DNA from: Candidatus Chloroploca sp. Khr17
GTDB lineage: Bacteria > Chloroflexota > Chloroflexia > Chloroflexales > Chloroflexaceae
NCBI RefSeq assembly: GCF_004138165.1
Contig: NZ_RYFF01000012.1
Location: forward strand, 1-64,000
Reading direction: 5' to 3'
DNA length: 64,000 bases
Below are positions 1 through 64,000 of the stretch, one piece after another; positions within the stretch are counted from its first letter, which is position 1; each line of letters begins with the position of its first letter. The position numbers were made by a program, and so were the translations under genes. The notes beneath the pieces are model-generated. The model searched no databases and was not told where the DNA came from. It was given only the letters and a program-made list of their open reading frames with translations.

Positions 1-156
1 GCGCCCCCGTACGGGCACGGCGCCGCCGTGCCTCCCCGCGCCCGATGCCCCGCCGACCGGCCGCCGGGCGCAGCAGCTATCAAACAGGCGTTCTCGCAAG
101 AGATGCGCCAGGGGCTGCTGCGCCCCTACACCCCACACCGCGCCGCGCCCCGCCGC

Positions 157-183
157 CCGTACGGGCACGGCTTGCCCGTGCCC
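157..183. repeat. GC-rich direct repeat with hairpin
   Basis: The block gcccgtacgggcacggc at 156-172 repeats the sequence at 5-21 almost exactly. Here it runs into a hairpin with 8-bp arms, GGGCACGG at 163-170 and CCGTGCCC at 176-183. It lies beyond the stop of the CoA-transferase gene on the minus strand. There is no T-run, so it is a poor intrinsic terminator and more likely an intergenic repeat. Confidence 0.6.
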
Positions 184-186
184 GAT

Positions 187-239
187 CCCCAATCCCCAAT
201 CCCCAATCCCCAATCCCCAATCCCCAATCCCCAATCCCC
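187..239. repeat. Heptamer array CCCCAAT, 7 copies
   Basis: Seven perfect tandem copies of CCCCAAT (187-235) plus a partial CCCC. The unit matches what I recall of the cyanobacterial STRR1 heptamer class, CCCCA(A/G)T. The minus strand reads runs of four G separated by ATT, which could fold as a G-quadruplex. The array starts about 10 nt past the stop codon of the minus-strand CoA-transferase gene. Confidence 0.95.
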
Positions 240-249
240 GCCCGTGCCC

Positions 250-1218
250 CTACCCGCGAATCGGCAACCGCACGCTGATCTCCCCGGCGGCCTCGGCGGC
301 TTCGGCAATGGTCAGCACCGGCGATACACAGGCGTCCAACGGCGCAAGGATGCCTTGCCATTCGGCGAGCGTGCGCTGCGCGACCACTGCCGCTACCTCG
401 TGCGCTACGGCTTCCTGGTCGGCATCGAACTGGCGCGCAACGAGATCAGGGCGCTCCAATGCGCCACAGAAGCGCGCCCAGAAGTGCGGTTCCAGCGTCG
501 CCGCCGCTAGATGCCGCCCGTCCGCTGTACGATACAGGCGGTAATAGGCCCGTTCGCCGGTTAACAGACGTGCCCCCGGGCGCTGACGCTCAACGCTGTA
601 CCAGAGCGCCATTAGCCAGCGCGATGCACCGGCCATCGATGCGTCGAGGATCGCGCCTTGACCATCCTTCGCCCGCGCCAATAATGCCGCCAGGATGCCC
701 GTCGCCGCCGTCAACCCGCTCACCATATCGGTCAACGGCGCCCCCGGCATCGCCGGTTCGCCATTGGCAAGCGTCGCCCCAACCATCCCTGACAGCGCCT
801 CGAAATCAAGATCATGTCCCGCTCGGCTGCGCTCTGGGCCGTGGCGCCCATACGCGCTCAGCGCACAATAGATCAACCGCGGATTCGCCACCCGTAGCGC
901 CGTCTCGCCCAACCCCATTCGCTCCAACGCCCCCGGACGCAATCCGTCAACCAGGACATCCGCTTCCATCACCAACTCGCGCAACCGCGCCGCCCCCTCA
1001 GGCGCACGCAGATCAAGCTCAAGCTCCTCTTTGCCCCCATTAAAGAGCGCATACGTCGCGTCAAGCGGCGTCAACTCCTTCAACGGATCCCCCCCCGGAC
1101 GCGACACCTTCGTCACCTGAGCCCCCATGCCCAACAAAATCTGCGTACACAGCGGCCCCGGAAAATAGGTCGCCACCTCAACAATCCGCACCCCCTCCAA
1201 CGCACGCTCGATCGACAT
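250..1218 (-). CDS. CaiB/BaiF family CoA-transferase (alpha-methylacyl-CoA racemase-like)
   Basis: Predicted cytosolic class III CoA-transferase or racemase of 322 residues. The family moves CoA between carboxylic acids or epimerises 2-methylacyl-CoA. Visible family features are the N-terminal block LEGVRIVEVATYFPGPLCTQ with LLGMGAQVTKV, the ADVLVDGLRPGALERMGLG block, and GHDLDFEALSG, whose Asp corresponds to the catalytic Asp of the family. I chose the ATG at 1218 over one 18 codons upstream because GGAG sits 5 nt before it and homology begins at SIERALEGVRIVE. It is somewhat short for the family (usually about 360-400 residues), with a compact C-terminus. It stands alone behind a terminator, so no pathway partner identifies the substrate. 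Chloroflexus relatives use such enzymes in the 3-hydroxypropionate cycle, but that role is not shown here. Confidence 0.88.
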   Translation of the reverse strand: MSIERALEGVRIVEVATYFPGPLCTQILLGMGAQVTKVSRPGGDPLKELTPLDATYALFNGGKEELELDLRAPEGAARLRELVMEADVLVDGLRPGALERMGLGETALRVANPRLIYCALSAYGRHGPERSRAGHDLDFEALSGMVGATLANGEPAMPGAPLTDMVSGLTAATGILAALLARAKDGQGAILDASMAGASRWLMALWYSVERQRPGARLLTGERAYYRLYRTADGRHLAAATLEPHFWARFCGALERPDLVARQFDADQEAVAHEVAAVVAQRTLAEWQGILAPLDACVSPVLTIAEAAEAAGEISVRLPIRG

Positions 1219-1387
1219 ACTCGCTCCATCTGGTACAATGTGCTGGCAATCTACATGCTTGAGGGAAGGCATGGTTTTTTCAGCCAGGGCAAGCCCTCCC
1301 TGAAACCCTCTCTACCGCAACTTCTCCCTGGAAGCATGGAGGCCAGGATACCATACTCCAGGCAAAGGGTTGAGAAGAGCGCAAAGA

Positions 1388-1442
1388 GGCCGCCCTCACA
1401 CAAAAAAGCCAGCAGAGCTGGCTTTTTTGTGTGAGGGCGGCC
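1388..1442. terminator. Bidirectional terminator with 26-bp perfect stem
   Basis: Arms 1388-1413 and 1417-1442 are perfect reverse complements around the loop AGA. The inner part is a normal terminator core, A6-GCCAGC and GCTGGC-T6, and GC-rich outer arms extend the stem beyond the T-run. It ends the minus-strand DUF2723 operon before the CoA-transferase gene. Similar long-stem terminators occur at 47831, 56638 and 63497. Confidence 0.9.
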
Positions 1443-1457
1443 TTTTGTGTGCTTTTT

Positions 1458-2972
1458 TCAGGGCTTAGGTGGGCAATGGAGCAACGGGGATTGGGCCGGT
1501 CTTGTCCAACAGACTGGTCGGTCGGGGTTGTGCGCAATCAGGGCTGCATCCCAACCTGAGGGTAGATTTACGGGGAGCTGTAGCGTTGGATAGTAGGCGC
1601 GTAGGTTAGCCTGGTACCACACGTAGGGGAGCAGTGGTTTGGCAACGAGAATGAGGTCAGGCCGTTCGCCTAACCCCAGGTGATAGTACCAGAGCGCGAA
1701 GCTGTCGCGATCATTGCTGGTCATGATGATGGCCCCGGTCGGTGCTTGCGTCAGGACTGCGGTGATGAAATGATGCGCTTCTGCGTCACGATTGGCTGCA
1801 CGTATGAAGAGACTTGACGGGTAGGCCTGTGTTACCAGGATGAGGCTTAGCAGGAGTACCGCTATGCCTATTTTGAGCGGTTGTCCAGTCAGTTGATCGA
1901 TGATCCATGCGATGCCTTGGCCAAGCCCGATTGCGAGCATGAGATAAACGGGAAGCATGTAGATCGATGCATCGGTGCTGCCATAGCCAACTGCGAAAAC
2001 AGAGATGCTTAGCGCTACGAGTAGCATCGCTTTGCGTACCATGCCGGCTTGCATAGGTACACCAAGCAAGCCCCATAGCCCGAGAACCAGGCCCGGTGTG
2101 CCAAACTGTGCGATCAATGTCTGCGCCCAGACCTGTGCGCGTTCGAGCAACTCAAGCGGGGCAACCTGAAAGGCAAAGTGGTGGTAGATCTGTCCACTCA
2201 CTAACCAGAGCAAGCCTTCGATGCTCTGAGGATCACCCCAACTGGCCGGGCTGGCTCCGGCGCGTAGCGGCAGGATCAGGTAGACCAGCAGGCCAAGGCT
2301 GATCCAGAGCACGAGCGCACCCATGCGCCGGAGCCATTGCTCTGTACGCCAGGTCCAACCTGCGATCACCAGCATTGCTACGACGACGGCCCCTACCGTA
2401 AGATGATTGCCCAGGGCTAAACCGGCACTTAGCCCCGCCAGCCGTTCGTTCCAACTCCACGAGGCGGTTGCCCCGCGTTGCACCAGCCAGATTGTCCAGC
2501 CCCAGAGCACGACGCAGAAGAGCATGTGCAGGCTGTAGATCTCGACAATGATCGCCTGAGACCAGAAAAGGGGTGTAAAGCCGAGCCACAGGGCGGCAAG
2601 CATGCCGGCGATCAATGATGCATGCCAGCGTCTGTGCATAGGGCTTAGTTGGATGGTTATGACCACGATCCCGAGCGCAGCGAAGATCGCACACGCTGCA
2701 GAAAAGATGGCCTGGCGTAGGGCCATTGAACCCAATGGTATACGGAGAAAGGTTTCGACGAGCAGCAGGTAGGTCGGATACCCTGGCGGGTGCGGTATGC
2801 CTCCGGTGGCTACCGCAGTCAACAGATCGCCACTGTCGCTTCCCTGGTGCGCCCAGGTTACCCCCGGTACCAGCGTCATTCCATACGCAAGGCTCAGCAC
2901 GACCGCCACACTCAAAAGGGCAACGAACCGCCACCAGCGCTCAACCTCGCCGCTCTGCCCTTGCCAAGCCAC
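1458..2972 (-). CDS. DUF2723 membrane protein (GT-C / protein O-mannosyltransferase-like)
   Basis: A 504-residue polytopic membrane protein. After the first membrane segment, residues about 44-68 read SDSGDLLTAVATGGIPHPPGYP, the hallmark of DUF2723, a family with GT-C fold lipid-linked sugar transferases such as TMEM260. About ten hydrophobic segments follow, then a soluble C-terminal region of roughly 100 residues with the YYHLGLGERPDLILV stretch. The start is GTG at 2972, whose G is also the last base of the preceding sortase stop codon (TAGTG), implying translational coupling. The neighbours, a sortase and an LPSTG protein, suggest it glycosylates an exported or anchored protein. That role is inferred from context only. 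Confidence 0.8.
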   Translation of the reverse strand: MAWQGQSGEVERWWRFVALLSVAVVLSLAYGMTLVPGVTWAHQGSDSGDLLTAVATGGIPHPPGYPTYLLLVETFLRIPLGSMALRQAIFSAACAIFAALGIVVITIQLSPMHRRWHASLIAGMLAALWLGFTPLFWSQAIIVEIYSLHMLFCVVLWGWTIWLVQRGATASWSWNERLAGLSAGLALGNHLTVGAVVVAMLVIAGWTWRTEQWLRRMGALVLWISLGLLVYLILPLRAGASPASWGDPQSIEGLLWLVSGQIYHHFAFQVAPLELLERAQVWAQTLIAQFGTPGLVLGLWGLLGVPMQAGMVRKAMLLVALSISVFAVGYGSTDASIYMLPVYLMLAIGLGQGIAWIIDQLTGQPLKIGIAVLLLSLILVTQAYPSSLFIRAANRDAEAHHFITAVLTQAPTGAIIMTSNDRDSFALWYYHLGLGERPDLILVAKPLLPYVWYQANLRAYYPTLQLPVNLPSGWDAALIAHNPDRPVCWTRPAQSPLLHCPPKP

Positions 2973-3748
2973 TACGGTGCCGGCTCTGCAATCGTAATCA
3001 GGCGATGACTCATATCAACCTCGCCTTGATCAAGCACCATATCTCCAATGCACGAGATCAGGGTCAGTCGCTCGCGTCCCTTGGGCAACATATACTCGAT
3101 CTGGTCGGGTGTTACCTGGATCTGGTGAGTAACCCGGTAAGCCCGGCGTTCACCACCGGCACTATACACCTCGATCGGTGCGCCGAGATGCAGTTCGTGG
3201 ATACGGGCAAAGGGTGCCGGTATCGCAGGAGCGTTGCGAAAACGCAAGACATGACCCCAAAGCACAATATTATCACCTTCACCCGGTCGCGCACTCAAAT
3301 TGTACCAGGCAACATTATGCGGGGGGACAATCGGGTAGCGCTGCGCATCCAGGCCAACCCCTACGACCGCTTCATCGAGACCGATCGCTGCGATGACCAG
3401 GCGGCCTGGTTCACGGTTGCCCACCGGGCGCACCAGGCCTGGCCTTGCGGCAGCGGTTGGCGCAGGCAATAACGGCTGATCGTTGACGGCAATGCTTGAT
3501 GCACTGATCGATGGTAGCGGCGCTGGCGACGGTGAAGGTGTCACCCCTCGTGTGGGGGTGCTCGCCGTCGCCGTCGCCGTTGTCGCGTCGCGCATTGCCG
3601 CAGCTGTTAACCTGGGCGTGGCTGTCGCCCTGGGCGCGGCTGTTGGCGTAGGTACGAGTGCCTGCCCCGGTGGTTCCGCCGCCACGGTACAACCTGCCAG
3701 CGCCAGACACAGCAGGCTTACCCAGATGCTGACAGCATACCTGTTCAT
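2972..3748 (-). CDS. Sortase with lipoprotein signal (class E/F-like)
   Basis: A transpeptidase that would cleave a C-terminal sorting motif and attach the protein at the cell surface. It is 258 residues long. Residues 1-20 form a signal ending in the lipobox LALAGC, so the enzyme appears lipid-anchored rather than held by an N-terminal helix. A Pro/Thr/Ala linker (about 25-100) leads to the sortase domain. The catalytic triad is visible as His166 in LWGH, Cys233 in LTLISCIGD, and Arg249 in HRLITIA. The ATG at 3748 overlaps the upstream gene's stop (TAATG) and gives the signal peptide, so the 73-residue upstream extension is excluded. The gene directly upstream encodes a protein with an LPSTG sorting signal, its likely substrate. 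The exact sortase class is uncertain. Confidence 0.9.
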   Translation of the reverse strand: MNRYAVSIWVSLLCLALAGCTVAAEPPGQALVPTPTAAPRATATPRLTAAAMRDATTATATASTPTRGVTPSPSPAPLPSISASSIAVNDQPLLPAPTAAARPGLVRPVGNREPGRLVIAAIGLDEAVVGVGLDAQRYPIVPPHNVAWYNLSARPGEGDNIVLWGHVLRFRNAPAIPAPFARIHELHLGAPIEVYSAGGERRAYRVTHQIQVTPDQIEYMLPKGRERLTLISCIGDMVLDQGEVDMSHRLITIAEPAP

Positions 3749-4572
3749 TATGCTCGTCCACGCTTTCGCACAAGCGTCCCGCCAAGCCACAGTACGGCAA
3801 TAACAGCCAGCAGCACCTCGAGGCGGAACATATCGACAGCACCGGTCGAGGGCAACGCAGCAGGAAGGGGCACCACCGCCGGAACCATCGTCAGGGCAAA
3901 AAACGAGAGATGGGTTACGTTTGCACAGATCTGATTTCCGATCACTGCTGAGGTCAAAACCTCCCATACACTTGTTAGACTATCAAACTGGCGCATGGTG
4001 ATATTCTCGATGCCACCAGCAGCAGTAACTTGTTCGGGTGGCGGTGTAATGCAAAGCACGACCGGTGGGTTGAAGTTTGGCCGTTCGATCGGGTTGCCAT
4101 TGGGATCAAGCAACTGAATGCGAATGATGTCATTAATATTAATCTCATTCACTGGCAACGTTGGTGCGATGCTTGCATCCACCGGCTCGATCACGAGCCG
4201 ATTTGCCAGAACCGGGTTGCCATTGCGGTCAGTCACATTTTGCAGCGCTGCCGCTGGCATACTAAAACTGAGCTCGGGTGGTGTCGCGCCCGGTGCAGCG
4301 GGAGGCAACGTCGCCAACACCGTTGTTCCATTGTTCAGATCGACCGGCACATTAAGTGGGGCCGTCTCGGTCACGACGGTTGGTGTTGGCGGTAATGGCG
4401 GTGCTCCTGGTGGCACAGGACTCGTTGGCGGTGTATCTCCCGGAAGGCTGCTCTGGGCATAGGCACGGCCTCCGCCCCACCCACTAGCAAACCCAAAGGC
4501 CACGATGAGCATACTCATCATCACAAGGGGCATCAACGATGGGCGAACTGCGTAACGTCTAGAGATTTTCAT
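3748..4572 (-). CDS. LPSTG-anchored surface protein, sortase substrate
   Basis: An exported protein of 274 residues. It has a signal peptide (basic MKISRR start, hydrophobic core, AYAQSS cleavage region) and a Pro-rich segment. A beta-rich central domain of about 180 residues includes DIIRIQLLDPNGNPIERP and a VVLCITPPP strand. At 240-244 is LPSTG, followed by a hydrophobic helix and the tail RKRGRA. This is the classic three-part cell-wall sorting signal. The start at 4572 has AAAGGTGG a few bases upstream, and a longer reading frame adds only non-signal sequence. The stop overlaps the sortase ATG, so enzyme and substrate are made together. The domain itself I do not recognise; adhesion or structural roles are possible. 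Confidence 0.85.
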   Translation of the reverse strand: MKISRRYAVRPSLMPLVMMSMLIVAFGFASGWGGGRAYAQSSLPGDTPPTSPVPPGAPPLPPTPTVVTETAPLNVPVDLNNGTTVLATLPPAAPGATPPELSFSMPAAALQNVTDRNGNPVLANRLVIEPVDASIAPTLPVNEININDIIRIQLLDPNGNPIERPNFNPPVVLCITPPPEQVTAAGGIENITMRQFDSLTSVWEVLTSAVIGNQICANVTHLSFFALTMVPAVVPLPAALPSTGAVDMFRLEVLLAVIAVLWLGGTLVRKRGRA

Positions 4573-4689
4573 CAGAGCCACCTTTCCTTGCAAACAGTTT
4601 TGTCCTGTAAAACAACACACCGCAATGAGACCTCACGAGGCTTCGGCTTCGGGCATCCCATGCGCCCACCCAGGTCAGGCCCCACACCC

Positions 4690-4735
4690 GTCGCCAGGTC
4701 ATGCCCGCACAGGCGGGCATCCAGCAAGCCATGGG
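4690..4735. repeat. REP-like palindrome (GCCCGC...GCGGGC)
   Basis: The region 4573-4953 has no gene. Within it, ATGCCCGC (4701-4708) and GCGGGCAT (4713-4720) form a hairpin inside the context ccaggtcatgcccgca...gcatccagcaag. This resembles repetitive extragenic palindromes found across bacteria, whose spurious translation reads WMPACAGMT. The rest of the gap shows no convincing gene. Confidence 0.6.
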
Positions 4736-4888
4736 AGTGCAACCCTTTGACGGAGAGGGCAGGGCGGGCGGGACACAAGGCAAATTAAATACGCCTGCCC
4801 TCACGATGGCAGACGTATAAAACCACACATATGCACGTTAACGCAATACCTTGCACATACGCTCACGCCAAGGATTAGCGCACCTCCG

Positions 4889-4926
4889 CTAAAAACTTTG
4901 CGCCTTCGCGCCTTTGCGTCAAAAAA
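4889..4926. repeat. TTTGCGCC/TTTGCGTC short repeat
   Basis: The sequence tttgcgccttcgcgcctttgcgtc belongs to the same degenerate repeat seen at 33342-33359, 33461-33485, 33522-33534 and 34889-34928. All copies are intergenic. This one lies just past the stop of the small membrane protein gene. Confidence 0.65.
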
Positions 4927-4953
4927 ACCGCCTTCTTAGCAAGGTCTTGCGCG

Positions 4954-5199
4954 TTAACGTAGAACTTCGAGAACCCGCAGAAGCATTGAGGTAATAAAGA
5001 CAACACTCAACGGCATAATTGCGACATTGAGGGCTTTGCTCAAGCGTTGGGCGCGGATGCCGGTGAAGCCACCGATGATCTCTTTCTGGATCAAGAGCAC
5101 GAGCAGGGTCAGGATAACGATCAGGGTGAGCGAGGCAACTGCCACAGAGGTGATTGTTGTAACCGTGGTGACAGTCGTGGTTGTAACCGTTGTAATCAT
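4954..5199 (-). CDS. Small Thr/Val-rich membrane protein
   Basis: An 81-residue protein of unknown function. It begins with an unusual run of Thr and Val (MITTVTTTTVTTVTT), followed by a hydrophobic helix (about 17-40), a charged loop QKEIIGGFTGIRAQRLSK, and a second helix (about 52-75). I chose the ATG at 5199; a TTG four codons upstream is also possible but abuts the AAGGAG. The N-terminal 40 residues match the remnant at 6516-6623, which starts at the equivalent position and supports this being a real, duplicated coding sequence. No family is recognised. Confidence 0.6.
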   Translation of the reverse strand: MITTVTTTTVTTVTTITSVAVASLTLIVILTLLVLLIQKEIIGGFTGIRAQRLSKALNVAIMPLSVVFITSMLLRVLEVLR

Positions 5200-5358
5200 A
5201 ATTACGTGCAACTCCTTGAGCAGCGAAACCTGCTACCCTGACGACTAGCTCAGATCCACCTATCTTTTGATAGAGGATTCCTGCATTACTATTGTACCAC
5301 AATGCTCTTGCCTAATACAATACCCTGTGGTAGATAATCGCTAACTTTGCTCGTCACT

Positions 5359-6312
5359 CTATTCACTCGCAAGCATGCTCTGCTCTTGCGCTGCATGCTG
5401 CTTTGATGGTGCGTCTGGCATTTGAGCCTGACGCGGCCCAAGCCAGACGGCCAGGGCAATCGCGATGGTGCCGATGACCGTGCCTCCCAGAATCACCGCC
5501 CAGACGATGCTTGTGAATTGCGTGGCATCGCTGTTGCTGACGTGCGGCAGTAGCAAGAACAGGGTGATATTTGTTGTGCCGTGGGCGAGTGTTACGCCAA
5601 GGATGGAGCCGGTGCGCAGCACGATGAACCCAAAGATCAACCCGACGGCCAGCACAAAGAGAAAGTCGGTGAATGAGAGATACCCGATGTGCAGGATGGC
5701 AAAGAGAAGGGCTACATAGACGATGGCTTTGTTGCCCAGGGCGCGCAAGGCGCTATGTTGCAGCAACCCACGAAACCAGAGTTCTTCGGCAAAACCAGTG
5801 AAGATCAAGAGGCTCAGTGAGGCCAGGATGAAGGGCACCCACGCGAACTGCTCGATGAGCGGCACTGGCTGCAAGATCATAAATTCGAGCGCGCCTAGTC
5901 CAAAGCCAAACCCGGCCATCGCTAGCTCCAGCGGTAGCCGTCCCGGGGTCAGACCCAGGCGAGGTGCTGAGACTCCGCCCTGCCGGATAACCACGATGGT
6001 TGCCATAAACAGTGGCAGGGCAACCGCAGGATACCAGGCTACCTGGGGGAGGCGGGTGAGCGGCAGGGTGAGCGAGAGCAGCCGGATCAGTGGGGCGAGC
6101 ATGAGCCCCAGCGCGAGCCGACGTTGATGCGCGTTGGTGCCAAAGGCTCCATGCATGATCAGGACGAAGAGCAGGGCGGCATGCAACGCAAGCCCAAGCA
6201 TGGAACTGACCGCCGCTGTGAGAAATTCGGCCCCTGCGATCAGCACCAAGTAGAGCCAGAAGATGCGCTGCGGGGTGGCAACAAAACGTCGAAGCGTGAG
6301 CGCTGCGGTCAT
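5359..6312 (-). CDS. CPBP family intramembrane glutamic endopeptidase
   Basis: A polytopic membrane protease of the CAAX/ABI (CPBP) family, 317 residues with about eight helices. The three conserved motifs are present: Glu176-Glu177 and Arg181 in FAEELWFRG, His208 in LLFAILHIG, and His244 in LAHGTTN. Bacterial members cleave membrane-embedded peptides, process bacteriocin-like substrates or act as scaffolds; the substrate here cannot be inferred. The ATG at 6312 overlaps the stop of the degraded frame upstream (ATGA), so translation was once coupled to that gene. The Gln/Ala-rich cytoplasmic tail after the last helix carries no known domain. Confidence 0.88.
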   Translation of the reverse strand: MTAALTLRRFVATPQRIFWLYLVLIAGAEFLTAAVSSMLGLALHAALLFVLIMHGAFGTNAHQRRLALGLMLAPLIRLLSLTLPLTRLPQVAWYPAVALPLFMATIVVIRQGGVSAPRLGLTPGRLPLELAMAGFGFGLGALEFMILQPVPLIEQFAWVPFILASLSLLIFTGFAEELWFRGLLQHSALRALGNKAIVYVALLFAILHIGYLSFTDFLFVLAVGLIFGFIVLRTGSILGVTLAHGTTNITLFLLLPHVSNSDATQFTSIVWAVILGGTVIGTIAIALAVWLGPRQAQMPDAPSKQHAAQEQSMLASE

Positions 6313-6623
6313 GGCTGGCCTCGTACATCTAGCCAGAGCCGCAATTGGCGGTACGGCTCTGGATCTTCATGGGTAAAGAGCAGGATATCAATCGCTTGAT
6401 CATTGCCAGCTGTAGGCACTGCAAACGTGATGGCTTCGGTCCAGGTCATGCCATCAGCGAGTTCGAATGGGCCAACGCTTGCCAGGCTCGCCTCGCTGCT
6501 TTGCACCTCGATCTAGATCAGTAGGGCCATCAGCGCCAGAATGGCGATTAGCGTTATCGTCGCCGCCGCAATCGTGGTAACGGTGGTAGCGGTAGTGGTA
6601 GTGGTGGTGACCGTCGTAACCAG
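6309..6623 (-). pseudogene. Chimeric remnant: small Thr/Val protein fused to DUF1616 C-terminus
   Basis: One reading frame of 105 codons joins two unrelated gene pieces. Codons 1-36 (6623-6516) read LVTTVTTTTTTATTVTT followed by a hydrophobic helix, matching the start of the small membrane protein at 4954-5199. Codon 37 is TAG (6515-6513). From codon 38 onward the frame matches the last about 80 residues of the DUF1616 protein at 6693-7625, sharing GPFELADG and the ending EPYRQLRLWL. An AAGGAG lies upstream of the first part, but the codon aligned to the other copy's ATG is CTG. The frame runs on to a TGA that overlaps the CPBP start. I read this as a deletion fusion that later acquired an amber codon, although expression of the second half from the GTG at 6506 cannot be excluded. 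Confidence 0.7.
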
Positions 6624-6692
6624 AAAGATACGTTCTCCTTCTCAACACCCATGGCTCGTTATTATACACCACTAGACCGATGTTCTGTCATT

Positions 6693-7625
6693 TCATTGCT
6701 CGGTCCCGTTCAACCACAACCGCAATTGGCGGTAGGGCTCCACTTCCTCCGCCTCGTCGCCGGTGAAGAGGTAGAACTCGACGGTCTGGTCGTCGCCGGC
6801 CCAGGGCATTGCCCAGGTCAAACGCTGCTCGTGCGTCGCGCCGTCGGCCAGCTCGAACGGCCCGGCCTCGCCCAGCAACTCGCGCCGATCGGCTTCCCAC
6901 GGGTCGACCGCCCAGACCTCGACGCGATAGCTGCGCGGCGCGGCTTCGCGGTTGGTGATGCCCATGGTCACCCAGAGCTCCTCACCGACCGCCCCTGCCC
7001 GCGGATAGTCCTCAGCCATGCCCGCGGCACCCAGGATGTAGAACTCGGTCAGATGCTCGGCAGGATCGGGCAGGGTCAGGGTCACGTAGGTCGCCGTACC
7101 CAGACCGATCAGCGTCAGAGCCAGTGCGGCATAGCCCAGGCGCAGGCGCGGCGGCAACTCGTGCCACCAGGCGCGTGGGCGCGGCGCAGGCGGCACGAAG
7201 GCATCGGCCCCGAGACGCCTGCGCCGCACGAGAGCTACCCCGGCAAAAAGCAGGATCGTTGCCGCGAGCGAGATCGCGATCGGCCAGGGCCGAATACCCC
7301 AGGGCAGCCGGTCGAGCAGCAACGCCAGCAGCGAGATCAGCGCCACACTGAGCCCGCTGCTCAGCCCGATCCGGGCGATCCCGTCGAGATCCGCGCGCCC
7401 GCTGAAGAGCGCCGCCTGCAGCGCGTAGCCCGGCGCCAGCAGCACCGCTACCAGACCCATCGGCACCCGCAACGGCCAGAGCCAGGCCGGCATCAGTAGC
7501 AGTAGGGGAATGGCGAGGGCGAAGATGCCGAGCAGCAGCAGGTCGTAGCCCCGGTCAAGCGCGGTGATGCGCGGGGAGCTGAGTATGGGTTGTTCGAGCG
7601 GCTGGTCGAGTTTCATGTCGTTCAC
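6693..7625 (-). CDS. DUF1616 family membrane protein
   Basis: A 310-residue envelope protein. Residues about 25-145 contain four hydrophobic segments with the typical LLAPGYALQAALFSGRADLDGIARIGLSSGLS stretch of DUF1616. A further helix near 165-185 leads into an exported beta-sandwich of about 120 residues (ITNREAAPRSYRVEVWAV, ending EPYRQLRLWL). The family often lies in archaeal and Chloroflexota surface-glycan loci, but its biochemical role is unknown. The start is GTG at 7625 or ATG at 7616. An IS630 copy is inserted only 16 nt upstream, so the native promoter and leader have probably been displaced. Confidence 0.8.
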   Translation of the reverse strand: MNDMKLDQPLEQPILSSPRITALDRGYDLLLLGIFALAIPLLLLMPAWLWPLRVPMGLVAVLLAPGYALQAALFSGRADLDGIARIGLSSGLSVALISLLALLLDRLPWGIRPWPIAISLAATILLFAGVALVRRRRLGADAFVPPAPRPRAWWHELPPRLRLGYAALALTLIGLGTATYVTLTLPDPAEHLTEFYILGAAGMAEDYPRAGAVGEELWVTMGITNREAAPRSYRVEVWAVDPWEADRRELLGEAGPFELADGATHEQRLTWAMPWAGDDQTVEFYLFTGDEAEEVEPYRQLRLWLNGTEQ

Positions 7626-7637
7626 GGTATAGCAGTC

Positions 7638-8216
7638 CTAGATCATTTGTAAACGACCATAGCGCTGACGGTTGGGAAAGTCAAAGATGTGGCGTTCCAA
7701 GCCCTGCTCAAAGGCGTCGATGACGTCCTGAAACTTCGTAGCGACGAGGCGAAGCTTCTGGATGGCAGCTTTGCCTTGGCGCCAAACTTCTTCGATTGGG
7801 TTCTGGGTCGGGTCATGGGGAGCAACATTGATGCAGGTGATCGGCCAATCCTCAGGTGGAAGGTCACCGTTCACCTTGGCGAGAAAGTGCTCCATCTCCT
7901 TCCCCTTCTGCCAGCGCGCATGATCCCAGCAGATCGTGCGTTTGGCGTCCGGAGAGCGCAGGCGCAGCTCGACCAGGAAATCGGTGGTCTTGTCCGTCTG
8001 GGCCACCGGATACGACATCAGGTGCATCGCGCCAGTCAGGGCGTCGAGGGCTCCAGAAAAGGGTTGGCGTGCCTGCGTGTTGACGACGTCGAGCGTCGCG
8101 CGCTCGTTGCGCTTGGCCCATGCATACCCACACACGTCCCCCCAATGGAGGAAGCATTCGTCCACAAAGAGGAGCACCCGCTCCTCCCGTTCGATCGCGT
8201 CCTGATGCTCCGTCAC
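7638..8216 (-). pseudogene. IS630 transposase, DDE catalytic half (orfB)
   Basis: The 192-residue catalytic half of an IS630 transposase. The DDE triad can be followed in LLFVDECFLHWG, ICWDHARWQKG and PTQNPIEEVWRQGK. The frame opens at a GTG directly after an amber codon (8219-8217). Read through by a -1 shift from orfA it would give KNDAQVAAKHAELTA, stop, VTEHQD, so one base change has split a formerly continuous protein. The stop TAG at 7640-7638 is made by the duplicated target TA, so the original reading frame ended exactly at the insertion boundary. Confidence 0.85.
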
Positions 8217-8741
8217 CTACGCGGTCAGTTCGGCATGTTTCGCGGCGACCTGGGCGTCGTTTTTTTGGTATTGCTCGCCTGCACCTTCTTCCAGTTCAGG
8301 CCGGCGGCGTGGAGGAGTGCATCATAGCTTTGATCCGATTGATAGACGACGCCATATTGGTCGTGGAGATGCGCACGCAACCGTGCGACATCGCACGGGG
8401 TCTGCGCGGCAATCCAGATCAGCACCTCCGTCCGTTGCGTCGCCGTCAGAGAGCTTTCCGAGCCACGGTAGCCGATGCGCAAGCCGTCGGTTCCCAACGC
8501 GTGGGAGATCTTCTTCCATGTGCTGATACATGCTTTCGAGACGGGAAGCACCTCCCGGATGGTCGCAGAGGGTGTACCCTGGAGCGCCAACTGCACCGCG
8601 ATGGCGCGTCGATACTCGCGTACGTCGGTGGTCGTTTGGAGAAATGCGTGCAGGTCGGTCTCCATCGGTCATCCTCCCAGCGTAGGCACGGTACTTCCGG
8701 GAGATGATACCACAAAATCGCCGTCTGGTTTACAAACCATC
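7641..8741 (-). mobile_element. IS630-family insertion sequence, inactive
   Basis: A 1,101-bp element bounded by imperfect terminal inverted repeats: left gatcATTTGTAAACg at 7641 and right cGTTTACAAACcatc ending at 8741. It is flanked by TA at 7639-7640 and 8742-8743, the target duplication of the IS630/Tc1 group. It encodes the two-frame transposase described separately. An in-frame amber codon between the frames indicates loss of activity. Confidence 0.85.
8225..8665 (-). pseudogene. IS630 transposase, helix-turn-helix half (orfA)
   Basis: The 146-residue N-terminal DNA-binding half of the transposase, with the VREYRRAIAVQLALQGTPSATIREVLPVS helix-turn-helix region that binds terminal repeats. 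Near its end is A7 (8266-8260, minus strand) inside ACC AAA AAA ACG, a classic -1 slippage site for fusing orfA to orfB. Shifting there leads into the orfB frame but meets TAG at 8219-8217, so no full transposase can be produced without readthrough. Confidence 0.8.
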
Positions 8742-8791
8742 TAGGGTTGCTATATTTTGTGCATGGTGTTGATTTCAGAATACATAATTGG

Positions 8792-9892
8792 CTATCTGCT
8801 GTTCAACGCCTGTCGATACACCTCCAGCGTCTCGCGCGCAGTACGCTCCCAGGTGAACTGGGCAGCCCGAGCGAGGCCCTTTGCTCGCAGATCGGTACGG
8901 AGGGTGGCATCGGTCAGGGCGCGCTCCATTGCTCTGGCTAGGGCCGTTACATCGTAGGGGTCGACGGTGAGTGCGGCGTCGCCGACGACCTCGGGCAGCG
9001 AGGAGACATTGGAGGTGACTACGGGCGTACCGCAGGCCATGGCCTCGAGGGGCGGCAGGCCGAAGCCCTCGTAGAGCGAGGGGAAAACAAAGAGGTCGGC
9101 GCCGCTGTAGAGCGCAGGGAGATCCTCTTCGGCGACGTATCCTGTGACATGAATGTTGGGCTCCAGGCCCAGCCGCCTCACCGTGGCGCTCAGCGGACTT
9201 TGGCGCAGCTTGCGCGCCCCGACCACCACGAGCGTCCATTGTCGCGACCAGGTGCGAAGCCTGGCGTACGCCTCGAACAGGCGGGTCAGGTTCTTGCGCA
9301 CCTCGAGCGATCCTACAAAGAGCAGGTATGGTGCCCTGATCCCGAGCCGCGCAAGTGTCTGCTCCACAATGGTCCGGCTGACCGGACGGTAGTGCGGTGC
9401 GGCGGCCATGGGTATGATCTTCACCCGTTCGGGTTTTAGGGCGAGGTAGCGGATCAGATCTGAGCGTGACTGCTGGCTATCTGTGATAATCGTGTCGAGT
9501 CTGCGGGCAACCAGGGGCAGCCAGAGGCGGTAGATCAGCCAGTCGAGGCGCGTGCTCGTGTCCGGGTAGACGAAGGGGATGACATCGTGGATAGTTGCGA
9601 CCCGCCTCGCACTGGTGAGACCCAGCGGTGCCGACCCGGTCGGGTCGTGGACAAGGTCGAGGTCGTGGCGATGTGCAGCAAGGGCGATCTGGACCTGCCC
9701 CAGGGTCATCAGCGCTGGGAGCAGCCTGGAGCCGCGCAGAACGAGCGTAGCAGGATCGGCGCTGTGTCCGCCGGCTTGTAGGGTGATGAGCGACACGCCG
9801 GCATCGCGCAGGGCCGCGCTCAACTCGAGGGTATAGCGCCCAATCCCTCCCGGCGCCCTGTCGAGCCCGTAGCTGATCATCCCGATCTTCAT
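8792..9892 (-). CDS. Glycosyltransferase family 4 (GT-B)
   Basis: A retaining GT-B glycosyltransferase of 366 residues, probably acting at the inner membrane face on a lipid-linked glycan. The N-terminal domain has the glycine-rich acceptor loop [20 protein letters not shown]. The C-terminal domain has [23 protein letters not shown], the [29 protein letters not shown] stretch, and the nucleotide-sugar E-x7-E motif EGFGLPPLE. The ATG at 9892 overlaps the upstream TGA by ATGA and begins the normal MKIGMISYG strand; the longer frame adds 38 non-homologous residues. It is the last gene of a chain of coupled genes. The sugar donor cannot be told from sequence. Confidence 0.9.
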
Positions 9893-11484
9893 GGCTGGTA
9901 TGGCGTCTGCGGCCGCAGATGGTAGATCTGGGCCTGGCCGTTGTCGTAGGTGATCAGGCTGTCGGCCTCGATCGGGATGATATCGCCGGTGCGCTCGCTC
10001 CGCCACCGCGTAACGTCGCTGATCAGAAAGTCACGCACAATGTTCGTTTCCAAATTAGGGATGATGTTCAGCTGAATATCGCTCGCGCCATTACCCACAC
10101 GCACTGCGGCGAAGATCCGCTCGTCGAACTCTGTCCATAGTGTTCGGTAGATCAGATGTTCCTCCGACCAGGCAACCGCTTGAAGCTCGCCGGGCACGTA
10201 GAACAGCCACTTGTTGCTCACCATAGGCTCGTTGGTGGCTTTCAGCACCGACATGATAGTGAGAAAGCCAAAGACCAGGGCAAGGCCGGCATTTGCCAGG
10301 CGACCTATTCGCAGGTTGGTTGGGCGCCAATCGATGATAGCCCGGGCTGCGATGGGCGCTGCTAGCATGGCGAACGAGGGAAAGATACGATGCTGTAGGT
10401 TTGCCGCGAGGGCGCCGCTGATGTCGATGCCGACACTCAGGGCACCTTGAAAGGCGAACGCCCCGTAGAAGGCCCAGAGCAGCAGTTCGTGGGTGGTCGC
10501 CGGACCCTTGCCGCGAAGCAGCCACTGGAAGCTCTGTCCCATCCAGAGCAGCGCGGTGCTGCCGAGCAATAGCCAATTGGCCAGGCTGACCAGCATGTAG
10601 ACAGCGGGGTTGATCCAGAGGTTGCCCATAATCGTGTAAGGGTTCGTACGCTCAGCCTCCACATTTAGCAGCATCGACAACACCCGTTCCCATATCGACT
10701 CCATCATCAGGAGGCTGTGATGAGCGGGTGTATAGGCATAAAAGATGAACAGAAAGGCCAGGACGAGCAGGGTCGCCACGACGTAGCCCAGCCGCGTGAG
10801 CGTGGGCTTTGACAGCCGCGCTGTCACTTGTTCCCGGCGGCTCACCATCCAGATCAGCACCAGGGCTAGGCCAATGGCCACCGTGAACGAGGTAGCCATT
10901 AGGTTATTAGAAGTGATTATAGCGTAGCCCATCAGGTAGAATGTGATCACCAGGGCAGTGAAGCGGGCAGGGTGGTGGGGTATGCGGAGACTGCGGAACA
11001 GGAGGAATAGGCACAGCAGCATCATTCCCCGGGTAAACTTCTCGTGGGTGCCGCGCAGCACGGCGAAGAGCAACTCGGGCTGGATGATCAGGATGGCTGT
11101 CGCCAGGGTCGCGCCACGCGTCGAGCCGGTTATCTCGCGGTAGGCCAGCCAGGCCGGTATCACCAGCCAGACCACTAGCAGCGGGGCGGCGTAGATCTGC
11201 ACGTCCGACAGGTTGATCCTGCAGAGGTGCATTAAGAAGACGACCAGCGAGGGGTAGTTGTAGCCACTGCCGTAGACGAAGCGGTCGTCCGGGGCGATAC
11301 GCCCGGTGTCGGCCACTGAGCGGATCGCGCGGGTGAAGGTCGATGTATCGCCCTCGCCCCAGTGGCCTCCGTAGCGCAGCAATGTGTAGAGGCCGATCAG
11401 CCCGGCCGCTACAAGAAGTATGGCTAACTGGGCACGCGCAGACATGATAGAGTCGTGCTCCTGATCGTTCAGTAGAGCACTCAT
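9889..11484 (-). CDS. Polytopic membrane protein, GT-C-like
   Basis: A 531-residue membrane protein with about eleven hydrophobic segments and a soluble C-terminal domain of about 100 residues. The first exported loop reads YGGHWGEGDTSTFTRAIRSVADTGRIAPDDR, with acidic residues where GT-C glycosyltransferases place their catalytic Asp/Glu. A later segment reads LQHRIFPSFAMLAAPIAARA. It may be a lipid-phospho-sugar transferase or polymerase of the surrounding glycan operon, but no named family is recognised. It is coupled by ATGA at both ends, to the large secreted protein before it and the GT4 after it. Confidence 0.7.
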   Translation of the reverse strand: MSALLNDQEHDSIMSARAQLAILLVAAGLIGLYTLLRYGGHWGEGDTSTFTRAIRSVADTGRIAPDDRFVYGSGYNYPSLVVFLMHLCRINLSDVQIYAAPLLVVWLVIPAWLAYREITGSTRGATLATAILIIQPELLFAVLRGTHEKFTRGMMLLCLFLLFRSLRIPHHPARFTALVITFYLMGYAIITSNNLMATSFTVAIGLALVLIWMVSRREQVTARLSKPTLTRLGYVVATLLVLAFLFIFYAYTPAHHSLLMMESIWERVLSMLLNVEAERTNPYTIMGNLWINPAVYMLVSLANWLLLGSTALLWMGQSFQWLLRGKGPATTHELLLWAFYGAFAFQGALSVGIDISGALAANLQHRIFPSFAMLAAPIAARAIIDWRPTNLRIGRLANAGLALVFGFLTIMSVLKATNEPMVSNKWLFYVPGELQAVAWSEEHLIYRTLWTEFDERIFAAVRVGNGASDIQLNIIPNLETNIVRDFLISDVTRWRSERTGDIIPIEADSLITYDNGQAQIYHLRPQTPYQP

Positions 11485-13970
11485 GAGTCTTGCCTTCTAG
11501 CTGTTGCGCTGCTCGTCAGAAAGACGCCTAGCCCGATCAGCAGGGCGAGTACCGGCAGCAACAGCAAGACCGATCCGCGGTGGCCTAGCCCTGTCGAGGC
11601 CTCGAAGATCGCCGGGATGTTATACCATTGCGACTCGACCACCCGCAGCGTCACTTTCTGCTCGGCGAGCATGCGCCCCTCGGTGTTCAGAACCTGGATC
11701 CGCATCTCCCACGTGCCCGCCTCCCGGGGCCACCACGTCATAAGGGTATCGACCGGCTCGCCGGCGAGCAGGGCCAGCGACCCTTCCGCAATCTCAATGG
11801 GGGCGACGCCATTGCGGCTAATCTCGGCGACGACTTTCAGTTCGCGGGCATCCTCGCTGCCCAGGTTCGAGGCCCACACCTGGAGCACCGCTGGCTCGAA
11901 AAGGGAAAAATCTGTGGGGGGGATCGCCACCGTCAACTCCACCTCAGGCGGAGTCAGTGGCACCACGCTGAAGCTCCCGTCGTAGGTGACGACGTAGCTT
12001 CCGGGGGCGAGGTCTTCAAGGGTCAGTTGCTCGGCGCCCTCTAGGCGGAAGCCAGGCTGGAGCTCAAGCACGAAGCGAAATCCCTCCGGCTGCGAGCGGA
12101 AATCGCGCAGGTTAGCGCCGACGATCCTGCTGGGTGACCCGCCGAGGCTATCTAGCATGGCCGCAAAATCGTCCGGCTCGAAGCTGCCAAGGTGGGCGTT
12201 CACTTGCTTACCGAAAGCCAACCACCCCTGGTGGTCACGAGGTGGTACTAGCTCGACCAAAGCTCGCTCGGTAGTCACTGGCGCGAGTGTGACGATATTG
12301 TTCTCCGCGAGCACCAGATAGTCTCGGCCGTCGTTCAGTTGACGCACGAGTTCACCGTCGACCATCAGGCGCCACTCGTCAAAATACTTGTCGCCGTCCA
12401 GGTTGGCGTAATGGATCGTGCTACGCCCGTCGATGTTCCACATCCCACGGTCGCCGTACAGTAGGTGCGGCCTACGGTCTACGGCGCTGACATACAGGCG
12501 AACCTGTCCATTCAGGTCGAGTTGGTACTCGCCACGAAAGCCTGGCTCGATACGACGCAAGTCTTCGCCCCTGTACGTCTCAAGATCAATCTCCGGCATC
12601 GGCAGATCCGAGCGTCCCGTGAAATATTGCTCCATTAACCAGACCGGAGCATCCCACGTATAGATGCCTTCACCTGACACGCCGCCGTTCTCCGAGGTTA
12701 CGAAGATGGCCACACCCCAGTCATGCCGAAGCACCCAGCCGGGGAGTTCATCGTAATCGACAAGCCTCATTTCGAGGTCGTCGACAGTAACCGTCGTGGT
12801 GACCTCGTTGTGACCAAGTAGGGCGAGTTTGTAATCCCAGCGACCATCATTTTTTTGATCCCACGAGTAGCGAACAAAATTGATCGGGCGGTTGTAATTG
12901 CCCCTGAGAAATACCGGACTGAATGCCCAGAAATAGCCCAGGCGTACCGAAAGCTCGGGAGCGTGATCGTTATCGTCAGCCAGGTCATACCAGGCAAAGG
13001 GAGCCTCGAAGTCGGGATAGCTATACTCGTCCTGCTTGACTTCCTCGAACGAGTAAACGAACCACTGCCCGTCGTTTCCGCGCGAGCGTACGAATTCCCC
13101 AACTGTAGTGATAGTCCCGCTTTCCCAGTTGACTTGGATCGGAGGGTCGCTGCTCGGCAGAGGCGAAGCGGTAAGATAGTAGGTTTCACCACCTAGGAAC
13201 GGCCATGGGAGCACTGGTGCCAGAGGTGGCTCATTATCTTTTTCATTCACCATGAGGAAGGTGCGCGGCAGGGTGAACGGTGGCAGTTGGGGGGGGTGTT
13301 GCACGGTGCGCCAATCATAATCGGGACGACCGTCGTTGTTTTCGTCACGGATGCGAATAATGAAATCAATGAAACCATCGGTGGCGACACGATTCTTCAA
13401 CGCCCAATGCACATCGAAGGCTGCTTCGACCAGTCCATCAACAGCGATGTCGAGATTAAAGTTGATCTTTCCATTGCGCGTCCACCAGCCGTCTGAGGCA
13501 ATCATGCGTACCGTAGGTTGGAGTTGGTTCAGGAAGATGACTTGTGCCCCATCGATCTGATGCTCGAGTCGAGCAGGATCGCCCTGTGCGTCATATAGCT
13601 CAGCGATGAGCACGGTTTCTGGCTGTCTGAAGATGACGACGAGCTCTGTCGTGGCGTCATCGTTAACGTCGAAGATCCAGGTCGCCTCGTGCGTTCCAGC
13701 CAGCTCAGGCCAGCTGACATCTGATGCGCGGAGAGGGTCGCGGTCGATGATAGTAAGCCTGTCCTCCAGCGAGCCACGCCCAGTGAGATCGCAGGCTAGA
13801 TCGAAACGGGCGGCACGCCCAGGTAGCGAGGCGCGCTCACGCAGTTCGCAAGGCAGAGGTTGCGCTGCAGCCTGAACCTGCTGGGCAGGCCCAATTCTCA
13901 GGCTCAACACTAGCGCAAGTACCAGTATGCTAACTCGCGAAAGTTTTATATCGTGGTACCAATGTCTCAT
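11481..13970 (-). CDS. Large secreted protein with C-terminal membrane anchor
   Basis: An 829-residue exported protein of unknown function. A signal peptide (about 1-36, ending VQAAAQ) precedes a long beta-rich ectodomain with many Asp/Asn-Asp turns such as IFDVNDDATTELVV and RIRDENNDGRPDYDWR, reminiscent of calcium-binding FG-GAP or dockerin-like loops. Near 690-780 is a CARDB-like Ig fold (LTVAIPPTDFSLFEPAVLQVWASNLGSEDA). A single helix and the tail SSATARRQDS end the protein, placing the bulk outside the cell. The ATG at 13970 overlaps the flippase stop (ATGA). Its place between a flippase and glycosyltransferases suggests a surface protein modified or anchored by this glycan locus. Confidence 0.75.
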   Translation of the reverse strand: MRHWYHDIKLSRVSILVLALVLSLRIGPAQQVQAAAQPLPCELRERASLPGRAARFDLACDLTGRGSLEDRLTIIDRDPLRASDVSWPELAGTHEATWIFDVNDDATTELVVIFRQPETVLIAELYDAQGDPARLEHQIDGAQVIFLNQLQPTVRMIASDGWWTRNGKINFNLDIAVDGLVEAAFDVHWALKNRVATDGFIDFIIRIRDENNDGRPDYDWRTVQHPPQLPPFTLPRTFLMVNEKDNEPPLAPVLPWPFLGGETYYLTASPLPSSDPPIQVNWESGTITTVGEFVRSRGNDGQWFVYSFEEVKQDEYSYPDFEAPFAWYDLADDNDHAPELSVRLGYFWAFSPVFLRGNYNRPINFVRYSWDQKNDGRWDYKLALLGHNEVTTTVTVDDLEMRLVDYDELPGWVLRHDWGVAIFVTSENGGVSGEGIYTWDAPVWLMEQYFTGRSDLPMPEIDLETYRGEDLRRIEPGFRGEYQLDLNGQVRLYVSAVDRRPHLLYGDRGMWNIDGRSTIHYANLDGDKYFDEWRLMVDGELVRQLNDGRDYLVLAENNIVTLAPVTTERALVELVPPRDHQGWLAFGKQVNAHLGSFEPDDFAAMLDSLGGSPSRIVGANLRDFRSQPEGFRFVLELQPGFRLEGAEQLTLEDLAPGSYVVTYDGSFSVVPLTPPEVELTVAIPPTDFSLFEPAVLQVWASNLGSEDARELKVVAEISRNGVAPIEIAEGSLALLAGEPVDTLMTWWPREAGTWEMRIQVLNTEGRMLAEQKVTLRVVESQWYNIPAIFEASTGLGHRGSVLLLLPVLALLIGLGVFLTSSATARRQDS

Positions 13971-15301
13971 AAATTTACTTTCACGTTGTGCGGCCGCATA
14001 CTGCTCAAACGGCTGACGGTCATGGCCGCCCAAACGGCGGCGAGCATATGACCCACGAGCCAACTGGCAGCGATTCCATCTGCTCGCAACCACGGTACAA
14101 GAGTAATTGTGCTACCGAGAATAGCGAGGGCGATTGAGCCAGAGAAAAGGAGTAGATGTTTCAACTGCCTATGAACCCTGAGCATTACGAAGAAAACACT
14201 ATTAATGCTAAACGGCACGACTGATATCAGTAACATGCGTAACAGTGACAATTGAACATATTCTTGTCCGAAGAAGCCGAGGATATGTTCGCCGACGAGC
14301 CACAGTACCAGGACGACAGGGGTAACAAGGGCGAGGATCAGGAGCATCGCATGACTCGCCCTTGCGCGCAGGCCGTTTGGATCCTGTGCAGCTTCCGTGA
14401 ACAGGGCGAATGCAATCATGCGCGGTGCGATCAGCACAAAGTTGGCAATCGTCCAGCTGATGGCAAAGTGACCGGTCTCGGCGGCGGTCAGGGTGTTCAC
14501 GGCCACCAGTGGCAGAATGTAGGCCGGAAGACCCCAAAACAAGTTGCCCACGTGATTTGACGACCCATATGTGGCGACCTGCCCGAGCACATCGCGGTCG
14601 AACCGCCCAAAGAAACGGTAGCCGGAAAACTGCCGAGGGAGCACGACCGCTCCTACAAACAGACCTACGGCGATGTTCGGCAGAAAGTAGGCAAGCATTA
14701 GGCCGTGCTGGGCGCCCAGTAGAGCGACGAGCGGCACAAGCAGAGCGACGGATGGAACATTACAGGCAAGGGTGCGCCAGAAGATATAGCGCGCCCGACC
14801 CTGTGAGAGCATCGCCACGTCCTGCAGCGCCAGGATGTGATTCAAGGTAGTAAAGGCTGCGTAGGACAGGATCAGCAGTGCGCTATCGCTAATGGGCGCC
14901 AGGCCGGGCGACCAGAAGCGCATGCCTAGCAGGAAGACTATTGTCGCGGTGCTAATCGTCATCCAGCCGGCCCTAACGATGCCATTGACGAGGGCAACGA
15001 CGCGGTCGGGTTTGAGGCCCGCAAAATAGACCAGCGCCGTTCCCAGGCCCAGCTCGCAGAGCACGAGCAGCAGATTCGAGCTAGCGAGGGCTGCACTTGT
15101 CAGACCAACGTCCGCAGCCGTTGCCGAGCGCGCAGCGAGCATCCAGAAGAGGAAGCCGAAAAGCGCCGAGACCACCATGCCGCCGATAAGGTAGAATGAC
15201 TTAATATAGAGAGGCGACACGATATGTTCTCGGAGAATATGTACACCTTGCCCAGGATGCCTGGCGAAGGTGGTTACAACTGATAGATACTTGGATAACA
15301 C
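13967..15301 (-). CDS. Wzx-like polysaccharide flippase
   Basis: A predicted membrane exporter of lipid-linked oligosaccharides in the MOP superfamily, 444 residues with about 12-14 helices. Typical features are SFYLIGGMVVSALFGFLFWMLAARSATAADVGLTSAALA in helix 1-2 and repeated helix pairs to the end. I chose GTG at 15301 because GGAG lies 9 nt upstream and the sequence from LSKYLSVV on looks like a flippase N-terminus; it overlaps the preceding gene by 28 nt. The longer frame translates antisense-looking Arg/Gly-rich sequence and is rejected. Within this glycan locus it would move the finished repeat unit across the membrane. Confidence 0.82.
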   Translation of the reverse strand: MLSKYLSVVTTFARHPGQGVHILREHIVSPLYIKSFYLIGGMVVSALFGFLFWMLAARSATAADVGLTSAALASSNLLLVLCELGLGTALVYFAGLKPDRVVALVNGIVRAGWMTISTATIVFLLGMRFWSPGLAPISDSALLILSYAAFTTLNHILALQDVAMLSQGRARYIFWRTLACNVPSVALLVPLVALLGAQHGLMLAYFLPNIAVGLFVGAVVLPRQFSGYRFFGRFDRDVLGQVATYGSSNHVGNLFWGLPAYILPLVAVNTLTAAETGHFAISWTIANFVLIAPRMIAFALFTEAAQDPNGLRARASHAMLLILALVTPVVLVLWLVGEHILGFFGQEYVQLSLLRMLLISVVPFSINSVFFVMLRVHRQLKHLLLFSGSIALAILGSTITLVPWLRADGIAASWLVGHMLAAVWAAMTVSRLSSMRPHNVKVNL

Positions 15302-16572
15302 GTGCCCTTGCTCCAGAGGTAGATGCTCCTGCCTGTCATCACACTTGTCAGAGCGATTGTCTTGGCGCTCTCGAAATACTCGAAGCGTCTCCCCTGCCAC
15401 ACGCACTCGATCTGTGTCTCCTGGAAGGACTGATCGAGCGAAAGATCCGGGCCCGGCTCGATCAGCAGGGCCAGAGCCCGAAAGGCTTTGTCGCACCAAC
15501 CCACGGCCGGCAGCACGTCACGAAACTCGGGCAAACCCTGGTAGGGCTGCCGTCCGCCACGTCGAGCCATGCCGTAGCCGAAGGGCAGGCCACCGGCCGG
15601 CTGCTGTGCCCTCAACAGCATGGCTGCTAACGCGCTCACATCAGCGTCGGCGGCCAGGCCGTAGCGACGGCCCCAGAAAGTCGCCCGCAGCATGTCGCCT
15701 GCACCGGCAACGATCAGCGGGTTGACGATTAGACTCCCATCCGGGTAGCGCCCGAAGTAGACGCCTTCGGCGGTGACCAGGCCGCGCAAAAAGCCAAGGG
15801 CTCGATGCACGGCATCGAGCAGTTCGTCCTGGCTCCCACGTTCGTACAGCCGCAGGAGGCCACAGATCGAGCGAGCTGTGTAGATCCCGATCGCCAGCCT
15901 GTGCCGTCCCGTCCCTATGTGAATCGTCGCACCGGCCCGTGGGCCGCTCCGCTCCTGAGCGCCAAGAATGACTCCCACCGCCGGCCCAAGATAAGGGCTC
16001 ATGTCCTCGCCCGAAAGCTCTTCATAGAGCACGAGCGCCTCGATAGTGGTCGCATTTTTGTTCGGCACGAGGGCGGTGTTCCATGGCTGATCGAGAAAGC
16101 CCTTGCTGCTCCAAAGCTCGCCCAGTAGGTATGCTCTGATGTTGCTCCGGGCCGCCTCGAAGTAACCCGCCCAGCTCGGGTCGCCCTCGGCGCGCAGGAC
16201 CCTGGCCAGCTCGAGCAGCCCAACGTCGGCCGCTGCCTCGTGAGGCGTGCCACCCTCCATCGGCCCTTGCTGGAAGGACGAGTTGCGGAACTTGCCGGAC
16301 GGGAGCAGTGCCGCCACCAGGTCGTCCCCTGCGGCCCTCGCACGTGCGAGCCAGCGCTTCGCGCCCGTCGCGCCGTACAGCGAGAGGTAGCCACAAATTA
16401 CGCCCTCGTAGCGCCAGTCGGCCATAGGGCCGCAGTAGAGCAGGCTAGACTCCCACCAGTGGCTGATTGGGCCGCCGTAGCCGCCCGGTCCGCGCATATG
16501 CTCGAGCCAGCCGCCAAGGCGAGCCAGGCTCAACCTGAGTTCAGGCTGTGCGATGCCCAGTGAATATGACAA
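15274..16572 (-). CDS. Alpha/alpha-toroid-like protein, C-terminal part
   Basis: A 432-residue frame predicted to be mainly paired helices with aromatic and Gly-rich turns (ISHWWESSLLYCGPMADWRYEGVICGYLSLY, LLGELWSSKGFLDQPWNTALVPNKNATTIEALVLYEEL, IHIGTGRHRLAIGIYTARSICGLLRLYE). This resembles the alpha/alpha-toroid catalytic or scaffold domains of polysaccharide lyases, epimerases and glycoside hydrolases. No catalytic residues can be assigned. The only available start is TTG at 16572 inside the end of the upstream frame, with a 32-nt overlap. It may be the 3' part of one gene split by a frameshift rather than an independent gene. Confidence 0.55.
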   Translation of the reverse strand: MSYSLGIAQPELRLSLARLGGWLEHMRGPGGYGGPISHWWESSLLYCGPMADWRYEGVICGYLSLYGATGAKRWLARARAAGDDLVAALLPSGKFRNSSFQQGPMEGGTPHEAAADVGLLELARVLRAEGDPSWAGYFEAARSNIRAYLLGELWSSKGFLDQPWNTALVPNKNATTIEALVLYEELSGEDMSPYLGPAVGVILGAQERSGPRAGATIHIGTGRHRLAIGIYTARSICGLLRLYERGSQDELLDAVHRALGFLRGLVTAEGVYFGRYPDGSLIVNPLIVAGAGDMLRATFWGRRYGLAADADVSALAAMLLRAQQPAGGLPFGYGMARRGGRQPYQGLPEFRDVLPAVGWCDKAFRALALLIEPGPDLSLDQSFQETQIECVWQGRRFEYFESAKTIALTSVMTGRSIYLWSKGTCYPSIYQL

Positions 16573-17143
16573 TGTAGCTGAACCTCCAAAGTGGGCCGGT
16601 GTCGATCAGCCGGCGCATCGTGCGGTCCTCCTGAGCGAAGTAGCGCGCCGAGTCGCGGCCCTCCAGCATTTTGGCGAGGGCCAGGCCGAGGATGAAGCGG
16701 GGCGAGTAAAGCCCGGCCAGGGGCTGCGTACAGTAGGCTGGCCTGAGAGCGGCCATGGTGGCGAAGATGCCGGGTCGCCGCTGGCGCGGGTAGAGCAGGC
16801 GTTTGTATGAGAGTCCGTTATAGCTGGCCGCTACGAGGAGCGGCTCGCCTGCGGGGCGGAGGCCCTCCTCAAGCGAGAAGGGGAACAGCGCCGCATCGGC
16901 CGGACTGCGCTGTGGGTCGCGCACCTCGGCAGCCACCTTCGGGATCTCGCCGAGCGCATCGCGGATTGTTGCGCTCTCTACCTCAAGAGTCAGCTGGCTG
17001 TGGCACAGAAAGCGCGCCGCAGATCGTGCCATCTCGACGCAGTGGGTCGCCAAGCGCACGCGGCGGGGTCGCGCGGCGTCGAGGTGGTGCAGCATCAGGC
17101 CTAGGGAGTAGCGAACCTCGTTGGAGTAAGGGTTAGCGACCAT
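16541..17143 (-). CDS. Alpha/alpha-toroid-like protein, N-terminal part
   Basis: A 200-residue frame starting at ATG 17143, which overlaps the end of the GT2 gene by 11 nt. It is rich in helices with HHLDAARPRRVRLATHCVEMARSAARFL and a FILGLALAKMLEGRDSARYFAQEDRTMRRLIDTG stretch that flows naturally into the next frame: WRFSYI here, then SYSLGIAQPELRLSLARLGGWL one frame over. A single-base indel near 16560-16575 would explain the pair as one 630-residue protein. Function is unknown; a glycan-active enzyme is plausible from context. A programmed frameshift is possible, but no slippery site is evident. Confidence 0.5.
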   Translation of the reverse strand: MVANPYSNEVRYSLGLMLHHLDAARPRRVRLATHCVEMARSAARFLCHSQLTLEVESATIRDALGEIPKVAAEVRDPQRSPADAALFPFSLEEGLRPAGEPLLVAASYNGLSYKRLLYPRQRRPGIFATMAALRPAYCTQPLAGLYSPRFILGLALAKMLEGRDSARYFAQEDRTMRRLIDTGPLWRFSYIVIFTGHRTA

Positions 17144-18338
17144 ATGTGTCAGCCCCGTGTGTACGTGGCCCCTTGAAATGGGCGTGGTTGCGGGCCAGGG
17201 TGAGGCTAGCCGGCCCGATCGCCGCCAGGGTCAGGCAGAGTAGTAGTGGCGGAGCCCATGCAAGCCGTAAGAGGCGCCAGTCGCCGGTCAAGGCGGCGGC
17301 CTCGCCGGCCAGGGCCGCGCGGCGCAGTAAGAGCCAGGCGACGAAGAGAGCCCACAGGCGCGGCAAAGTTTTGCGCGCTGCTGGCGGCCCCCAAAGAGCC
17401 GCGCCGCAGGCCAGCAGGGTTAGTCCCAGACTGAACCAGCCAAGCACATAAATGTACAGGTTTGTCACGGCACGCAGCGGAGTCCCGAGGAACACGCTGC
17501 GTAGGCGGAACAGCGAGGCCAGGTGGGCCCGCCGCCAGCGTACCTCATTTCGCCAGTACTCGGCTAAAGTTGCGGGGCGCTCGGTGTAAACAATAGCCTC
17601 GGGACACACAGCCCGCGTGACGCCTCGCGCAGCAAGCCGTGCGTCAAGATCCCAATCGACGCCGACCAGCACCTCCTCAGGAAAACCGCCCAGTTCATCA
17701 ATCACGCTGCGGGCGACCGCGATGCTTCCGCTACCCTGAAGTGTAACAGCACCGTGAATACCGCGGGCGACAAGTAGATCGAGTTGCTCAGTTTGCGACA
17801 CCGCTGTGGACCGAAGTGGCACGGGGTGCCCGGTGCTGGCCATGACCTTATGCCCGATCGGCGCGACTAGTGCGTGGAGCCAGCCCGGCGCAACCTGGGA
17901 GTCGGCATCGAGCACAACTATCACTTCGCCGCAGGCGAGGGCCAGGCCCTGGTTGAGCGCGGCGTTCTTCCCCCGTGGCTGCTGCTCCAGCACCCGGCAC
18001 TGCTTCAGGCTCCCGCCGAGCGCCAGTGCCTCGGCGTAGGTGCCGTCCGGGCCACCCGCCACGATGATAACCTCCCAGTCGGGGTAGTCGACCGCGCGCA
18101 GGCTGTGCACGCAGCGATCGAGGATGCCGCGCTCGCGCCATGCCGGCACCAGAACCGACACCGATGGCCAGCACTCGTGCGCCGGAGCGGGTAACACAGC
18201 ACCTGCATTCCAGCGTGCGATCCTGCCCCGGCCTACCGCCGCGAGCCAGGTGGCCAAGATATGAACCCCTGCTAGCAGCACACCTGCCAGCTGCCATCGG
18301 TTACGGTTTGCTATCACTCTTGCTAAACCGATTGTCAT
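17133..18338 (-). CDS. Membrane glycosyltransferase family 2
   Basis: An inverting GT-A enzyme of 401 residues. After an N-terminal helix (about 15-35) the catalytic domain shows SVSVLVPAWRERGILDRCVHSL, a VLDADSQ DxD site for metal and nucleotide-sugar, VGVDWDLDARLAARG as the acceptor-side acidic site, and EVRWRRAHL in place of the QxxRW motif of processive enzymes. Three or four C-terminal helices anchor it. This layout suits a transferase extending a lipid-linked chain at the inner face of the membrane. The ATG at 18338 overlaps the upstream methyltransferase stop (ATGA). Confidence 0.85.
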   Translation of the reverse strand: MTIGLARVIANRNRWQLAGVLLAGVHILATWLAAVGRGRIARWNAGAVLPAPAHECWPSVSVLVPAWRERGILDRCVHSLRAVDYPDWEVIIVAGGPDGTYAEALALGGSLKQCRVLEQQPRGKNAALNQGLALACGEVIVVLDADSQVAPGWLHALVAPIGHKVMASTGHPVPLRSTAVSQTEQLDLLVARGIHGAVTLQGSGSIAVARSVIDELGGFPEEVLVGVDWDLDARLAARGVTRAVCPEAIVYTERPATLAEYWRNEVRWRRAHLASLFRLRSVFLGTPLRAVTNLYIYVLGWFSLGLTLLACGAALWGPPAARKTLPRLWALFVAWLLLRRAALAGEAAALTGDWRLLRLAWAPPLLLCLTLAAIGPASLTLARNHAHFKGPRTHGADTYGR

Positions 18339-19081
18339 CTGCGTAGCTTCACGACTAGCTCATCACAAAGGGTTGGATAGGCGGCATATACGGCATAATC
18401 GACCCATTGGCTCAGGTGGCCCACTATTCCCTGAGGCGCACTAGAGAGAATTTGTCCGCCCAGACATTCGACACGAAGCCCATATTTTTCAGGCAGTTCG
18501 CGCATCGCGCGTGGGGAAAAGATTCGAATATGACCTGACGGAACACCATCTAGAGCGTAGGGATTGCCCACTCGATAGTTCGTACTTACTTCCGTCATAA
18601 ACGGCTGCCAGCCAAACAAGAGCACAATGCGATTTCGCCAAGACGCCAAATTTGGAGTCGTTAATACAGCATATCCCCCAGGCCTTAATAATCGACTGAT
18701 TTCCTGTAGAAGATAATCTGGCGAAAAGAGATGTTCGATAACATCACCAACAAAAATAAAATCGAACGTGCGGTCGTTAAACGGAAGCGGTGTTGTGGCA
18801 TTGAGATCGACATTAATTGCACTTATTCCGCGGGCCATCGCCTGCTGGAGTCGCTCGCGAAGAAAGTCGACGCCATACACTATTTCAGATCTAAGATAAC
18901 CTGCGATCATGGCTGTTTTAGTTCCATCATAACAACCGATATCGAGAAAAGAATCGCTCTGCCCTGGCTCTAGGAGGGTAAGGAGGCTATGGACACGCCG
19001 TTTATCGCTGGTGCTAGAGTGGCGACTACTATCAGCGAATTCGTAGAAAGCAGCAATAGAGTTATTCTGACCGATGCTCAT
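18335..19081 (-). CDS. Class I SAM-dependent methyltransferase
   Basis: A soluble methyltransferase of 248 residues. Motif I is FLDIGCYDGTKTAMIAGYL (about 45-63), followed by VYGVDF for the acidic residue that binds the ribose. The post-motif DFIFVGDVIEHLFSPDYLLQEISRLLRPGGYAVLTTPN is typical of Methyltransf_11/UbiE-like enzymes in glycan clusters. It may methylate a sugar in the surface polymer. Base composition is visibly lower in GC than the genes after it. It starts the ATGA-coupled chain that runs on to the GT2. The 226 bases upstream (19082-19307) hold no recognisable gene and probably carry the promoter. Confidence 0.85.
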   Translation of the reverse strand: MSIGQNNSIAAFYEFADSSRHSSTSDKRRVHSLLTLLEPGQSDSFLDIGCYDGTKTAMIAGYLRSEIVYGVDFLRERLQQAMARGISAINVDLNATTPLPFNDRTFDFIFVGDVIEHLFSPDYLLQEISRLLRPGGYAVLTTPNLASWRNRIVLLFGWQPFMTEVSTNYRVGNPYALDGVPSGHIRIFSPRAMRELPEKYGLRVECLGGQILSSAPQGIVGHLSQWVDYAVYAAYPTLCDELVVKLRR

Positions 19082-19307
19082 CGCATCCTCCTCGGCTTCA
19101 ACTGTAGACCTAAAGGCAGCCTATCCGAATTGTTCGGTGCAAGAACCAATGATGGATATAAGAGGCCTTTTTGACTCTCAAGTACACACGAAATCTAACA
19201 GAAACCATGCGTCATTTGGGCTGTAATCGCCCAACTCGTAGCTTCCATGGATCTGTTGTTACCTGCAAAACAACTCGATGCGACGCTTTTCACTGTGAAG
19301 GAGTACT

Positions 19308-20048
19308 TCAAAGCAGGTGGATATCGCAGTTAGCATTCCCCTGTAGTAAGTCCTCATACTGTGCGGCAAGCCGCTTGATATCATAGGCCGCAATTTGCGA
19401 TGGTCTCTTTCGGGGAAGCTTTAAGGCTTCCTTAATTCCTGTCGCAAAGGAGGCGGCATTCCCGGCGACACAAACGGTGTTGGAGAAATCCATACGACGA
19501 ACCTCTTCGAGGCCTGTGCAGACAACGGGTATTCCTGAAGCCGAATACATGAGTAGGCGCATAGGGCTGCGTGCCTCGTCCATTGGGCTTCGCATATAGA
19601 CGCACAACCCGGCATCAAACTGTGCAACCAGCTTTGGTGCCTCTGAGAACGGTACATATCCTACAAATCTCACATTCGAGATACTCTCTTTACGCACTAT
19701 TTGCTGTGCCCTTGGCAGCGCTGAGCCACGCCCGGCAATGAGCACAGTCACCTCGCTGTCAGCCAATAACCTGGCTATCTGGAGCAAAATATCAATCTCC
19801 GCCGGATTATCGTAGTTCGCGAGGGTCCCCACAACTGGGCCCCGCACGCCTAGCCGCGCTCGCAATGCGGTACTCGTCGCCGGCGCGTACTGATCTAGTT
19901 CAATGCCATTGGGAATAAGCTGAATCGGGGCGCAGGTGCCGAGGGTCCTGGCCTTATCGACGAGAACCGATCTTGCCGCGACACTGGCAGAGATGTTTGG
20001 TATTGTACTAGTATAAGTATGGTGTGCAAACGCAGGAAAATACTTCAT
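19308..20048 (-). pseudogene. Truncated GT4 glycosyltransferase (C-terminal half)
   Basis: A 246-residue frame covering only the nucleotide-sugar-binding half of a GT-B enzyme. It aligns along its length with the C-terminal two thirds of the neighbour at 20064-21218: PIQLIPNGIEL against PIVHIPNGVSL, VRFVGYVPFSEAPKLV against LHFTGYVPQEQAPAVI, and SPMRLLMYSASGIPVVCTGLEEVRRMDF against the same block there. The N-terminal acceptor domain is missing. The first about 20 residues before the homology look like residue from the lost domain (FPAFAHHTYTSTIPNISASVAARS). It is most likely a decayed tandem duplicate. It could still make a stable fragment, but it should not be an active transferase. Confidence 0.65.
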
Positions 20049-20063
20049 GCCAGTTCCTTGGCC

Positions 20064-21218
20064 TTACTCTTCACCCAGATTAAGGTGACAATACTCTCCT
20101 TGGAGAACCATTTCATACTTCATGGCGAGCTTATGTAAATCGTAGGCCTCAATCTCACGTGTTCGCTGGCGCGGAAGCATCAACGCCAGCTTGATACCGT
20201 CTATTAATGAGGCTGCATCCTCCTCCACAAGGACGACGTTCGGAAAGTTCATTCTGCGCACTTCTTCAAGATCAGTGCAGACAACAGGAATTCCTGCCGC
20301 AGAGTACATGAGAAGACGCATAGGGCTACTCACATTTGCGCCTTTGGTCTTACTGTAGGGGCATAGGCCGACATCGAATGATTGGATCACGGCTGGGGCT
20401 TGCTCTTGAGGAACATAACCGGTGAAGTGGAGATTCTTGAGTCCATATTGTTGTACGCGTTCTTTAGCCTTCTCCAATGCCTTGCCTCGACCAGCGATGA
20501 CAAACGTGATGTGCTCACTTTGGAACGCTCGTGCTGCGCAAATAACCTTCTCTAGCTCAACAATTTTGTCATGATTACCAAGAACCCCAATGACTCTCTT
20601 GCCGTCCAACCTCTTTTGGGATTGATCTAACCCCCCTTCATTGCTGTCAAATAGAGGAAGACTGACCCCATTAGGAATATGCACGATTGGCCCCCGGGCG
20701 CCTTGCTGCCGAGCTCTGTCACCGAGTGCCTTACTAATGACAACGACACAATCGGCACGCCGTAAATATTCCTGCTCGGTCTGCTCAATTTCGTCTGCAT
20801 ACACTTTGTTTAAGCCATAGCTTCGCCAGTATCCGGGGTTGTCGTCGAACATATCAAAAACCAGTCTAGGTACATTGGGAGGTGGAAGAACAAAAGTTCC
20901 AACTACAGCATCAATTTTGTTCTTCAAAATGATGCGTTGTACATAACGTTGAAAGATCGCCGTATTAAAGCGCCGAAGTGCCCTAAAAAACAGCGCCGGT
21001 GACACGCGCGGGATGCCGTGGACTATTACATTTCCATCCCTCCTACAGCGATACGTAAAGTTGCGCAAATAACGCGCAGAGAAATAATCGTTGAGTGATG
21101 TAAAATCTGCGACCCAATCTGTAACATGGACGTCGTGGTTCTCTGACAGGGCTCGACAAAAGACTTGGGCGCGCTGAGGAATGTGCCACGCAGTGTGTGG
21201 AATCCAGAGAATTTTCAT
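20064..21218 (-). CDS. Glycosyltransferase family 4-like protein
   Basis: A complete GT-B protein of 384 residues. The N-terminal domain starts MKILWIPHTAWHIPQRAQVF; the linker FDMFDDNPGYWRSYG resembles the GT4 group that scans for a DDNP-type loop. The C-terminal domain has VIGVLGNHDKIVELEKVI, FTGYVPQEQAPAVIQSFDVGLCPY and MRLLMYSAAGIPVVCTDLEEVRRMNF. The usual E-x7-E pair is not well conserved. The start at 21218 is set by homology with the remnant at 21396-21443, which begins MRILWISHTGWHIPQQ. It lies in lower-GC DNA next to a truncated paralogue, which points to duplication and rearrangement at this site. Confidence 0.82.
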   Translation of the reverse strand: MKILWIPHTAWHIPQRAQVFCRALSENHDVHVTDWVADFTSLNDYFSARYLRNFTYRCRRDGNVIVHGIPRVSPALFFRALRRFNTAIFQRYVQRIILKNKIDAVVGTFVLPPPNVPRLVFDMFDDNPGYWRSYGLNKVYADEIEQTEQEYLRRADCVVVISKALGDRARQQGARGPIVHIPNGVSLPLFDSNEGGLDQSQKRLDGKRVIGVLGNHDKIVELEKVICAARAFQSEHITFVIAGRGKALEKAKERVQQYGLKNLHFTGYVPQEQAPAVIQSFDVGLCPYSKTKGANVSSPMRLLMYSAAGIPVVCTDLEEVRRMNFPNVVLVEEDAASLIDGIKLALMLPRQRTREIEAYDLHKLAMKYEMVLQGEYCHLNLGEE

Positions 21219-21292
21219 AGTGCTTGGCTCATCAGTAATCAATGTGCAAGACCGACCGCACGATACTCTGCTGGCTATACCTCAATTAAGCG

Positions 21293-21313
21293 GGTCGTGG
21301 TCAGAACCGTACC
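21293..21313. repeat. 21-bp inverted repeat, left copy
   Basis: Exact reverse complement of 22432-22452; both contain GTGGTCAGAACCGTACC or its complement. The pair encloses 1,160 bp with a remnant glycosyltransferase start, a 14-bp-arm hairpin and a complete methyltransferase gene. Confidence 0.9.
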
Positions 21314-21354
21314 GTCGATTTTTCTGTGCTGCAGTTCACTATAGCACCAAACGA

Positions 21355-21391
21355 ACACCAGTAGCAGTACGGTTCCGACTGCTACTGGTGT
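21355..21391. repeat. Perfect 14-bp-arm hairpin
   Basis: Arms ACACCAGTAGCAGT (21355-21368) and its exact complement (21378-21391) flank a 9-nt loop acggttccg. There is no T-run. The hairpin sits exactly where the remnant glycosyltransferase frame loses homology, so it may mark an insertion or deletion junction. Confidence 0.8.
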
Positions 21392-21395
21392 GCAC

Positions 21396-21443
21396 CTGCT
21401 GTGGAATGTGCCATCCAGTGTGGGAGATCCACAAGATTCGCAT
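21396..21443 (-). pseudogene. 5' remnant of a GT4 gene (16 codons)
   Basis: The sixteen codons MRILWISHTGWHIPQQ match the first sixteen of the gene at 20064-21218 (MKILWIPHTAWHIPQR). After them the frame enters a hairpin and stops. It could be the missing front end of the truncated paralogue at 19308-20048, or a third copy. Confidence 0.75.
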
Positions 21444-21471
21444 TGAAAAATACTCTGTAGCGTGTTCTCTA

Positions 21472-22254
21472 TTAAGCGATACGTGAAGCAGATTCGTTCA
21501 AGAAACTATCTGTCTGACCAGGACTGCCAGGACTGCCAGGACGATAGGCTCGTATGCCAATGCCGCCGGGTCGACCAAGCATAAAGACTCGGTCAAGATA
21601 TGCAATGAGTGACAGAAGTATCCGCAGTGTTACACCTACGCCTCGGGCTCTTCCTATAACTGGCGGAACAAGGTTTAGAAGTTCACGTGCTATCGTTGAG
21701 AAGAAATAATAGAAGTAGTAACGTTCGACTTCTATTAGTCCGCTCTGCCAAAAAAGATCTGCGAATCGCTCAGGTGTATACTCACGCAAGTGATCATTGA
21801 AAGTAACCTTGCGGATATAGCTTGGGCGGTTATCTAACAATGTTGTTAGCACTGCGCTACCATTGGGATGTAGAGTCCTGGCAATTTCACGAATTACATT
21901 GGCATCATCAGGTATATGTTCAATGACGTCCACCGAAACGACTTGATCAAATATTTCATCACGAAATGGTAATTGTTCGCCTGATGCTACAATATAGTCA
22001 ACATTGTGCCGACCCTGCATCTCAGTATATGTGCGATTCTGATATGTGCGATCATATCCGATATCAACAGCCACGACATGTTGTGATGCCAGTGCTAAAT
22101 CGCTTGTCCAGGTGCCACCGCCACAGCCGATCTCAAGCAAGCGGGCGTTACCGGTGTTATTGCGTAGTACAAAGCGTGAGCGTGCAGCCCAATAAACGCT
22201 CATTGTGCGGTCAAGGAAGTGACGCAGGGTGAGCGTTATGCTTTTCACTGCCAT
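21472..22254 (-). CDS. Class I SAM-dependent methyltransferase
   Basis: A 260-residue methyltransferase. Motif I is LLEIGCGGGTWTSDLA, followed by VVAVDIGYD and VDYIVASGEQLPFRDEIFDQVVSVDVIEHIPDD. The C-terminal part is hydrophobic (FYYFFSTIARELLNLVPPVIG and a second segment near 225), suggesting membrane association and a lipid-linked substrate. The tail contains a 9-bp tandem repeat coding Ser-Pro-Gly units near 21515-21541. The ATG at 22254 has AAAGGAGA 8 nt upstream, far better than the earlier in-frame ATG. It is the only complete gene between the two 21-bp inverted repeats, so it may have arrived as a cassette. Confidence 0.83.
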   Translation of the reverse strand: MAVKSITLTLRHFLDRTMSVYWAARSRFVLRNNTGNARLLEIGCGGGTWTSDLALASQHVVAVDIGYDRTYQNRTYTEMQGRHNVDYIVASGEQLPFRDEIFDQVVSVDVIEHIPDDANVIREIARTLHPNGSAVLTTLLDNRPSYIRKVTFNDHLREYTPERFADLFWQSGLIEVERYYFYYFFSTIARELLNLVPPVIGRARGVGVTLRILLSLIAYLDRVFMLGRPGGIGIRAYRPGSPGSPGQTDSFLNESASRIA

Positions 22255-22431
22255 AGCTGGTTCTCCTTTCCTTCCCAAAAGTAATTAGGATGGTATCACT
22301 GCTTTTGGTCGTGCTTGAGTGACAGTAGATTACACATTGGCAAGCATTGGCGACGGCTCGCGGTTACTCGAAAGCTTGTAGCTGAAGGTTCTACGTTAGG
22401 ACTCGCTACTGCCCTGAGTGACCCCGAGAGT

Positions 22432-22452
22432 GGTACGGTTCTGACCACGACC
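22432..22452. repeat. 21-bp inverted repeat, right copy
   Basis: Exact reverse complement of 21293-21313. It lies 2 nt beyond the stop codon of the GT4 gene at 22455-23609. Both copies have AATT close to their outer edges. Confidence 0.9.
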
Positions 22453-22454
22453 AA

Positions 22455-23609
22455 TTAGGCGACTAGTGCAGCCTGCTTCTGAAGCAGTGAGTCATATAGC
22501 GCGAGCAGCCGCTCGCCAACCTTGCGCCAGGTATAGTGCTCGACGATACGCTGCCAGCTGCGTCGGCCCATCGCCAGACGCAAGGCTTCATCGCGCACCA
22601 ACAGCGCGAGCCGCCCGACTAGATCGGCGCAATCGCTGGGATCGACCAGAAAGCCCGTCTCGCCGTCCTTGACCAGCGTACGTACCCCTGGGATATTGCC
22701 CGCGAGCACTGGCTTACCCGTGGCCATCCCTTCGGCAATAGCCAGCCCGAACGACTCGGGCGGGCGCGACGGCATAACGACTATGTCGCAGGCCGCGTAG
22801 TAGGCTGGCAGCCGGTCATGCGGGATGCGACCGGCGAAGATCACCTGCCCGCCAATACCAAGGCTGCGGGCACAATCCGCGTAGGTTTCTCGCAGTTCGC
22901 CATCGCCGGCCACGAGCAGCCTGAGCGAGTTGTCGCTCAGGGTGGCCAGCGCCTCGAGTACTAGCAAGAGCCCCTTGCGCACGTGGGCCCGGTCGAGGTT
23001 GCTCACAAAGAGCAGCACTGTCGCGTCACGCGGGATCTGGTATTGCTCGCGCACTGCCATACCGTCGACCTCTGGGTGGAATCGCGCAGTGTCGACCCCG
23101 TTGCCAATCTCGACCACGTCACCATCGCGCTCGCGGAAGATCGTTGACCCAAAGTGTGTTGAAGCCGCGTGATCATGCGAAACTACCGCAATCTTTGCGG
23201 CGCTACGCAGGATAAGGGGTGCGTTGAGTCTGTTATAGCCAAAAAAGGCGGGCCGCCTGATGCCGCTCCCGATCAGGTCGTTGTGATAGGTTACGACGAG
23301 CGGCGTTCTGGTGGCGGCCGCCCGCGCTAGCACCAGTTCTGCCCCGAAGATGAATGGGTAGTGCAGATGGAAGATGTCGGTCTTGCCGGCTGTGAGCAGG
23401 CCGGGGGTCAGGACCGCCTTCTCGACCTTGAGCCAGCATGGCGCGAAGCGGTAGTAATTGAGCTGCCGGTCGCCGTCGGTCAAGTGCCACGCGGGCGCAT
23501 AAACCGTCGTCTCGCAGCCGAGTGCGCGCAGAGCCTGCGCGTTGTAGAAACAGGCGGTGCCCGTCCCTTCCCTATATGGCGGGTGAGCGACGATATGGGT
23601 TACGTGCAT
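22455..23609 (-). CDS. Glycosyltransferase family 4 (GT-B)
   Basis: A GT-B glycosyltransferase of 384 residues. Visible parts are the acceptor loop HPPYREGTGTACFYNAQALRALG, the hinge-side VVEIGNGVDTARFHP, VSNLDRAHVRKGLLLVLEAL, GRIPHDRLPAYYAACDIVVMPSRPPESFGLAIAEGMATGKPVLAG with the E-x7-E pair, and GETGFLVDPSD. The start at 23609 overlaps the end of the next GT4 gene upstream by 10 nt and gives the standard MHVTHIV opening; the 40-residue upstream extension is rejected. GC content is high again, unlike the DNA just downstream. It forms a coupled pair with the gene before it. Confidence 0.9.
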   Translation of the reverse strand: MHVTHIVAHPPYREGTGTACFYNAQALRALGCETTVYAPAWHLTDGDRQLNYYRFAPCWLKVEKAVLTPGLLTAGKTDIFHLHYPFIFGAELVLARAAATRTPLVVTYHNDLIGSGIRRPAFFGYNRLNAPLILRSAAKIAVVSHDHAASTHFGSTIFRERDGDVVEIGNGVDTARFHPEVDGMAVREQYQIPRDATVLLFVSNLDRAHVRKGLLLVLEALATLSDNSLRLLVAGDGELRETYADCARSLGIGGQVIFAGRIPHDRLPAYYAACDIVVMPSRPPESFGLAIAEGMATGKPVLAGNIPGVRTLVKDGETGFLVDPSDCADLVGRLALLVRDEALRLAMGRRSWQRIVEHYTWRKVGERLLALYDSLLQKQAALVA

Positions 23610-24736
23610 GGCGCAATTAGTTCCTTGTATAGCGCTTCGTAGGACGAGACCATAGCCTGCCAGGTGAAGGCTTTGGGCGGAGTATCGTGGTCGAACTGCC
23701 CGCGGAAGGCGCGGACGACACCCTGGCATAGCGCCTCGGCGCTGCCGGGCTCAACTAGGATGTGGCGCCCCGAGACAACTTCGGGGATCGCGCCAGCACG
23801 GGTCGCAACGACGGGCACGCCAAGGGCGCACGCCTCCGCGGTGGTCAATCCAAAGCCCTCGGTGAGCGAGGGGATGACTACGCAGTTTGCATCAAGCAGG
23901 TAGCGAACCAACTGGGCTCGATCAGGCGCCGAGGGAATGAGATGGATGCTTGCTTGTGCGCGAGCCTGCTCGACCAGCCGGAGTATCCGCTCGTACTGCG
24001 CCCGCGGCTCCTGCGCGAGCACGAGCACGAGACGCGCCTGGGGGATTGCGGCCTGGATCGCCGGCGCGGCTCGCACTAAATAGTCCACACCTTTTGTGGC
24101 GCCGGGGCGCCCGAAGTAGACGTACACAAAGTCATTGTCTGCCGCCGCTACAAACTCGCGCAGTTTACCATCGGGGTTATGGCGCTCATAGAAGATCTTG
24201 TGGGTACCAGGATATATCACCCGGGTTCGCCTGGCGGCAACACCTGCCCGCAGCAGGTCGGTGTAGGTCGCGCGCGAGATGGCGACGTGGCGGTCGTAGG
24301 GGAAGGTACAGATCAGGTGCTCGACGCCGCGGAAGAACAGAGCCTTGAGCCTGTGGTGCTCAGCCAGATGCCAGCGCCTGCCCAGTACCTCGTAGCAGGT
24401 GAAGACGACGGGTCGGCCGGCAAGTTTTGTCGCCAGGTAGGCCGGAATCGCGATGTTGTTGGATGCCGTGTGCATTAGATCGTAGCTGCGCATCCTGCGG
24501 GCCACGGCGGGCACGCTCAGAAGTCCAAAGAAGTAGCGGTCGCCGAGTTTTGGAACAGAAACGCGTTCCACTTCAACACCGTTGATTCGCTCACTCTGCT
24601 GAGTTCCTGGAAGCCTAGTGGTAATGACCCGTACGCGATGGCCTCGATTGGCGAGGCCTTCAGTCAGATGCTGTACCACGTTTTCGGCACCACCAATGTA
24701 AGGATAATAGTAAGAGATCACAAAGAGAATTTTCAT
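23600..24736 (-). CDS. Glycosyltransferase family 4 (GT-B)
   Basis: A GT-B glycosyltransferase of 378 residues with the canonical opening MKILFVISYYYPYIGGAENVVQHLTEGLANRGHRVRVIT, where GGAE forms the donor-binding glycine loop. Further motifs are VIYPGTHKIFY, VYFGRPGATKGVDYLVRAAPAI, and TEGFGLTTAEACALGVPVVATRAGAIPEVV with E-x7-E. It is the first gene of a two-gene transcription unit. Directly upstream is a MITE-like element (24781-24921) that must now lie within or beside its promoter. Confidence 0.92.
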   Translation of the reverse strand: MKILFVISYYYPYIGGAENVVQHLTEGLANRGHRVRVITTRLPGTQQSERINGVEVERVSVPKLGDRYFFGLLSVPAVARRMRSYDLMHTASNNIAIPAYLATKLAGRPVVFTCYEVLGRRWHLAEHHRLKALFFRGVEHLICTFPYDRHVAISRATYTDLLRAGVAARRTRVIYPGTHKIFYERHNPDGKLREFVAAADNDFVYVYFGRPGATKGVDYLVRAAPAIQAAIPQARLVLVLAQEPRAQYERILRLVEQARAQASIHLIPSAPDRAQLVRYLLDANCVVIPSLTEGFGLTTAEACALGVPVVATRAGAIPEVVSGRHILVEPGSAEALCQGVVRAFRGQFDHDTPPKAFTWQAMVSSYEALYKELIAPCT

Positions 24737-24780
24737 GTCGTTAATTCTGAATCTCCTTCCGCAATTGCACCACGATCAGG

Positions 24781-24921
24781 TATAGTGAACCCAAGAAACT
24801 GGCTCTGGCGCACGTTGCGTGATCGTAACTTGGCCGACCGCATTCTGATGCGGTGTGGTCACAGCAAAACAGGCATATTTCACGCAAGTTGCGCCAGAGC
24901 CTTGACATGGGATCCACTATA
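24781..24921. mobile_element. MITE-like element, 141 bp with 42-bp inverted ends
   Basis: Arms 24781-24822 and 24880-24921 match at 31 of 42 positions as inverted repeats, with the inner GCTCTGGCGCA and TTGCGTGA blocks identical. The ends read TATAGTG and CACTATA, consistent with a TA target duplication of the IS630/Tc1 group. A small inner hairpin CCGCAT-TCTG-ATGCGG lies near 24838-24853. It is too short for a protein, so it would be a non-autonomous element. Confidence 0.75.
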
Positions 24922-24960
24922 AGTGGCGGCTGTTGTAGCTCACCACGATCACGCTGGTGC

Positions 24961-25935
24961 TCATCGTTTCTTGCCTTCGCGAAGCATGCGGTTGAGCAGT
25001 GACTGTTGCATATCGAGCAGCATGCCACGCGTCGAGTGCAAGATGATGCCGGCGAAGATAAGCAGAACGCCAATCACACAACAGATGACCGTCATCAGCC
25101 CATAGCCGATCGCTAGTTCATGCGTGTCAACATAAATATGGATGATATAAGAACCGAGCACGAACCCTATCAGCAGCACGGCTAGGCCAGCAGTACTAAA
25201 GAAGAGCAATGGGCGACTCTGGCCGACGAGTCGAAGGATGCAGTTGATAACCTGCATGCCGTGGCTTACAGGGTTGCGCTTGGGGGGGTCGGCGTATGTG
25301 ACATTGATGGGCACTTCGACAACCCGTAATTGATGGTCACGCAACAGGAATTGCATCTCAGACTCGATCGCAAACCCCCTCTGCCGGAAAGAGAGCCGCT
25401 CGATCGCTGTGCGCGAAAAAGCCCGAAAGCCGCTCTGGGTATCACTAAGCGAGACGCCAGAGGTCAGGTTCGTGACGACGTTCAGCCCATGCTGGCCGAA
25501 CTGACGATAGACGGGAATGTCGTTTTTGACTTCCAGAAAGCGCGAGCCAACAACCACATCGGCCTGGTCGTTCAAGACTGGGGCCAGCACAACCGGAATA
25601 TCGGTTGCACAATGTTGGCCGTCGCCATCCAGCATAACCAGAGCAGCAGGATCGTGCTGCAAAGCATAGGTAAAGCCCGTATTCACTGCGGTGGTTTTAC
25701 CCTGATTCATCTCATGCTTGACGACGATCGCACCAGCACGGCGTGCAATTTCGGCTGTCTTATCAGTCGAGCCATCATCAACCACGATGACAATGTCAAC
25801 CAGAGGGCGCACCGCAAGCACAATGCTCCCTATGAAACGGGCCTCGTTATACGCAGGAATGAGTGCAATGGTAGAACCGGGCAGCGTGTCATCATCTCGT
25901 GCCGGCTGATGTGACGCGGGTGATACCTGAAGCAT
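24961..25935 (-). CDS. Dolichyl-phosphate mannose synthase-like GT2
   Basis: A 324-residue GT-A transferase probably making a polyprenyl-phosphate sugar. The catalytic domain (about 20-240) shows TIALIPAYNEARFIGSIVLAV, VVDDGSTDKTAEIA, NQGKTTAVNTGF, the metal site VMLDGDGQH, DVVVGSRFLE and DTQSGFRAFSRTAIERL. Two C-terminal helices and the basic tail MLREGKKR anchor it. I chose ATG 25935 for its GGGAGGG site 7 nt upstream; it overlaps the DUF4012 gene by 44 nt. Such synthases feed lipid-linked monosaccharides to GT-C enzymes, which fits the membrane transferases in this region. Confidence 0.88.
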   Translation of the reverse strand: MLQVSPASHQPARDDDTLPGSTIALIPAYNEARFIGSIVLAVRPLVDIVIVVDDGSTDKTAEIARRAGAIVVKHEMNQGKTTAVNTGFTYALQHDPAALVMLDGDGQHCATDIPVVLAPVLNDQADVVVGSRFLEVKNDIPVYRQFGQHGLNVVTNLTSGVSLSDTQSGFRAFSRTAIERLSFRQRGFAIESEMQFLLRDHQLRVVEVPINVTYADPPKRNPVSHGMQVINCILRLVGQSRPLLFFSTAGLAVLLIGFVLGSYIIHIYVDTHELAIGYGLMTVICCVIGVLLIFAGIILHSTRGMLLDMQQSLLNRMLREGKKR

Positions 25936-27934
25936 CAAAACCCTCCCTTGTGCTGATTGATGTAGGTAGTAGGATGTTGGTCTGGTTAGGTAAAAGGTTG
26001 ATCGCCGTAGGAACCTCGAAAGAAAGCTCAATCTGTGCGTCACGATCGATGACGAGATCTAGAACGATCTGACCATCAGTAAAATGGCCAGAAGCTGGGA
26101 TGTGTACAGGACGTGCCTGGTTAGGCAACTTCACCGTGACCGTCAGTGGCACTGGTGAGATACCAGCTTGAGCCTGGACAAGCAGATGGTACGTCCAGGT
26201 CTGCTCAGTCTGACGGAGCACCGTTGAGGGCAATTGATATGTGAGGGTTGTTGTGCGCTCATCCGCCGTCGGGACAACCATCATCGTAGCAAAAAGCGTG
26301 GCCCCACGTGGGCCGATCTCGGTTGTGACCTGGCCTGATTCGGGTCGCCCACCCCACATCCACGCCCCTGGCGAAGGGCTGGTGCTACTCTCCCTCAAGA
26401 GGCTGCCTCCAGGAACAACGACACGCAGATAGTTCCAGTAGCATCCACGGGTCATCGTGGCATAATCACCGGTGAGAAAGGTGACCTGGAACGTGCAAGG
26501 CAGGGCGTCGGCTAGCGTGTGCCGATGTTGGACGTGCAGGGTTGCCGTCGGCTGGTCGAGTTGTCGTAAGTCAACCGTATAACTGGCCGAGCGTTGGATA
26601 TGGACATTCGCTTTGTTGTAGCCCAGGTTGGCGTCCACCAACATCAGAAAATCGGCGTTGCCTGGTCGGACAGCCCCGTCCCAGTGATAACGGGCAAGCA
26701 GCGCGGCCCCAGTGGGATCAATCAGGCTGATCTGCAGATCACGTCGGCGCAGTGCCTCGTGCAGCCCTGGCCCGAGTTGTTCCAGGGCCGCCTGGTCAAG
26801 CTCTACGAGGCTCGCTTGCAAGGCCCGCGCCAGTTCTTGCAACGCTTTGCCCTTCTGCTCGGCCCAGGCTGCATTGAGCGCCTGCCCAGGATCCCACGAA
26901 GCACGCAAATAATCGAGTGCGCCTTCAGCATCAAAGGCTTCCGTCTCTTCGGGCAGCACGATGGGGCCAGAGGCGTCGATCAGCAGACGGATCAGCGAGG
27001 GTGTAACGGCCAACACGCCATCGGGCGCTTCATTGCCAGCCAGGGTAAAAAGCCGGGCTGCCTGTGCGGCTGACGAAGGAAAATCGGGCGACCAGTTGCT
27101 GTCACGCAGAACCCAGGGTCCCAGGCCCATATAGCGCGTCAATGGCATAGGGGCCGGGGGATAAACAAGCGCTTCGAAGTCGTCAAAGACGGTTACATCA
27201 TCAATGACCAACGCCTCAAGCCGCCCCTCTGCAAGCGTCACGACCGCAATGCCCGTGATAAAGCCACCCGTTGGCCGTAGTTCATCGGGATTCTGGATCA
27301 AGACCAGATAACGACGTGCCTCGGTTGCTCCCAGCAGCTCAGGCAAGCGCAACGTCGCCTCGACGACATCCTGCGCAGGCAGCAGCCACGGCTCAAGACG
27401 GGCAAGAGGTTCGGCCAGTTCAACCACAAGCGTCTCGGTCGCGATCGCATCATAGTGTCGTTGGGCACGCCCAAGCGCCTCACGTGCGTCAAGCAACCGC
27501 GCCTGCTCAGCCAGAAGCTGTTGCACCAGCGCCTCGCCCAGAGCACCCGCTTCGGCCTGTCTGGTCAAGAGGGGGCTTGCTACGGTAAGCAGTTCATCGC
27601 CAGCCAGACTCAGATCGGCAGCCAGATCCAACAGCAGAGGGGCAGCAGCAAGCGACGGGCCTATCTGTGGCACCCAGTCCAACTGCTCGACCAGCGGTAA
27701 CACTGGCCTCAGCTCCTGCTGCAAAGCGGCGACATTGCCGCGTGTCTTGCGCACGGTCTGATGGAACGCAGGCAAAGCCGTCATCTCAGGTATCCCCATA
27801 GTTACGATGGTTTGCATATCAGTGTGCAGTGCGCGTACCAGATCGTTCACTAGCCACAATTTGATACCGAGCCAGACAAATCCGATCAGCAAAAGGACAA
27901 TAAAAAGATATCTTTTGAGATGCCATTGGCGCAT
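25892..27934 (-). CDS. DUF4012 family exported protein
   Basis: A 680-residue protein with one N-terminal helix (about 8-30) and a very large exported part. A helical region (about 60-200) precedes the family signature YLVLIQNPDELRPTGGFITGIAVV. Further on is a beta-rich C-terminal half with LGYNKANVHIQRSASYTVDL and repeated beta strands to the end. DUF4012 is common in Actinobacteria and Chloroflexota, frequently next to polysaccharide genes and related in pattern to LytR-CpsA-Psr-type ligation loci, but its activity is not established. The start at 27934 is the ATG nearest the transmembrane helix; no good ribosome site is seen. It is coupled to the downstream GT2. Confidence 0.8.
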   Translation of the reverse strand: MRQWHLKRYLFIVLLLIGFVWLGIKLWLVNDLVRALHTDMQTIVTMGIPEMTALPAFHQTVRKTRGNVAALQQELRPVLPLVEQLDWVPQIGPSLAAAPLLLDLAADLSLAGDELLTVASPLLTRQAEAGALGEALVQQLLAEQARLLDAREALGRAQRHYDAIATETLVVELAEPLARLEPWLLPAQDVVEATLRLPELLGATEARRYLVLIQNPDELRPTGGFITGIAVVTLAEGRLEALVIDDVTVFDDFEALVYPPAPMPLTRYMGLGPWVLRDSNWSPDFPSSAAQAARLFTLAGNEAPDGVLAVTPSLIRLLIDASGPIVLPEETEAFDAEGALDYLRASWDPGQALNAAWAEQKGKALQELARALQASLVELDQAALEQLGPGLHEALRRRDLQISLIDPTGAALLARYHWDGAVRPGNADFLMLVDANLGYNKANVHIQRSASYTVDLRQLDQPTATLHVQHRHTLADALPCTFQVTFLTGDYATMTRGCYWNYLRVVVPGGSLLRESSTSPSPGAWMWGGRPESGQVTTEIGPRGATLFATMMVVPTADERTTTLTYQLPSTVLRQTEQTWTYHLLVQAQAGISPVPLTVTVKLPNQARPVHIPASGHFTDGQIVLDLVIDRDAQIELSFEVPTAINLLPNQTNILLPTSISTREGFDASGITRVTSAGTR

Positions 27935-28139
27935 AGATATACCATTAACAACACAGAGCATGGGAAAGTGCGACATTGCACAGATCAACCGAAGGAGCTC
28001 ACGAGGTTAGCACATGCGCTACGGGGCAAATCAGGGGCAGAGCCAGACCATACGGGGGGTGGCACGCAAACAACAGCAGCAGTATGACCCAAAGGCTTGA
28101 GCAGGCACTGGGCACGCTCCGCCATTTCGACATAGCATA

Positions 28140-28345
28140 AGTGCTGTGCAAAGACGATAAATGCAAGTTACTCTATCAAATTTAAAAAATTAAAAAACTA
28201 GTAAAATTTTTCCGTTTTCGATAGTTTTTTGATATTTAATCAGGTTTACAATAATGATTAAGACTATCGACAGTTATTGTTATATCAAAAAGATTCTATC
28301 TTGTCAAATTTAAAAAGGATTCTATTAAGTAGCGTTTTCTTCATT
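28140..28345. other. AT-rich intergenic island
   Basis: The gap 27935-28659 has no convincing gene. Its middle is strikingly AT-rich for this genome, with A-tracts and two related copies of tcaaatttaaaaa at about 28177 and 28304. It separates the divergent DUF4012 and ABC-F genes. It may be curved regulatory DNA or a foreign fragment. Confidence 0.7.
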
Positions 28346-28529
28346 TAAACAGCACCCATGCAAGACTCAGTAACATACGAATAGGCGCTTGTTTAGGCAC
28401 TTGTTGCGCTCACTTGCCATGCGTCGTGATAAGCCTATCCCTGGCAATTTCTGCCCTATCTATACTCTTGTGTACCAATTTGCCCCTGATGACTCTTGCG
28501 CTTCTGGCAATTGTTGCGCGATCACAACT

Positions 28530-28573
28530 CTTGCTACGCGAGGGATCTCCACCCCCTCGCGCAGCAAGTGGGT
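28530..28573 (+). promoter_or_regulatory. 15-bp hairpin upstream of ABC-F gene
   Basis: cttgctacgcgaggg and ccctcgcgcagcaag pair with one mismatch around a 10-14 nt loop, about 90 nt before the ABC-F start and upstream of its -10 box. It lies upstream of the predicted transcript start, so it could be an operator or the end of another transcript rather than a leader structure. Confidence 0.5.
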
Positions 28574-28636
28574 GGCAAGCATCCATTGCTTCAATGCGCT
28601 GTGATGGAGCCTTGCCCAGCCAGTCGCTCGATCAGG

Positions 28637-28642
28637 TATAAT
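28637..28642 (+). promoter_or_regulatory. -10 box TATAAT for ABC-F gene
   Basis: Perfect TATAAT 18 nt before the ATG at 28660. The best -35 candidate, TTGCCC at 28612-28617, has a long 19-nt spacer. Initiation near 28649 would leave a leader of only about 11 nt. Confidence 0.55.
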
Positions 28643-28659
28643 GTCCCCCAGGACACACC

Positions 28660-30600
28660 ATGACCATTCTCTCTGTCGAAGCCATCAGCAAACAATTTGG
28701 CCCTCGTCCCCTCTTTACCGAGGTGTCGTTTGGCATGCTCAAGGGCGAGCGCCTTGGGGTGATCGGGGTCAATGGCAGCGGCAAGACGACGCTGCTGCGC
28801 GTGATTGCTGGCGTCGAGCCGCCCGATAGCGGGCGTGTCGTGACGGCCAATGGCATGACGCTTGCCTATCTTCCCCAGGCGCCCCTCTTTGCGCCAGGGG
28901 CCACCGTGCTCGAGGCGGTCTTTGCCAGCCCTGCACCGACGATCCAGCTCCTCCGCACCTACGAGCAGGTGGCGACGGCGCTCGCTCACCAACCCGCTAA
29001 CGCCGCGCTCATCGCGCAACTCGGTCAGTTGACACCCCAGATGGATGCGCTCGGGGCGTGGGAGGCCGAAACTGCGGCGCGGAGCATTCTTGATGAACTG
29101 GGCCTCGCCGAGGTGATCAATGTGCCCGTCGACGCGCTCTCGGGGGGGCAGCGCAAGCGCGTCGCGATGGCCCGCGCCCTTGTCGATCGGCCTGACCTGC
29201 TGATCCTCGATGAGCCAACCAACCACATTGATACCGATACCGTCGCCTGGCTCGAAGACTACCTCGCCCGCATCCCGACGGCACTGCTGCTCGTCACGCA
29301 CGACCGCTATTTCCTCGATCGCCTGGTGAGCCGCATGCTCGAACTCGATCGCGGTCGCGCAACGGTCTATCAGGGCAACTACGGTCGCTTCCTCGAGCAA
29401 AAAGCCGAACGGCTCCAGCAAGAGGTTGCCGCCACTGATGCCCGCAAAAACCTGTTGCGCAAAGAGCTCGCCTGGCTCCGGCGGGGGGCGCAGGGCCGCA
29501 CGACCAAGCAAAAGGCCCACGTCGAACGGGTACAGGATTTGATGACACAACGCCCCGAGGCCACCCAGGGCCAGGTTGCCATCGATCTCGCCCAGGGCCG
29601 GCGGCTCGGCAAGCGGGTCGTCGAAATCAAGAACCTGACCTATGCCTACGAGGGCCAGCCCCTAATCAACCAGCTCAACCTCGAAATCCGTCCCGGCGAC
29701 CGACTCGCCATCATCGGGCGCAACGGCAGCGGCAAAACCACGCTGCTCAAGCTCATCATCGGGCGTCTCACCCCCGACGCCGGCGAAATCATCACTGGGG
29801 CTACGGTGCATCACGCCTACTACGACCAGGAAACCGAGGGCCTGAACCTGGATCAGCGCGTGGTTGACTACATCCGCGACGCCGCCGAACTGATCCGCGG
29901 GCGCGAAGGATCCCTGGTCGCGGCGACCCAGATGCTCGAGCGCTTCCTCTTCAGCCCCGAGCAGCAATGGGCGCTGATCAGCACCCTCTCGGGCGGTGAA
30001 CGGCGGCGGCTCTACCTGCTCCGCCAACTGATCGAAGCCCCCAACCTGCTGCTGCTCGACGAACCAACCAACGACCTCGACCTGCAAACCCTCACCGTAC
30101 TCGAAGACTACCTCGACGAATTCCAGGGCGCCGTCGTCGTCGTCAGCCACGACCGCTACTTCCTCGACCGCATCGCCCAGCGCACCATCGCCTTCGAAGC
30201 CAACGGCAAACTCCGCGAATACCCCGGTGGCTACACCCTCTACCGCCAATACCGGCAAGCCCACGACGAAGCAAAGAAGCAGGAAAAGAGCGCTGCGCGC
30301 GAGCCCATGCGCCCACGGGCCGGCATGCAGGCCGGCTCAACGGCTAGCGACACTCCGCCCAACCCCACAGCGCGTTCAACCCCGGCCACGCGGCTCAACT
30401 ACAAAGAACGGCGCGAACTCGAACACCTCGAAGCAACCATCCCGCAACACGAAGCCGAACGCGACCAGATCATCGCTGAACTCGCCACCACCGGTGCCGA
30501 CTACACCCGCGCCGCTGACCTCGCCACCCGCATGGCCGAACTCGAAGCAGCCATCGAAACCGCCTACACCCGCTGGGCCGAACTCTCCGAACGAGCTTGA
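28660..30600 (+). CDS. uup: ABC-F ATPase, Uup type
   Basis: A soluble, ribosome-associated ABC-F protein of 646 residues with two ATPase domains and no membrane part. Domain 1 has GVNGSGKTT (36-44), LSGGQRKRVAMARAL and LLILDEPTNHID. Domain 2 has GRNGSGKTTLL, LSGGERRRLYLL and LLLLDEPTNDLD. An inter-domain linker with RRGAQGRTTKQKAHVER is characteristic of the family. A C-terminal coiled coil follows a low-complexity linker (TRLNYKERRELEHLEATIPQHEAERDQI), the Uup hallmark; the length agrees with E. coli Uup (about 635). The family acts on stalled ribosomes or DNA branch structures. It converges on the next gene with only 4 nt between stops. Confidence 0.88.
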   Translation: MTILSVEAISKQFGPRPLFTEVSFGMLKGERLGVIGVNGSGKTTLLRVIAGVEPPDSGRVVTANGMTLAYLPQAPLFAPGATVLEAVFASPAPTIQLLRTYEQVATALAHQPANAALIAQLGQLTPQMDALGAWEAETAARSILDELGLAEVINVPVDALSGGQRKRVAMARALVDRPDLLILDEPTNHIDTDTVAWLEDYLARIPTALLLVTHDRYFLDRLVSRMLELDRGRATVYQGNYGRFLEQKAERLQQEVAATDARKNLLRKELAWLRRGAQGRTTKQKAHVERVQDLMTQRPEATQGQVAIDLAQGRRLGKRVVEIKNLTYAYEGQPLINQLNLEIRPGDRLAIIGRNGSGKTTLLKLIIGRLTPDAGEIITGATVHHAYYDQETEGLNLDQRVVDYIRDAAELIRGREGSLVAATQMLERFLFSPEQQWALISTLSGGERRRLYLLRQLIEAPNLLLLDEPTNDLDLQTLTVLEDYLDEFQGAVVVVSHDRYFLDRIAQRTIAFEANGKLREYPGGYTLYRQYRQAHDEAKKQEKSAAREPMRPRAGMQAGSTASDTPPNPTARSTPATRLNYKERRELEHLEATIPQHEAERDQIIAELATTGADYTRAADLATRMAELEAAIETAYTRWAELSERA

Positions 30601-30604
30601 CAAA

Positions 30605-31012
30605 CTACTCAACCGCGACAACCAAAAAAACCGCCCGGTATTCATCGTCGCCGAGCCTGACGACCACGATCATTTCCCAATCGCCCTCCATCGTATAGGC
30701 GCTGTAGGCGACATAACGCCCATCGCCCTCTGGCTCGGCGATCGGTCGGTTGATCCCCATCGGCATCGCGGGCATCTTCATATCAAGATAGATATCGGCC
30801 CCGTCACGCGGCTGACCGGTCTCATCCGTCAACGTGATCACAAATTGCTGGCTTGTATTGATGCGCGGCACCGCCACACCCTCGAAGGCAATCGTCAGAT
30901 CACCAATCGTCTGTTGTTGCCGCGTCAGTTCCTCTTCCGGCGCGGGCGGCGGTGCCCCGCACGCCGCGAAGAACAAAGCGCAGACGCATATCAAGAAGAA
31001 CCTATGCCACAT
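30605..31012 (-). CDS. YtkA-like domain lipoprotein
   Basis: A 135-residue exported lipoprotein. The signal MWHRFFLICVCALFFAACG ends in a lipobox. The rest is one Ig-like beta sandwich (TIAFEGVAVPRINTSQQFVITLTDETGQPRDGADIYLDMKMPAMPMG, ending WEMIVVVRLGDDEYRAVFLVVAVE) that matches the YtkA/FixH-type fold. The Met-rich MKMPAMPMG segment is typical of copper-linked members, which suggests metal or cytochrome-oxidase related work, but no partner gene lies nearby. The start at 31012 is chosen for the signal peptide; 63 upstream codons run through repeat DNA. Confidence 0.75.
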   Translation of the reverse strand: MWHRFFLICVCALFFAACGAPPPAPEEELTRQQQTIGDLTIAFEGVAVPRINTSQQFVITLTDETGQPRDGADIYLDMKMPAMPMGINRPIAEPEGDGRYVAYSAYTMEGDWEMIVVVRLGDDEYRAVFLVVAVE

Positions 31013-31205
31013 TACCTCGTCCTGATGCGCTGGATCCAAGCTACCATCGCACATCTGCAAGCTGCCATCACCCTCTACATAGTCCCGACTTATTAGTCTG
31101 TAACGTACGTTTTCCGACCTTCCGCCCCCTCCCAACCTCCCCAGCGGGGGGAGGGCTAGGGAGGGGGGAAAGAGGGGGAAATTCACTTCATAGTGTGTCA
31201 CTTAA

Positions 31206-31318
31206 GTGTTCTGGGGTCGTTCGCCGGCCACGAATGGGGCCACGAATACCGCACCGCAACGCCCATATTCGTTTATTCGTGATCAGCATTCGTGGTCGGC
31301 AGCGCTACCGGGAAACTT
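31206..31318. mobile_element. MITE-like palindromic repeat, copy A
   Basis: Arms 31223-31249 and 31274-31300 pair at 22 of 27 positions, built on GCCGACCACGAAT and CACGAATA. Outer ends read ttctggggtcg and gctaccgggaaactt. The same element, in the other orientation, occurs at 32490-32615 and 35056-35180. The rest of the gap 31013-31469 holds a G-rich palindrome (31128-31165), a GACCTGTGAGGTC palindrome near 31415 and a heptamer array. Confidence 0.8.
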
Positions 31319-31439
31319 ACGTTACACACTACTTATGGTTTTCAAGCAATTAATCTGCTCGACCTGGTGTGAAAGGCCACCCTCCCCCGCTGGGCAGGCG
31401 CACCGAAACGAAAGACCTGTGAGGTCTCTACAGCACCCC

Positions 31440-31465
31440 GAAATCTGAAATCTGAAATCTGAAAT
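31440..31465. repeat. Heptamer array GAAATCT, about 3.7 copies
   Basis: gaaatct repeated three times plus gaaat. It ends 4 nt from the stop codon of the minus-strand gene at 31470-32111, so like the arrays at 187 and 54724 it marks the 3' end of a gene. Confidence 0.9.
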
Positions 31466-31469
31466 GGCA

Positions 31470-32111
31470 TTATACCAGGCCAGCATCAATGCCACCTACC
31501 AACACGGGGATCGCGGCAATCTGCACCAGATGGAAAATGCCATTGTTATCAAACGGGAGACCGGCGATCTGCGTATGCAGGCGCGACGACTGGATCGCAG
31601 CCGCAATTAGCGAAAGCAGAATCCCCGCTGCCGTCAACTGCGCCCCGCGCATCCGCCCACCCTGCGCCAGGCGCACATAGATCGTCAAGGCATAGAGCAA
31701 CGCCGCTGCCTCGTAGACAATGAAGACAATGAACCCGCGGGCGAGTCGGCGGGTCACGGTATCAAAGCCAAACGCGCCAAGCAAGAGCCAAGGCAAGACC
31801 CGCCGCCCGGCCCGCTCACCAAAGCCATCAGCCGTCGCCGCCGACGCAAAACAGCCGACCATCAAGCCAAAGCTGATCGCCAGCAACCGCCAGAGTAGAT
31901 CGTGCGCACGCTGACCAAGCTTCAGCCCATGGGCAGCCGCCCCAAGCCCCCCAGCCGCCGCCAGCGCAGTAAAGGCCCCGCCCCACACATAGGCGCGCCA
32001 GGTACGATGGCGCATCAAATAGGCCGCCGACCCCAGCGCCAGCGCCGCAATCACCACATCCGTCCCGGCGGTCGTTTGCTCAGTTGGGCTCTCAATAAAT
32101 TCAAGTGACAT
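31470..32111 (-). CDS. DUF6962-like membrane protein
   Basis: A 213-residue integral membrane protein with seven hydrophobic segments and small charged loops (RHRTWRAYVWGG, ADGFGERAGRRVLP). The His in AAAHGLKLG and HLVQIAAIP could sit inside the membrane. The pattern agrees with the DUF6962 family, for which I know no function; confidence in the family name is moderate. Its ATG shares a base with the stop of the DUF507 gene (TAATG), so the two are co-translated. Confidence 0.6.
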   Translation of the reverse strand: MSLEFIESPTEQTTAGTDVVIAALALGSAAYLMRHRTWRAYVWGGAFTALAAAGGLGAAAHGLKLGQRAHDLLWRLLAISFGLMVGCFASAATADGFGERAGRRVLPWLLLGAFGFDTVTRRLARGFIVFIVYEAAALLYALTIYVRLAQGGRMRGAQLTAAGILLSLIAAAIQSSRLHTQIAGLPFDNNGIFHLVQIAAIPVLVGGIDAGLV

Positions 32112-32392
32112 TACAACACCAGGCGACGTTCATTAATCAACTTATGGCGGAGCTTACGATAAAGATCGTCGTAGCTCAAGCGCCCCATCGTAATCTCGTA
32201 CTTATAGGCTTGCAGCAAACCATGAATCTCGGCATCAAGCCGCTCTTCGACCTGCAATTCATCAGTGACGATCTGCTTGATCGCAATGCGCAACTCACTA
32301 TCGCCCGCCTGAAAGAGCACCCCCTCAACATCGGCCAGCGCATCAACCAGATCGGCTGAAAGTTGTTCGATCTTTTCAGGTGAAAGTTTCAT
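32111..32392 (-). CDS. DUF507 family protein
   Basis: A small, highly charged, all-helical protein of 93 residues. It begins MKLSPEKIEQLSADLVDALADVEGV and ends with the LSYDDLYRKLRHKLINERRLVL tail, both typical of DUF507, found in Aquificae, Chloroflexota, delta-proteobacteria and related groups. Function is unknown. It is the first gene of a two-gene unit with the membrane protein. The ORF is complete; an AGGAGA lies about 10 nt before the start (aggagaacaatg). Confidence 0.8.
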   Translation of the reverse strand: MKLSPEKIEQLSADLVDALADVEGVLFQAGDSELRIAIKQIVTDELQVEERLDAEIHGLLQAYKYEITMGRLSYDDLYRKLRHKLINERRLVL

Positions 32393-32489
32393 TGTTCTCC
32401 TAGTCTAAATTGGTCTGTCAACGAAGTTTCCCGATCTGTTGTCACCCTGAGTGCAGCGAAGGGTCTCAGGCGTGTCCACGACAGGAACT

Positions 32490-32615
32490 ACATTTCCCGG
32501 TCGCGCCGCCGACCACGAAGAACCCTCACGAAGAAACGAAGACAGGCTTTATGACGCAATTATTCGTTCATTCGTGGCCCCAATTCGTGGACGGCTGACG
32601 ACACCAGAAAACTTT
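32490..32615. mobile_element. MITE-like palindromic repeat, copy B
   Basis: Arms 32508-32540 and 32563-32595 share the GCCGACCACGAA and TTCGTGG blocks with copies A and C. A separate fragment of the left end (gtctgtcaacgaagtttcccg, 32414-32434) stands upstream, split from it by a second repeat containing gtcaccctgagtgcagcga. The gap 32393-32627 contains nothing else recognisable. The element ends about a dozen bases beyond the aldolase stop codon. Confidence 0.75.
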
Positions 32616-32627
32616 TGTTACAGATTA

Positions 32628-33287
32628 CTAATTTTGCATGCGAAGCGCCGCCCGCAAATGATACAGTTCAGCAATACGTTCATGGGGCATTGGCTCAAGA
32701 GGGCCAAGCAGATGGGCGGCATGCAGAATACGGGCGCAATGCTCGATCTGCTCCATCTGAAAATAGGCCGCTGTCGGCGTGCGCGCCAGCGTCAAAGCAC
32801 CGTGGCGAGCCAGCAACATCGCGTCGTGGTCAGCAACCAGGTGATCAATCGCGTCGCCCATCTCGACGGTACCAGTACGTGCATAGGGTGCCGTCGGAAT
32901 CGGCCCGAGCGCCAGCATCGCCTCGGGCAGCACCGGTTCACTCATCGTGATCCCGACGAGGGTCAAGGCCACCGCCATCGGCGGATGCGCATGCACACAC
33001 GCCTGCACATCAGGGCGACGCCGATAGACGTGCAGATGCAAATGCTGCTCGGTCGACTGCCGACGACCCGGCGCAGCCCGCAACAACTCGCCCTCAAGGC
33101 TGATCACCACCAGATCCTCGGGGGTCAACTCACCCTTGCACAGACCAGCAGGCGTCATCAGGATCGAGCCATCGTGCAGACGCGCCGAAATATTGCCATC
33201 GCCAGCCACAATAAGCCCACGCTCATAGAGCCGACGCCCAACCGTCACGATCTCTTCACGCAACAACGCTTCAAACTGAGCAGCCAT
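32628..33287 (-). CDS. Class II aldolase/adducin family protein
   Basis: A zinc-dependent aldolase or epimerase-type enzyme of 219 residues. Family features are AGDGNISARL (phosphate-binding loop), STEQHLHLHVY with Glu80 at the catalytic position, CVHAHPP with His99 and His101 as zinc ligands, and LLARHGALT with the third His. The closest functional types are L-fuculose-1-phosphate aldolase and L-ribulose-5-phosphate 4-epimerase; substrate cannot be decided, and no sugar kinase or isomerase is adjacent. The stop TAG is followed at once by repeat DNA. Confidence 0.87.
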   Translation of the reverse strand: MAAQFEALLREEIVTVGRRLYERGLIVAGDGNISARLHDGSILMTPAGLCKGELTPEDLVVISLEGELLRAAPGRRQSTEQHLHLHVYRRRPDVQACVHAHPPMAVALTLVGITMSEPVLPEAMLALGPIPTAPYARTGTVEMGDAIDHLVADHDAMLLARHGALTLARTPTAAYFQMEQIEHCARILHAAHLLGPLEPMPHERIAELYHLRAALRMQN

Positions 33288-33300
33288 GCATCTCTTCTTT

Positions 33301-33547
33301 CTCTCCTAGCCCCAATACCTTGCAAATAAGGCGGCTATTTTGACGCAAAGGCGCAAAGGTTTTTGCGTAGGTGAGCTTAACCCTTCGCGTCTTCGCGTGA
33401 GCTTATTTGAAAAGTATTGCTCCTAGCCCCCATCCCTTGCAAATAAGATTGCCCCGTATTGACGCAAAGACGCAAAGGCGCAAAGCTATGTATAAAGATC
33501 CAAACCAACCCTTGCGCCCCCGCGCCTTTGCGTCAAAATAAATACCC
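33301..33547. repeat. Intergenic cluster of GACGCAAAGGCGCAAAG repeats
   Basis: No gene here. Two related units start with cctagcccc...ccttgcaaataag (33305 and 33423) and continue into gacgcaaaggcgcaaag (33342-33358 and 33461-33485). An inverted partner, gcgcctttgcgtc, lies at 33522-33534. The inverted pair could form a hairpin beyond the next gene's stop. Confidence 0.7.
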
Positions 33548-34630
33548 CTAGCCCCGCGCACGCCGCCGCAGCTGGCGCGCAACCATCACCGCAAACAGAC
33601 TCCAGCCCAGCCAGGCAAAGATCCCCCGACTAAACCGGGCCGCTAGCATCCAGAGCAAAATTCCACTCCGCGCTGACGCAACCAGGCTCCGCTTCCCAAA
33701 AGGAACGCGGGCCTCGGCATCCCAATCAATCGTGGCAAGTCGCCCCATCAGCCCCCGTTGCGCACAACCTTCGAGCGAATAGATATAGATTGTATCGGTA
33801 TGGCGTGCCGCAAGCAAGAGATCACGTTCAAGCGCTTCCCACGAGAGCGGGGGCGGGGCGTCACCCGAACGCTCACGTCCCGACGTACCAGGCACCACAC
33901 CAACCGCAATGCTATCGGCAGCAGGGCCATAGCTTGCCACCAGCGCCCCTCCCAGGTCGTTACCAAGCGCATCAAGCGGCGCACTACTATAGCAGATCAG
34001 CACCTCAACATCGGCGGGCAGATCAACAATATCAAGCGCCCGCTGCGCCAGACTCGTCCCGGCGCGGCGATCGTCGGCGAGGATCGGCAATTGATAGGTA
34101 TGCACCTCGGCCCCATCATGGTGAATCCGAGCAATCAACTCGGTATAGGCCAGGCGTGCCGAAGCAAAGAGCACATTCTCACGGGCAAGCCAGGCGCGTC
34201 GCGTCAGATCACGCAAGCCCCAGCGATGAATATGATCGACCTCATTGCGCGGCGGCTCAATATCAAGCCCAATCGCCTGAAAATGCAACCCGTGCGTCAA
34301 CGCCCAGCCACGAAACGCTGTATACCGCTCGACCGCCTGCGGATAATTTTGCAGATGGAACCAAAACCCCTCATCAGGTGAGAGCAGCAACCACGCAATC
34401 GCAGGAATACGATGTTGATTCAACAAGCGCACCGCCGCTGCCGTCGGTTCATCAAAGTGACGCATCGCAACCGCCACACCATACCCATGCACCGACAACT
34501 CAGCCAGCAACAACTCATCGTGCAACAATGCCCACAACTCATCACGCTCAAGTTCGCAAAAAAAGATCAACTGTGGCCGCCCAAAGCCTGGACGCATTGC
34601 ATCAATCATCTGGGGGGTAGCATAGACCAT
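33548..34630 (-). CDS. Conserved hypothetical protein, TIM-barrel-like with C-terminal helix
   Basis: A 360-residue protein of no family I can name. Strand-helix alternation with acidic strand ends (LIFFCELERDEL, HFQAIGLDIEPPRNE, VEVLICYSSAPLDALG, DTIYIYSLEGCAQRG) resembles the layout of TIM-barrel hydrolases, with GLDIEPP and YSLEG as plausible acidic active-site strands. A hydrophobic helix (about 328-352) and basic RRRARG end the protein, so it may be tethered to the membrane by its C-terminus. The first ATG is used; upstream is repeat DNA. It stands alone, so context gives no hint. Confidence 0.55.
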   Translation of the reverse strand: MVYATPQMIDAMRPGFGRPQLIFFCELERDELWALLHDELLLAELSVHGYGVAVAMRHFDEPTAAAVRLLNQHRIPAIAWLLLSPDEGFWFHLQNYPQAVERYTAFRGWALTHGLHFQAIGLDIEPPRNEVDHIHRWGLRDLTRRAWLARENVLFASARLAYTELIARIHHDGAEVHTYQLPILADDRRAGTSLAQRALDIVDLPADVEVLICYSSAPLDALGNDLGGALVASYGPAADSIAVGVVPGTSGRERSGDAPPPLSWEALERDLLLAARHTDTIYIYSLEGCAQRGLMGRLATIDWDAEARVPFGKRSLVASARSGILLWMLAARFSRGIFAWLGWSLFAVMVARQLRRRARG

Positions 34631-34762
34631 GAGGCGGTACCCTTCACACGGGAAACTTCCCTAACACCCCTCCATTATACACCCCTCCTAGGCCGAGGCG
34701 ACCTTGAATCGGGCAGCCCCGTAGGGCCGAAGCACGCGCCTCACCCAGCCTGATCGGGCGAC

Positions 34763-34785
34763 AGCCCATACAGACGGGCTGTGGC
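34763..34785. repeat. Small hairpin in gene-free stretch 34631-35242
   Basis: acagccc and gggctgt form 7-bp arms. The surrounding 612 bp hold no gene, only this hairpin, an octamer array at 34889-34928 and a MITE-like copy at 35056-35180. Confidence 0.5.
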
Positions 34786-34888
34786 ACTGACAACGTCGCT
34801 TTCAGAACAAAGACGGGCGAGCCGCCCACGATTGGCACAGCCACTCGTCACACATATAGCGATGGCATCCCCAGGCACTCCCAACGCC

Positions 34889-34928
34889 CTTTGCATCTTT
34901 GCGCCTTTGCGCCTTTGCGCCTTTGCGT
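34889..34928. repeat. Octamer array CTTTGCGC, 5 units
   Basis: Five tandem units, ctttgcat, then three ctttgcgc, then ctttgcgt. It belongs to the same sequence class as the repeats at 4889 and 33342-33534. Confidence 0.85.
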
Positions 34929-35055
34929 CAAATCATCATCCATCTGGGGTTGCAACTTTAGCACCACCGCGCTATACTTGCCCAGACTCAAGGCTTATGC
35001 CCGTTACCGTTCTGAGTGGTGCATCGCATCCCGATACACTCAGTGGTCTGTCACA

Positions 35056-35180
35056 AAAGTTTCCCGGTAGCACCGCCGACCACGAATACTGATCACGAAG
35101 AAACGAAAAGGGGCGGTGCGGTGCGCTCTTCGTTTCTTCGTGGCCCCATTCGTGGTCGGCGAACGACCCCAGAAAACTTA
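35056..35180. mobile_element. MITE-like palindromic repeat, copy C
   Basis: The best-preserved copy. Arms 35075-35107 and 35129-35160 pair over GCCGACCACGAAT and CACGAAGAAACGAA. The outer ends are aagtttcccggtagc and gaacgaccccagaaaactt. It lies about 60 nt upstream of ychF. Confidence 0.85.
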
Positions 35181-35242
35181 GATTACAGACCGCTCAGTCT
35201 ATTTTCCTATTTCCCACTTTCCTATTCCCTTCACAGAAAACT

Positions 35243-36325
35243 ATGAAAATCGCAATTATTGGCTTGCCAAATAGTGGCAAAACAACCGTCTTCAATGCCT
35301 TAACGCGCGGAACAGCCGAGACAACGGCCTACGCCTCTGGCCAACTTGAACCAAATCTGGCCACTGTCAAAGTTCCTGATAACCGTCTCGCCGTGTTGAC
35401 TGCGATGTTCAAGCCCAAAAAGACGACCTTTGCCGATGTGCAGTATGTTGATGTCGCCGGCCTCAGTGGTTCGCGCCGCGAGGGCGAGGGCTTGCCTCCT
35501 GCGTTGCTCAACTACCTTGGCACCGCTGATGCGCTGCTGCACGTTGTGCGCACCTTTCAAGATAGCGCGGTGCCTCACCCCGAAGGCTCAGTTGACCTGA
35601 TGCGCGATCTGCAGGCCGTCGATCTCGAACTCGCGTTTGCCGATCTCGCAATTATCGAGCGCCGCTTGCAGCGCCTCAATGCCGAGATCACCAAAATGGC
35701 TGCCCGCGACAAGGAGCTACGCATCACCGAGCGCGAGTTGCTGCTGCGCTTGCAAGCTGGCCTTGAGGCTGAAGTACCGATTCGTGCCGCGCAGATGAGC
35801 GACGAAGAAGAGCGCCTCATCCGTGGCTATCAGTTCCTCACGGCCAAGCCCCTCTTGCTCGTGCCCAATCTCGGTGAAGATCAGTTGAGTGCGCCGCCCA
35901 CGGTCACCTATGCCCATCCGCGCAGTGCCGTTGTGCCGCTCTGTGGCAAGATTGAGGCCGAATTGGCCCAACTCGATGACGAAGATGCGCAGACCTTTAT
36001 GGAAGACCTGGGCATCACGACCCCTGCCCGCGAACTCGTCATTCAACAGAGTTACACGCTGCTTGGCCTAATCAGCTTTTTGACCACCGGCCCCGATGAG
36101 GTGCGCGCCTGGACGATCCGCCAGCAGACGCCAGCCGTCGAAGCTGCCGGCGCGATCCACTCCGATCTTCAGCGCGGTTTTATTCGCGCCGAAGTTGTCG
36201 CCTACGACGACCTCATCAAGGCTGGCTCGATGACCGAAGCCAAAAAGCAGGGTACCGTCCGCATGGAAGGCAAAACCTACATCGTGCAGGACGGCGATAT
36301 CTGCCATTTTCTCTTCAACGTCTGA
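35243..36325 (+). CDS. ychF: YchF/Obg family ATPase
   Basis: A translation-associated P-loop NTPase of 360 residues. The P-loop is GLPNSGKTT (7-15). DVAGLSGSRREGEGLP is switch II, with Leu in place of catalytic Gln as in other HAS-NTPases. The position of the GTP-specific NKxD reads VPNLGED, fitting the known preference of YchF for ATP. A helical hairpin insertion (about 130-200) and a C-terminal TGS domain (LISFLTTGPDEVRAW, ending GDICHFLFNV) complete the family layout. YchF binds ribosomes and influences oxidative stress responses. No Shine-Dalgarno sequence is visible. Confidence 0.95.
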   Translation: MKIAIIGLPNSGKTTVFNALTRGTAETTAYASGQLEPNLATVKVPDNRLAVLTAMFKPKKTTFADVQYVDVAGLSGSRREGEGLPPALLNYLGTADALLHVVRTFQDSAVPHPEGSVDLMRDLQAVDLELAFADLAIIERRLQRLNAEITKMAARDKELRITERELLLRLQAGLEAEVPIRAAQMSDEEERLIRGYQFLTAKPLLLVPNLGEDQLSAPPTVTYAHPRSAVVPLCGKIEAELAQLDDEDAQTFMEDLGITTPARELVIQQSYTLLGLISFLTTGPDEVRAWTIRQQTPAVEAAGAIHSDLQRGFIRAEVVAYDDLIKAGSMTEAKKQGTVRMEGKTYIVQDGDICHFLFNV

Positions 36326-36347
36326 TTCACTAAAGTTTTCTGGCATT

Positions 36348-36382
36348 CCTGGGTACGCGGGCGTCCCGCCCGCGTACCCAGG
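36348..36382. terminator. 16-bp hairpin between convergent genes
   Basis: Arms cctgggtacgcgggcg (36348-36363) and its exact complement (36367-36382) with loop TCC lie between the stops of ychF and rsmI. There is no T-run, so it may act as a two-sided transcript end or as a barrier to read-through. Confidence 0.75.
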
Positions 36383-37285
36383 CTACTCCCCAGCCCCAAG
36401 GCTCAGCCAGACCTCATACACTACACTCTTTTGCAGGCCCAGTTCGCGGGCAACCGCACGGGCCGCACTGCTCCCACTGAAGCCCTGGTCGCGTAGGAGG
36501 CGCAGCCGTCCGGCGATCTCGGCTTCCGTTGGCGGTTCGCCGGTATGGGTGCTCGCCTGGAGGCGGTTGCGGTCGCGTTTGTGTTCACCAGGGGGGCGTC
36601 CCTCGATCACGAGCGTGTATTCGCCCCGCGGACGCTGGGTGCTGAAATGGCTGATCAGGTCGCTCGCTGTGCCGCGCCGCAGATCTTCAAACCGCTTGGT
36701 CAGATCTTTCGCCACAACGATCGTCCGGTCACCAAAAACCGCCTGCATATCGGCCAGGCTGTCGAGCAATCGGTGCGGCGCTTCAAAGCAGATCAGGGTC
36801 ACCGTTAACTCAGCCATATCCGCAAAAAGCGTGCGCCGCTCGGCACTGCGCCGGGGCAAAAAACCAAGGAACGCAAAGCGTTGCGTCGCTAACCCCGAGG
36901 CAACCAGTGCCGCAATCGGCGCACTCGGCCCCGGAATGGGCACAATCGTGTAGCCGGCAGCCAGGCACGCCTGTACCAACTCAAAGCCCGGATCGGAAAT
37001 GGCCGGGGTTCCCGCATCAGAAATAAGCGCAACATTGCCCAGACTCAAGGCTTCAAGGATCGTCTCAAGCCGAGCCAGTTTGTTATGTTCGTGATACGAG
37101 ATGCAGGACGTGCTGATCTGATAATGATCGAGCAGGGTACGGCTATGCCGCGTATCTTCGGCAGCAATCAGGCGCACCTCACGCAAGATTCGCAAGGCCC
37201 TGAGCGTGATATCCTCAAGGTTGCCAATCGGCGTCGCCACCAGAAAGAGCGTTCCCCGCGCTCCGGGTAGAACTTCCTCGCTCAC
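36383..37285 (-). CDS. rsmI: 16S rRNA (cytidine1402-2'-O)-methyltransferase RsmI
   Basis: A SAM-dependent ribose methyltransferase of the tetrapyrrole-methylase fold, 300 residues. It acts on C1402 in the decoding centre of 16S rRNA. Diagnostic blocks are GTLFLVATPIGNLEDITLRAL, IAAEDTRHSRTLL, ALISDAGTPAISDPGFELV, IPGPSAPIAALVASGL and FLGFLPRR. A C-terminal helical domain (EAEIAGRLRLLRDQGFSGSSAARAVARELG) is present. The start is GTG at 37285, overlapping the SDR stop as GTGA; the 29 codons before it are part of the SDR gene. Co-translation with a sugar-nucleotide enzyme is unusual and probably incidental. Confidence 0.94.
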   Translation of the reverse strand: MSEEVLPGARGTLFLVATPIGNLEDITLRALRILREVRLIAAEDTRHSRTLLDHYQISTSCISYHEHNKLARLETILEALSLGNVALISDAGTPAISDPGFELVQACLAAGYTIVPIPGPSAPIAALVASGLATQRFAFLGFLPRRSAERRTLFADMAELTVTLICFEAPHRLLDSLADMQAVFGDRTIVVAKDLTKRFEDLRRGTASDLISHFSTQRPRGEYTLVIEGRPPGEHKRDRNRLQASTHTGEPPTEAEIAGRLRLLRDQGFSGSSAARAVARELGLQKSVVYEVWLSLGAGE

Positions 37286-38241
37286 CGCGCCAACTCCGTG
37301 CGCCAGTAGGCAAGCAATTCCTCGACAATTTCGACCATCCCAATGGTGGGTTGCCAACCCGTTGCCGCACACAGTTTGCCGTTATCACCACGCAGGATCG
37401 GTTCATCGCTCGGGCGCAGCCGCGCCGGGTCAACCTGCACCTCCACCGGAACCCGCCCGCGCTCTACGACCATCTGCACAATGTCGCCAATGCGCGTCGC
37501 CTGCCCCGAACAGAGATTATAGACTTCACCGGGTTGTCCATGCTCAAGCAACAGCCAGAGCGCACGGGCGACATCGCGGGTATGCGTAAAATCGCGGCGC
37601 GGCTCAAGATTGCCCACCCGCAGGATCGGCTCTTGCAGGCCAAGCTCAATCGCCGCCATTTGCCGACAGAAGGTCTGGATCGAACAACGGTCGCCCTGGC
37701 GCGGCCCAACATGATTGAACGAACGCGTGACCACCACGTGCAACCCAAAGTTGTCGTGGTATTGCAGCCCCGTCAACTCAGCCGCCACCTTGCTCACCCC
37801 ATACGGGCTACCAGGACGCATCGGGTGCGTCTCACCAATAGGGATAGCCTCGGGCGCTACCGTGCCATACTGGGCGCTCGTCCCCGCGATATGCACCCGC
37901 GCCGTGGGCACATGACGGCGCACTGCCTCGAGCAGATTGACCGTCCCCTCAACATTGACCCGCAACGTATGAATCGGTGCCTCCCACGAAGCACTGGGAT
38001 AACTCTGGGCAGCGAGGTGAAAGATGCGCGCGGGAGCAGCCTTGGCAATAGCACGATCGATGGCAAACGGATCCTCGATATCACCCTCGTGGATCGTCAC
38101 CCGCTCAAGCAGATGGGCAATAGGACGAGCATCGCTGCGCCAGCGCTTAAAAGCATGAACCTCAACTGCAGGGAGTGTCAGCAGATAATCGGCGAGGAAA
38201 CTCCCAACAGGACCAGTCAACCCGGTAAGCAAGACCCGCAT
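37282..38241 (-). CDS. Extended SDR: GDP-6-deoxy-mannose reductase / epimerase-dehydratase
   Basis: An NAD(P)-dependent extended short-chain dehydrogenase of 319 residues. The Rossmann motif is GLTGPVGSFLADYL (GxxGxxG), followed by FHLAAQSYPSASW, the catalytic Ser-Tyr-Lys set in AGTSAQYG and YGVSKVAAE, and substrate-domain FNHVGPRQGDRC and EPRRDFTHTRDVARAL. The RRDFTHTRD and FNHVGPRQ blocks are closest to GDP-4-keto-6-deoxy-D-mannose reductase and GDP-mannose 4,6-dehydratase relatives, so it may provide GDP-deoxysugars for the surface glycan. The start at 38241 gives the normal MRVLLTGLTG. The tRNA-Val terminator lies just upstream. Confidence 0.85.
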   Translation of the reverse strand: MRVLLTGLTGPVGSFLADYLLTLPAVEVHAFKRWRSDARPIAHLLERVTIHEGDIEDPFAIDRAIAKAAPARIFHLAAQSYPSASWEAPIHTLRVNVEGTVNLLEAVRRHVPTARVHIAGTSAQYGTVAPEAIPIGETHPMRPGSPYGVSKVAAELTGLQYHDNFGLHVVVTRSFNHVGPRQGDRCSIQTFCRQMAAIELGLQEPILRVGNLEPRRDFTHTRDVARALWLLLEHGQPGEVYNLCSGQATRIGDIVQMVVERGRVPVEVQVDPARLRPSDEPILRGDNGKLCAATGWQPTIGMVEIVEELLAYWRTELAR

Positions 38242-38283
38242 AGGTCGCCTCACTCGACAGCGGCACCCGTGCGTGCCAGGAAA

Positions 38284-38311
38284 CAAAAAGCCCGCCCCAT
38301 GTGGCGGTGCT
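38284..38311 (-). terminator. Terminator after tRNA-Val
   Basis: On the minus strand AGC-A-CCGCC and GGCGG-G-GCT pair around ACATGG and run into TTTTTG. It ends the tRNA-Val transcript before the SDR start. Confidence 0.75.
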
Positions 38312-38328
38312 TGCAAAAGAAAGAGCGT

Positions 38329-38405
38329 TGGTGGGTGATAGTGGATTTGAACCACTGACCTCCACGATGTCAACGTGGCGCTCTAACCAACTGAGCTAAT
38401 CACCC
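38329..38405 (-). tRNA. tRNA-Val (GAC)
   Basis: A full cloverleaf on the minus strand: acceptor GGGTGAT/ATCACCC, D-arm GCTC-AGTTGGTTA-GAGC, anticodon arm CCACG-TTGACAT-CGTGG, T-arm AGTGG-TTCAAAT-CCACT, discriminator A and an encoded CCA (38331-38329). Loop positions 34-36 read GAC, which pairs with the valine codon GUC. Confidence 0.95.
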
Positions 38406-38415
38406 AACGGGCTGT

Positions 38416-38445
38416 ATGCTACCATATCCATGCACAACCTGTCAA
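38416..38445 (-). promoter_or_regulatory. Promoter for tRNA-Val
   Basis: On the minus strand a consensus -35 TTGACA (38445-38440) is followed after 18 nt by TAGCAT (38421-38416), a weaker -10. Start would fall a few bases before the tRNA 5' end. Confidence 0.6.
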
Positions 38446-38473
38446 GCAGCGAGAGCGAGGATTCTGCACCTTC

Positions 38474-38546
38474 AAACATGCCAGGTGTGCGCCGGGACAC
38501 CGCTCCGTTCCCCCACGGATCGCGGCGGCGCACACCTGGCATGTTT
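38474..38546. repeat. 20-bp inverted repeat
   Basis: aaacatgccaggtgtgcgcc (38474-38493) and its exact complement (38527-38546) enclose 33 nt. It lies between tRNA-Val and the prkA promoter, next to the 65-bp duplicated repeats. Confidence 0.9.
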
Positions 38547-38561
38547 CCTCGGCGCGACGAA

Positions 38562-38626
38562 GGGCGCAGCAGCGCAATAGCCCACCCATCGGCAAACGGC
38601 GCCTGCCATCGCTGCTGCGCCCACGG
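38562..38626. repeat. 65-bp palindromic repeat, copy 1
   Basis: Identical to 38666-38730 over all 65 bp. Each copy starts GGGCGCAGCAGCG and closes with its complement CGCTGCTGCGCCC followed by ACGG, so each could fold into a 13-bp stem with a loop of about 35 nt. Confidence 0.93.
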
Positions 38627-38665
38627 CAGCAGCGCACACACCACCCACCCCCGCGACGGAAGTAG

Positions 38666-38730
38666 GGGCGCAGCAGCGCAATAGCCCACCCATCGGCAAA
38701 CGGCGCCTGCCATCGCTGCTGCGCCCACGG
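38666..38730. repeat. 65-bp palindromic repeat, copy 2
   Basis: Exact copy of 38562-38626 at 104-bp spacing. The 39 bp between copies contain a further partial unit (gcagcagcgcac). Confidence 0.93.
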
Positions 38731-38832
38731 GAGTTATAGTCGCACCTATGTTCAACAAGATGACGAGCCAATTGTCGCACAAATATTTCTGAATGTTGTG
38801 ACAAACCACGCAAGAAACAGCCCAAACTATCC

Positions 38833-38861
38833 TTGACGCGCCTCTAGCGCGTTGTTATAAT
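38833..38861 (+). promoter_or_regulatory. Strong housekeeping promoter for prkA operon
   Basis: TTGACG (38833-38838), a 17-nt spacer and TATAAT (38856-38861) form a near-perfect housekeeping sigma promoter. Initiation would be near 38868, giving a leader of about 320 nt before prkA. Confidence 0.75.
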
Positions 38862-38867
38862 GCTAAT

Positions 38868-39189
38868 ACCTGACCAATCAGGATCTCCTCTTTTTAGACT
38901 CCCAGAGATCGAAAGCTGTATAGCGATGTCGCACAGGGACTACGTAGACGTACTCCCTGCTACCCGCCACCACTGTACCCGCGAGATCGCTCAGCGCAGA
39001 TCGCATGCCCTGCACGTTAGCATAACTGCCCGCTGGCTCCACGAGGATCCGACGCCAGGCCGACGGCGTGCGCCATGAGTTTGCCCCAACGCTCTCCTCA
39101 GGCGGATGATCGTCTGGGTAACGACCGTTGCGGCACTCTCTACGCCTGGATTACAAGGGAACAAGGGCCTTGAGCAGGAGGAATAACCG
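38868..39189 (+). promoter_or_regulatory. Long 5' leader of prkA
   Basis: About 320 nt without a convincing gene between the predicted start and the prkA ATG. It opens with a small CCTGACCAATCAGG hairpin and contains several GC-rich palindromes (for example cgccaggccgacggcg near 39051). It ends in a strong AGGAGGA ribosome site (about 39176-39182). No known riboswitch class is recognised. Confidence 0.45.
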
Positions 39190-41277
39190 ATGACAACCGT
39201 GACCGGTAGCTCGCTGATGGAATTTCTTGGCGAAATCCAGGATCGCAAGCAGTTCCAACAACTGAATTGGCGTGGGAGCTTTGGCGAGTATCTGGATCTT
39301 GTCGCCCAGGAACCACGTGTAACCCGTAATGCGTTCCAACGCATCTACGATATGATTATGTCCTATGGCACCGAGGATTTTATTGATGCCAAAAAACGCT
39401 TGATTCGCTATCGGTTCTTCTCTGATGAAACCTTTGATGGCGATGATTCAATCTATGGCCTCGAGATTCCGTTGATGCGGCTGGTCAATTTCTTTAAGGG
39501 TGCCGCCAAAGGCTATGGAACCGAAAAGCGGGTGCTCTTGCTCCACGGCCCCGTCGGTTCATCCAAGTCAACCATCGTTCGCCGCATCAAGAAGGGCCTT
39601 GAACACTATTCCAAGACCGATGATGGTGTCCTCTTTACCTACGATTGGTACCTCGGGACGATCGAAGACCACGCGAGTTTCGATTTTCGCCAGGTGCCCG
39701 AGGCCGAGTGGGAAAAGTGCCCGATGCACGAGGAGCCCCTCCACCTCATTCCACTTGATCACCGCGAGGCCTTCCTCGCTCGGATGAATGAGGGCCGCCC
39801 AAGTGAGGAGCATGTCCGTATCTCGGGCGATCTCTGCCCCGTCTGTCGCTTTCATTTCCGTGAGTTGATGCGCCGCTATGATGGCGATTGGATCAAGGTT
39901 GTGCGCCATATCCGCGTGCGCCGCCTTGTCTTTAGCGAGCAGGATCGCGTTGGCATCGGCACCTTCCAACCCAAGGATGAGAAGAATCAGGACTCGACCG
40001 AGCTCACCGGCGATATCAATTATCGCAAAATCGCGCTCTATGGCTCCGATTCTGATCCCCGTGCGTTCAATTTCGACGGTGAGTTCAATATCGCCAACCG
40101 CGGCATTATCGAGTTCGTCGAGATGCTCAAGCTCGATGTGGCGTTTCTCTATGACCTGCTCGGTGCTTCGCAGGAACATCGCATTAAGTCCAAGAAGTTT
40201 GCCCAGACCGATATTGATGAGGTGATTATCGGCCATACCAATGAGCCCGAGTATCGCCGCCTCGAAAATAATGAGTTCATGGAGGCGCTCAAGGATCGCA
40301 CGGTGCGCATTGATATTCCCTATGTCACCCGCCTCCGCGATGAGGTGCGCATCTACGAGCGCGATTTCAATAAGAAGAAGGTGCGGGTTCATATCGCCCC
40401 CCATACGCTTGAAGTCGCCGCGATGTGGGCCGTGCTGACCCGCCTCGAAGAGCCGAAAAAGCCCAATCTGACGCTCTTGCAAAAGCTTAAGCTCTATAAC
40501 GGCAAGTCCCTCCCCGGTTTTACCGAGGATAATATCAAGGAGTTGCGCAAAGAGGCGATCCGTGAGGGCATGGAAGGCATTTCGGCCCGCTATATCCAGG
40601 ATAAAATCTCGAATGCGCTCGTGAGCAATCAGGAAGAGGGCTATATCAATCCCTTTATGGTAATTAATGAACTCGAGGGCGGACTCAAGAATCACGCCCT
40701 GATTAGCTCGGAAGATGACCGCAAGCACTATCGCGATCTGCTCGCTCTCGTCCGCGAAGAGTATACCGAAATCGTGAAGAATGAGGTGCAACGGGCGATC
40801 TCCGCCGACGAAGAGGCGATCAAACGGCTCTGTGGCAACTATATTGACAATATTAAGGCCTATACGCAGCGCGAAAAGGTGCGTAATCGCTATACCGGTC
40901 AGTATGAAGAGCCCGATGAGCGCCTGATGCGCAGTATCGAGGAGAAGATCGATATTCCCGATTCGCGCAAGGACGATTTCCGCCGCGAAATTATGAATTA
41001 TATCGGTGCCCTGGCGATCGAGGGCAAGACCTTCGATTATCGTACCAACGAGCGCCTCCATAAGGCCCTTGAACTCAAGCTCTTTGAGGATCAAAAGGAT
41101 AGTATCAAGCTTACGTCGCTTGTCTCACGGGTGATCGATAAAGATACGCAAGAGAAGATCGATGTCGTCAAGGCTCGCCTCGTGCGTGACTTTGGCTATA
41201 ATGACCAGAGTGCAACCGATGTCCTGAACTATGTGGCCTCGATTTTCGCCCGTGGCGATACCCGCGGAAACTATTAA
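39190..41277 (+). CDS. prkA: PrkA serine protein kinase / AAA+ protein
   Basis: A 695-residue cytosolic protein of the PrkA family, which combines an AAA+ ATPase core with a C-terminal kinase-like domain and, in other bacteria, acts in sporulation and nutrient stress with YeaH and SpoVR. The Walker A motif is GPVGSSKST (120-128). A Cys-rich loop with CPMH and CPVCRFHF may bind zinc. The sensor region includes [31 protein letters not shown] and [12 protein letters not shown]. The kinase-like part runs from about 440 to the end ([22 protein letters not shown]). It is somewhat longer than the roughly 630-650 of relatives. A perfect AGGAGGA precedes the ATG by 7 nt. Confidence 0.96.
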
Positions 41278-41295
41278 CGCAAGCTTAGTGAGGTG

Positions 41296-41499
41296 AGCGA
41301 GAGCAGTCCTAGACGACGTGTGTCTGAGGAGTGCCGGCTTTAGCCGGCTCATGAATATTCAATCGTCCATCGGGTCTATGGTCGTGCCGACTTCAGTCGG
41401 CTGAGCCGGAAGCCGACTGAAGTCGGCACGACCTGATGTAATTCTTAAAAGCCATAAGTCGGCCCTGCGGTCTATAACCCAGATAGGACTGCTCTCGCT
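41296..41499. repeat. Nested palindromic element between prkA and DUF444 gene
   Basis: A 204-bp unit with 16-bp perfect outer arms (41296-41311 agcgagagcagtccta; 41484-41499 its complement). Inside are a short gccggctttagccggc hairpin near 41335 and a perfect 22-bp hairpin with arms 41381-41402 and 41411-41432 around gagccgga. It could be a MITE or an mRNA processing or attenuation structure in the operon. No gene lies in 41278-41581 apart from a possible upstream start of the next one. Confidence 0.85.
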
Positions 41500-41581
41500 G
41501 AGCCAGCGTGCATATCGTGTCTCACGCATAGCAGGCAGAACAACCACTATGCTGGTCGTTCTGCCTCCCATCAGTACGCCT

Positions 41582-42691
41582 ATGTCAATGAAACGTGTTG
41601 ACCGTGACCTCGGACGTTTTCGTCAGATTGTCCGGGGGAAAATCAAGCAGGATCTGCGCAAGTATATGTCCCACGGCGAGATGATCGGCCGTCAGGGCAA
41701 GCGCTATGTCTCGATTCCTGTGCCCCAGATTGATTTGCCCCAGTTTCGCTATGGGGCCAAACAGGGCGGCGGGGTCGGCCAGGGTGAGGGCGATGTCGGC
41801 GATCCTATCGGGCAGGGCGATCCCCAGCAGGGCCAGGGTGAGGCCGGCTCTGAGCCTGGGCAGCACGTGCTCGAGGTCGATGTGCCGCTCGAGGAGCTCG
41901 CCGCAATCCTCGGCGAAGAGTTGCAGTTGCCCAATATTCAGCCCAAAGGCCAGAAGAATCTGATTAGCGAAAAGGATAAGTATAGCGGGATCCGCCGTAC
42001 TGGCCCTAATTCGCTGCGCCATTTCAAACGAACGTACCGCGAAGCCCTCCGCCGCCAGATCTCGTCTGGTGAGTATGATAGCGTTGATCCGATCGTGGTG
42101 CCGATCCGCGATGATATGCGCTATCGCTCGTGGAAAGAGGTGATGATCCCCGAAAGCAATGCGGTGATCATCTATATGATGGATGTCTCGGGCTCGATGG
42201 GCTCCGAACAGAAGGAACTTGTGCGCATTACGGCCTTCTGGATCGAAACGTGGCTCCGCTCACAGTATAAAGAGATCGATATTCGCTATATTGTCCACGA
42301 TGCCGCCGCAAAAGAGGTTGACCAGGAAACGTTCTACCATATCCGCGAGGGCGGTGGTACCAAGATTTCGTCAGCCTATAAGCTCTGTAATCGCTTGATC
42401 GATGAGCGCTATCCCGCCAATGAATGGAATATCTATCCCTTCCATTTCTCTGATGGCGATAACTGGGGCGGCGGCGATACCCGCGAGTGCGTTGAGTTGC
42501 TCAAGAAGGAGCTGCTGCCCAAGGCCAATCTCTTCTGCTATGGGCAGGTGCGGTCGCTCTATGGCTCTGGCCGCTTTGCCCACGATCTCGAAGAGTATCT
42601 GAGTAACGACGAGCGCATTGTGATCTCTGAAATTACTGAACGTGATGATGTCTACGATACAATTAAGGATTTTCTCGGTAAAGGCAAGTGA
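41582..42691 (+). CDS. yeaH: DUF444 / YeaH-YhbH family VWA protein
   Basis: A 369-residue partner of PrkA and SpoVR. The N-terminal third is basic and Gly/Gln-rich ([22 protein letters not shown]), with the family block [18 protein letters not shown] von Willebrand A domain follows, with the MIDAS metal site DVSGSMGS near residue 201, then [13 protein letters not shown] and [15 protein letters not shown]. The family is needed for stress-dependent PrkA signalling or spore-coat formation in other phyla. The start at 41582 gives [19 protein letters not shown], as in relatives; an ATG 11 codons upstream has no better ribosome site. It ends 23 nt before spoVR. Confidence 0.92.
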
Positions 42692-42714
42692 TTTCCTTGC
42701 GTGATAGATAGCTT

Positions 42715-45288
42715 ATGAAGAGTACACGTCTGCCAACCCAACTCGAGACGGCTCGCCAAGAGATCGAAGCCATCGCCCGTGCGTATGGGCTCGATTTCTT
42801 CCCGATCCTCTATGAGGTGCTCGATTATCGCACCCTCTATGAGACTGCGGCCTTCGGCGGCTTTCCTACCCGCTATCCCCACTGGCGCTTTGGCATGGAT
42901 TTTGACCAGTTGCTCAAGGGCCATGTCTGGGCCGGCTCGACAATCTATGAGATGGTGATCAATACCAATCCTTCCTATGCCTATCTGCTCGAAGGCAATG
43001 AGGATGTCACCCAGAAGATGGTCATGGCCCACGTGACCGGCCACGTCGATTTCTTCAAACATAATATGTGGTTTGCCCATACCAATCGCAAGATGCTTGA
43101 TGCGATGGCAAATCACGCAACCCGTATCCAGCGCATTATTGACCGCGTGGGCTATGATCTCGTTGAGAGTTTTATTGATACCTGTCTCTCGCTCGAGAAT
43201 CTGATCGATTACCATTCGCCCTATATCCGCCGCCCTGAAGCCCAGACCCATCGCCCGATTGTCGGTGAGGATGAACCTGATCTGGTCGAGGGTCTCAAGG
43301 TTGACCGTGAGTATATGCGCGGGTATATCAATCCCCCCGAGTACCTCGAAGATCAGCGCAAGAAACTCGATACGGAACGCGCGAAACAGCGTCGCTTTCC
43401 TGAAAATCCGCAGCGCGATATCCTGCTCTTTCTCATGAATTATGCGCCCCTCGAGCGCTGGCAACATACGGTGCTCGAGATTGTTCGCGATGAGGCTTAC
43501 TATTTCGCGCCCCAGGGCATGACCAAGATCCTCAATGAGGGCTGGGCCTGCCTCACCGGTACGGCGTTGCTCTTTACCGAAGAGGGGTTGCTGCCCCTCG
43601 CCGAGGTGGTGCAGCGTCAGTTGTCGCTGCGCACCGCCGATGGCAGTCAACCCCAACGGATCTACGATTGGGCTACCTTTGCTGATTATCCGACGATCAA
43701 ATTGACCACCAACCGCGGCTTCCAACTCGAAGGCTCGGTCAACCATCGTGTGCGGCTCGCCGATGGCGCGTGGCGGCGCCTCGATCAACTCCAACCCGGT
43801 GACCAGGTGCAACTCGCCGGCGGTCAGGGTCTCTGGGCTTCGACGTATGCCCGCCTCAGTCCTGCTTCACCTGCTGTGCTCGATGAGCCGCTCGCGGCGT
43901 TGCTGGGTTATCTCGCCAACCACAAGCTGCATCTCAAGGTCGCTTCAGTTGACGAGGCCGACGACGAGCCGCTCTTCGCCGCGTCGAAGCATACCCGTTG
44001 GCAGGTGCCGCTAACCACGCTCGTCGCGCCACTGACGGTGACAACCCGTGACGTGGCCTGCGTCCAGACGCTGCTTGCGTATGCAGCGCAGTGCCCCGAT
44101 GTTGCGTTGGTTACCCACGATGATGGCGCGCAGTGGCAGATCGTGCTCGAGGGGGGTGAAGCCGCGCCCACGCTGCACCAGGTTGTTGCTGCACAGGTGA
44201 TCCCCGCCTCGATCATGTGCTCGCCAAAGCCGGTGGTCGCCAGTTTCCTGCGGGGTCTCTATGACGCCAACGGGGATGTCTCGCCGCAGGGCGCCGTGCT
44301 CTTCACCAGGGAGGCGACCTTTAGCCAGCATGTGCAACTGCTCTTGCTCAACTTTGGCCTCCTCAGCAACAACCAGCAACAGCCTGATGGCACCTGGCAG
44401 ATCAGCATCACGGGGGCCTCGCTCCGCACGTTTGCCGACCAGATTGGCTTTGCCCAACCCGCCAAAACGCAGGCGCTGCAGAACATCCTCGCCAGTCAGC
44501 CTACGCTTGCCCCCGCACCCTGGACAGATACCGTGGTCACGCTTGCGCCTGGCCGCGCCGATGTCTACGACATCTCGGTGGAAGTCACGCATCGGTATGC
44601 CGCGCAAGGTCTGATCAACCACAATAGCTATTGGCACTCGACGATCATGACCCAGCACGTTGCCGACGCCTCTGAAATCATCTCGTTCGCCGATCTCCAT
44701 AGCGGGGTCGTCGCAACCAGCGGAGGACGGCTCAACCCCTACAAAGTGGGCCTCGAACTGCTGCGCGATATCGAAGATCGCTGGAATAAAGGCAAGTTCG
44801 GCAAAGAATACGATGAATGCGACGACCTTGCCGCCAAACGCACCTGGGATCGTGGGCTTGGCCTCGGTCGCCAGAAGATCTTCGAGGTGCGCAAGCTCTA
44901 TAACGACGTCACTTTCATCGACGAATTTCTCACCCCCGAATTTGTCATCGAAAACAAGCTCTTTACCTTCCGCTACAACCGAGACACCGATCTCTACGAA
45001 ATCGCCTCACGCGAATTCCGCGAGATCAAAGAGAAGTTGCTCTTCCGTCTCACCAACTTCGGGCAGCCCTCGATCATCGTCGAAGACGGCAACTACAACA
45101 ACCGGGGCGAGCTCTATCTTCGCCATCGTCACGAAGGCGTCGATCTGAAGATGGACTATGCGCGGGATACGATGCGCAACCTGCATCGCATCTGGACACG
45201 CCCGATCCACCTCGAGACTATCATCGACGACAAAAAGCGCTTGCTCTCCTTCGATGGCAGTGATTTCACCGAACGCCGCATTGATTAG
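42715..45288 (+). CDS. spoVR: SpoVR family protein interrupted by an intein
   Basis: A precursor of 857 residues that should splice to a 498-residue SpoVR. Extein 1 (1-278) covers AYGLDFFPILYEVLDYRTLYETAAFGGFPTRYPHWRFGM and ends KILNEGWA. Extein 2 (638-857) begins SYWHSTIMTQH and ends in the IIDDKKRLLSFDGSDF region. Joined, they restore the highly conserved SpoVR block NEGWA-SYWH. SpoVR proteins function with PrkA and YeaH in spore cortex or stress physiology; the exact biochemistry is not settled. It is the third gene of this operon, 23 nt after the DUF444 gene, with prmC starting 3 nt after its stop. The interruption is in frame with no sign of decay in the splice blocks. Confidence 0.95.
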   Translation: MKSTRLPTQLETARQEIEAIARAYGLDFFPILYEVLDYRTLYETAAFGGFPTRYPHWRFGMDFDQLLKGHVWAGSTIYEMVINTNPSYAYLLEGNEDVTQKMVMAHVTGHVDFFKHNMWFAHTNRKMLDAMANHATRIQRIIDRVGYDLVESFIDTCLSLENLIDYHSPYIRRPEAQTHRPIVGEDEPDLVEGLKVDREYMRGYINPPEYLEDQRKKLDTERAKQRRFPENPQRDILLFLMNYAPLERWQHTVLEIVRDEAYYFAPQGMTKILNEGWACLTGTALLFTEEGLLPLAEVVQRQLSLRTADGSQPQRIYDWATFADYPTIKLTTNRGFQLEGSVNHRVRLADGAWRRLDQLQPGDQVQLAGGQGLWASTYARLSPASPAVLDEPLAALLGYLANHKLHLKVASVDEADDEPLFAASKHTRWQVPLTTLVAPLTVTTRDVACVQTLLAYAAQCPDVALVTHDDGAQWQIVLEGGEAAPTLHQVVAAQVIPASIMCSPKPVVASFLRGLYDANGDVSPQGAVLFTREATFSQHVQLLLLNFGLLSNNQQQPDGTWQISITGASLRTFADQIGFAQPAKTQALQNILASQPTLAPAPWTDTVVTLAPGRADVYDISVEVTHRYAAQGLINHNSYWHSTIMTQHVADASEIISFADLHSGVVATSGGRLNPYKVGLELLRDIEDRWNKGKFGKEYDECDDLAAKRTWDRGLGLGRQKIFEVRKLYNDVTFIDEFLTPEFVIENKLFTFRYNRDTDLYEIASREFREIKEKLLFRLTNFGQPSIIVEDGNYNNRGELYLRHRHEGVDLKMDYARDTMRNLHRIWTRPIHLETIIDDKKRLLSFDGSDFTERRID
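43549..44625 (+). other. Intein in SpoVR (359 residues)
   Basis: Residues 279-637 of the precursor. Block A is CLTGTALLFTEEGLLPLAEVV, starting at the nucleophile Cys279. Block B is GSVNHRVRLADGAWRRL. The C-terminal blocks are RADVYDISVEVTHRYAAQGLINHN, then Ser638 as the +1 nucleophile. The central 200 residues are a LAGLIDADG endonuclease domain: LAALLGYLANHKLHL is the first, degenerate motif lacking its acidic residue, and FLRGLYDANGDV is the second, with Asp retained. Splicing should work; cutting is probably impaired. Confidence 0.93.
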
Positions 45289-45291
45289 TCA

Positions 45292-46152
45292 ATGAAAGCG
45301 CAGCCTATGACCGTCCTGAGCCTGCTCCGGCAGGCTCAGGCCCAACTTGAACCATTCAGCCCAACGGCACGCCTCGATGCGCAGATCCTGCTGGCGCACG
45401 TGCTCGCCTGGCCGCGGGCGCAACTGCTTGCCGAACGTGACTACGCGCCATCGCCCGCCGAATGTACCGCTTTTGCCAGCCTTGTTGCGCAGCGGGCGAC
45501 CCAGATCCCCGTAGCCTATCTCGTAGGGCACAAAGAATTCTATGGCATCGATCTCTTTGTCAACGAACACACCCTCGTCCCACGGCCCGAAACCGAACTG
45601 CTCGTTGATCTCGTCCTCAGCGAAGCGCGCCGACGCCGCCGTGCCACACCGCTGACCATCGCCGACATTGGCACCGGTACCGGCGCCATCGCCGTAGCGC
45701 TCGCACAACATCTGCCTGACGCCCTAATTTACGCCACCGATGTCTCAGCCGAAGCGCTGACCGTAGCCGCCCGCAACGTGCGCGCACACCAACTCAGCGA
45801 ACGCATCATCCTGCTCCAGGGCGATCTGCTCGAACCCTTACCGACCCCGGTTGATCTCCTCGTCAGTAACCCACCCTACACCATCCTCACCGAGGTAGAC
45901 GCCAATGTCCGGGATCACGAACCCCACTTGGCCCTCGACGGCGGCGGAACCGATGGGGCCGATGTCTATCGCCGCCTCCTTGCTGCAGCACCGCCCTACC
46001 TGCGCCCCAACGGCGCCATCCTGCTCGAAATTGGCGCATGGCAAAGCCAGATCGTCAGCGACCTGATCCGCAACGCCTTCCCCCAGGCCAGCCTCAGCCT
46101 CCACCGCGACCTCGCCAGCCACGAACGCGTCATCTACGCAACCCTCGAATAA
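45292..46152 (+). CDS. prmC: Peptide chain release factor N5-glutamine methyltransferase
   Basis: PrmC/HemK methylates the Gln of the GGQ motif in release factors. The 286-residue protein has a helical N-terminal domain ([18 protein letters not shown]) that holds the release factor and the [24 protein letters not shown] linker. The SAM site is [16 protein letters not shown], and SNPPYT is the catalytic NPPY. The C-terminal [15 protein letters not shown] is standard. The first ATG lies 3 nt after the spoVR stop without a good ribosome site, so translation may depend on spoVR termination; an ATG at 45307 is an alternative. Confidence 0.95.
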
Positions 46153-46165
46153 TAAACCATTGAGC

Positions 46166-46214
46166 GGTCGCAGGGCGCGAACGCCAGCGTAACTGCCGTT
46201 CGCGCCCTGCGACC
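46166..46214 (+). terminator. 18-bp hairpin after prmC
   Basis: ggtcgcagggcgcgaacg (46166-46183) and its exact complement (46197-46214) around a 13-nt loop, beginning 14 nt past the prmC stop. There is no T-run, but its position suggests the 3' end of the prkA-yeaH-spoVR-prmC transcript. Confidence 0.7.
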
Positions 46215-46269
46215 TCAAGCTGTAATCCTGCTGTCATGGAATGCTCTGGATTAAGCGTGCTTAACGTTT

Positions 46270-46275
46270 TTATAC
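46270..46275 (+). promoter_or_regulatory. -10 box TATACT before coiled-coil gene
   Basis: TATACT about 28 nt before the ATG at 46303, with GAGGAGG as ribosome site at about 46289-46295. No good -35 is seen. Confidence 0.45.
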
Positions 46276-46302
46276 TAAAGAGAGGATTGAGGAGGCACGC
46301 TC

Positions 46303-46947
46303 ATGCAAGCTCTGTTTGTAACCCTCAGCATCGCAATCATCACCCTGTTGATGTTGATGCTCTGGTTTGTTCCCCATTTGTTACAACAACAGGCGCAACG
46401 GAACGCCCGTGAGGCGGCGGCCCTGCGCACGATGCTGACTGATCTGCTCGAAGAGCAAGAGGCGGTCGCGCGCCGCCAGTCGCAATTGACCACCTCGATC
46501 GCCCACCTGCAAGATCAACTCGAGCAGACCCTGATCACCGTGCCCGCCGAGGCCGATCAGCGGATTACGGTGCTGGCCGATCAAGAGGTGCTGCACGTCC
46601 TTGAAGAGCGGATCGGGACCCTGCAACTCCAGATTCAGCAGTGGCTTGAGCATCGCAGTGTCCGTCAACGCAATGCCCAATTGCAAGACAATGAAGCGTG
46701 GGCCAATCTGATGGGTTTGCTTGCTGCCATCCAGGAACGGGTGGGCGCACTCTCGGATCTGCACCCCAACGCGAGAATCGGGCACCAGGCCCATCAGTTA
46801 CTCACCGAACTCGAACAAGAAATGGCCCAACTGCGTTCAATTTCTGATGATATTACCACCCTCCAGTGGCGGCTACGCGCCTCGGTGACTGAACGCGACA
46901 ACGATCTCGGCAGCCTACGCTCGCATGCAGGCAGCAGCGCCGACTAA
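46303..46947 (+). CDS. Membrane-anchored coiled-coil protein
   Basis: A 214-residue protein with one N-terminal helix (about 5-27) and an otherwise soluble, Gln/Glu/Leu-rich helical body with strong heptad patterns (LRTMLTDLLEEQEAVARRQSQL, LEERIGTLQLQIQQWLEH, LLTELEQEMAQLRSISDDITTLQ). No family is recognised; the layout resembles coiled-coil scaffolds tied to the membrane. A strong GAGGAGG site fixes the start. It is followed by a hydrolase gene after 16 nt, probably in the same unit. Confidence 0.65.
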   Translation: MQALFVTLSIAIITLLMLMLWFVPHLLQQQAQRNAREAAALRTMLTDLLEEQEAVARRQSQLTTSIAHLQDQLEQTLITVPAEADQRITVLADQEVLHVLEERIGTLQLQIQQWLEHRSVRQRNAQLQDNEAWANLMGLLAAIQERVGALSDLHPNARIGHQAHQLLTELEQEMAQLRSISDDITTLQWRLRASVTERDNDLGSLRSHAGSSAD

Positions 46948-46963
46948 GCAAGGTTAGAACGTC

Positions 46964-47803
46964 ATGAGCATCATCGTCATTGATAACCAAGTCGTCCACT
47001 ATGAAGTCCTGGGCCGGGGGCAACCTGTGCTCTTTCTCCATGGCTGGCTCGGCAGTTGGCGCTACTGGTTCCCCACGATGGAAGTGATGGCCGAACAGTT
47101 TCGCACCTACTCCTTTGATTTCTGGGGGTTCGGCGACTCGCGCCGCAAACAGACCCAGGCAAGCATTCAGGCCTATGCCGATCAGGTGATCCGGTTTCTC
47201 GATGAACTGGGGATTGAACGCGTGATGCTGGTGGGCCATTCAATGGGCGGAATGGTGGCCCTCAAGACCGCACTGAACCATCCCGAACGCATTCTGCGCG
47301 TGACTACGGTTGGCGCACCAATTGATGGCAATTCACTGGCCTGGTTGCTCAAATTGACCGATCGCCCCCTCTTCGCCGATGCGGCCGCCCGGTTGCCCTG
47401 GGTACGCCGCAGACTCTTTCGCTTTTTCCTCGGGCAAACACACCAGTTTGCCGTAGGCGAAATGGTTGATGATAGTATCAAATCTGATGCCGATACGATG
47501 CGCTACGCCATCAGTTCGATGTGGCGCACCGACCTCAGCCCTGAGCTCGAACGCCTGCGGGTGCCAGCCTTGATCATCCACGGCAAACGTGACGATATCG
47601 TGAACCCGAATCAACTCAAGCTCTTTGCGCACAATCCGATGGCCGAAGTGCTCGCAATGCCACATAGTCGCCACTTCCCCTTCCTCGACGAAGCCGAACA
47701 GTTCAACGAAGTCCTGCTCCGCTTCCTCACTGCGGGAAAGTCGCCGAGCCCTGACCGCATCTGGCAGGGCTTGCGCACCGAACACCAAGCAATCGCTCGC
47801 TAG
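46964..47803 (+). CDS. Alpha/beta hydrolase
   Basis: A 279-residue soluble alpha/beta-hydrolase. The oxyanion region is FLHGWLGSWRYW, followed by the nucleophile elbow GHSMGG with Ser93, IIHGKRDDIVNP with the acid near Asp219, and PHSRHFPFLDE with the catalytic His. The lid region between strands 6 and 7 is long and aromatic. Such enzymes may be esterases, lipases or C-C hydrolases; substrate is unknown. It lies 16 nt after the coiled-coil gene and is followed by a strong terminator. Confidence 0.87.
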   Translation: MSIIVIDNQVVHYEVLGRGQPVLFLHGWLGSWRYWFPTMEVMAEQFRTYSFDFWGFGDSRRKQTQASIQAYADQVIRFLDELGIERVMLVGHSMGGMVALKTALNHPERILRVTTVGAPIDGNSLAWLLKLTDRPLFADAAARLPWVRRRLFRFFLGQTHQFAVGEMVDDSIKSDADTMRYAISSMWRTDLSPELERLRVPALIIHGKRDDIVNPNQLKLFAHNPMAEVLAMPHSRHFPFLDEAEQFNEVLLRFLTAGKSPSPDRIWQGLRTEHQAIAR

Positions 47804-47830
47804 CACCTGGCGGTGGATCCCAATACAAAT

Positions 47831-47869
47831 CTCACGTCAAAGGCCAGCTTCGCTGGCCTTTGATGTGAG
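47831..47869. terminator. Terminator with 18-bp stem
   Basis: Arms 47831-47848 and 47852-47869 pair with one wobble around TTC, with the same core GCCAGC/GCTGGC as the terminators at 1388 and 56638. It separates the hydrolase gene from the ccm cluster. Confidence 0.85.
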
Positions 47870-47887
47870 AATGAACTGGCCTACTTG

Positions 47888-47896
47888 TGCTACAAT
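47888..47896 (+). promoter_or_regulatory. Extended -10 TGCTACAAT before ccmA
   Basis: TGCTACAAT is 7 nt before the probable GTG start of ccmA, so the transcript may be leaderless. The same nonamer precedes ccmC (49356) and the thioredoxin fusion gene (55076). Confidence 0.5.
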
Positions 47897-47902
47897 CCCT
47901 GT

Positions 47903-48526
47903 GTGGACATTCGACTAATAGTTGAAGAAGTTGCCGCCAGCTATGGTGCCCGCGATGTCTTTGCCGAGGTGTCGGTCGAGTTGTGCGCGGGCGAAACGAT
48001 GGTGGTCAGCGGACAGAACGGCAGTGGCAAGAGTACCTTTTTGCGCCTGCTGGCCGGCTTGCAACGGGCCGATGCCGGCCAGATCACCTATCTGGTCGGC
48101 AATGAGGCCTTTGACCCGCGTGATGCCGGGCACCTCATTGGCTGGGTGGCCCCCGATCTGATGCTCTATCGGGATCTCACCGCCCGCGAGAACTTGCGCT
48201 TTTTCGCTGCCGTACGCCGGATCAGCCTTGATGATCAGGCTATCGATGAGGTGCTCGCCCGGGTTGGGCTTGCCGGGCGCAGCGATGACCGCCTCGCGGC
48301 CTATTCATCGGGGATGACCCAACGCATGCGCTATGCCTATGCCCTGATCCACCAACCACCCGTGCTCTTGCTTGATGAGCCAACCGTCACGCTTGATGAA
48401 CGCGGGGCCGAGGTGGTTGACACTGTGATCAAGGCCCAGCGCCGCCACGGCATTGTGGTCATTGCCACCAATGACCCCCGCGAACTGCGCTACGGCGATC
48501 TTGTGTTAGAGTTTGGGGGCACCTGA
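47903..48526 (+). CDS. ccmA: Haem exporter ATPase CcmA
   Basis: The ATP-binding subunit of the CcmABCD complex that releases holo-CcmE in system I cytochrome c maturation. It is 207 residues long with GQNGSGKST as Walker A, YSSGMTQRMRYAYAL as signature and VLLLDEPTVTLDE as Walker B. The signature is the short SSGM type seen in CcmA rather than LSGGQ. I chose GTG 47903 (MDIRLIVEEV); a longer frame opens at ATG 47885 but reads through the -10 element. Its stop overlaps the ccmB ATG region (TGATGG). Confidence 0.9.
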   Translation: MDIRLIVEEVAASYGARDVFAEVSVELCAGETMVVSGQNGSGKSTFLRLLAGLQRADAGQITYLVGNEAFDPRDAGHLIGWVAPDLMLYRDLTARENLRFFAAVRRISLDDQAIDEVLARVGLAGRSDDRLAAYSSGMTQRMRYAYALIHQPPVLLLDEPTVTLDERGAEVVDTVIKAQRRHGIVVIATNDPRELRYGDLVLEFGGT

Positions 48527-49287
48527 TGGCCGGGCATTCAAGTACCGAACAAGATCCTGGTCTGACGTTGACCACCCAGCAACCAGTAGCGCAACAGCGT
48601 ATCGTTGACCTCTTGCAGGCAGCATGGGCGGTCTTTGTCAAAGATCTGCGGATCGAACTGCGCACCCGTTATGCCATCAATGCGATGGTTCTCTTTGCGG
48701 CCTGTACCGCTATGATGGTGAGCATCGGGACGACGTTTATCGGGTTACGGCGCACCGAAGAGGCTCTCCTGATCCAGGCCTCGCTCCTCTGGATTGCGCT
48801 GCTCTTTGCGGCCATCAGTGGCCTGTCGCGGGGCTTTGTTCACGAAGAGGAGACGCGCACCCTCGCGGCCTTGCGGCTTGCCGCACCAGCGCTTGCCGTC
48901 TACCTGGGCAAATTCTTGCTCAATCTCGCCCTGCTTGCCCTGCTTGGCCTCATCACGAGCCTGCTCTTCATCGTGCTTGTGCGCGTCCAAGTCGGGAGTC
49001 CCCTGGCCTTTCTCGGCATGCTCGCCGCAGGTGGCCTCAGTCTTGCGACTTCCACCACGATCCTTGCGGCTATTATCACGCGGGCCAGTTTCAAGAATGC
49101 GCTCTTTGCTGTGCTTGCCTTTCCCCTCCTTGTGCCTCCGCTGATCATCGCCATTCAAGGCACCGCTGCGACGCTTGCCGAAGGTGGCTGGTTACCTGCC
49201 TTGCCTGCCCTGCAATTCCTGATCGCCTACAGCGTCGCCATGTTCGTCGCATCATTGCTACTCTTTCGCTTTGTCTGGGAAGCGTAG
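48526..49287 (+). CDS. ccmB: Haem exporter membrane subunit CcmB
   Basis: The six-helix membrane subunit of CcmABCD, 253 residues. After a polar N-terminus come VFVKDLRIELRTRYAINAMVLFA, a typical CcmB opening, then SRGFVHEEETRTLAALRLAAPALAVYLGKFL, the conserved cytoplasmic loop that meets the ATPase. The C-terminal helices include AFPLLVPPLIIAIQG. The N-terminal leader of about 30 residues is longer than usual. Overlap with ccmA by one base shows co-translation. The 190-nt gap to ccmC has two -10-like boxes but no gene. Confidence 0.9.
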   Translation: MAGHSSTEQDPGLTLTTQQPVAQQRIVDLLQAAWAVFVKDLRIELRTRYAINAMVLFAACTAMMVSIGTTFIGLRRTEEALLIQASLLWIALLFAAISGLSRGFVHEEETRTLAALRLAAPALAVYLGKFLLNLALLALLGLITSLLFIVLVRVQVGSPLAFLGMLAAGGLSLATSTTILAAIITRASFKNALFAVLAFPLLVPPLIIAIQGTAATLAEGGWLPALPALQFLIAYSVAMFVASLLLFRFVWEA

Positions 49288-49355
49288 AGGATGGTTTTAA
49301 TCTCACAACGATACCATTGTATGTGATACATGTCTCATTCATGACCTGTGGAACA

Positions 49356-49396
49356 TGCTACAATGTTGGCGAACATGACCCTCTTGTGGATATAAT
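49356..49396 (+). promoter_or_regulatory. Two -10 boxes before ccmC
   Basis: TGCTACAAT at 49356-49364 and a perfect TATAAT at 49391-49396 stand in the 190-nt gap after ccmB. They suggest that ccmC onward has its own promoter. Confidence 0.5.
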
Positions 49397-49477
49397 GTCC
49401 TTTGAGCGGAAATGTGACAATGCATACCTCTGGTATGTCGCAGCATGACACATGTCTGGTTCTGGAAAGGTACATCT

Positions 49478-50443
49478 ATGGTGCAGCAGATGGCCCAGGT
49501 CGGCAAACTGCTCATCGGGCTCTGGATGGCTGGCGTGACCATCGTGATGTTTCTGGTGATTCCTCAGTACGAGGGGTTGGGCAATGCGGGGCGCATTATC
49601 ATTATGCATGTGCCAACCGCCTGGGTCAGTGTGCTGGCGTTTGCCATCTCGGCTATCTTTAGTGGTCTCTACCTCTGGAAGCGCAAGCCTACCTATGATG
49701 ATTATGCCGTCGCCGCCGCCGAGGGGGGCTTTCTCTTTACCGCCCTCGCAACGGTGACCGGCATGATCTTTTCGCAGGTCGTCTGGGGCATCTACTGGAA
49801 CTGGGATCCACGCCAGACCTCTATTTTTGTGCTCTTGCTAATCTACGCCGCACTCTTTGCGCTGCGCGCCGCCATTGATGATGTGCAACGCCGTCGCCAA
49901 CTCAGTGCGGCCTATTCACTCTTTGCCTTTGTCACCGTACCCTTCTTGATCTTTGTCGCCCCCCGCATCGCTGATAGCACCCTGCATCCTAACTGTGTCT
50001 TTATCCAGGGCAGTACCTGCGATGGCATTAGCCTCGATGTGGGCATGATCGGCTTGCTCGGCGACCGCAAGATCCAGTTGATCGGGATGGAACGCGAAGG
50101 CGATCTGGTGACTGCCGAGGTGATCGTCAGTGAGCCCGGTTTGAGTGGTGAGACAACGCTGCGACCCAGTTTCAATCTGGCAACCGGCACCATGGCCGAT
50201 CGCCCCGAGTTTCCTGGCCTCCGGTATCAACTGGGCCTTGAATATGTCGATCCTTCAATAAACAGTGGGTTGTTGAATATCGAAGCCCCTGGAACCGGCT
50301 TGCTCGATAATCAGATCACCCTCTTTACGTTTCTCGCCTCGATTGCCGGTTTTACGGCGCTCTTTGTCTGGATGCTCAATCTACGCGCCGATCTGCTGGG
50401 GCTTCAGTGGGCTCTGGCTCAGCGTGATGGAGGTCGTGTATGA
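49478..50443 (+). CDS. ccmC: Haem handling protein CcmC
   Basis: The core protein that presents haem to CcmE, 321 residues with six helices. The tryptophan-rich haem motif reads VVWGIYWNWDPRQT; conserved His residues lie in MHVPTAWVSV and the later periplasmic loop (THL-type, here ADSTLHPN). Between helices 5 and 6 there is an added exported segment of about 110 residues (CVFIQGSTCDGISL to NIEAPGTGLL) absent from most CcmC proteins, whose usual length is near 240. ATG 49478 is chosen because AAAGG lies 8 nt upstream. It overlaps ccmD by ATGA. Confidence 0.9.
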   Translation: MVQQMAQVGKLLIGLWMAGVTIVMFLVIPQYEGLGNAGRIIIMHVPTAWVSVLAFAISAIFSGLYLWKRKPTYDDYAVAAAEGGFLFTALATVTGMIFSQVVWGIYWNWDPRQTSIFVLLLIYAALFALRAAIDDVQRRRQLSAAYSLFAFVTVPFLIFVAPRIADSTLHPNCVFIQGSTCDGISLDVGMIGLLGDRKIQLIGMEREGDLVTAEVIVSEPGLSGETTLRPSFNLATGTMADRPEFPGLRYQLGLEYVDPSINSGLLNIEAPGTGLLDNQITLFTFLASIAGFTALFVWMLNLRADLLGLQWALAQRDGGRV

Positions 50444-50670
50444 ACCCTGAAGCCTTTTTAGAGGCTGGGATTGCCATCTATGTTGCGATGGCGGTGGCCC
50501 TGTCGGTCTGGCTCGGTATCTTTGCCTATCTCTGGCGCATTGATGCCCAGGCACGTATGCTTCGACGTGAACTGGAACGTGAACGCCAGCGGGAACAACC
50601 CTCCTCCAGGGCACCACGGGCAACCGTGAAACGTGTTAGTTCGCCCGAACATGAGATTGTTGAACAGTAA
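50440..50670 (+). CDS. ccmD: CcmD-like small membrane protein
   Basis: A 76-residue protein with one helix (about 10-32) followed by a basic coiled tail (LWRIDAQARMLRRELERERQRE), the usual plan of CcmD, the small subunit of the haem exporter. It starts within the ccmC stop (ATGA) and ends 9 nt before ccmE. Identity is low, as is usual for CcmD, but position and architecture agree. Confidence 0.82.
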   Translation: MNPEAFLEAGIAIYVAMAVALSVWLGIFAYLWRIDAQARMLRRELERERQREQPSSRAPRATVKRVSSPEHEIVEQ

Positions 50671-50679
50671 GGATCGGTT

Positions 50680-51090
50680 ATGTCTACCACATCAATGACG
50701 CACGTTGCTCGGCGTGGTTTTGAACTGAAGCCCCTCCACATTGCGGGTCTCGGCATTATTGTGCTTGCCATCATCTATGGTATCTTTGGCTTCCAGAATG
50801 GCTTCCGTTCCTATACCCAGAGCATTGATGAAGCGGTTGCGGCCACCCGCAGCGTGCAACTCTCGGGTTTTCTGGGGAGTACGGGTGAGTATGATGAGCA
50901 GGGACGTTTTACCTTCCTGATTCAGGATGAGCACGGCAAGTTGCTCAAGGTCATCTCGCAGGAGCCACGTCCATCCAATTTCGAGCACGCCATTAGCATT
51001 GTTGCGATTGGACAGTACGACCCGGCTGAGCAGGCTTTTATGTCCGAGCAACTGCTGGTCAAGTGCCCTTCGAAATATCAGGAACAGTAG
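50680..51090 (+). CDS. ccmE: Haem chaperone CcmE, CX3Y variant
   Basis: The periplasmic haem chaperone, 136 residues. One helix (about 20-38) is followed by an OB-fold beta domain (VQLSGFLGSTGEYDEQGRFTFLIQD). In classical CcmE the haem is bound covalently to His in HxxxY; here the motif is LLVKCPSKYQEQ with Cys129-X3-Tyr133. The Cys variant is known from archaea and some delta-proteobacteria. The protein is short beyond the motif. It lies between ccmD and ccmF. Confidence 0.9.
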   Translation: MSTTSMTHVARRGFELKPLHIAGLGIIVLAIIYGIFGFQNGFRSYTQSIDEAVAATRSVQLSGFLGSTGEYDEQGRFTFLIQDEHGKLLKVISQEPRPSNFEHAISIVAIGQYDPAEQAFMSEQLLVKCPSKYQEQ

Positions 51091-51123
51091 GCATTATCTC
51101 TTCTGAGATCTGGAAAGATCCGT

Positions 51124-53523
51124 ATGTATCTTCTCGGCACATTTTTGCTTGTCATGTCACTAGCAATGGCCCTGCTGACGGTGGTGAGTTATGCCCTGGT
51201 CATTCGGGGCAATCGGCTTGCGCTGACCTATGGACGCTTTGGGGTCTATGCATCCCTGGCTGGCGTTGTTATGGTCTATAGCCTGTTGATCACGCTCTTT
51301 GTGGCCCGCCGTTTCGATATCGAGTATGTCAACAACTATAGTTCGCTTGACCTCAATTTCTTTTTCACCGTTGCCGCCAGTTGGGCCGGGCAACCAGGCA
51401 GTTTCTTGATCTGGATTCTCTGGGGGGCCATTGCCGCTGCGCTGCTGGTACGTCGTTCGAAACATTTTGAGCCCTATACGCTCTTGGTCATTCAGGCGAT
51501 CCAGGCCGGTTTGCTGATCTTTGTACTGATCCTCAATCCATTCAAGCCCTTGCTTGATGCTACCACAGGGCTGGCGCTGACCCCCGCTGATGGGCGCGGG
51601 CTCAATCCGTTGCTCCACAATTTCTGGATGATTATTCACCCGCCCGTGCTCTTTATCGGGTATGCCCTCAGTATGATCCCGTTTGCGTTTGCGGTGGGGG
51701 CCCTAGTGCGCCGCGATTATGATACCTGGGTTACCCGGGCGCTGCCGTGGGTGATCGGGGCGTGGTCGTTTCTTGGCCTGGCGCTCTTGCTCGGTGGCTA
51801 CTGGGCCTACGAGACCCTCGGTTGGGGGGGCTATTGGGGCTGGGATCCCGTCGAGAATTCGTCGCTCGTGCCCTGGATCATTCTCACCGCCTTGATGCAC
51901 GGCATGGTGCAGCAACGCAGCCACGGTGGCCTGCGGAAGACCAATCTCGCGCTGGCGCTCACGGTCTATGTGACGGTCTTTTATGCAACGTTCCTTACCC
52001 GCAGCGGGGTCTATGCCAACTTCTCAGTGCATTCGTTTGTCGCCGAGGGCATCTTTGAGGGTCTGGTGGCGTTTCTGGTGTTGCTTGCCGTTGGTTCCAT
52101 CGCGCTCTTCTTCTGGCGGTGGCGCGATATTCCTGCCAACCCGCTAAGCGACAAATTCTTTTCGCGTGATAGCTTCTTTGTGCTTGCCATTCTCTCGTTC
52201 CTGCTCGTGGCCCTTGTGATTAGCACCGGTACATCAATGCCAGTGATCTCGGCTATTCCTGGGGTCGGCCATACGCTGCAGGGCTGGATGGGGGCAACTT
52301 TCGAGATTGATGATGGCACGCTGATGAATCCACAAGCACAGCCCTTTGAGGATGGGCGCTTTAGCCTCGCTCCAAGTTTCTATCAGCAGACAACCCCGCC
52401 CCTCGGGCTGGTCATCATTGTGTTGATGACCCTCGGCCCGTTGATGGGGTGGCGTGATAGCAACATGCGCAATCTCTTACGTGCGCTGCGCTGGCCTGCC
52501 GTGGCGGCGGTGCTTGCCGCAATTGTCGCTATGTTCATTGATGTCCGCGATCTGTTGTCGCTCTTCTATGTTTCGGGGGCGACCTTTGCAATCGGAACCA
52601 ACCTGGTGATGCTGCTGCGGACGCTGAAAGGCGGTTGGTTGCGCATCGGTGGCTATCTCGCCCACATGGGTTTTGCGGTGATGGCAATCGGCATGATTGG
52701 CTCGAGTGCCTATGCCACGCCCGAAACTCGCTTGAGCCTCGCCCCCGGTGAGAGCGCCCGTCTCTTTGGGTACGAATTTATCTTCAATGGCTATCAGCTT
52801 GATGAAGAGCAGCATGGCGTGCTCGATTTCAGTGTCAGTGATGGCACCCGTACCTTTACTGCGCGGCCCTATCTCTATGAGAATCAGCAGATGGGCCTGA
52901 CAACAACGCAGCCATCAATCCATAGCTTCTTCTGGCACGACCTCTATGTGTCGCCAGCCGGCTATGATCCCGAACGTGATGCAAGCCGTCCGGTTCTCGG
53001 TCAGGGTGAAACAACCAGTATTGGCCCGTATATCGTCACGTTCAACGGGTTTAATCTTGATACCGCCGCAATGTCCAGTGGTACCGGCAATATGCAGGTT
53101 GGCGCACAGTTGACGGTGCTCTATGAAGGTGAGCAACTTGAGGTTGAGCCATATGTCCGTGTTGCGGTCAATCCAACGACTGCCGAGCAAGAACTGATTT
53201 ATGTACCTGCCGAATTGCCAGGCGGCGCGTCGTTAACCGTCGTATCGCTTGACCCTGCCTCGCGCCGCATCTTGCTTGAAGGAAGCGGCACCGGGCTCGA
53301 AAATCTGCCCGTTATTCCCGCCAAGGGGGTGATTGCGGTCAGCGTCAAGCCCCTCGTCGTGCTGGTGTGGGTGGGAGTGATTATGAGCATTGTCGGTGGC
53401 TTCATCGCCCTGGTGCGCCGGTACCTCGAAGGGAGCGCAATGCTCGCGGGTGTACGCGTACGCCTGCCCAAAGGCCTCCCGAGTTGGACCCCGCGTCTGG
53501 GTTCACGTGGCGTTGGCAAATAG
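51124..53523 (+). CDS. ccmF: Cytochrome c haem lyase subunit CcmF
   Basis: A large membrane protein of 799 residues and about 14 helices that ligates haem from CcmE to apocytochrome c. The WWD domain is YETLGWGGYWGWDPVENSSLVPW. Further haem-handling blocks are LLHNFWMIIHPPVLFIGYA and THLTRSG-like ATFLTRSGVYANFSVHSF. It is longer than E. coli CcmF (about 650). The extra length is mainly the exported segment at about 540-740 (RLSLAPGESARLFGYEFIFNGY onward), followed by a final helix. It lies 34 nt after ccmE. Confidence 0.95.
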   Translation: MYLLGTFLLVMSLAMALLTVVSYALVIRGNRLALTYGRFGVYASLAGVVMVYSLLITLFVARRFDIEYVNNYSSLDLNFFFTVAASWAGQPGSFLIWILWGAIAAALLVRRSKHFEPYTLLVIQAIQAGLLIFVLILNPFKPLLDATTGLALTPADGRGLNPLLHNFWMIIHPPVLFIGYALSMIPFAFAVGALVRRDYDTWVTRALPWVIGAWSFLGLALLLGGYWAYETLGWGGYWGWDPVENSSLVPWIILTALMHGMVQQRSHGGLRKTNLALALTVYVTVFYATFLTRSGVYANFSVHSFVAEGIFEGLVAFLVLLAVGSIALFFWRWRDIPANPLSDKFFSRDSFFVLAILSFLLVALVISTGTSMPVISAIPGVGHTLQGWMGATFEIDDGTLMNPQAQPFEDGRFSLAPSFYQQTTPPLGLVIIVLMTLGPLMGWRDSNMRNLLRALRWPAVAAVLAAIVAMFIDVRDLLSLFYVSGATFAIGTNLVMLLRTLKGGWLRIGGYLAHMGFAVMAIGMIGSSAYATPETRLSLAPGESARLFGYEFIFNGYQLDEEQHGVLDFSVSDGTRTFTARPYLYENQQMGLTTTQPSIHSFFWHDLYVSPAGYDPERDASRPVLGQGETTSIGPYIVTFNGFNLDTAAMSSGTGNMQVGAQLTVLYEGEQLEVEPYVRVAVNPTTAEQELIYVPAELPGGASLTVVSLDPASRRILLEGSGTGLENLPVIPAKGVIAVSVKPLVVLVWVGVIMSIVGGFIALVRRYLEGSAMLAGVRVRLPKGLPSWTPRLGSRGVGK

Positions 53524-53535
53524 GTGGAGAGCTTT

Positions 53536-53579
53536 TGCTGAGGCACGCTTGTCGCACACGTTGGCAGCCTGCCTCAGCA
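53536..53579 (+). terminator. 10-bp hairpin after ccmF
   Basis: tgctgaggca (53536-53545) and its complement (53570-53579) flank 24 nt, just after the ccmF stop. There is no T-run; it may stabilise the 3' end or partly attenuate. Confidence 0.5.
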
Positions 53580-53631
53580 GAAGGACGTGAAAAGAAACCA
53601 GTCGCAAGGTATTGCCTTGCCATAGAGATCA

Positions 53632-54726
53632 ATGCAAGATTACTACGAGACTCTGCAAGTCCACCCCAAAGCCGAGCCTGAGGCCATCGAGGCAGCCTAT
53701 CTTCGTCTACGAGAGCGGTATGATCCGGCCAAACTTGAAGCGGCTGCCGATGAGATTCAGGCCCTAGCACGTCAGCGACGCAACGAGATCGAACAAGCTT
53801 ACGCTGTTTTGCGCGATCCACAACGACGCGAGGCCTATGATCACGAACGCACGCAGCGTCAGCATGAATTGCCCGAAGGCGATGACGATGACGATGCCAT
53901 TGACTATCGTCCTTTGCCTCCGGCAGGGCGTCGTGAACGACCCGAAGGCTTCGACGCTCAGCCCAAAGGCCGTGCATCACGGTCTGCCCAGTCCCAGAAA
54001 GGCCGCCCGACCAAGCGTGGTGCAGGCGGGCTACCGGTTTGGGTTGTCCCCGCATTGATCGTCGGCCTGGCGACGTTTGGCATTGTGATGACAACGCTCG
54101 TGATCACCTTGCTCAACTCGAATAACGCGCTTGCCCCGGCAGCAGGGCCGCAAGGCTTTGAGAGTTTGACGACACCAACAGCCGAAGCGACCCCTAGCCT
54201 CGACACGGTCATTGCCCAGTTCGAGGGGCAGGTTGTGGCGGCACGCCAGGTTGCCGAACGGGTGCCCGATAATTTCAATGCGTGGATCGAACTCGGCAAT
54301 GCCCTGTATGACAGCGTGGTCGTCGTACGCGAACGGCTCGCACGAGGCGACCCCACCGCACGCCAGGTCTATATTGAACGCCTCCCGCGCTGGCTTGAGG
54401 CTGCCGATGCTTATGCCAAAGCGGCTGAACTTGACCCGCAGAGTGCGCTGGCCTATGCCGATATGGCCGCTAGCTTCTGCTACTATGGGCAAGATATCAG
54501 CGACATGAGTTATGTCGAGCAAGGCCTTGCGCATGCCAAAAAAGCACTTGAGCTTGATGCAAGCGAAGGGCGCGCCTTGCTCAGTGCCGGCATCTGTTAT
54601 GCCTTCAACGAGCCGCCACAGATCACCGAAGCCCTTGCCCAATGGCAGATGCTGGTCGTGACGCCCGACGCGGAGCCAAACCTCGTCTTTCAGGCGCGCC
54701 AGTTGATCCAGGAATACAGCCGTTAG
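53632..54726 (+). CDS. Degenerate J-domain / membrane helix / TPR-like protein (CcmI-like)
   Basis: A 364-residue membrane protein. Residues 1-72 have a clear J-domain fold (DYYETLQVHPKAEPEAIEAAYLRLRERY ... IEQAYAVLRDPQRREAYD). The catalytic HPD is replaced by Asp31-Pro32-Ala33, so Hsp70 stimulation is not expected. A charged disordered linker precedes one helix (about 135-161). The exported C-terminal half (about 190-360) has TPR-like helix pairs (FNAWIELGNALYDSVV, WLEAADAYAKAAELDPQSALAYADMAASF, AKKALELDASEGRALLSAGICYAF). An exported TPR after a membrane helix matches CcmI/NrfG, which hold apocytochrome. It follows ccmF by 108 nt and its sister gene follows it. Confidence 0.8.
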   Translation: MQDYYETLQVHPKAEPEAIEAAYLRLRERYDPAKLEAAADEIQALARQRRNEIEQAYAVLRDPQRREAYDHERTQRQHELPEGDDDDDAIDYRPLPPAGRRERPEGFDAQPKGRASRSAQSQKGRPTKRGAGGLPVWVVPALIVGLATFGIVMTTLVITLLNSNNALAPAAGPQGFESLTTPTAEATPSLDTVIAQFEGQVVAARQVAERVPDNFNAWIELGNALYDSVVVVRERLARGDPTARQVYIERLPRWLEAADAYAKAAELDPQSALAYADMAASFCYYGQDISDMSYVEQGLAHAKKALELDASEGRALLSAGICYAFNEPPQITEALAQWQMLVVTPDAEPNLVFQARQLIQEYSR

Positions 54727-54750
54727 GAAATAGGAAATAGGAAATAGGAA
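54724..54750. repeat. Heptamer array TAGGAAA, 3 copies plus part
   Basis: Three TAGGAAA units plus TAGGAA. The array begins with the stop codon TAG of the preceding gene, so the coding end and the repeat are one. Confidence 0.92.
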
Positions 54751-54776
54751 GTTAGGGCGGGTGTAGGCCTCAGACA

Positions 54777-54830
54777 TGGCGCTTCGTGAGGGGGATGCTG
54801 GCGGGGTGCCCTCACGAAGCGCCAGTTTTA
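54777..54830 (+). terminator. Terminator with 16-bp perfect stem
   Basis: tggcgcttcgtgaggg (54777-54792) and its exact complement (54809-54824) around 16 nt, followed by GTTTTA. It probably ends the ccm-TPR transcript. The following 54831-55103 hold no gene but two small hairpins (gtcggccttcgccgac and ggccacgaaggtggcc). Confidence 0.8.
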
Positions 54831-55075
54831 CCCCGCCTCATAGGGCAATTGGCATCTTCTGTTCTTCCGTGCCGTCAAAGCATCAGAATGCCCCCCTGCG
54901 GCCAGACCGTTGGCGTAAACGCCTCGGCTATGGTGGACGAAGTCGGCCTTCGCCGACTGGATCAGGCCACGAAGGTGGCCTTTGCTGCCCAGCAGCCGCG
55001 CCGTTTACGGCCACGGCAAGAAGATGCAATCGCCCGAAAGACCATAAGGCAGGGGTTCAAAAAGATAAAAGCTCA

Positions 55076-55084
55076 TGCTACAAT
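55076..55084 (+). promoter_or_regulatory. Extended -10 TGCTACAAT before thioredoxin fusion gene
   Basis: TGCTACAAT lies 19 nt before the start at 55104 and matches the elements before ccmA and ccmC. No clear -35 is present. Confidence 0.5.
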
Positions 55085-55103
55085 GATAAGCGGAGTAGAT
55101 GAT

Positions 55104-55940
55104 ATGGTCACATATTATACGCTTCTGGGTATCGAGCCAGGGGCAAGTGACGACACAATTGCCAAAGCGTATGCGCGTCAACGCGAACGGTATAGCCCTG
55201 AACGGGTTTCCGAACTTGATCCTGAACTGGTCAAAGTCGCAACCGAACGCAGCGCTGAACTTGAACGCGCCTATCGGGTTTTGAGTGACCCGCAGCGGCG
55301 CCAGGCCTACGACGCAAGCCTCCAGATGAAGCAACCCACCGCTAGTGGGGATCGCCGGGGGCTAACCCCACGCGAAATCGGCTTTGCGATCACCGGTGTC
55401 CTGGCAGCGATCATTCTTGTGACAACGATCTGGATCGTGACCGGTGGTGAAAGCCAACCCGAGACCCAGGCGATGGCAGAAATGCGGCGAGCCGCCCCTA
55501 GCTTCGCTGCACCAACGCTCGACGGAAGCACGCTCAACCTGGAAGCGTATCGTGGCAAGGTTGTTCTGCTCAACTTCTGGGGAACTTGGTGTGAGCCATG
55601 CAAACGTGAACTGCCCGCCTTGCAGGCCGCCCATAACGACCTTAGCGATCAGGGGTTTGCGGTCATCGGCGTCAACCTGACGCGCGATGAATTGAGCCAG
55701 GGACAGGATACCGATGATGTTCAGGCTTTTCTTGATCAATATGGGGTGACGTTCCCTATTGTGCTCGATCTTGAAGGTGACATCACCAATGCCTATCGCG
55801 TCTTTCCCTTGCCAACTAGTTTCTTTATCGATCCCGAGGGGCAGATTCGTTATGTCCATATCAGTGAGCTAAAGTATAACGACATTGTTAGTCGTTTTAC
55901 CGAGCTCAAAGGGGAAGCGTCAGCCCTTGAGACGCCATAA
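55104..55940 (+). CDS. Degenerate J-domain / membrane helix / TlpA-type thioredoxin fusion (CcmG-like)
   Basis: A 278-residue membrane protein. Residues 1-72 are a J-like domain (YYTLLGIEPGASDDTIAKAYARQRERY ... ELERAYRVLSDPQRRQAYD) in which HPD reads Ser31-Pro32-Glu33, again without the catalytic His and Asp. One helix spans about 92-113. The exported part is a TlpA/ResA/CcmG thioredoxin (APSFAAPTLDGSTLNLEAYRGKVVLLNFWGTWCEPCKRELP, Cys163 and Cys166; cis-Pro in PLPTSFFID). Its likely work is to keep apocytochrome CxxCH cysteines reduced. The start is set by GGAG 8 nt upstream of ATG 55104. The response regulator follows after 15 nt. Confidence 0.85.
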   Translation: MVTYYTLLGIEPGASDDTIAKAYARQRERYSPERVSELDPELVKVATERSAELERAYRVLSDPQRRQAYDASLQMKQPTASGDRRGLTPREIGFAITGVLAAIILVTTIWIVTGGESQPETQAMAEMRRAAPSFAAPTLDGSTLNLEAYRGKVVLLNFWGTWCEPCKRELPALQAAHNDLSDQGFAVIGVNLTRDELSQGQDTDDVQAFLDQYGVTFPIVLDLEGDITNAYRVFPLPTSFFIDPEGQIRYVHISELKYNDIVSRFTELKGEASALETP

Positions 55941-55955
55941 TAGCAGGGGTAGCGC

Positions 55956-56636
55956 ATGGAAAAGCGTACAATCCTCGTTGTTGACGATGACCAGAACCTG
56001 CGAGATTTGATCCGGATCAATCTGGAATACGAGGGTTTCAAAGTCCTGACCGCAACCAATGGTGTAGAGTGCATCACCACTGTACGCGAGCATCGTCCCG
56101 ATATGATTCTGCTCGATCTCATGATGCCTGAAATGGATGGGCTGGAAGCCTGTCGCCGGATTCGGCAATTTTCCCAGTTGCCGATTCTGATGCTGACCGC
56201 CAAGGTGCAGAGCAACGATATCATTACCGGGCTGGATCATGGGGCCGATGATTATCTGGCCAAGCCCTTTGACGTTGACGAACTGGCCGCCCGGATCCGC
56301 GCCCTCTTGCGCCGTGTCCCCCCTTCGTACCGCCCACTCACCGCCGGCAAAGGGGAGATCACCATTGACCAGCAGGCGCGTGAAGTGATGGTGCGCGGTG
56401 AACTGATTGATTTGACGCCAACCGAATACCATCTGCTGATCATTCTGGCAGAAAAAGCCGGGGCGGTGGTCGATCACGAGACCCTGCTCAGAGCAGTCTG
56501 GGGTCAGGAATTTAGCCGCGACAACGATTATCTCAAGGTCTATATCTGGCATCTGCGCCGCAAGCTTGAACAGGATCCGCGCAAGCCCCGCTTGCTCCTC
56601 ACCGAGTGGGGGGTCGGCTACCGTCTGATGGCATGA
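55956..56636 (+). CDS. OmpR/PhoB family response regulator
   Basis: A two-component transcription regulator of 226 residues. The receiver domain has the acidic pocket VVDDDQNLRDL, the phospho-acceptor Asp54 in ILLDLMMPEMDG, Thr in LMLTAK and Lys in YLAKPF. The C-terminal winged-helix domain has LIDLTPTEYHLLIILAEKAGAVVDHETLLRAVWG and NDYLKVYIWHLRRKLEQDP. No kinase lies next to it; its closeness to the thioredoxin fusion gene (15 nt) suggests redox- or respiration-linked control. The nearby hybrid kinase at 59518 could be a partner, but that is unproven. Confidence 0.95.
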   Translation: MEKRTILVVDDDQNLRDLIRINLEYEGFKVLTATNGVECITTVREHRPDMILLDLMMPEMDGLEACRRIRQFSQLPILMLTAKVQSNDIITGLDHGADDYLAKPFDVDELAARIRALLRRVPPSYRPLTAGKGEITIDQQAREVMVRGELIDLTPTEYHLLIILAEKAGAVVDHETLLRAVWGQEFSRDNDYLKVYIWHLRRKLEQDPRKPRLLLTEWGVGYRLMA

Positions 56637-56637
56637 G

Positions 56638-56688
56638 TATCTTTGCTCCCCAAAAGCCAGCTACGCTGGTTTTTAGGGAGCAAAGATA
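56638..56688. terminator. Terminator with 24-bp near-perfect stem
   Basis: Arms 56638-56661 and 56665-56688 pair with two wobble-type mismatches around TAC. The core AAAAGCCAGC/GCTGGTTTTT is embedded in a longer stem. It overlaps the end of the regulator stop codon. Confidence 0.88.
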
Positions 56689-56696
56689 TTGAAATA

Positions 56697-56725
56697 TTGA
56701 CAAGCGTAGCAGCGGGTGCTATACT
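56697..56725 (+). promoter_or_regulatory. Promoter for tRNA-Gly
   Basis: Perfect -35 TTGACA (56697-56702), 17-nt spacer and TATACT (56720-56725). Initiation is expected near 56732, a few bases before the tRNA. Confidence 0.85.
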
Positions 56726-56737
56726 TTCATCCGAAGT

Positions 56738-56813
56738 GCGGGAGTAACTCAGTTGGTAGAGTACCTGCTTCCCAAGCAGGCTGTCGCGAGTTCGAGTCTC
56801 GTCTCCCGCTCCA
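56738..56813 (+). tRNA. tRNA-Gly (CCC)
   Basis: Acceptor GCGGGAG/CTCCCGC, D-arm ACTC-AGTTGGTA-GAGT, anticodon arm CCTGC-TTCCCAA-GCAGG, T-arm GCGAG-TTCGAGT-CTCGT, discriminator T and encoded CCA (56811-56813). Loop positions 34-36 read CCC, which pairs with glycine codon GGG. Confidence 0.95.
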
Positions 56814-56822
56814 TTTCATAAC

Positions 56823-56857
56823 GCGGTATCCTGGTGATAGGATACCGCATCTTTGTT
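56823..56857. terminator. Terminator between tRNA-Gly and glmS
   Basis: gcggtatcc (56823-56831) and its complement (56840-56848) around tggtgata, followed by a loose T-rich tract atctttgttt. It serves the tRNA and possibly the converging glmS. Confidence 0.65.
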
Positions 56858-56872
56858 TGCTGAGATTCCGCT

Positions 56873-58723
56873 CTATTCAACCGTCACACTCTTGGCGAGG
56901 TTCCGCGGTTGATCAACGTCGCATCCGCGCCGTACAGCCATGGTGTAGGCAAAGATTTGCAGTGGGATTGCGGTCAAGACCGGCTGGAGCAATGGGATCG
57001 TCAGCGGGACGCTAAGCACGTGACGCGCTCTGGTCGGCAAGAAATCGTCACCATCGGTGATAATGGCAATCACCTGGCCATGGCGCGCCTGCACCTGCTC
57101 GATATTGCTGACCATTTTGGGATAGATCTCATCGCGTGGCGCAATACAAACGACTGGCAGATCTTCGTCGATCAGGGCAATCGGGCCGTGCTTCATCTCG
57201 CCAGCCGGATACCCTTCGGCATGAATGTAGCTAATCTCTTTGAGCTTGAGGGCGCCCTCAAGCGCAATTGGATAGTTCTGTTGTCGCCCAAGGAAGAGTG
57301 CATTCGAGGCACGGTGGTAGTGTTCCGTCAGTTCTTGGCACTGGGGGATCACCCGCTCGATGATCGTGGCCGCCTTGCCCGGTAGCTCAACCAGGGCTTG
57401 CAGGTGCGGGCGGATCTGATCGGGCGTCATGGTGCCGCAGGCCTGGGCCAGACGCAAGGCAAAGAGATAGGCCGAGACCAGCATCGAGGTAAAGGCTTTG
57501 GTCGAAGCAACCCCGATCTCTGGGCCGGCATGCAGATAGATAGGGCCACCGTCGGCAACCCGCGCCGCCTGGCTCCCAATCGCATTGACAATCGCCACGC
57601 TCGGCACCCCCTGGTCACGCGCTTGCTCCATCGCGGCAAGGGTATCCACCGTCTCGCCACTCTGCGTAAAAGTCAGCAGCAAGGAGTCTTTGCCCAGCAC
57701 CGGCTCGCGGTAACGAAACTCGCTCGCATAATCCACCTCGACCCGCACCCGGGCAAGGCGCTCGATCATAAACTTGGCGACGAGACCAGCGTGCCATGCC
57801 GTGCCACAAGCGGTGATGTAAATGCGCTCAACGCGCCGCAGATCGGCGTCACCGAGGCGGAGATCCTCTAAATCAACGCGGCCAGCCTCGTGATCGATCC
57901 GCCCACGCAACACATCCACCAGCGCACGCGGCTGCTCGTGGATCTCTTTCTCCATAAAATGCTTATAGTCGCCACGGGCGGCGGCAATGGGATCCCAGGG
58001 AACCGTCACGGTCGGACGGGTCACCTGGCTCCCATCTAACCGACTAAGCGCAATGCCCTCGCGACTGACCACGGCCAGGTCGCGATCTTCAAGAAAGATC
58101 AGGTCACGGGTATAGTCAAGAATCGCCGGGACATCAGAAGCCACAAAATGCTCACCCTGGGCCGAACCGAGCACAACCCCGCCAGCATTGCCCAGACGCG
58201 CAGCAACAAAACGATCCGGCTCGTGCTTGCAGAAGGCCACGACGGCATTGCCACCACGCAGTTCAAGCATCGTCTGGCGGAGGGCCGGGGCAAGCGAGCC
58301 TTCGCGTTGATAGTGATACGCGAGCAGATGGGCAATGACCTCGGTATCGGTCTGCGACTGGAAATGTACGCCCTGTTCGAGTAAGCGCGACTTGAGTTCG
58401 AGATAATTTTCGACGATGCCATTCTGGATGACAACAATTGAGCCACTGGCATCACGATGGGGATGGGCATTCGTCTCGGTTACACCGCCGTGGGTGGCCC
58501 AGCGCGTATGGCCCAAGCCAATGGTACCGACGGCTGGCTCGTGGGCGACACGGGCAACCAAATTGCTGAGCTTGCCCACACTGCGACGCAATTGCAGCCC
58601 GGCTTCGGCATCATAAATCGCGATGCCTGCCGAGTCATACCCTCTATATTCAAGCCGCTGCAAGCCACCAATGATAACTTCTGTTGCCGAACGTGAACCG
58701 ATGTAGCCGACAATACCACACAT
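56873..58723 (-). CDS. glmS: Glutamine-fructose-6-phosphate aminotransferase
   Basis: GlmS makes glucosamine-6-phosphate from fructose-6-phosphate and glutamine, the first step to UDP-GlcNAc for cell wall and glycans. The 616-residue protein opens MCGIVGYIGSRSATEVIIGGLQRLEYRGYDSAGIA, whose Cys becomes the N-terminal nucleophile. The glutaminase domain includes GLGHTRWATHGGVTETNAHPH. Two SIS domains carry ACGTAWHAGLVAKFMIE, TQSGETVDTLAAM and EGALKLKEISYIHAEGYPAGEMKHGP. The C-terminus is NLAKSVTVE. The start at 58723 puts Cys at position 2 and has AGGAGA 7 nt upstream; longer starts are rejected. Confidence 0.97.
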   Translation of the reverse strand: MCGIVGYIGSRSATEVIIGGLQRLEYRGYDSAGIAIYDAEAGLQLRRSVGKLSNLVARVAHEPAVGTIGLGHTRWATHGGVTETNAHPHRDASGSIVVIQNGIVENYLELKSRLLEQGVHFQSQTDTEVIAHLLAYHYQREGSLAPALRQTMLELRGGNAVVAFCKHEPDRFVAARLGNAGGVVLGSAQGEHFVASDVPAILDYTRDLIFLEDRDLAVVSREGIALSRLDGSQVTRPTVTVPWDPIAAARGDYKHFMEKEIHEQPRALVDVLRGRIDHEAGRVDLEDLRLGDADLRRVERIYITACGTAWHAGLVAKFMIERLARVRVEVDYASEFRYREPVLGKDSLLLTFTQSGETVDTLAAMEQARDQGVPSVAIVNAIGSQAARVADGGPIYLHAGPEIGVASTKAFTSMLVSAYLFALRLAQACGTMTPDQIRPHLQALVELPGKAATIIERVIPQCQELTEHYHRASNALFLGRQQNYPIALEGALKLKEISYIHAEGYPAGEMKHGPIALIDEDLPVVCIAPRDEIYPKMVSNIEQVQARHGQVIAIITDGDDFLPTRARHVLSVPLTIPLLQPVLTAIPLQIFAYTMAVRRGCDVDQPRNLAKSVTVE

Positions 58724-58744
58724 ACGTCGTTCTCCTCGCATCTC

Positions 58745-58804
58745 GCTTGTGCTGGCGCAAATAGGCAACGGCGCTGGCCGTATTTGCAGCAGCACAAGCG
58801 GTTT
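58745..58804 (-). promoter_or_regulatory. Hairpin in glmS 5' region
   Basis: On the minus strand ccgcttgtgctgctgcaaata and tatttgcgccagcacaagcg pair over about 18 of 20 bases around a GC-rich loop (ggccagcgcc). It ends about 10 nt before the glmS ribosome site. It could be a leader control element or a transcript end; a T-run occurs only on the plus-strand side. Confidence 0.6.
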
Positions 58805-58819
58805 TTTAGGGCAACGGCC

Positions 58820-59416
58820 CTACAGCCGAACAAGCAGACCAAGGCCCACAAAGACCAGGATTGTCACGACCACAATGACCACCGCCGCAAGGCGTGAGCC
58901 ACGACGACCCTGCGCAGAAGGCACCGGAGCCCCTGCAAGGGCATAGTTGCCTAGCATAACACTGATCAGCCCAAAGGCGACCAGCGCCAGGAACGGGATC
59001 TTGATAAAAGAGAGTGGCCCGGTCAAAAGAGGGGTCAAGTAATCAATACCACATGGAACAAGACCGGCACAAGCCGTTGGCGGAATAATCTGGATCACTT
59101 GCAGGTAATGGTAGAGCGACAAGACGATGCCTGACAGCGAGAACGGCAACCCATACCAGGCAAGCCCCCGATCATCACGCAGGATGCCCACCAGCAAGAC
59201 AACCGCAAGGGGATACATCAAAATGCGTTGATACCAGCAGAGTTCACAAGGTATCCAGCGTAACACTTCACTGAAATAGAGGCTGCCGCACGTCGCAATC
59301 ATTGCACTTAGCAGGGCAATATGACGGGTTGCTGCCGTAAGCGCTTCTAACAAACTGCCCTGTTCATCCGCTGATTCACGTGATGTCGCGGCAGCATCCT
59401 GTGCCACTTGCGCCAT
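58820..59416 (-). CDS. Disulfide bond formation protein DsbB/BdbC
   Basis: A 198-residue membrane oxidoreductase that passes electrons from periplasmic thiol oxidases to quinone. Four helices carry the two Cys pairs: IPCELCWYQRILMYPLAV with CxxC, and PTACAGLVPCGIDYLTP with the second pair. CELCWYQR is the family signature. A fifth C-terminal hydrophobic helix (LAAVVIVVVTILVFVGLGLLV) is extra. No dsbA lies in this window. It complements the thioredoxin fusion protein, since cytochrome c maturation needs balanced oxidation and reduction of Cys residues. Confidence 0.9.
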   Translation of the reverse strand: MAQVAQDAAATSRESADEQGSLLEALTAATRHIALLSAMIATCGSLYFSEVLRWIPCELCWYQRILMYPLAVVLLVGILRDDRGLAWYGLPFSLSGIVLSLYHYLQVIQIIPPTACAGLVPCGIDYLTPLLTGPLSFIKIPFLALVAFGLISVMLGNYALAGAPVPSAQGRRGSRLAAVVIVVVTILVFVGLGLLVRL

Positions 59417-59517
59417 ATTGACTCCCTTCTTGCTTCTGATACCCTGTATTAGAGCAAACTTTCCGTTTATACTTAATTAAGAGCGGACATGATTGACCTA
59501 GCTATAAGGATTGTATC

Positions 59518-62205
59518 ATGTCTCACGTAAAACCTGGTTACAATACCCTGGACGCCATGATGACACCATTAACACCTTCACTCGAAGATGGATGGTCTGA
59601 AGAAAAGACAGATGAAGGCCAGTGGGATGATGCACAGGCCCGTTTTCTAGCCGCTGCGGGCGTTGTCTTGACCTCATCGCTCGACTACGAGCAAGTGCTG
59701 AGCCGGATCGCCCATCTTGCCGTCCCCTTGCTTGCCGACTGGTGCGCGGTCGCGCTCGCCGAACCATCCTCGGTTCCTCGACGCCTCGCCCTCGTCTGCG
59801 CCAGCCCAGATCAGCAGACGCTCGCCGATACCATCAGTTGTTATCAATTGCCTGCCAATGCCCCCTGGCTCTTTCCCCGTGTCATTTCGACCGGGCAACC
59901 CGAACTGATTGAGGACTTTGGCACCCATTTTTTTAGCCAGCATACATTTGATGCTGACTATCTTGAATTGATCCGACAACTCAAGCCGTGCGCCTCATTC
60001 ACCGTTCCACTCAATGTCCGTGGTCAAACCAGGGGAGCAATCACGTTTACGATGGCCGAGTCGCGACGGAAGTTCACCCCCGCGCTCCAGGCTCTGGCAA
60101 CGGAATTGACCCGACGTGCTGCGGTCGTTGTCGACAACGCGATCCTCTATCGTGATACCCAGCGACGCCTCGCCGAATTGGGAACGATCCAGCGCGTGGC
60201 CCAGGCGATTACCACGTCTGTCCGACTTGATCAGATCTGTGAAACGGTCGTCAACCAGATTAGCCAGGTCTTTGGCTATACCTTTGTCAGCATCTATTTG
60301 CGTGAAGGTGAGGAGTTGCACCTGCAGACATGGATCGGGTACGAGCATGTCCTCCCGGTGATCCATCTCAACGAGGGCGTGATCGGACGCACCGTCCGCC
60401 ATGGCAAGGCCTATTTTGTGCGTGATGCTTCGACCGATCCGGATTTTTTGCATGCCGTACCCGGGATAACCCAGGGTATCTTTGTCCCGATTCGTTATGG
60501 ACATCAGCCGGTCGCAGGCATTATTAGCATCGAATCATCAGGGGAACCGGCGCTCTCGGATGATGACCTCAAGTTACTCACCATGCTGGCCGATCAGATC
60601 AGTGTCGCCCTCGTGAATGCCCGCCTCTTTGCCCGCGTTGAGGATGCCGCCCTGCGCTTTCGCTCACTGGTCGAGACGGCTGGCAGCGTCATTGTCTGTC
60701 TTGACCCCGTGTTACGGGTGACCGAGTTTAATCGCGAGGCTGAACGGGTCTTTGGGATGGCCCGTGAAGCGGCGCTCGGACGCGATTATTTGCGGACGTT
60801 TGTCGCCCCTGGTGATCGTGTCGCGTTTGCCGAACTTGCGCGTACCACCACCACCGGCACGCAGCCGTTCTCGCTTGAAACAACGATCGCTCTGGCCGAT
60901 GATAGTGAGCGCACCTTCTTCTGGTCGCTGACCTGGCGGCAAAATGTGCTGGGCAAGCCGATTGAGTTGCTGGTGGTTGGGCAAGATATTACCGCCCGTC
61001 GGCACGCCGAAGAAGCTCGCCTCGCGGTCGAACGCAAGATGTTTGAGGCCCAACGCCTCGAGAGCCTCGGCGTGATGGCCGGCGGCATTGCCCATGATTT
61101 CAACAACCTGCTCGCGGCGATCCTTGGCAATGCGAGTCTGCTGCTCCTCGATCTCCCTCAAGAGAGCGAGATCTACCAGAGTGCCCGCGAGATTGAACTC
61201 GTGAGCCGTCGTGCGGCCGATCTGGTTGGTCAAATGCTGGCCTATGCTGGACGCGGGCATTTCGATGTGCAACCACTTGATCTCAATGCGCTTGTCGCTG
61301 AGATGATCGGTCTCCTGCGCATTTCAGTCAACAAGAATGCGGTCTTGCACCAGGAACTGACCCCCGATCTGCCCCTTATCGCGGCCGATGTCGCGCAGAT
61401 CCGCCAGGTGGTGATGAATCTGATTGTCAATGCCGCCGAATCCCTCGCCGAGATCCGCGGCACGGTGACAATTAGTACCTTCCTGCGGGAATTGACGTTG
61501 GTCGATCTTGCAACATTGCATACGTCCCCAGAGGTAACCCCGGGGACGTATGTTTGTCTGATGGTCACCGATACAGGGATTGGCATGGAAGCAGCGACAT
61601 TATCACGCATTTTTGATCCGTTTTTTACAACGAAGTTTGCTGGGCGAGGCCTCGGCTTAGCTGCGGTGATGGGCATTGTGCGCGGGCACCGGGGTGCGTT
61701 GACGGTGAAGAGCACGCCAGGCAAGGGGAGTAGCTTTACCGTCCTGCTGCCTGTCGATCAGGCGGGGACGACCTTCCTCAAGACGCTCTCTAGACCATCA
61801 GGGCCAAACAAGCCGCCAACACCACCGCCTGATCGCCCGCTGATTCTGGTGATTGACGATGAACGTGATGTGCGCAGCATCGTGATCCGGATTCTCGAGC
61901 GGGGTGGCTATCGGACGCTCAGCGCCAACGATGGGATCCAGGGGCTCGCGATTTGCGATCACTTGCCTCAACCGCTGGGCGCTGTCCTGCTCGATCTCAC
62001 CATGCCCCAGATGAGTGGGAAAGAGGTCTTTTACCAGTTACGTCAGCGCTGGCCCACGTTACCAGTGGTGTTAATGAGTGGCTACACCACCGAAGAGATG
62101 ACCAGCCATTTTCACGATGATAGCCCGATCGCTTTTCTCCAAAAACCCTTCACCGCTGAACGGCTGTTGAACCTGCTGCATCAGGTGCTACAACCGACGG
62201 AATAA
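59518..62205 (+). CDS. Hybrid histidine kinase: GAF-GAF-PAS-HisKA-HATPase-REC
   Basis: A soluble 895-residue sensor kinase. Two GAF domains (about 45-210 and 235-375) precede a PAS domain (about 385-500; FRSLVETAGSVIVCLDPVLRVTEFNREAERVFGM). The HisKA motif GIAHDFNNLLAAILGN has His526; the ATPase domain shows NLIVNAAESL, DTGIGM and GRGLGLAAVMGIVRGH. A C-terminal receiver domain follows, with ILVIDDERDVRS and the phospho-acceptor Asp826 in LLDLTMPQMSG. The HDFNN type is common in FixL-like and NtrB-like sensors. No helix is seen, so it senses cytosolic signals. It is divergent from the DsbB gene. Confidence 0.94.
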   Translation: MSHVKPGYNTLDAMMTPLTPSLEDGWSEEKTDEGQWDDAQARFLAAAGVVLTSSLDYEQVLSRIAHLAVPLLADWCAVALAEPSSVPRRLALVCASPDQQTLADTISCYQLPANAPWLFPRVISTGQPELIEDFGTHFFSQHTFDADYLELIRQLKPCASFTVPLNVRGQTRGAITFTMAESRRKFTPALQALATELTRRAAVVVDNAILYRDTQRRLAELGTIQRVAQAITTSVRLDQICETVVNQISQVFGYTFVSIYLREGEELHLQTWIGYEHVLPVIHLNEGVIGRTVRHGKAYFVRDASTDPDFLHAVPGITQGIFVPIRYGHQPVAGIISIESSGEPALSDDDLKLLTMLADQISVALVNARLFARVEDAALRFRSLVETAGSVIVCLDPVLRVTEFNREAERVFGMAREAALGRDYLRTFVAPGDRVAFAELARTTTTGTQPFSLETTIALADDSERTFFWSLTWRQNVLGKPIELLVVGQDITARRHAEEARLAVERKMFEAQRLESLGVMAGGIAHDFNNLLAAILGNASLLLLDLPQESEIYQSAREIELVSRRAADLVGQMLAYAGRGHFDVQPLDLNALVAEMIGLLRISVNKNAVLHQELTPDLPLIAADVAQIRQVVMNLIVNAAESLAEIRGTVTISTFLRELTLVDLATLHTSPEVTPGTYVCLMVTDTGIGMEAATLSRIFDPFFTTKFAGRGLGLAAVMGIVRGHRGALTVKSTPGKGSSFTVLLPVDQAGTTFLKTLSRPSGPNKPPTPPPDRPLILVIDDERDVRSIVIRILERGGYRTLSANDGIQGLAICDHLPQPLGAVLLDLTMPQMSGKEVFYQLRQRWPTLPVVLMSGYTTEEMTSHFHDDSPIAFLQKPFTAERLLNLLHQVLQPTE

Positions 62206-62285
62206 TGGGAAGGATCAGATGTGAGCGATCATGGTATACTTGAAAGGTTCAATTGTGTGCATCTATAAGTCTCTGGAGGAGCCGT

Positions 62286-63470
62286 ATGTCCGTTCCGTTT
62301 TTGAACGAGGCCGAAGCGCTGCATGATGAACTGGTTGCTATTCGACGCGACCTGCATATGCATCCCGAGTTGGGCTTTCAAGAATTTCGTACTGCCAAGA
62401 TCGTCGCCGCAAAGCTTGATGAACTGGGCTACGAAGTCCAGACAGGCGTTGGTCAGACGGGGGTTGTTGGCATCCTGCAGGGCGATCTGCCAGGCGAACG
62501 CACCGTGCTCCTACGTTTTGATATGGACGCCTTGCCCATCGATGAGGCGAATGATGTACCCTATCGTTCGCAAACACCGGGCGTGATGCACGCATGCGGT
62601 CACGACGCCCACGTCGCTGTTGGCATTGGGGTCGCCACGCTCTTTGCCCGCCACCGCGACCAGTTGCCGGGCACGATCAAGCTGATGTTCCAGCCCGCCG
62701 AAGAAGGCCTGGGCGGCGCCGTAGCGATGATTGACGACGGGTTGCTCGAAAGTCCAGTACCCGATATCGCCCTTGGCCTGCATGTTTCGTCAGGCCATCC
62801 GCTTGGCACTGCGGTCGTCCGCGACGGTGCGTTGATGGCTGCCTCTGATCCCTTACGGATCATTGTCCACGGCAAAGGCGGTCACGGAGCCCAACCGCAT
62901 CAGACGGTTGACGCGGTGCTCGTCGGGGCCCAGATCGTGGTCGCCCTCCAGACGATTGTCGCCCGCAATCTCAACCCCGAAGAGACGGGGGTCGTGACCA
63001 TCGGGGCCTTTCAAGCCGGCGAGGCCGGCAATGTCATCGCCGAAAGCGCCGAATTGCGCGGAACGATCCGGAGCTTCAACCCCGCGATCCGCGAATTGCT
63101 GCACCGCCGTGTCCGCGAGGTCGCCGAAGGCATTGCGCAGACGCTGGGGGCGACCGCTGACGTGCAAATCCGCTTTGGGGTCGATGCCACCGTCAATGCG
63201 CCTGCGCCAACCGCAGTCACCTATCAATCAGCCGCCGCTGTGCTCGGCGAAGAGAAGATCAATACGACCTTCCGCACCACCGGGGGCGAAGATTTCTCAG
63301 CCGTCCTGGCAAAAGTTCCGGGCTGCTACTTTTTCCTGGGGTCGAGCAGCAACGAAGCAACTTCTTTCCCCCATCACAATCCTCGCTTTGATGTTGATGA
63401 AGCCTGCCTTCCTCAAGGCGTGGCGATTCTCTGCGACACAGCGTTGCGTTGCCTCAACGGCGAAGGGTAA
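62286..63470 (+). CDS. M20 family amidohydrolase
   Basis: A metal-dependent aminoacylase/carboxypeptidase of 394 residues, related to hippurate hydrolase and N-acetyl-diaminopimelate deacetylase. Catalytic-domain motifs are RRDLHMHPELGFQEFRTA, LLRFDMDALPI, MHACGHDAHVAVGIG (metal Cys and His), and FQPAEEGLGGA with the catalytic Glu. The dimerisation lid is DPLRIIVHGKGGHGAQPHQTVDAV. The last metal ligand is in PHHNPRFDVDEACL. The start at 62286 is chosen for GGAGGA 6 nt before it and MSVPFLNEAEALHDELVAIRRD. It has its own possible -10 (TATACT near 62233) and ends before a strong terminator. Confidence 0.93.
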   Translation: MSVPFLNEAEALHDELVAIRRDLHMHPELGFQEFRTAKIVAAKLDELGYEVQTGVGQTGVVGILQGDLPGERTVLLRFDMDALPIDEANDVPYRSQTPGVMHACGHDAHVAVGIGVATLFARHRDQLPGTIKLMFQPAEEGLGGAVAMIDDGLLESPVPDIALGLHVSSGHPLGTAVVRDGALMAASDPLRIIVHGKGGHGAQPHQTVDAVLVGAQIVVALQTIVARNLNPEETGVVTIGAFQAGEAGNVIAESAELRGTIRSFNPAIRELLHRRVREVAEGIAQTLGATADVQIRFGVDATVNAPAPTAVTYQSAAAVLGEEKINTTFRTTGGEDFSAVLAKVPGCYFFLGSSSNEATSFPHHNPRFDVDEACLPQGVAILCDTALRCLNGEG

Positions 63471-63496
63471 AAGGTGGCCTGCGGCCCCCGAGAAGC

Positions 63497-63549
63497 TTGC
63501 TTGCGCTGAAAAAAAGCCAGGATAGCTGGCTTTTTTCCAGCGCAAGCAA
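63497..63549. terminator. Terminator with 24-bp near-perfect stem
   Basis: Arms 63497-63520 and 63526-63549 pair with one mismatch around gatag. The core A7-GCCAG/CTGGC-T6 lies inside a longer stem, as at 1388, 47831 and 56638. Confidence 0.9.
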
Positions 63550-63589
63550 CCGTGGTTGGCGGCAACGCCCTGAAGAAAGGAAGACTATT

Positions 63590-64000
63590 TTGGCAAAAAT
63601 TGGCCTCTCTGCTGCCCTTGAGCAGTTTCACCCAACTGAGTTGATCGAGCATTGCAAACTCGCCGAGAATTATGGGTTCGAAGGGGTGATGGCGGCTGAT
63701 CATTTTCAACCCTGGGTGCCGGCCCAGGGCCATAATGCCTATGCCTATAGTTGGATGGGAGCCCTTGGCATGGTCACCAAGGGCGACTTTGGCCCCGGTG
63801 TGACCTGCCCGAGTTTTCGTACCCACCCGGCGGTCATTGCCAATGCCGCCGCGACCCTCGCCGCGATGTTCCCCGGTCGCTTCTGGCTTGGCCTCGGAAG
63901 TGGCGAGTTGCTCAACGAAAATGTTGTTGGCGGTGAGTGGCCCGAGCCGCTGATCCGCTTTGAGATGCTGCAAGAAGCAACCGAGTTGATGCAAAAATTG
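63590..64000 (+). CDS. F420-type LLM class oxidoreductase (5' part)
   Basis: The first 137 codons of a luciferase-like monooxygenase family enzyme that runs off the window. Visible are AKIGLSAALEQFHPTELIEHCKLAENYGFEGVMAADHFQPW, SWMGALGMVTKGDFGPGVTCPSFRTHPAVIANAAATLAAMFPGRFWLGLGSGELLNE. The ADHFQPW and GLGSGE blocks match the group containing F420-dependent glucose-6-phosphate dehydrogenase, so F420 rather than FMN is the probable cofactor. The start is TTG at 63590 with AAAGGAAG a few bases upstream. Partial gene. Confidence 0.85.
   Translation, partial: MAKIGLSAALEQFHPTELIEHCKLAENYGFEGVMAADHFQPWVPAQGHNAYAYSWMGALGMVTKGDFGPGVTCPSFRTHPAVIANAAATLAAMFPGRFWLGLGSGELLNENVVGGEWPEPLIRFEMLQEATELMQKL

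Follow-up and report, generated by a model that had tools for sequence, protein, structure and literature searches.

In Candidatus Chloroploca, a filamentous member of the order Chloroflexales, two adjacent genes directly behind the cytochrome c assembly genes encode membrane proteins of a common design. Within the 64,000 nucleotides of strain Khr17 DNA that were analyzed (the window), the first protein, J-TPR, joins a cytosolic J-like domain to a transmembrane (TM) helix and an exported TPR domain, while the second, J-TlpA, joins a J-like domain to a TM helix and an exported thioredoxin. Both J-like domains have a confidently predicted fold, lack the HPD motif, and are under purifying selection, and the genes are linked to ccmF of a System I* cluster throughout the order. 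We consider it probable that the pair represents CcmI-like and ResA/CcmG-like accessory parts of System I*, with the J folds serving as noncatalytic docking modules. The architecture had been predicted from the window sequence alone (the original prediction) and is borne out by profile matches, AlphaFold models, and recurrence across the order. The features are listed in Table 1.

Table 1. Positions of the ccm genes, the J-TPR/J-TlpA pair, and neighboring features in the window
Feature	Position	Strand	Details
ccmA, heme exporter ATPase	47885..48526	+	TIGR01189 134.3 bits, cut-off 131.6
ccmB	48526..49287	+	PF03379 58.8 bits
ccmC	49445..50443	+	PF01578 83.7 bits; TIGR01191 95.6 bits, under cut-off 186
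ccmE, System I* type (HxxxY replaced by CPSKY)	50680..51090	+	PF03100 40.7 bits; C-terminus CPSKYQEQ
ccmF, heme ligase	51124..53523	+	PF16327 100.4 bits, PF01578 96.2 bits
J-TPR	53632..54726	+	364 aa; cytosolic J-like domain, linker, one TM helix, exported TPR domain
J-like domain of J-TPR	53638..53841	+	PF00226 match; HPD site DPA, residues 31-33
Juxtamembrane motif DYRPLPPA of J-TPR	53902..53925	+	Residues 91-98
TM helix of J-TPR	54043..54114	+	Residues 138-161; AlphaFold and hydrophobic stretch
TPR domain of J-TPR	54199..54717	+	Residues 190-362; fold predicted after TM helix (AlphaFold)
Hairpin between J-TPR and J-TlpA genes	54777..54824	.	16-bp stem free of mismatches, followed by G and TTTT
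Dispersed repeat between J-TPR and J-TlpA genes	54841..55035	.	
J-TlpA	55104..55940	+	278 aa; J-like domain, one TM helix, ResA/TlpA thioredoxin
J-like domain of J-TlpA	55110..55313	+	HPD site SPE
TM helix of J-TlpA	55368..55442	+	Residues 96-120 of P0002
ResA/TlpA thioredoxin domain of J-TlpA	55476..55898	+	Profiles, predicted fold (AlphaFold)
CEPC of J-TlpA	55590-55601	+	Within thioredoxin domain
Glu of J-TlpA	55608-55610	+	Three residues past second Cys
OmpR-type response regulator (RR)	55956..56636	+	Named by sequence appearance; behind J-TlpA across the order

The ccm genes ahead of the pair define its context. CcmE carried CPSKY at 56 of 56 loci of the order. Profile searches of 82 genomes found ccmF in 76 and CcdA/DsbD_TM in 80; CcmH, which the original prediction had taken to be missing, did not exceed its cut-off in any of the 82 (one subthreshold match, in G062), and the same profile scored above cut-off in four known genomes serving as control. 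The Chloroflexales set, with CcmA, CcmB, CcmC, a CPSKY-bearing CcmE, and CcmF and without CcmH, is System I*, the variant Ccm system with a CPSKY/CxxxY CcmE (Allen et al. 2006, cited in PMC3601427). The latter source names Chloroflexi among its holders, describes CcmH as missing in about two thirds of bacteria with the variant CcmE, and gives CcmG in System I* as absent or not detected. Many System I* sets are known to lack CcmH, and its absence needs no replacement. The set described here shares with other System I* sets ccmABCEF, the CPSKY CcmE, and the lack of CcmH (a common, not universal trait), but differs in having a thioredoxin and a TPR protein behind ccmF, both with J-like domains.

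In J-TPR, the Pfam DnaJ profile matched residues 3 to 70 with 42.8 bits (cut-off, 27.8 bits), and AlphaFold predicted a J fold for residues 1 to 70 (block pLDDT, 93 to 98), with helices at residues 4 to 8, 16 to 29, 40 to 61, and 63 to 79. For J-TlpA, the match scored 50.0 bits against the same cut-off and covered residues 10 to 77 of P0002; in that numbering, the J fold was predicted for residues 11 to 80 (block pLDDT, 93 to 98), with helices at 11 to 15, 23 to 36, 47 to 68, and 70 to 83. The 278-aa product starts at ATG 55104, from which SPE occupies residues 31 to 33; ATG 55083 is also a possible start. The TPR domain of the window protein was weak by sequence (TPR_17, 25.3 bits; cut-off, 24.4 bits) and clearer across the family. 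The hairpin between the two genes is a possible terminator, but a formal terminator scan limited to loops of 3 to 8 reported none between them. Elsewhere in the genome, the neighboring repeat was matched at least 41 times, with 40 of 182 first-look candidates scored.

HPD is the defining DnaK-stimulating motif of J domains. Both window proteins have the J fold and the DnaJ match of an active Hsp40 and lack its HPD motif. Intact HPD was found at none of 55 J-TPR and none of 46 scorable J-TlpA loci, a count made without J-less relatives, without the J-TlpA rows gapped at the site (L101, L103, and L110), and without those of L105 and L107, in which the J domain was too faint for the profile. The predicted loss of His and Asp was upheld, with no scorable relative among those examined retaining the motif, but the Pro said to be kept was present in only 26 of 34 aligned J-bearing J-TPR rows, and the residues at the site vary among relatives. 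Scorable loci (n = 50) carried a J domain on both proteins in 39 cases, on the TPR protein only in 9, on neither in 2, and on the thioredoxin only in none. Four genera have the domain on the TPR protein and none on the thioredoxin protein, and Herpetosiphon-like genomes encode both proteins with a J domain on neither. Some J-TlpA relatives (L101, L103 to L105, L107, L110, and L119) gave faint J matches of 38 to 50 bits.

This nested distribution would be expected if the J domain of J-TlpA needed that of J-TPR, as in the originally predicted arrangement, in which the two matching domains pair and so hold the TPR and thioredoxin parts together as a single complex at a cytosolic partner. Pam16/Tim16, too, has a J fold that lacks HPD and belongs to a membrane-bound complex; its partner Pam18 carries HPD, whereas here both domains lack it and pairing is only hypothetical. 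Pam16 and Pam18 are described as forming a heterodimer via their J-type domains (PMC3806816). In our tree, the J domains of J-TPR and J-TlpA grouped together on a 64-row side with support of 93/90, apart from phylum-sampled HPD-bearing J domains. However, once the HPD columns were removed (L124 and L125 left out), the grouping appeared in 42% of bootstrap trees, and a common origin of the two domains is supported only while those columns are included. The genera with a J domain on the TPR protein alone, and the Herpetosiphon-like genomes that keep the pair without any, also argue against pairing. Distances among J-TPR J domains and those among J-TlpA J domains were not correlated once the species signal had been accounted for (partial r = 0.07, p = 0.24, 19 genomes), and nominal p values of 0.008 to 0.02 for the J domain of J-TPR with RR, TPR with CcmE, and TPR with RR were lost after correction for 15 tests. 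These results weaken the notion that matching J domains hold the pair together, and we regard it as unlikely.

The predicted linkage to ccm genes, in contrast, held across the order. A TPR gene lay within about 0.5 kb behind ccmF on the same strand at all 57 fetched loci that had both (69 loci examined) and, judged from coordinates, in 12 of 12 further genomes; the TPR gene thus came after ccmF in all 69 genomes of the order that carry the two on a single contig. The ccmF of G028 (L129) had no TPR gene in the 7 kb behind it, and that genome encodes no TPR relative; the second ccmF copies of G051 and G055 (L138 and L139) also lacked a TPR gene behind them. J-TlpA followed the TPR gene within 1.3 kb at 51 of 51 loci with both (gap of 0.8 to 1.3 kb in four), and RR came after J-TlpA, at most 400 bp away, at 56 of 56 loci that had these two. 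At least four genomes (G039, G040, G057, and G059) had J-TlpA away from ccmF-TPR. Four genomes held a separate second cluster with another ccmF and another J-TlpA, adjoined in three of them by a DsbD_TM/CcdA gene, which precedes ccmF in G056 and G062 and follows J-TlpA in G053. Since the arrangement of J domain, TM helix, and effector recurs through the order, it is not due to chance. Among the matches listed from 400 phylum genomes, all full-length J-TPR proteins came from the order. Those J-only matches outside it that were inspected were J proteins with HPD; most had an HExxH-type end, and none had ccmF within the fetched stretch; the J-less TM-TPR proteins L150 and L151 likewise had no ccmF within the 12 to 15 kb fetched. 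A limited literature search (Chloroflexus/Chloroploca cytochrome c biogenesis and DnaJ-thioredoxin fusions) found no account of the pair.

J-TPR resembles CcmI, NrfG, and the C-terminal part of CcmH in being a membrane-anchored exported TPR protein behind ccmF, and PF23914 (CcmH/CycH TPR) matched 24 of 35 family members weakly, at an E value of 0.1 (best, 1.8e-7). The window J-TPR gave no match at an E value of 1 (cut-off, 42 bits); among the matches listed, two J-TPR rows (G012 and G009) were both under cut-off, and other TPR proteins of the same genomes scored higher. Membership of J-TPR in CcmI by this profile was rejected because PF23914 lacks specificity in these genomes; since it matches many TPR proteins, it also gives no basis for excluding a CcmI elsewhere. 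Among the Foldseek and VIA-align matches listed for the TPR domain were generic TPR, helical-repeat, and 14-3-3 folds and none specific for CcmI/NrfG. CcmI has a pair of TM helices separated by a cytoplasmic region (PMC3884852), whereas J-TPR has a single TM helix, after the J-like domain.

The best solved relatives of the thioredoxin domain were ResA structures. The window protein has CEPC, Glu at +3, and Leu-cisPro, all three being ResA features (PMC5909903). Across the family (n = 36), CEPC was present in 27 members, Glu at +3 in 36, and a hydrophobic residue before cisPro in 36 (Leu in 22), and the CcmG fingerprint GVXGXPETF in none. The window J-TlpA missed the cut-offs of both NCBIfam ResA (129.3 versus 170 bits) and DsbE (TIGR00385; 63.0 versus 123.15 bits). 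On these sequence hallmarks, we class the thioredoxin as ResA-type and not as a classical CcmG. It resembles ResA of the Bacillus subtilis System II also in its one TM anchor and in the presence of a CcdA-type gene in the genome, but differs in its N-terminal cytosolic J-like domain and its place in a System I* operon, and the Chloroploca genome itself gave no ResB match. With CcmG/DsbE it shares being an exported TlpA-type thioredoxin near ccmF. The predicted replacement of CcmI and CcmG thus stands insofar as a TPR protein and an apocytochrome-reductase-type thioredoxin occupy the place of ccmI and ccmG in System I; the ResA hallmarks and the missing fingerprint speak against a classical CcmG. 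No full set of ccmG, ccmH, and ccmI was found elsewhere, a result qualified for CcmI by the unspecific PF23914 and for CcmG by a J-less TlpA/ResA-like protein (C92:122639-123091), which adds a candidate extracytoplasmic reductant besides J-TlpA. Nor is a replacement strictly required, since CcmG is reported as dispensable for holocytochrome under reducing conditions in Methanosarcina (PMC9084895), and a Desulfovibrio System I* as functional in Escherichia coli without CcmG and CcmH (PMC3601427).

The missed cut-offs for CcmI, ResA, and DsbE would also suit a general extracytoplasmic folding or redox set that lies behind ccmF by chance and is no cytochrome c factor. TPR proteins and ResA-type thioredoxins serve many clients, and the TlpA-RR module can sit away from ccmF. 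The ccmF-TPR adjacency in every testable genome and the second ccmF-J-TlpA cluster, with its adjoining ccdA in three of four genomes, make this improbable. Counting ccmF linkage, System I* context, ResA hallmarks, and PF23914 matches in its favor, we prefer the CcmI-like/ResA-like reading.

The variable HPD site, the faint J domains of some J-TlpA relatives, and the absence of the domain from one or both proteins in several lineages could indicate that the J folds are functionless relics or spacers and that the exported parts alone matter. However, the J region of J-TPR had a dN/dS of 0.00 to 0.18 in 16 of 17 close pairs, the remaining pair being saturated, and among 15 comparable pairs (not all independent) the value was below that of the linker in 13; in the two exceptions, L096-L097 and L093-L095, the linker value was slightly lower. 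For the J region of J-TlpA, dN/dS was 0.04 to 0.16 in 14 pairs. In J-TPR, mean pairwise identity was 57% in the J domain versus 18 to 27% in linkers, and the J fold was confidently predicted. Purifying selection acts on the J domains, and we judge the relic explanation quite improbable. That they recruit DnaK in a nonstandard way is highly improbable: helices II and III are largely retained in sequence and the fold is predicted intact, but the motif that defines DnaK stimulation is absent from every scorable relative examined. Because HPD has been lost while selection has kept the fold, the J domains are most likely noncatalytic docking modules.

The best conserved cytosolic element of J-TPR lies outside its J domain. 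DYRPLPPA had a mean pairwise identity of 90% (TPR domain, 44%), and its D, P94, and L95 were the same in all 35 rows aligned, a J-less relative included, so that the motif is kept even without the J domain. It is probably the core docking element, to which the J domain would be an addition. In the mechanism that we favor, the exported TPR domain of J-TPR would, like CcmI, hold unfolded apocytochrome c beside CcmF, and the ResA/CcmG-like thioredoxin would reduce the CXXCH disulfide ahead of heme attachment and be re-reduced by CcdA. The J folds would most likely dock the proteins to a partner in the cytosol or the membrane. A further proposal, which we hold to be unlikely, is that the HPD-less J domains and DYRPLPPA form a cytosolic clamp, similar to Pam16/Pam18, that couples the exported parts for apocytochrome handling and reduction to the heme-export ATPase CcmAB or the secretion machinery.

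Together, these findings describe a J fold that selection has retained although the motif defining J-protein function is gone, and that sits on two unrelated exported effectors of one operon. Were the clamp true, System I* of the Chloroflexales would be steered from the cytosolic side, which to our knowledge has not been described for any cytochrome c maturation system. System I* often seems to be without a thiol reductant, and the pair behind ccmF throughout the order offers concrete candidates that make this gap testable.

The J-TPR and J-TlpA genes lie behind ccmF, and the original prediction of a shared design (an N-terminal J-like domain and one transmembrane [TM] helix, with TPR repeats or a thioredoxin as effector) was borne out by the open reading frames, the Pfam matches and the AlphaFold models. 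A profile search placed Pfam DnaJ above cut-off in both products and also identified TPR in J-TPR and an AhpC-TSA/ResA-type thioredoxin in J-TlpA, and the models (mean pLDDT, 85.8 for J-TPR and 90.9 for J-TlpA) predicted for each a J fold and a single TM helix followed by the TPR or thioredoxin fold. We infer that the J domain lies inside and the effector outside in both: each protein has only one hydrophobic stretch, a basic segment precedes it in J-TPR, and the kind of effector fits this orientation. As also predicted, both J domains have lost HPD, the Hsp70-stimulating motif, with DPA at the site in J-TPR and SPE in J-TlpA.

Features of the window around the ccmF-linked gene pair and elsewhere
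Positions	Strand	Feature
42715-45288		SpoVR-like ORF with an apparent intein-like insertion (by eye)
53632-54726	+	J-TPR gene: J-like domain, TM, TPR
54777-54824		Strong hairpin then TTTT, behind J-TPR (DNA fold z -5.1)
54841-55035		Dispersed repeat of ~195 bp between J-TPR and J-TlpA
55056-55084		Promoter-like site, extended -10, before ATG 55104 (3 found versus 1.1 expected)
55104-55940	+	J-TlpA gene: J-like domain, TM, AhpC-TSA/ResA-type thioredoxin
55956-56636		OmpR-type response regulator (by eye)
58820-59416	-	DsbB-like protein (by eye), ~3 kb downstream of J-TlpA

At an E value of 1e-8, J-TPR matched 79 of 158 genomes of the class and 76 of 82 genomes of the order Chloroflexales, 74 of which hold a true relative; in G028 and G062 the match was a J-domain cross-hit only, and six genomes of the order (G018, G060, G061, G063, G073, and G080) gave none. 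Full-length rows came only from the order among the matches listed from 400 genomes sampled across the phylum. Ten rows from other genomes of the phylum (L141-L148, L155, and L157) belong, by eye, to a metallopeptidase-like family that joins an HPD-bearing J domain to hydrophobic stretches and HExxH.

We found ccmF (PF16327) in 76 of the 82 genomes of the order. The TPR gene lay immediately behind a ccmF and in the same orientation in 69/69 testable genomes: 57/57 fetched loci with both genes, out of 69 loci examined, and 12/12 further genomes scored by coordinates, including G001, where only the J end is matched, at the edge of a contig. The remaining five of the 74 were untestable because no ccmF was found (G035, G048, and G074) or the genes were on separate contigs (G004 and G075). 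The 69/69 count is the fairer linkage figure, since the fetched loci were picked around the pair whereas it was built from two separate genome searches. Counter-cases were the G028 ccmF (L129), which has no TPR gene over the 7 kb that follow, and second copies of ccmF (L134-L139) without a TPR gene; the ccmF genes of G018 and G060 are at contig edges, and those of G061 and further G062 copies fall outside the fetched loci. J-TlpA came no more than 1.3 kb after the TPR gene in 51/51 loci holding both. The predicted linkage to ccm genes was supported. J-TlpA is elsewhere in no fewer than four genomes (G039, G040, G057, and G059), in which the TPR gene nevertheless keeps its place after ccmF; this makes the TPR protein the firmer partner. 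A response regulator followed J-TlpA in 56/56 loci holding both, and does so even where this module sits away from ccmF. The DsbB-like gene has a homologue at the same place in both other Chloroploca genomes (L061 and L062).

The repeat separating the two genes has at least 41 other matches in its own genome at 70 to 87% identity, and in several related genera the genes are nearly adjacent. Given the hairpin with TTTT behind J-TPR and the promoter-like site before the J-TlpA start codon, J-TlpA may be transcribed separately in this genome.

HPD was intact in none of 55 J-TPR loci, which represent 55 of the 74 genomes, its His surviving once, as HAE in the broken frame of L113. Nor was it intact in any of the 46 J-TlpA loci ungapped at this position, a set that includes four second-cluster copies (L134-L137); three rows gapped at the site and two too faint (L105 and L107) fall outside the latter count. 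Other J proteins of the Khr17 genome carry HPD (L121, L122, L123, and L125) or PPE (L124). Mean pairwise identity in J-TPR was 0.57 for the J domain, 0.90 for the juxtamembrane motif DYRPLPPA (residues 91 to 98), 0.44 for the TPR region and 0.18 to 0.27 for linkers. J-region dN/dS ranged from 0.00 to 0.18 in 16 close J-TPR pairs, a 17th being saturated, and from 0.04 to 0.16 in 14 J-TlpA pairs, not all pairs being independent; J-TPR linkers gave 0.05 to 0.43, exceeding the J value in 13 of the 15 pairs that could be compared. The low J-region dN/dS and the identity above that of linkers indicate that the J fold is maintained despite HPD loss.

Matching J domains had been proposed to tie the two proteins to a cytosolic partner. 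Among 51 loci with both genes, J was present on both proteins in 39 (including L072 and L113, frame broken), on TPR only in 9 from four genera (L088; L089-L090; L093-L095, L130, and L132; L100), on TlpA only in 0 and on neither in 2 (L106 and L120); L105, at a contig edge, was unscorable. This nested pattern is consistent with the J-TlpA domain relying on that of J-TPR, which is itself kept alone in the nine loci. Against a tie, distances between the two domains did not co-vary beyond species signal across 19 genomes (partial r, 0.07; p, 0.24). A tree set both J groups apart from HPD-bearing J domains (support, 93/90); with the HPD columns removed, they grouped in only 42% of bootstrap trees.

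The Ccm set of these genomes is System I*, the variant with a CPSKY-type CcmE: CcmE ends in CPSKY in 56/56 loci, DsbD_TM/CcdA is present in 80/82 genomes of the order, and ResB had no match in the Khr17 genome. CcmH (PF03918) was above cut-off in 0/82, with one subthreshold match (G062), supporting its noted absence. That absence calls for no replacement, since lack of CcmH is common among variant-CcmE bacteria, about one third of which do have it, in the account of PMC3601427; passages there also report System I* from Chloroflexi, with CcmG absent or undetected and CcmI seeming to enhance rather than be required.

The effectors were predicted to stand in for CcmI and CcmG. J-TPR is likened to CcmI on account of its position, topology and TPR fold, not of sequence membership: PF23914 (CcmH/CycH TPR family) hit 24 of the 35 members with E no higher than 0.1 (best, 1.8e-7). 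It did not hit the window's own protein, and it is weak evidence because other TPR proteins of the same genomes score higher among the matches listed. The matches listed from fold comparison of the TPR domain were generic. J-TlpA is, as predicted, an exported TlpA-type thioredoxin near ccmF, but its hallmarks are those of ResA rather than CcmG. Among solved structures, ResA entries are its best relatives; 27 of the 36 family members carry CEPC, and all 36 have a Glu three residues past the second Cys and a hydrophobic residue before cis-Pro (Leu in 22), while PMC5909903 lists CEPC, LcP and the key Glu80 as ResA features. The CcmG fingerprint GVXGXPETF, proposed in the same source to mark DsbD/ScsB partners, occurred in 0/36. 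Since J-TlpA falls below both the ResA and DsbE model cut-offs, we describe it as probably ResA-like in action without classing it as ResA.

In four genomes (L134-L137) a second ccmF is followed by another J-TlpA, overlapping it by four bases in L135 and L136, and a DsbD_TM/CcdA gene adjoins three of the four clusters (upstream of ccmF in G056 and G062, behind J-TlpA in G053). This separate pairing argues that J-TlpA probably serves cytochrome c assembly. No ccmABCE was seen in the fetched stretches around these four, and the L136 cluster continues with a CtaG-like gene (by eye).

Building on the observed anatomy, HPD absence, linkage and selection, our best reading is that a TPR holdase and a ResA-type reductase, both exported, would be stationed at CcmF, the cytosolic J folds no longer driving Hsp70 and probably acting as docking modules. 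DYRPLPPA would be the prime docking candidate; its D, P and L are invariant across 35/35 aligned rows, including a J-less Herpetosiphon-like protein. The parts are of known kinds and the combination is a variant, of which we found no description in the literature searched. System I* may not strictly need the pair, which provides concrete, testable candidates for its apocytochrome-handling and reducing steps.
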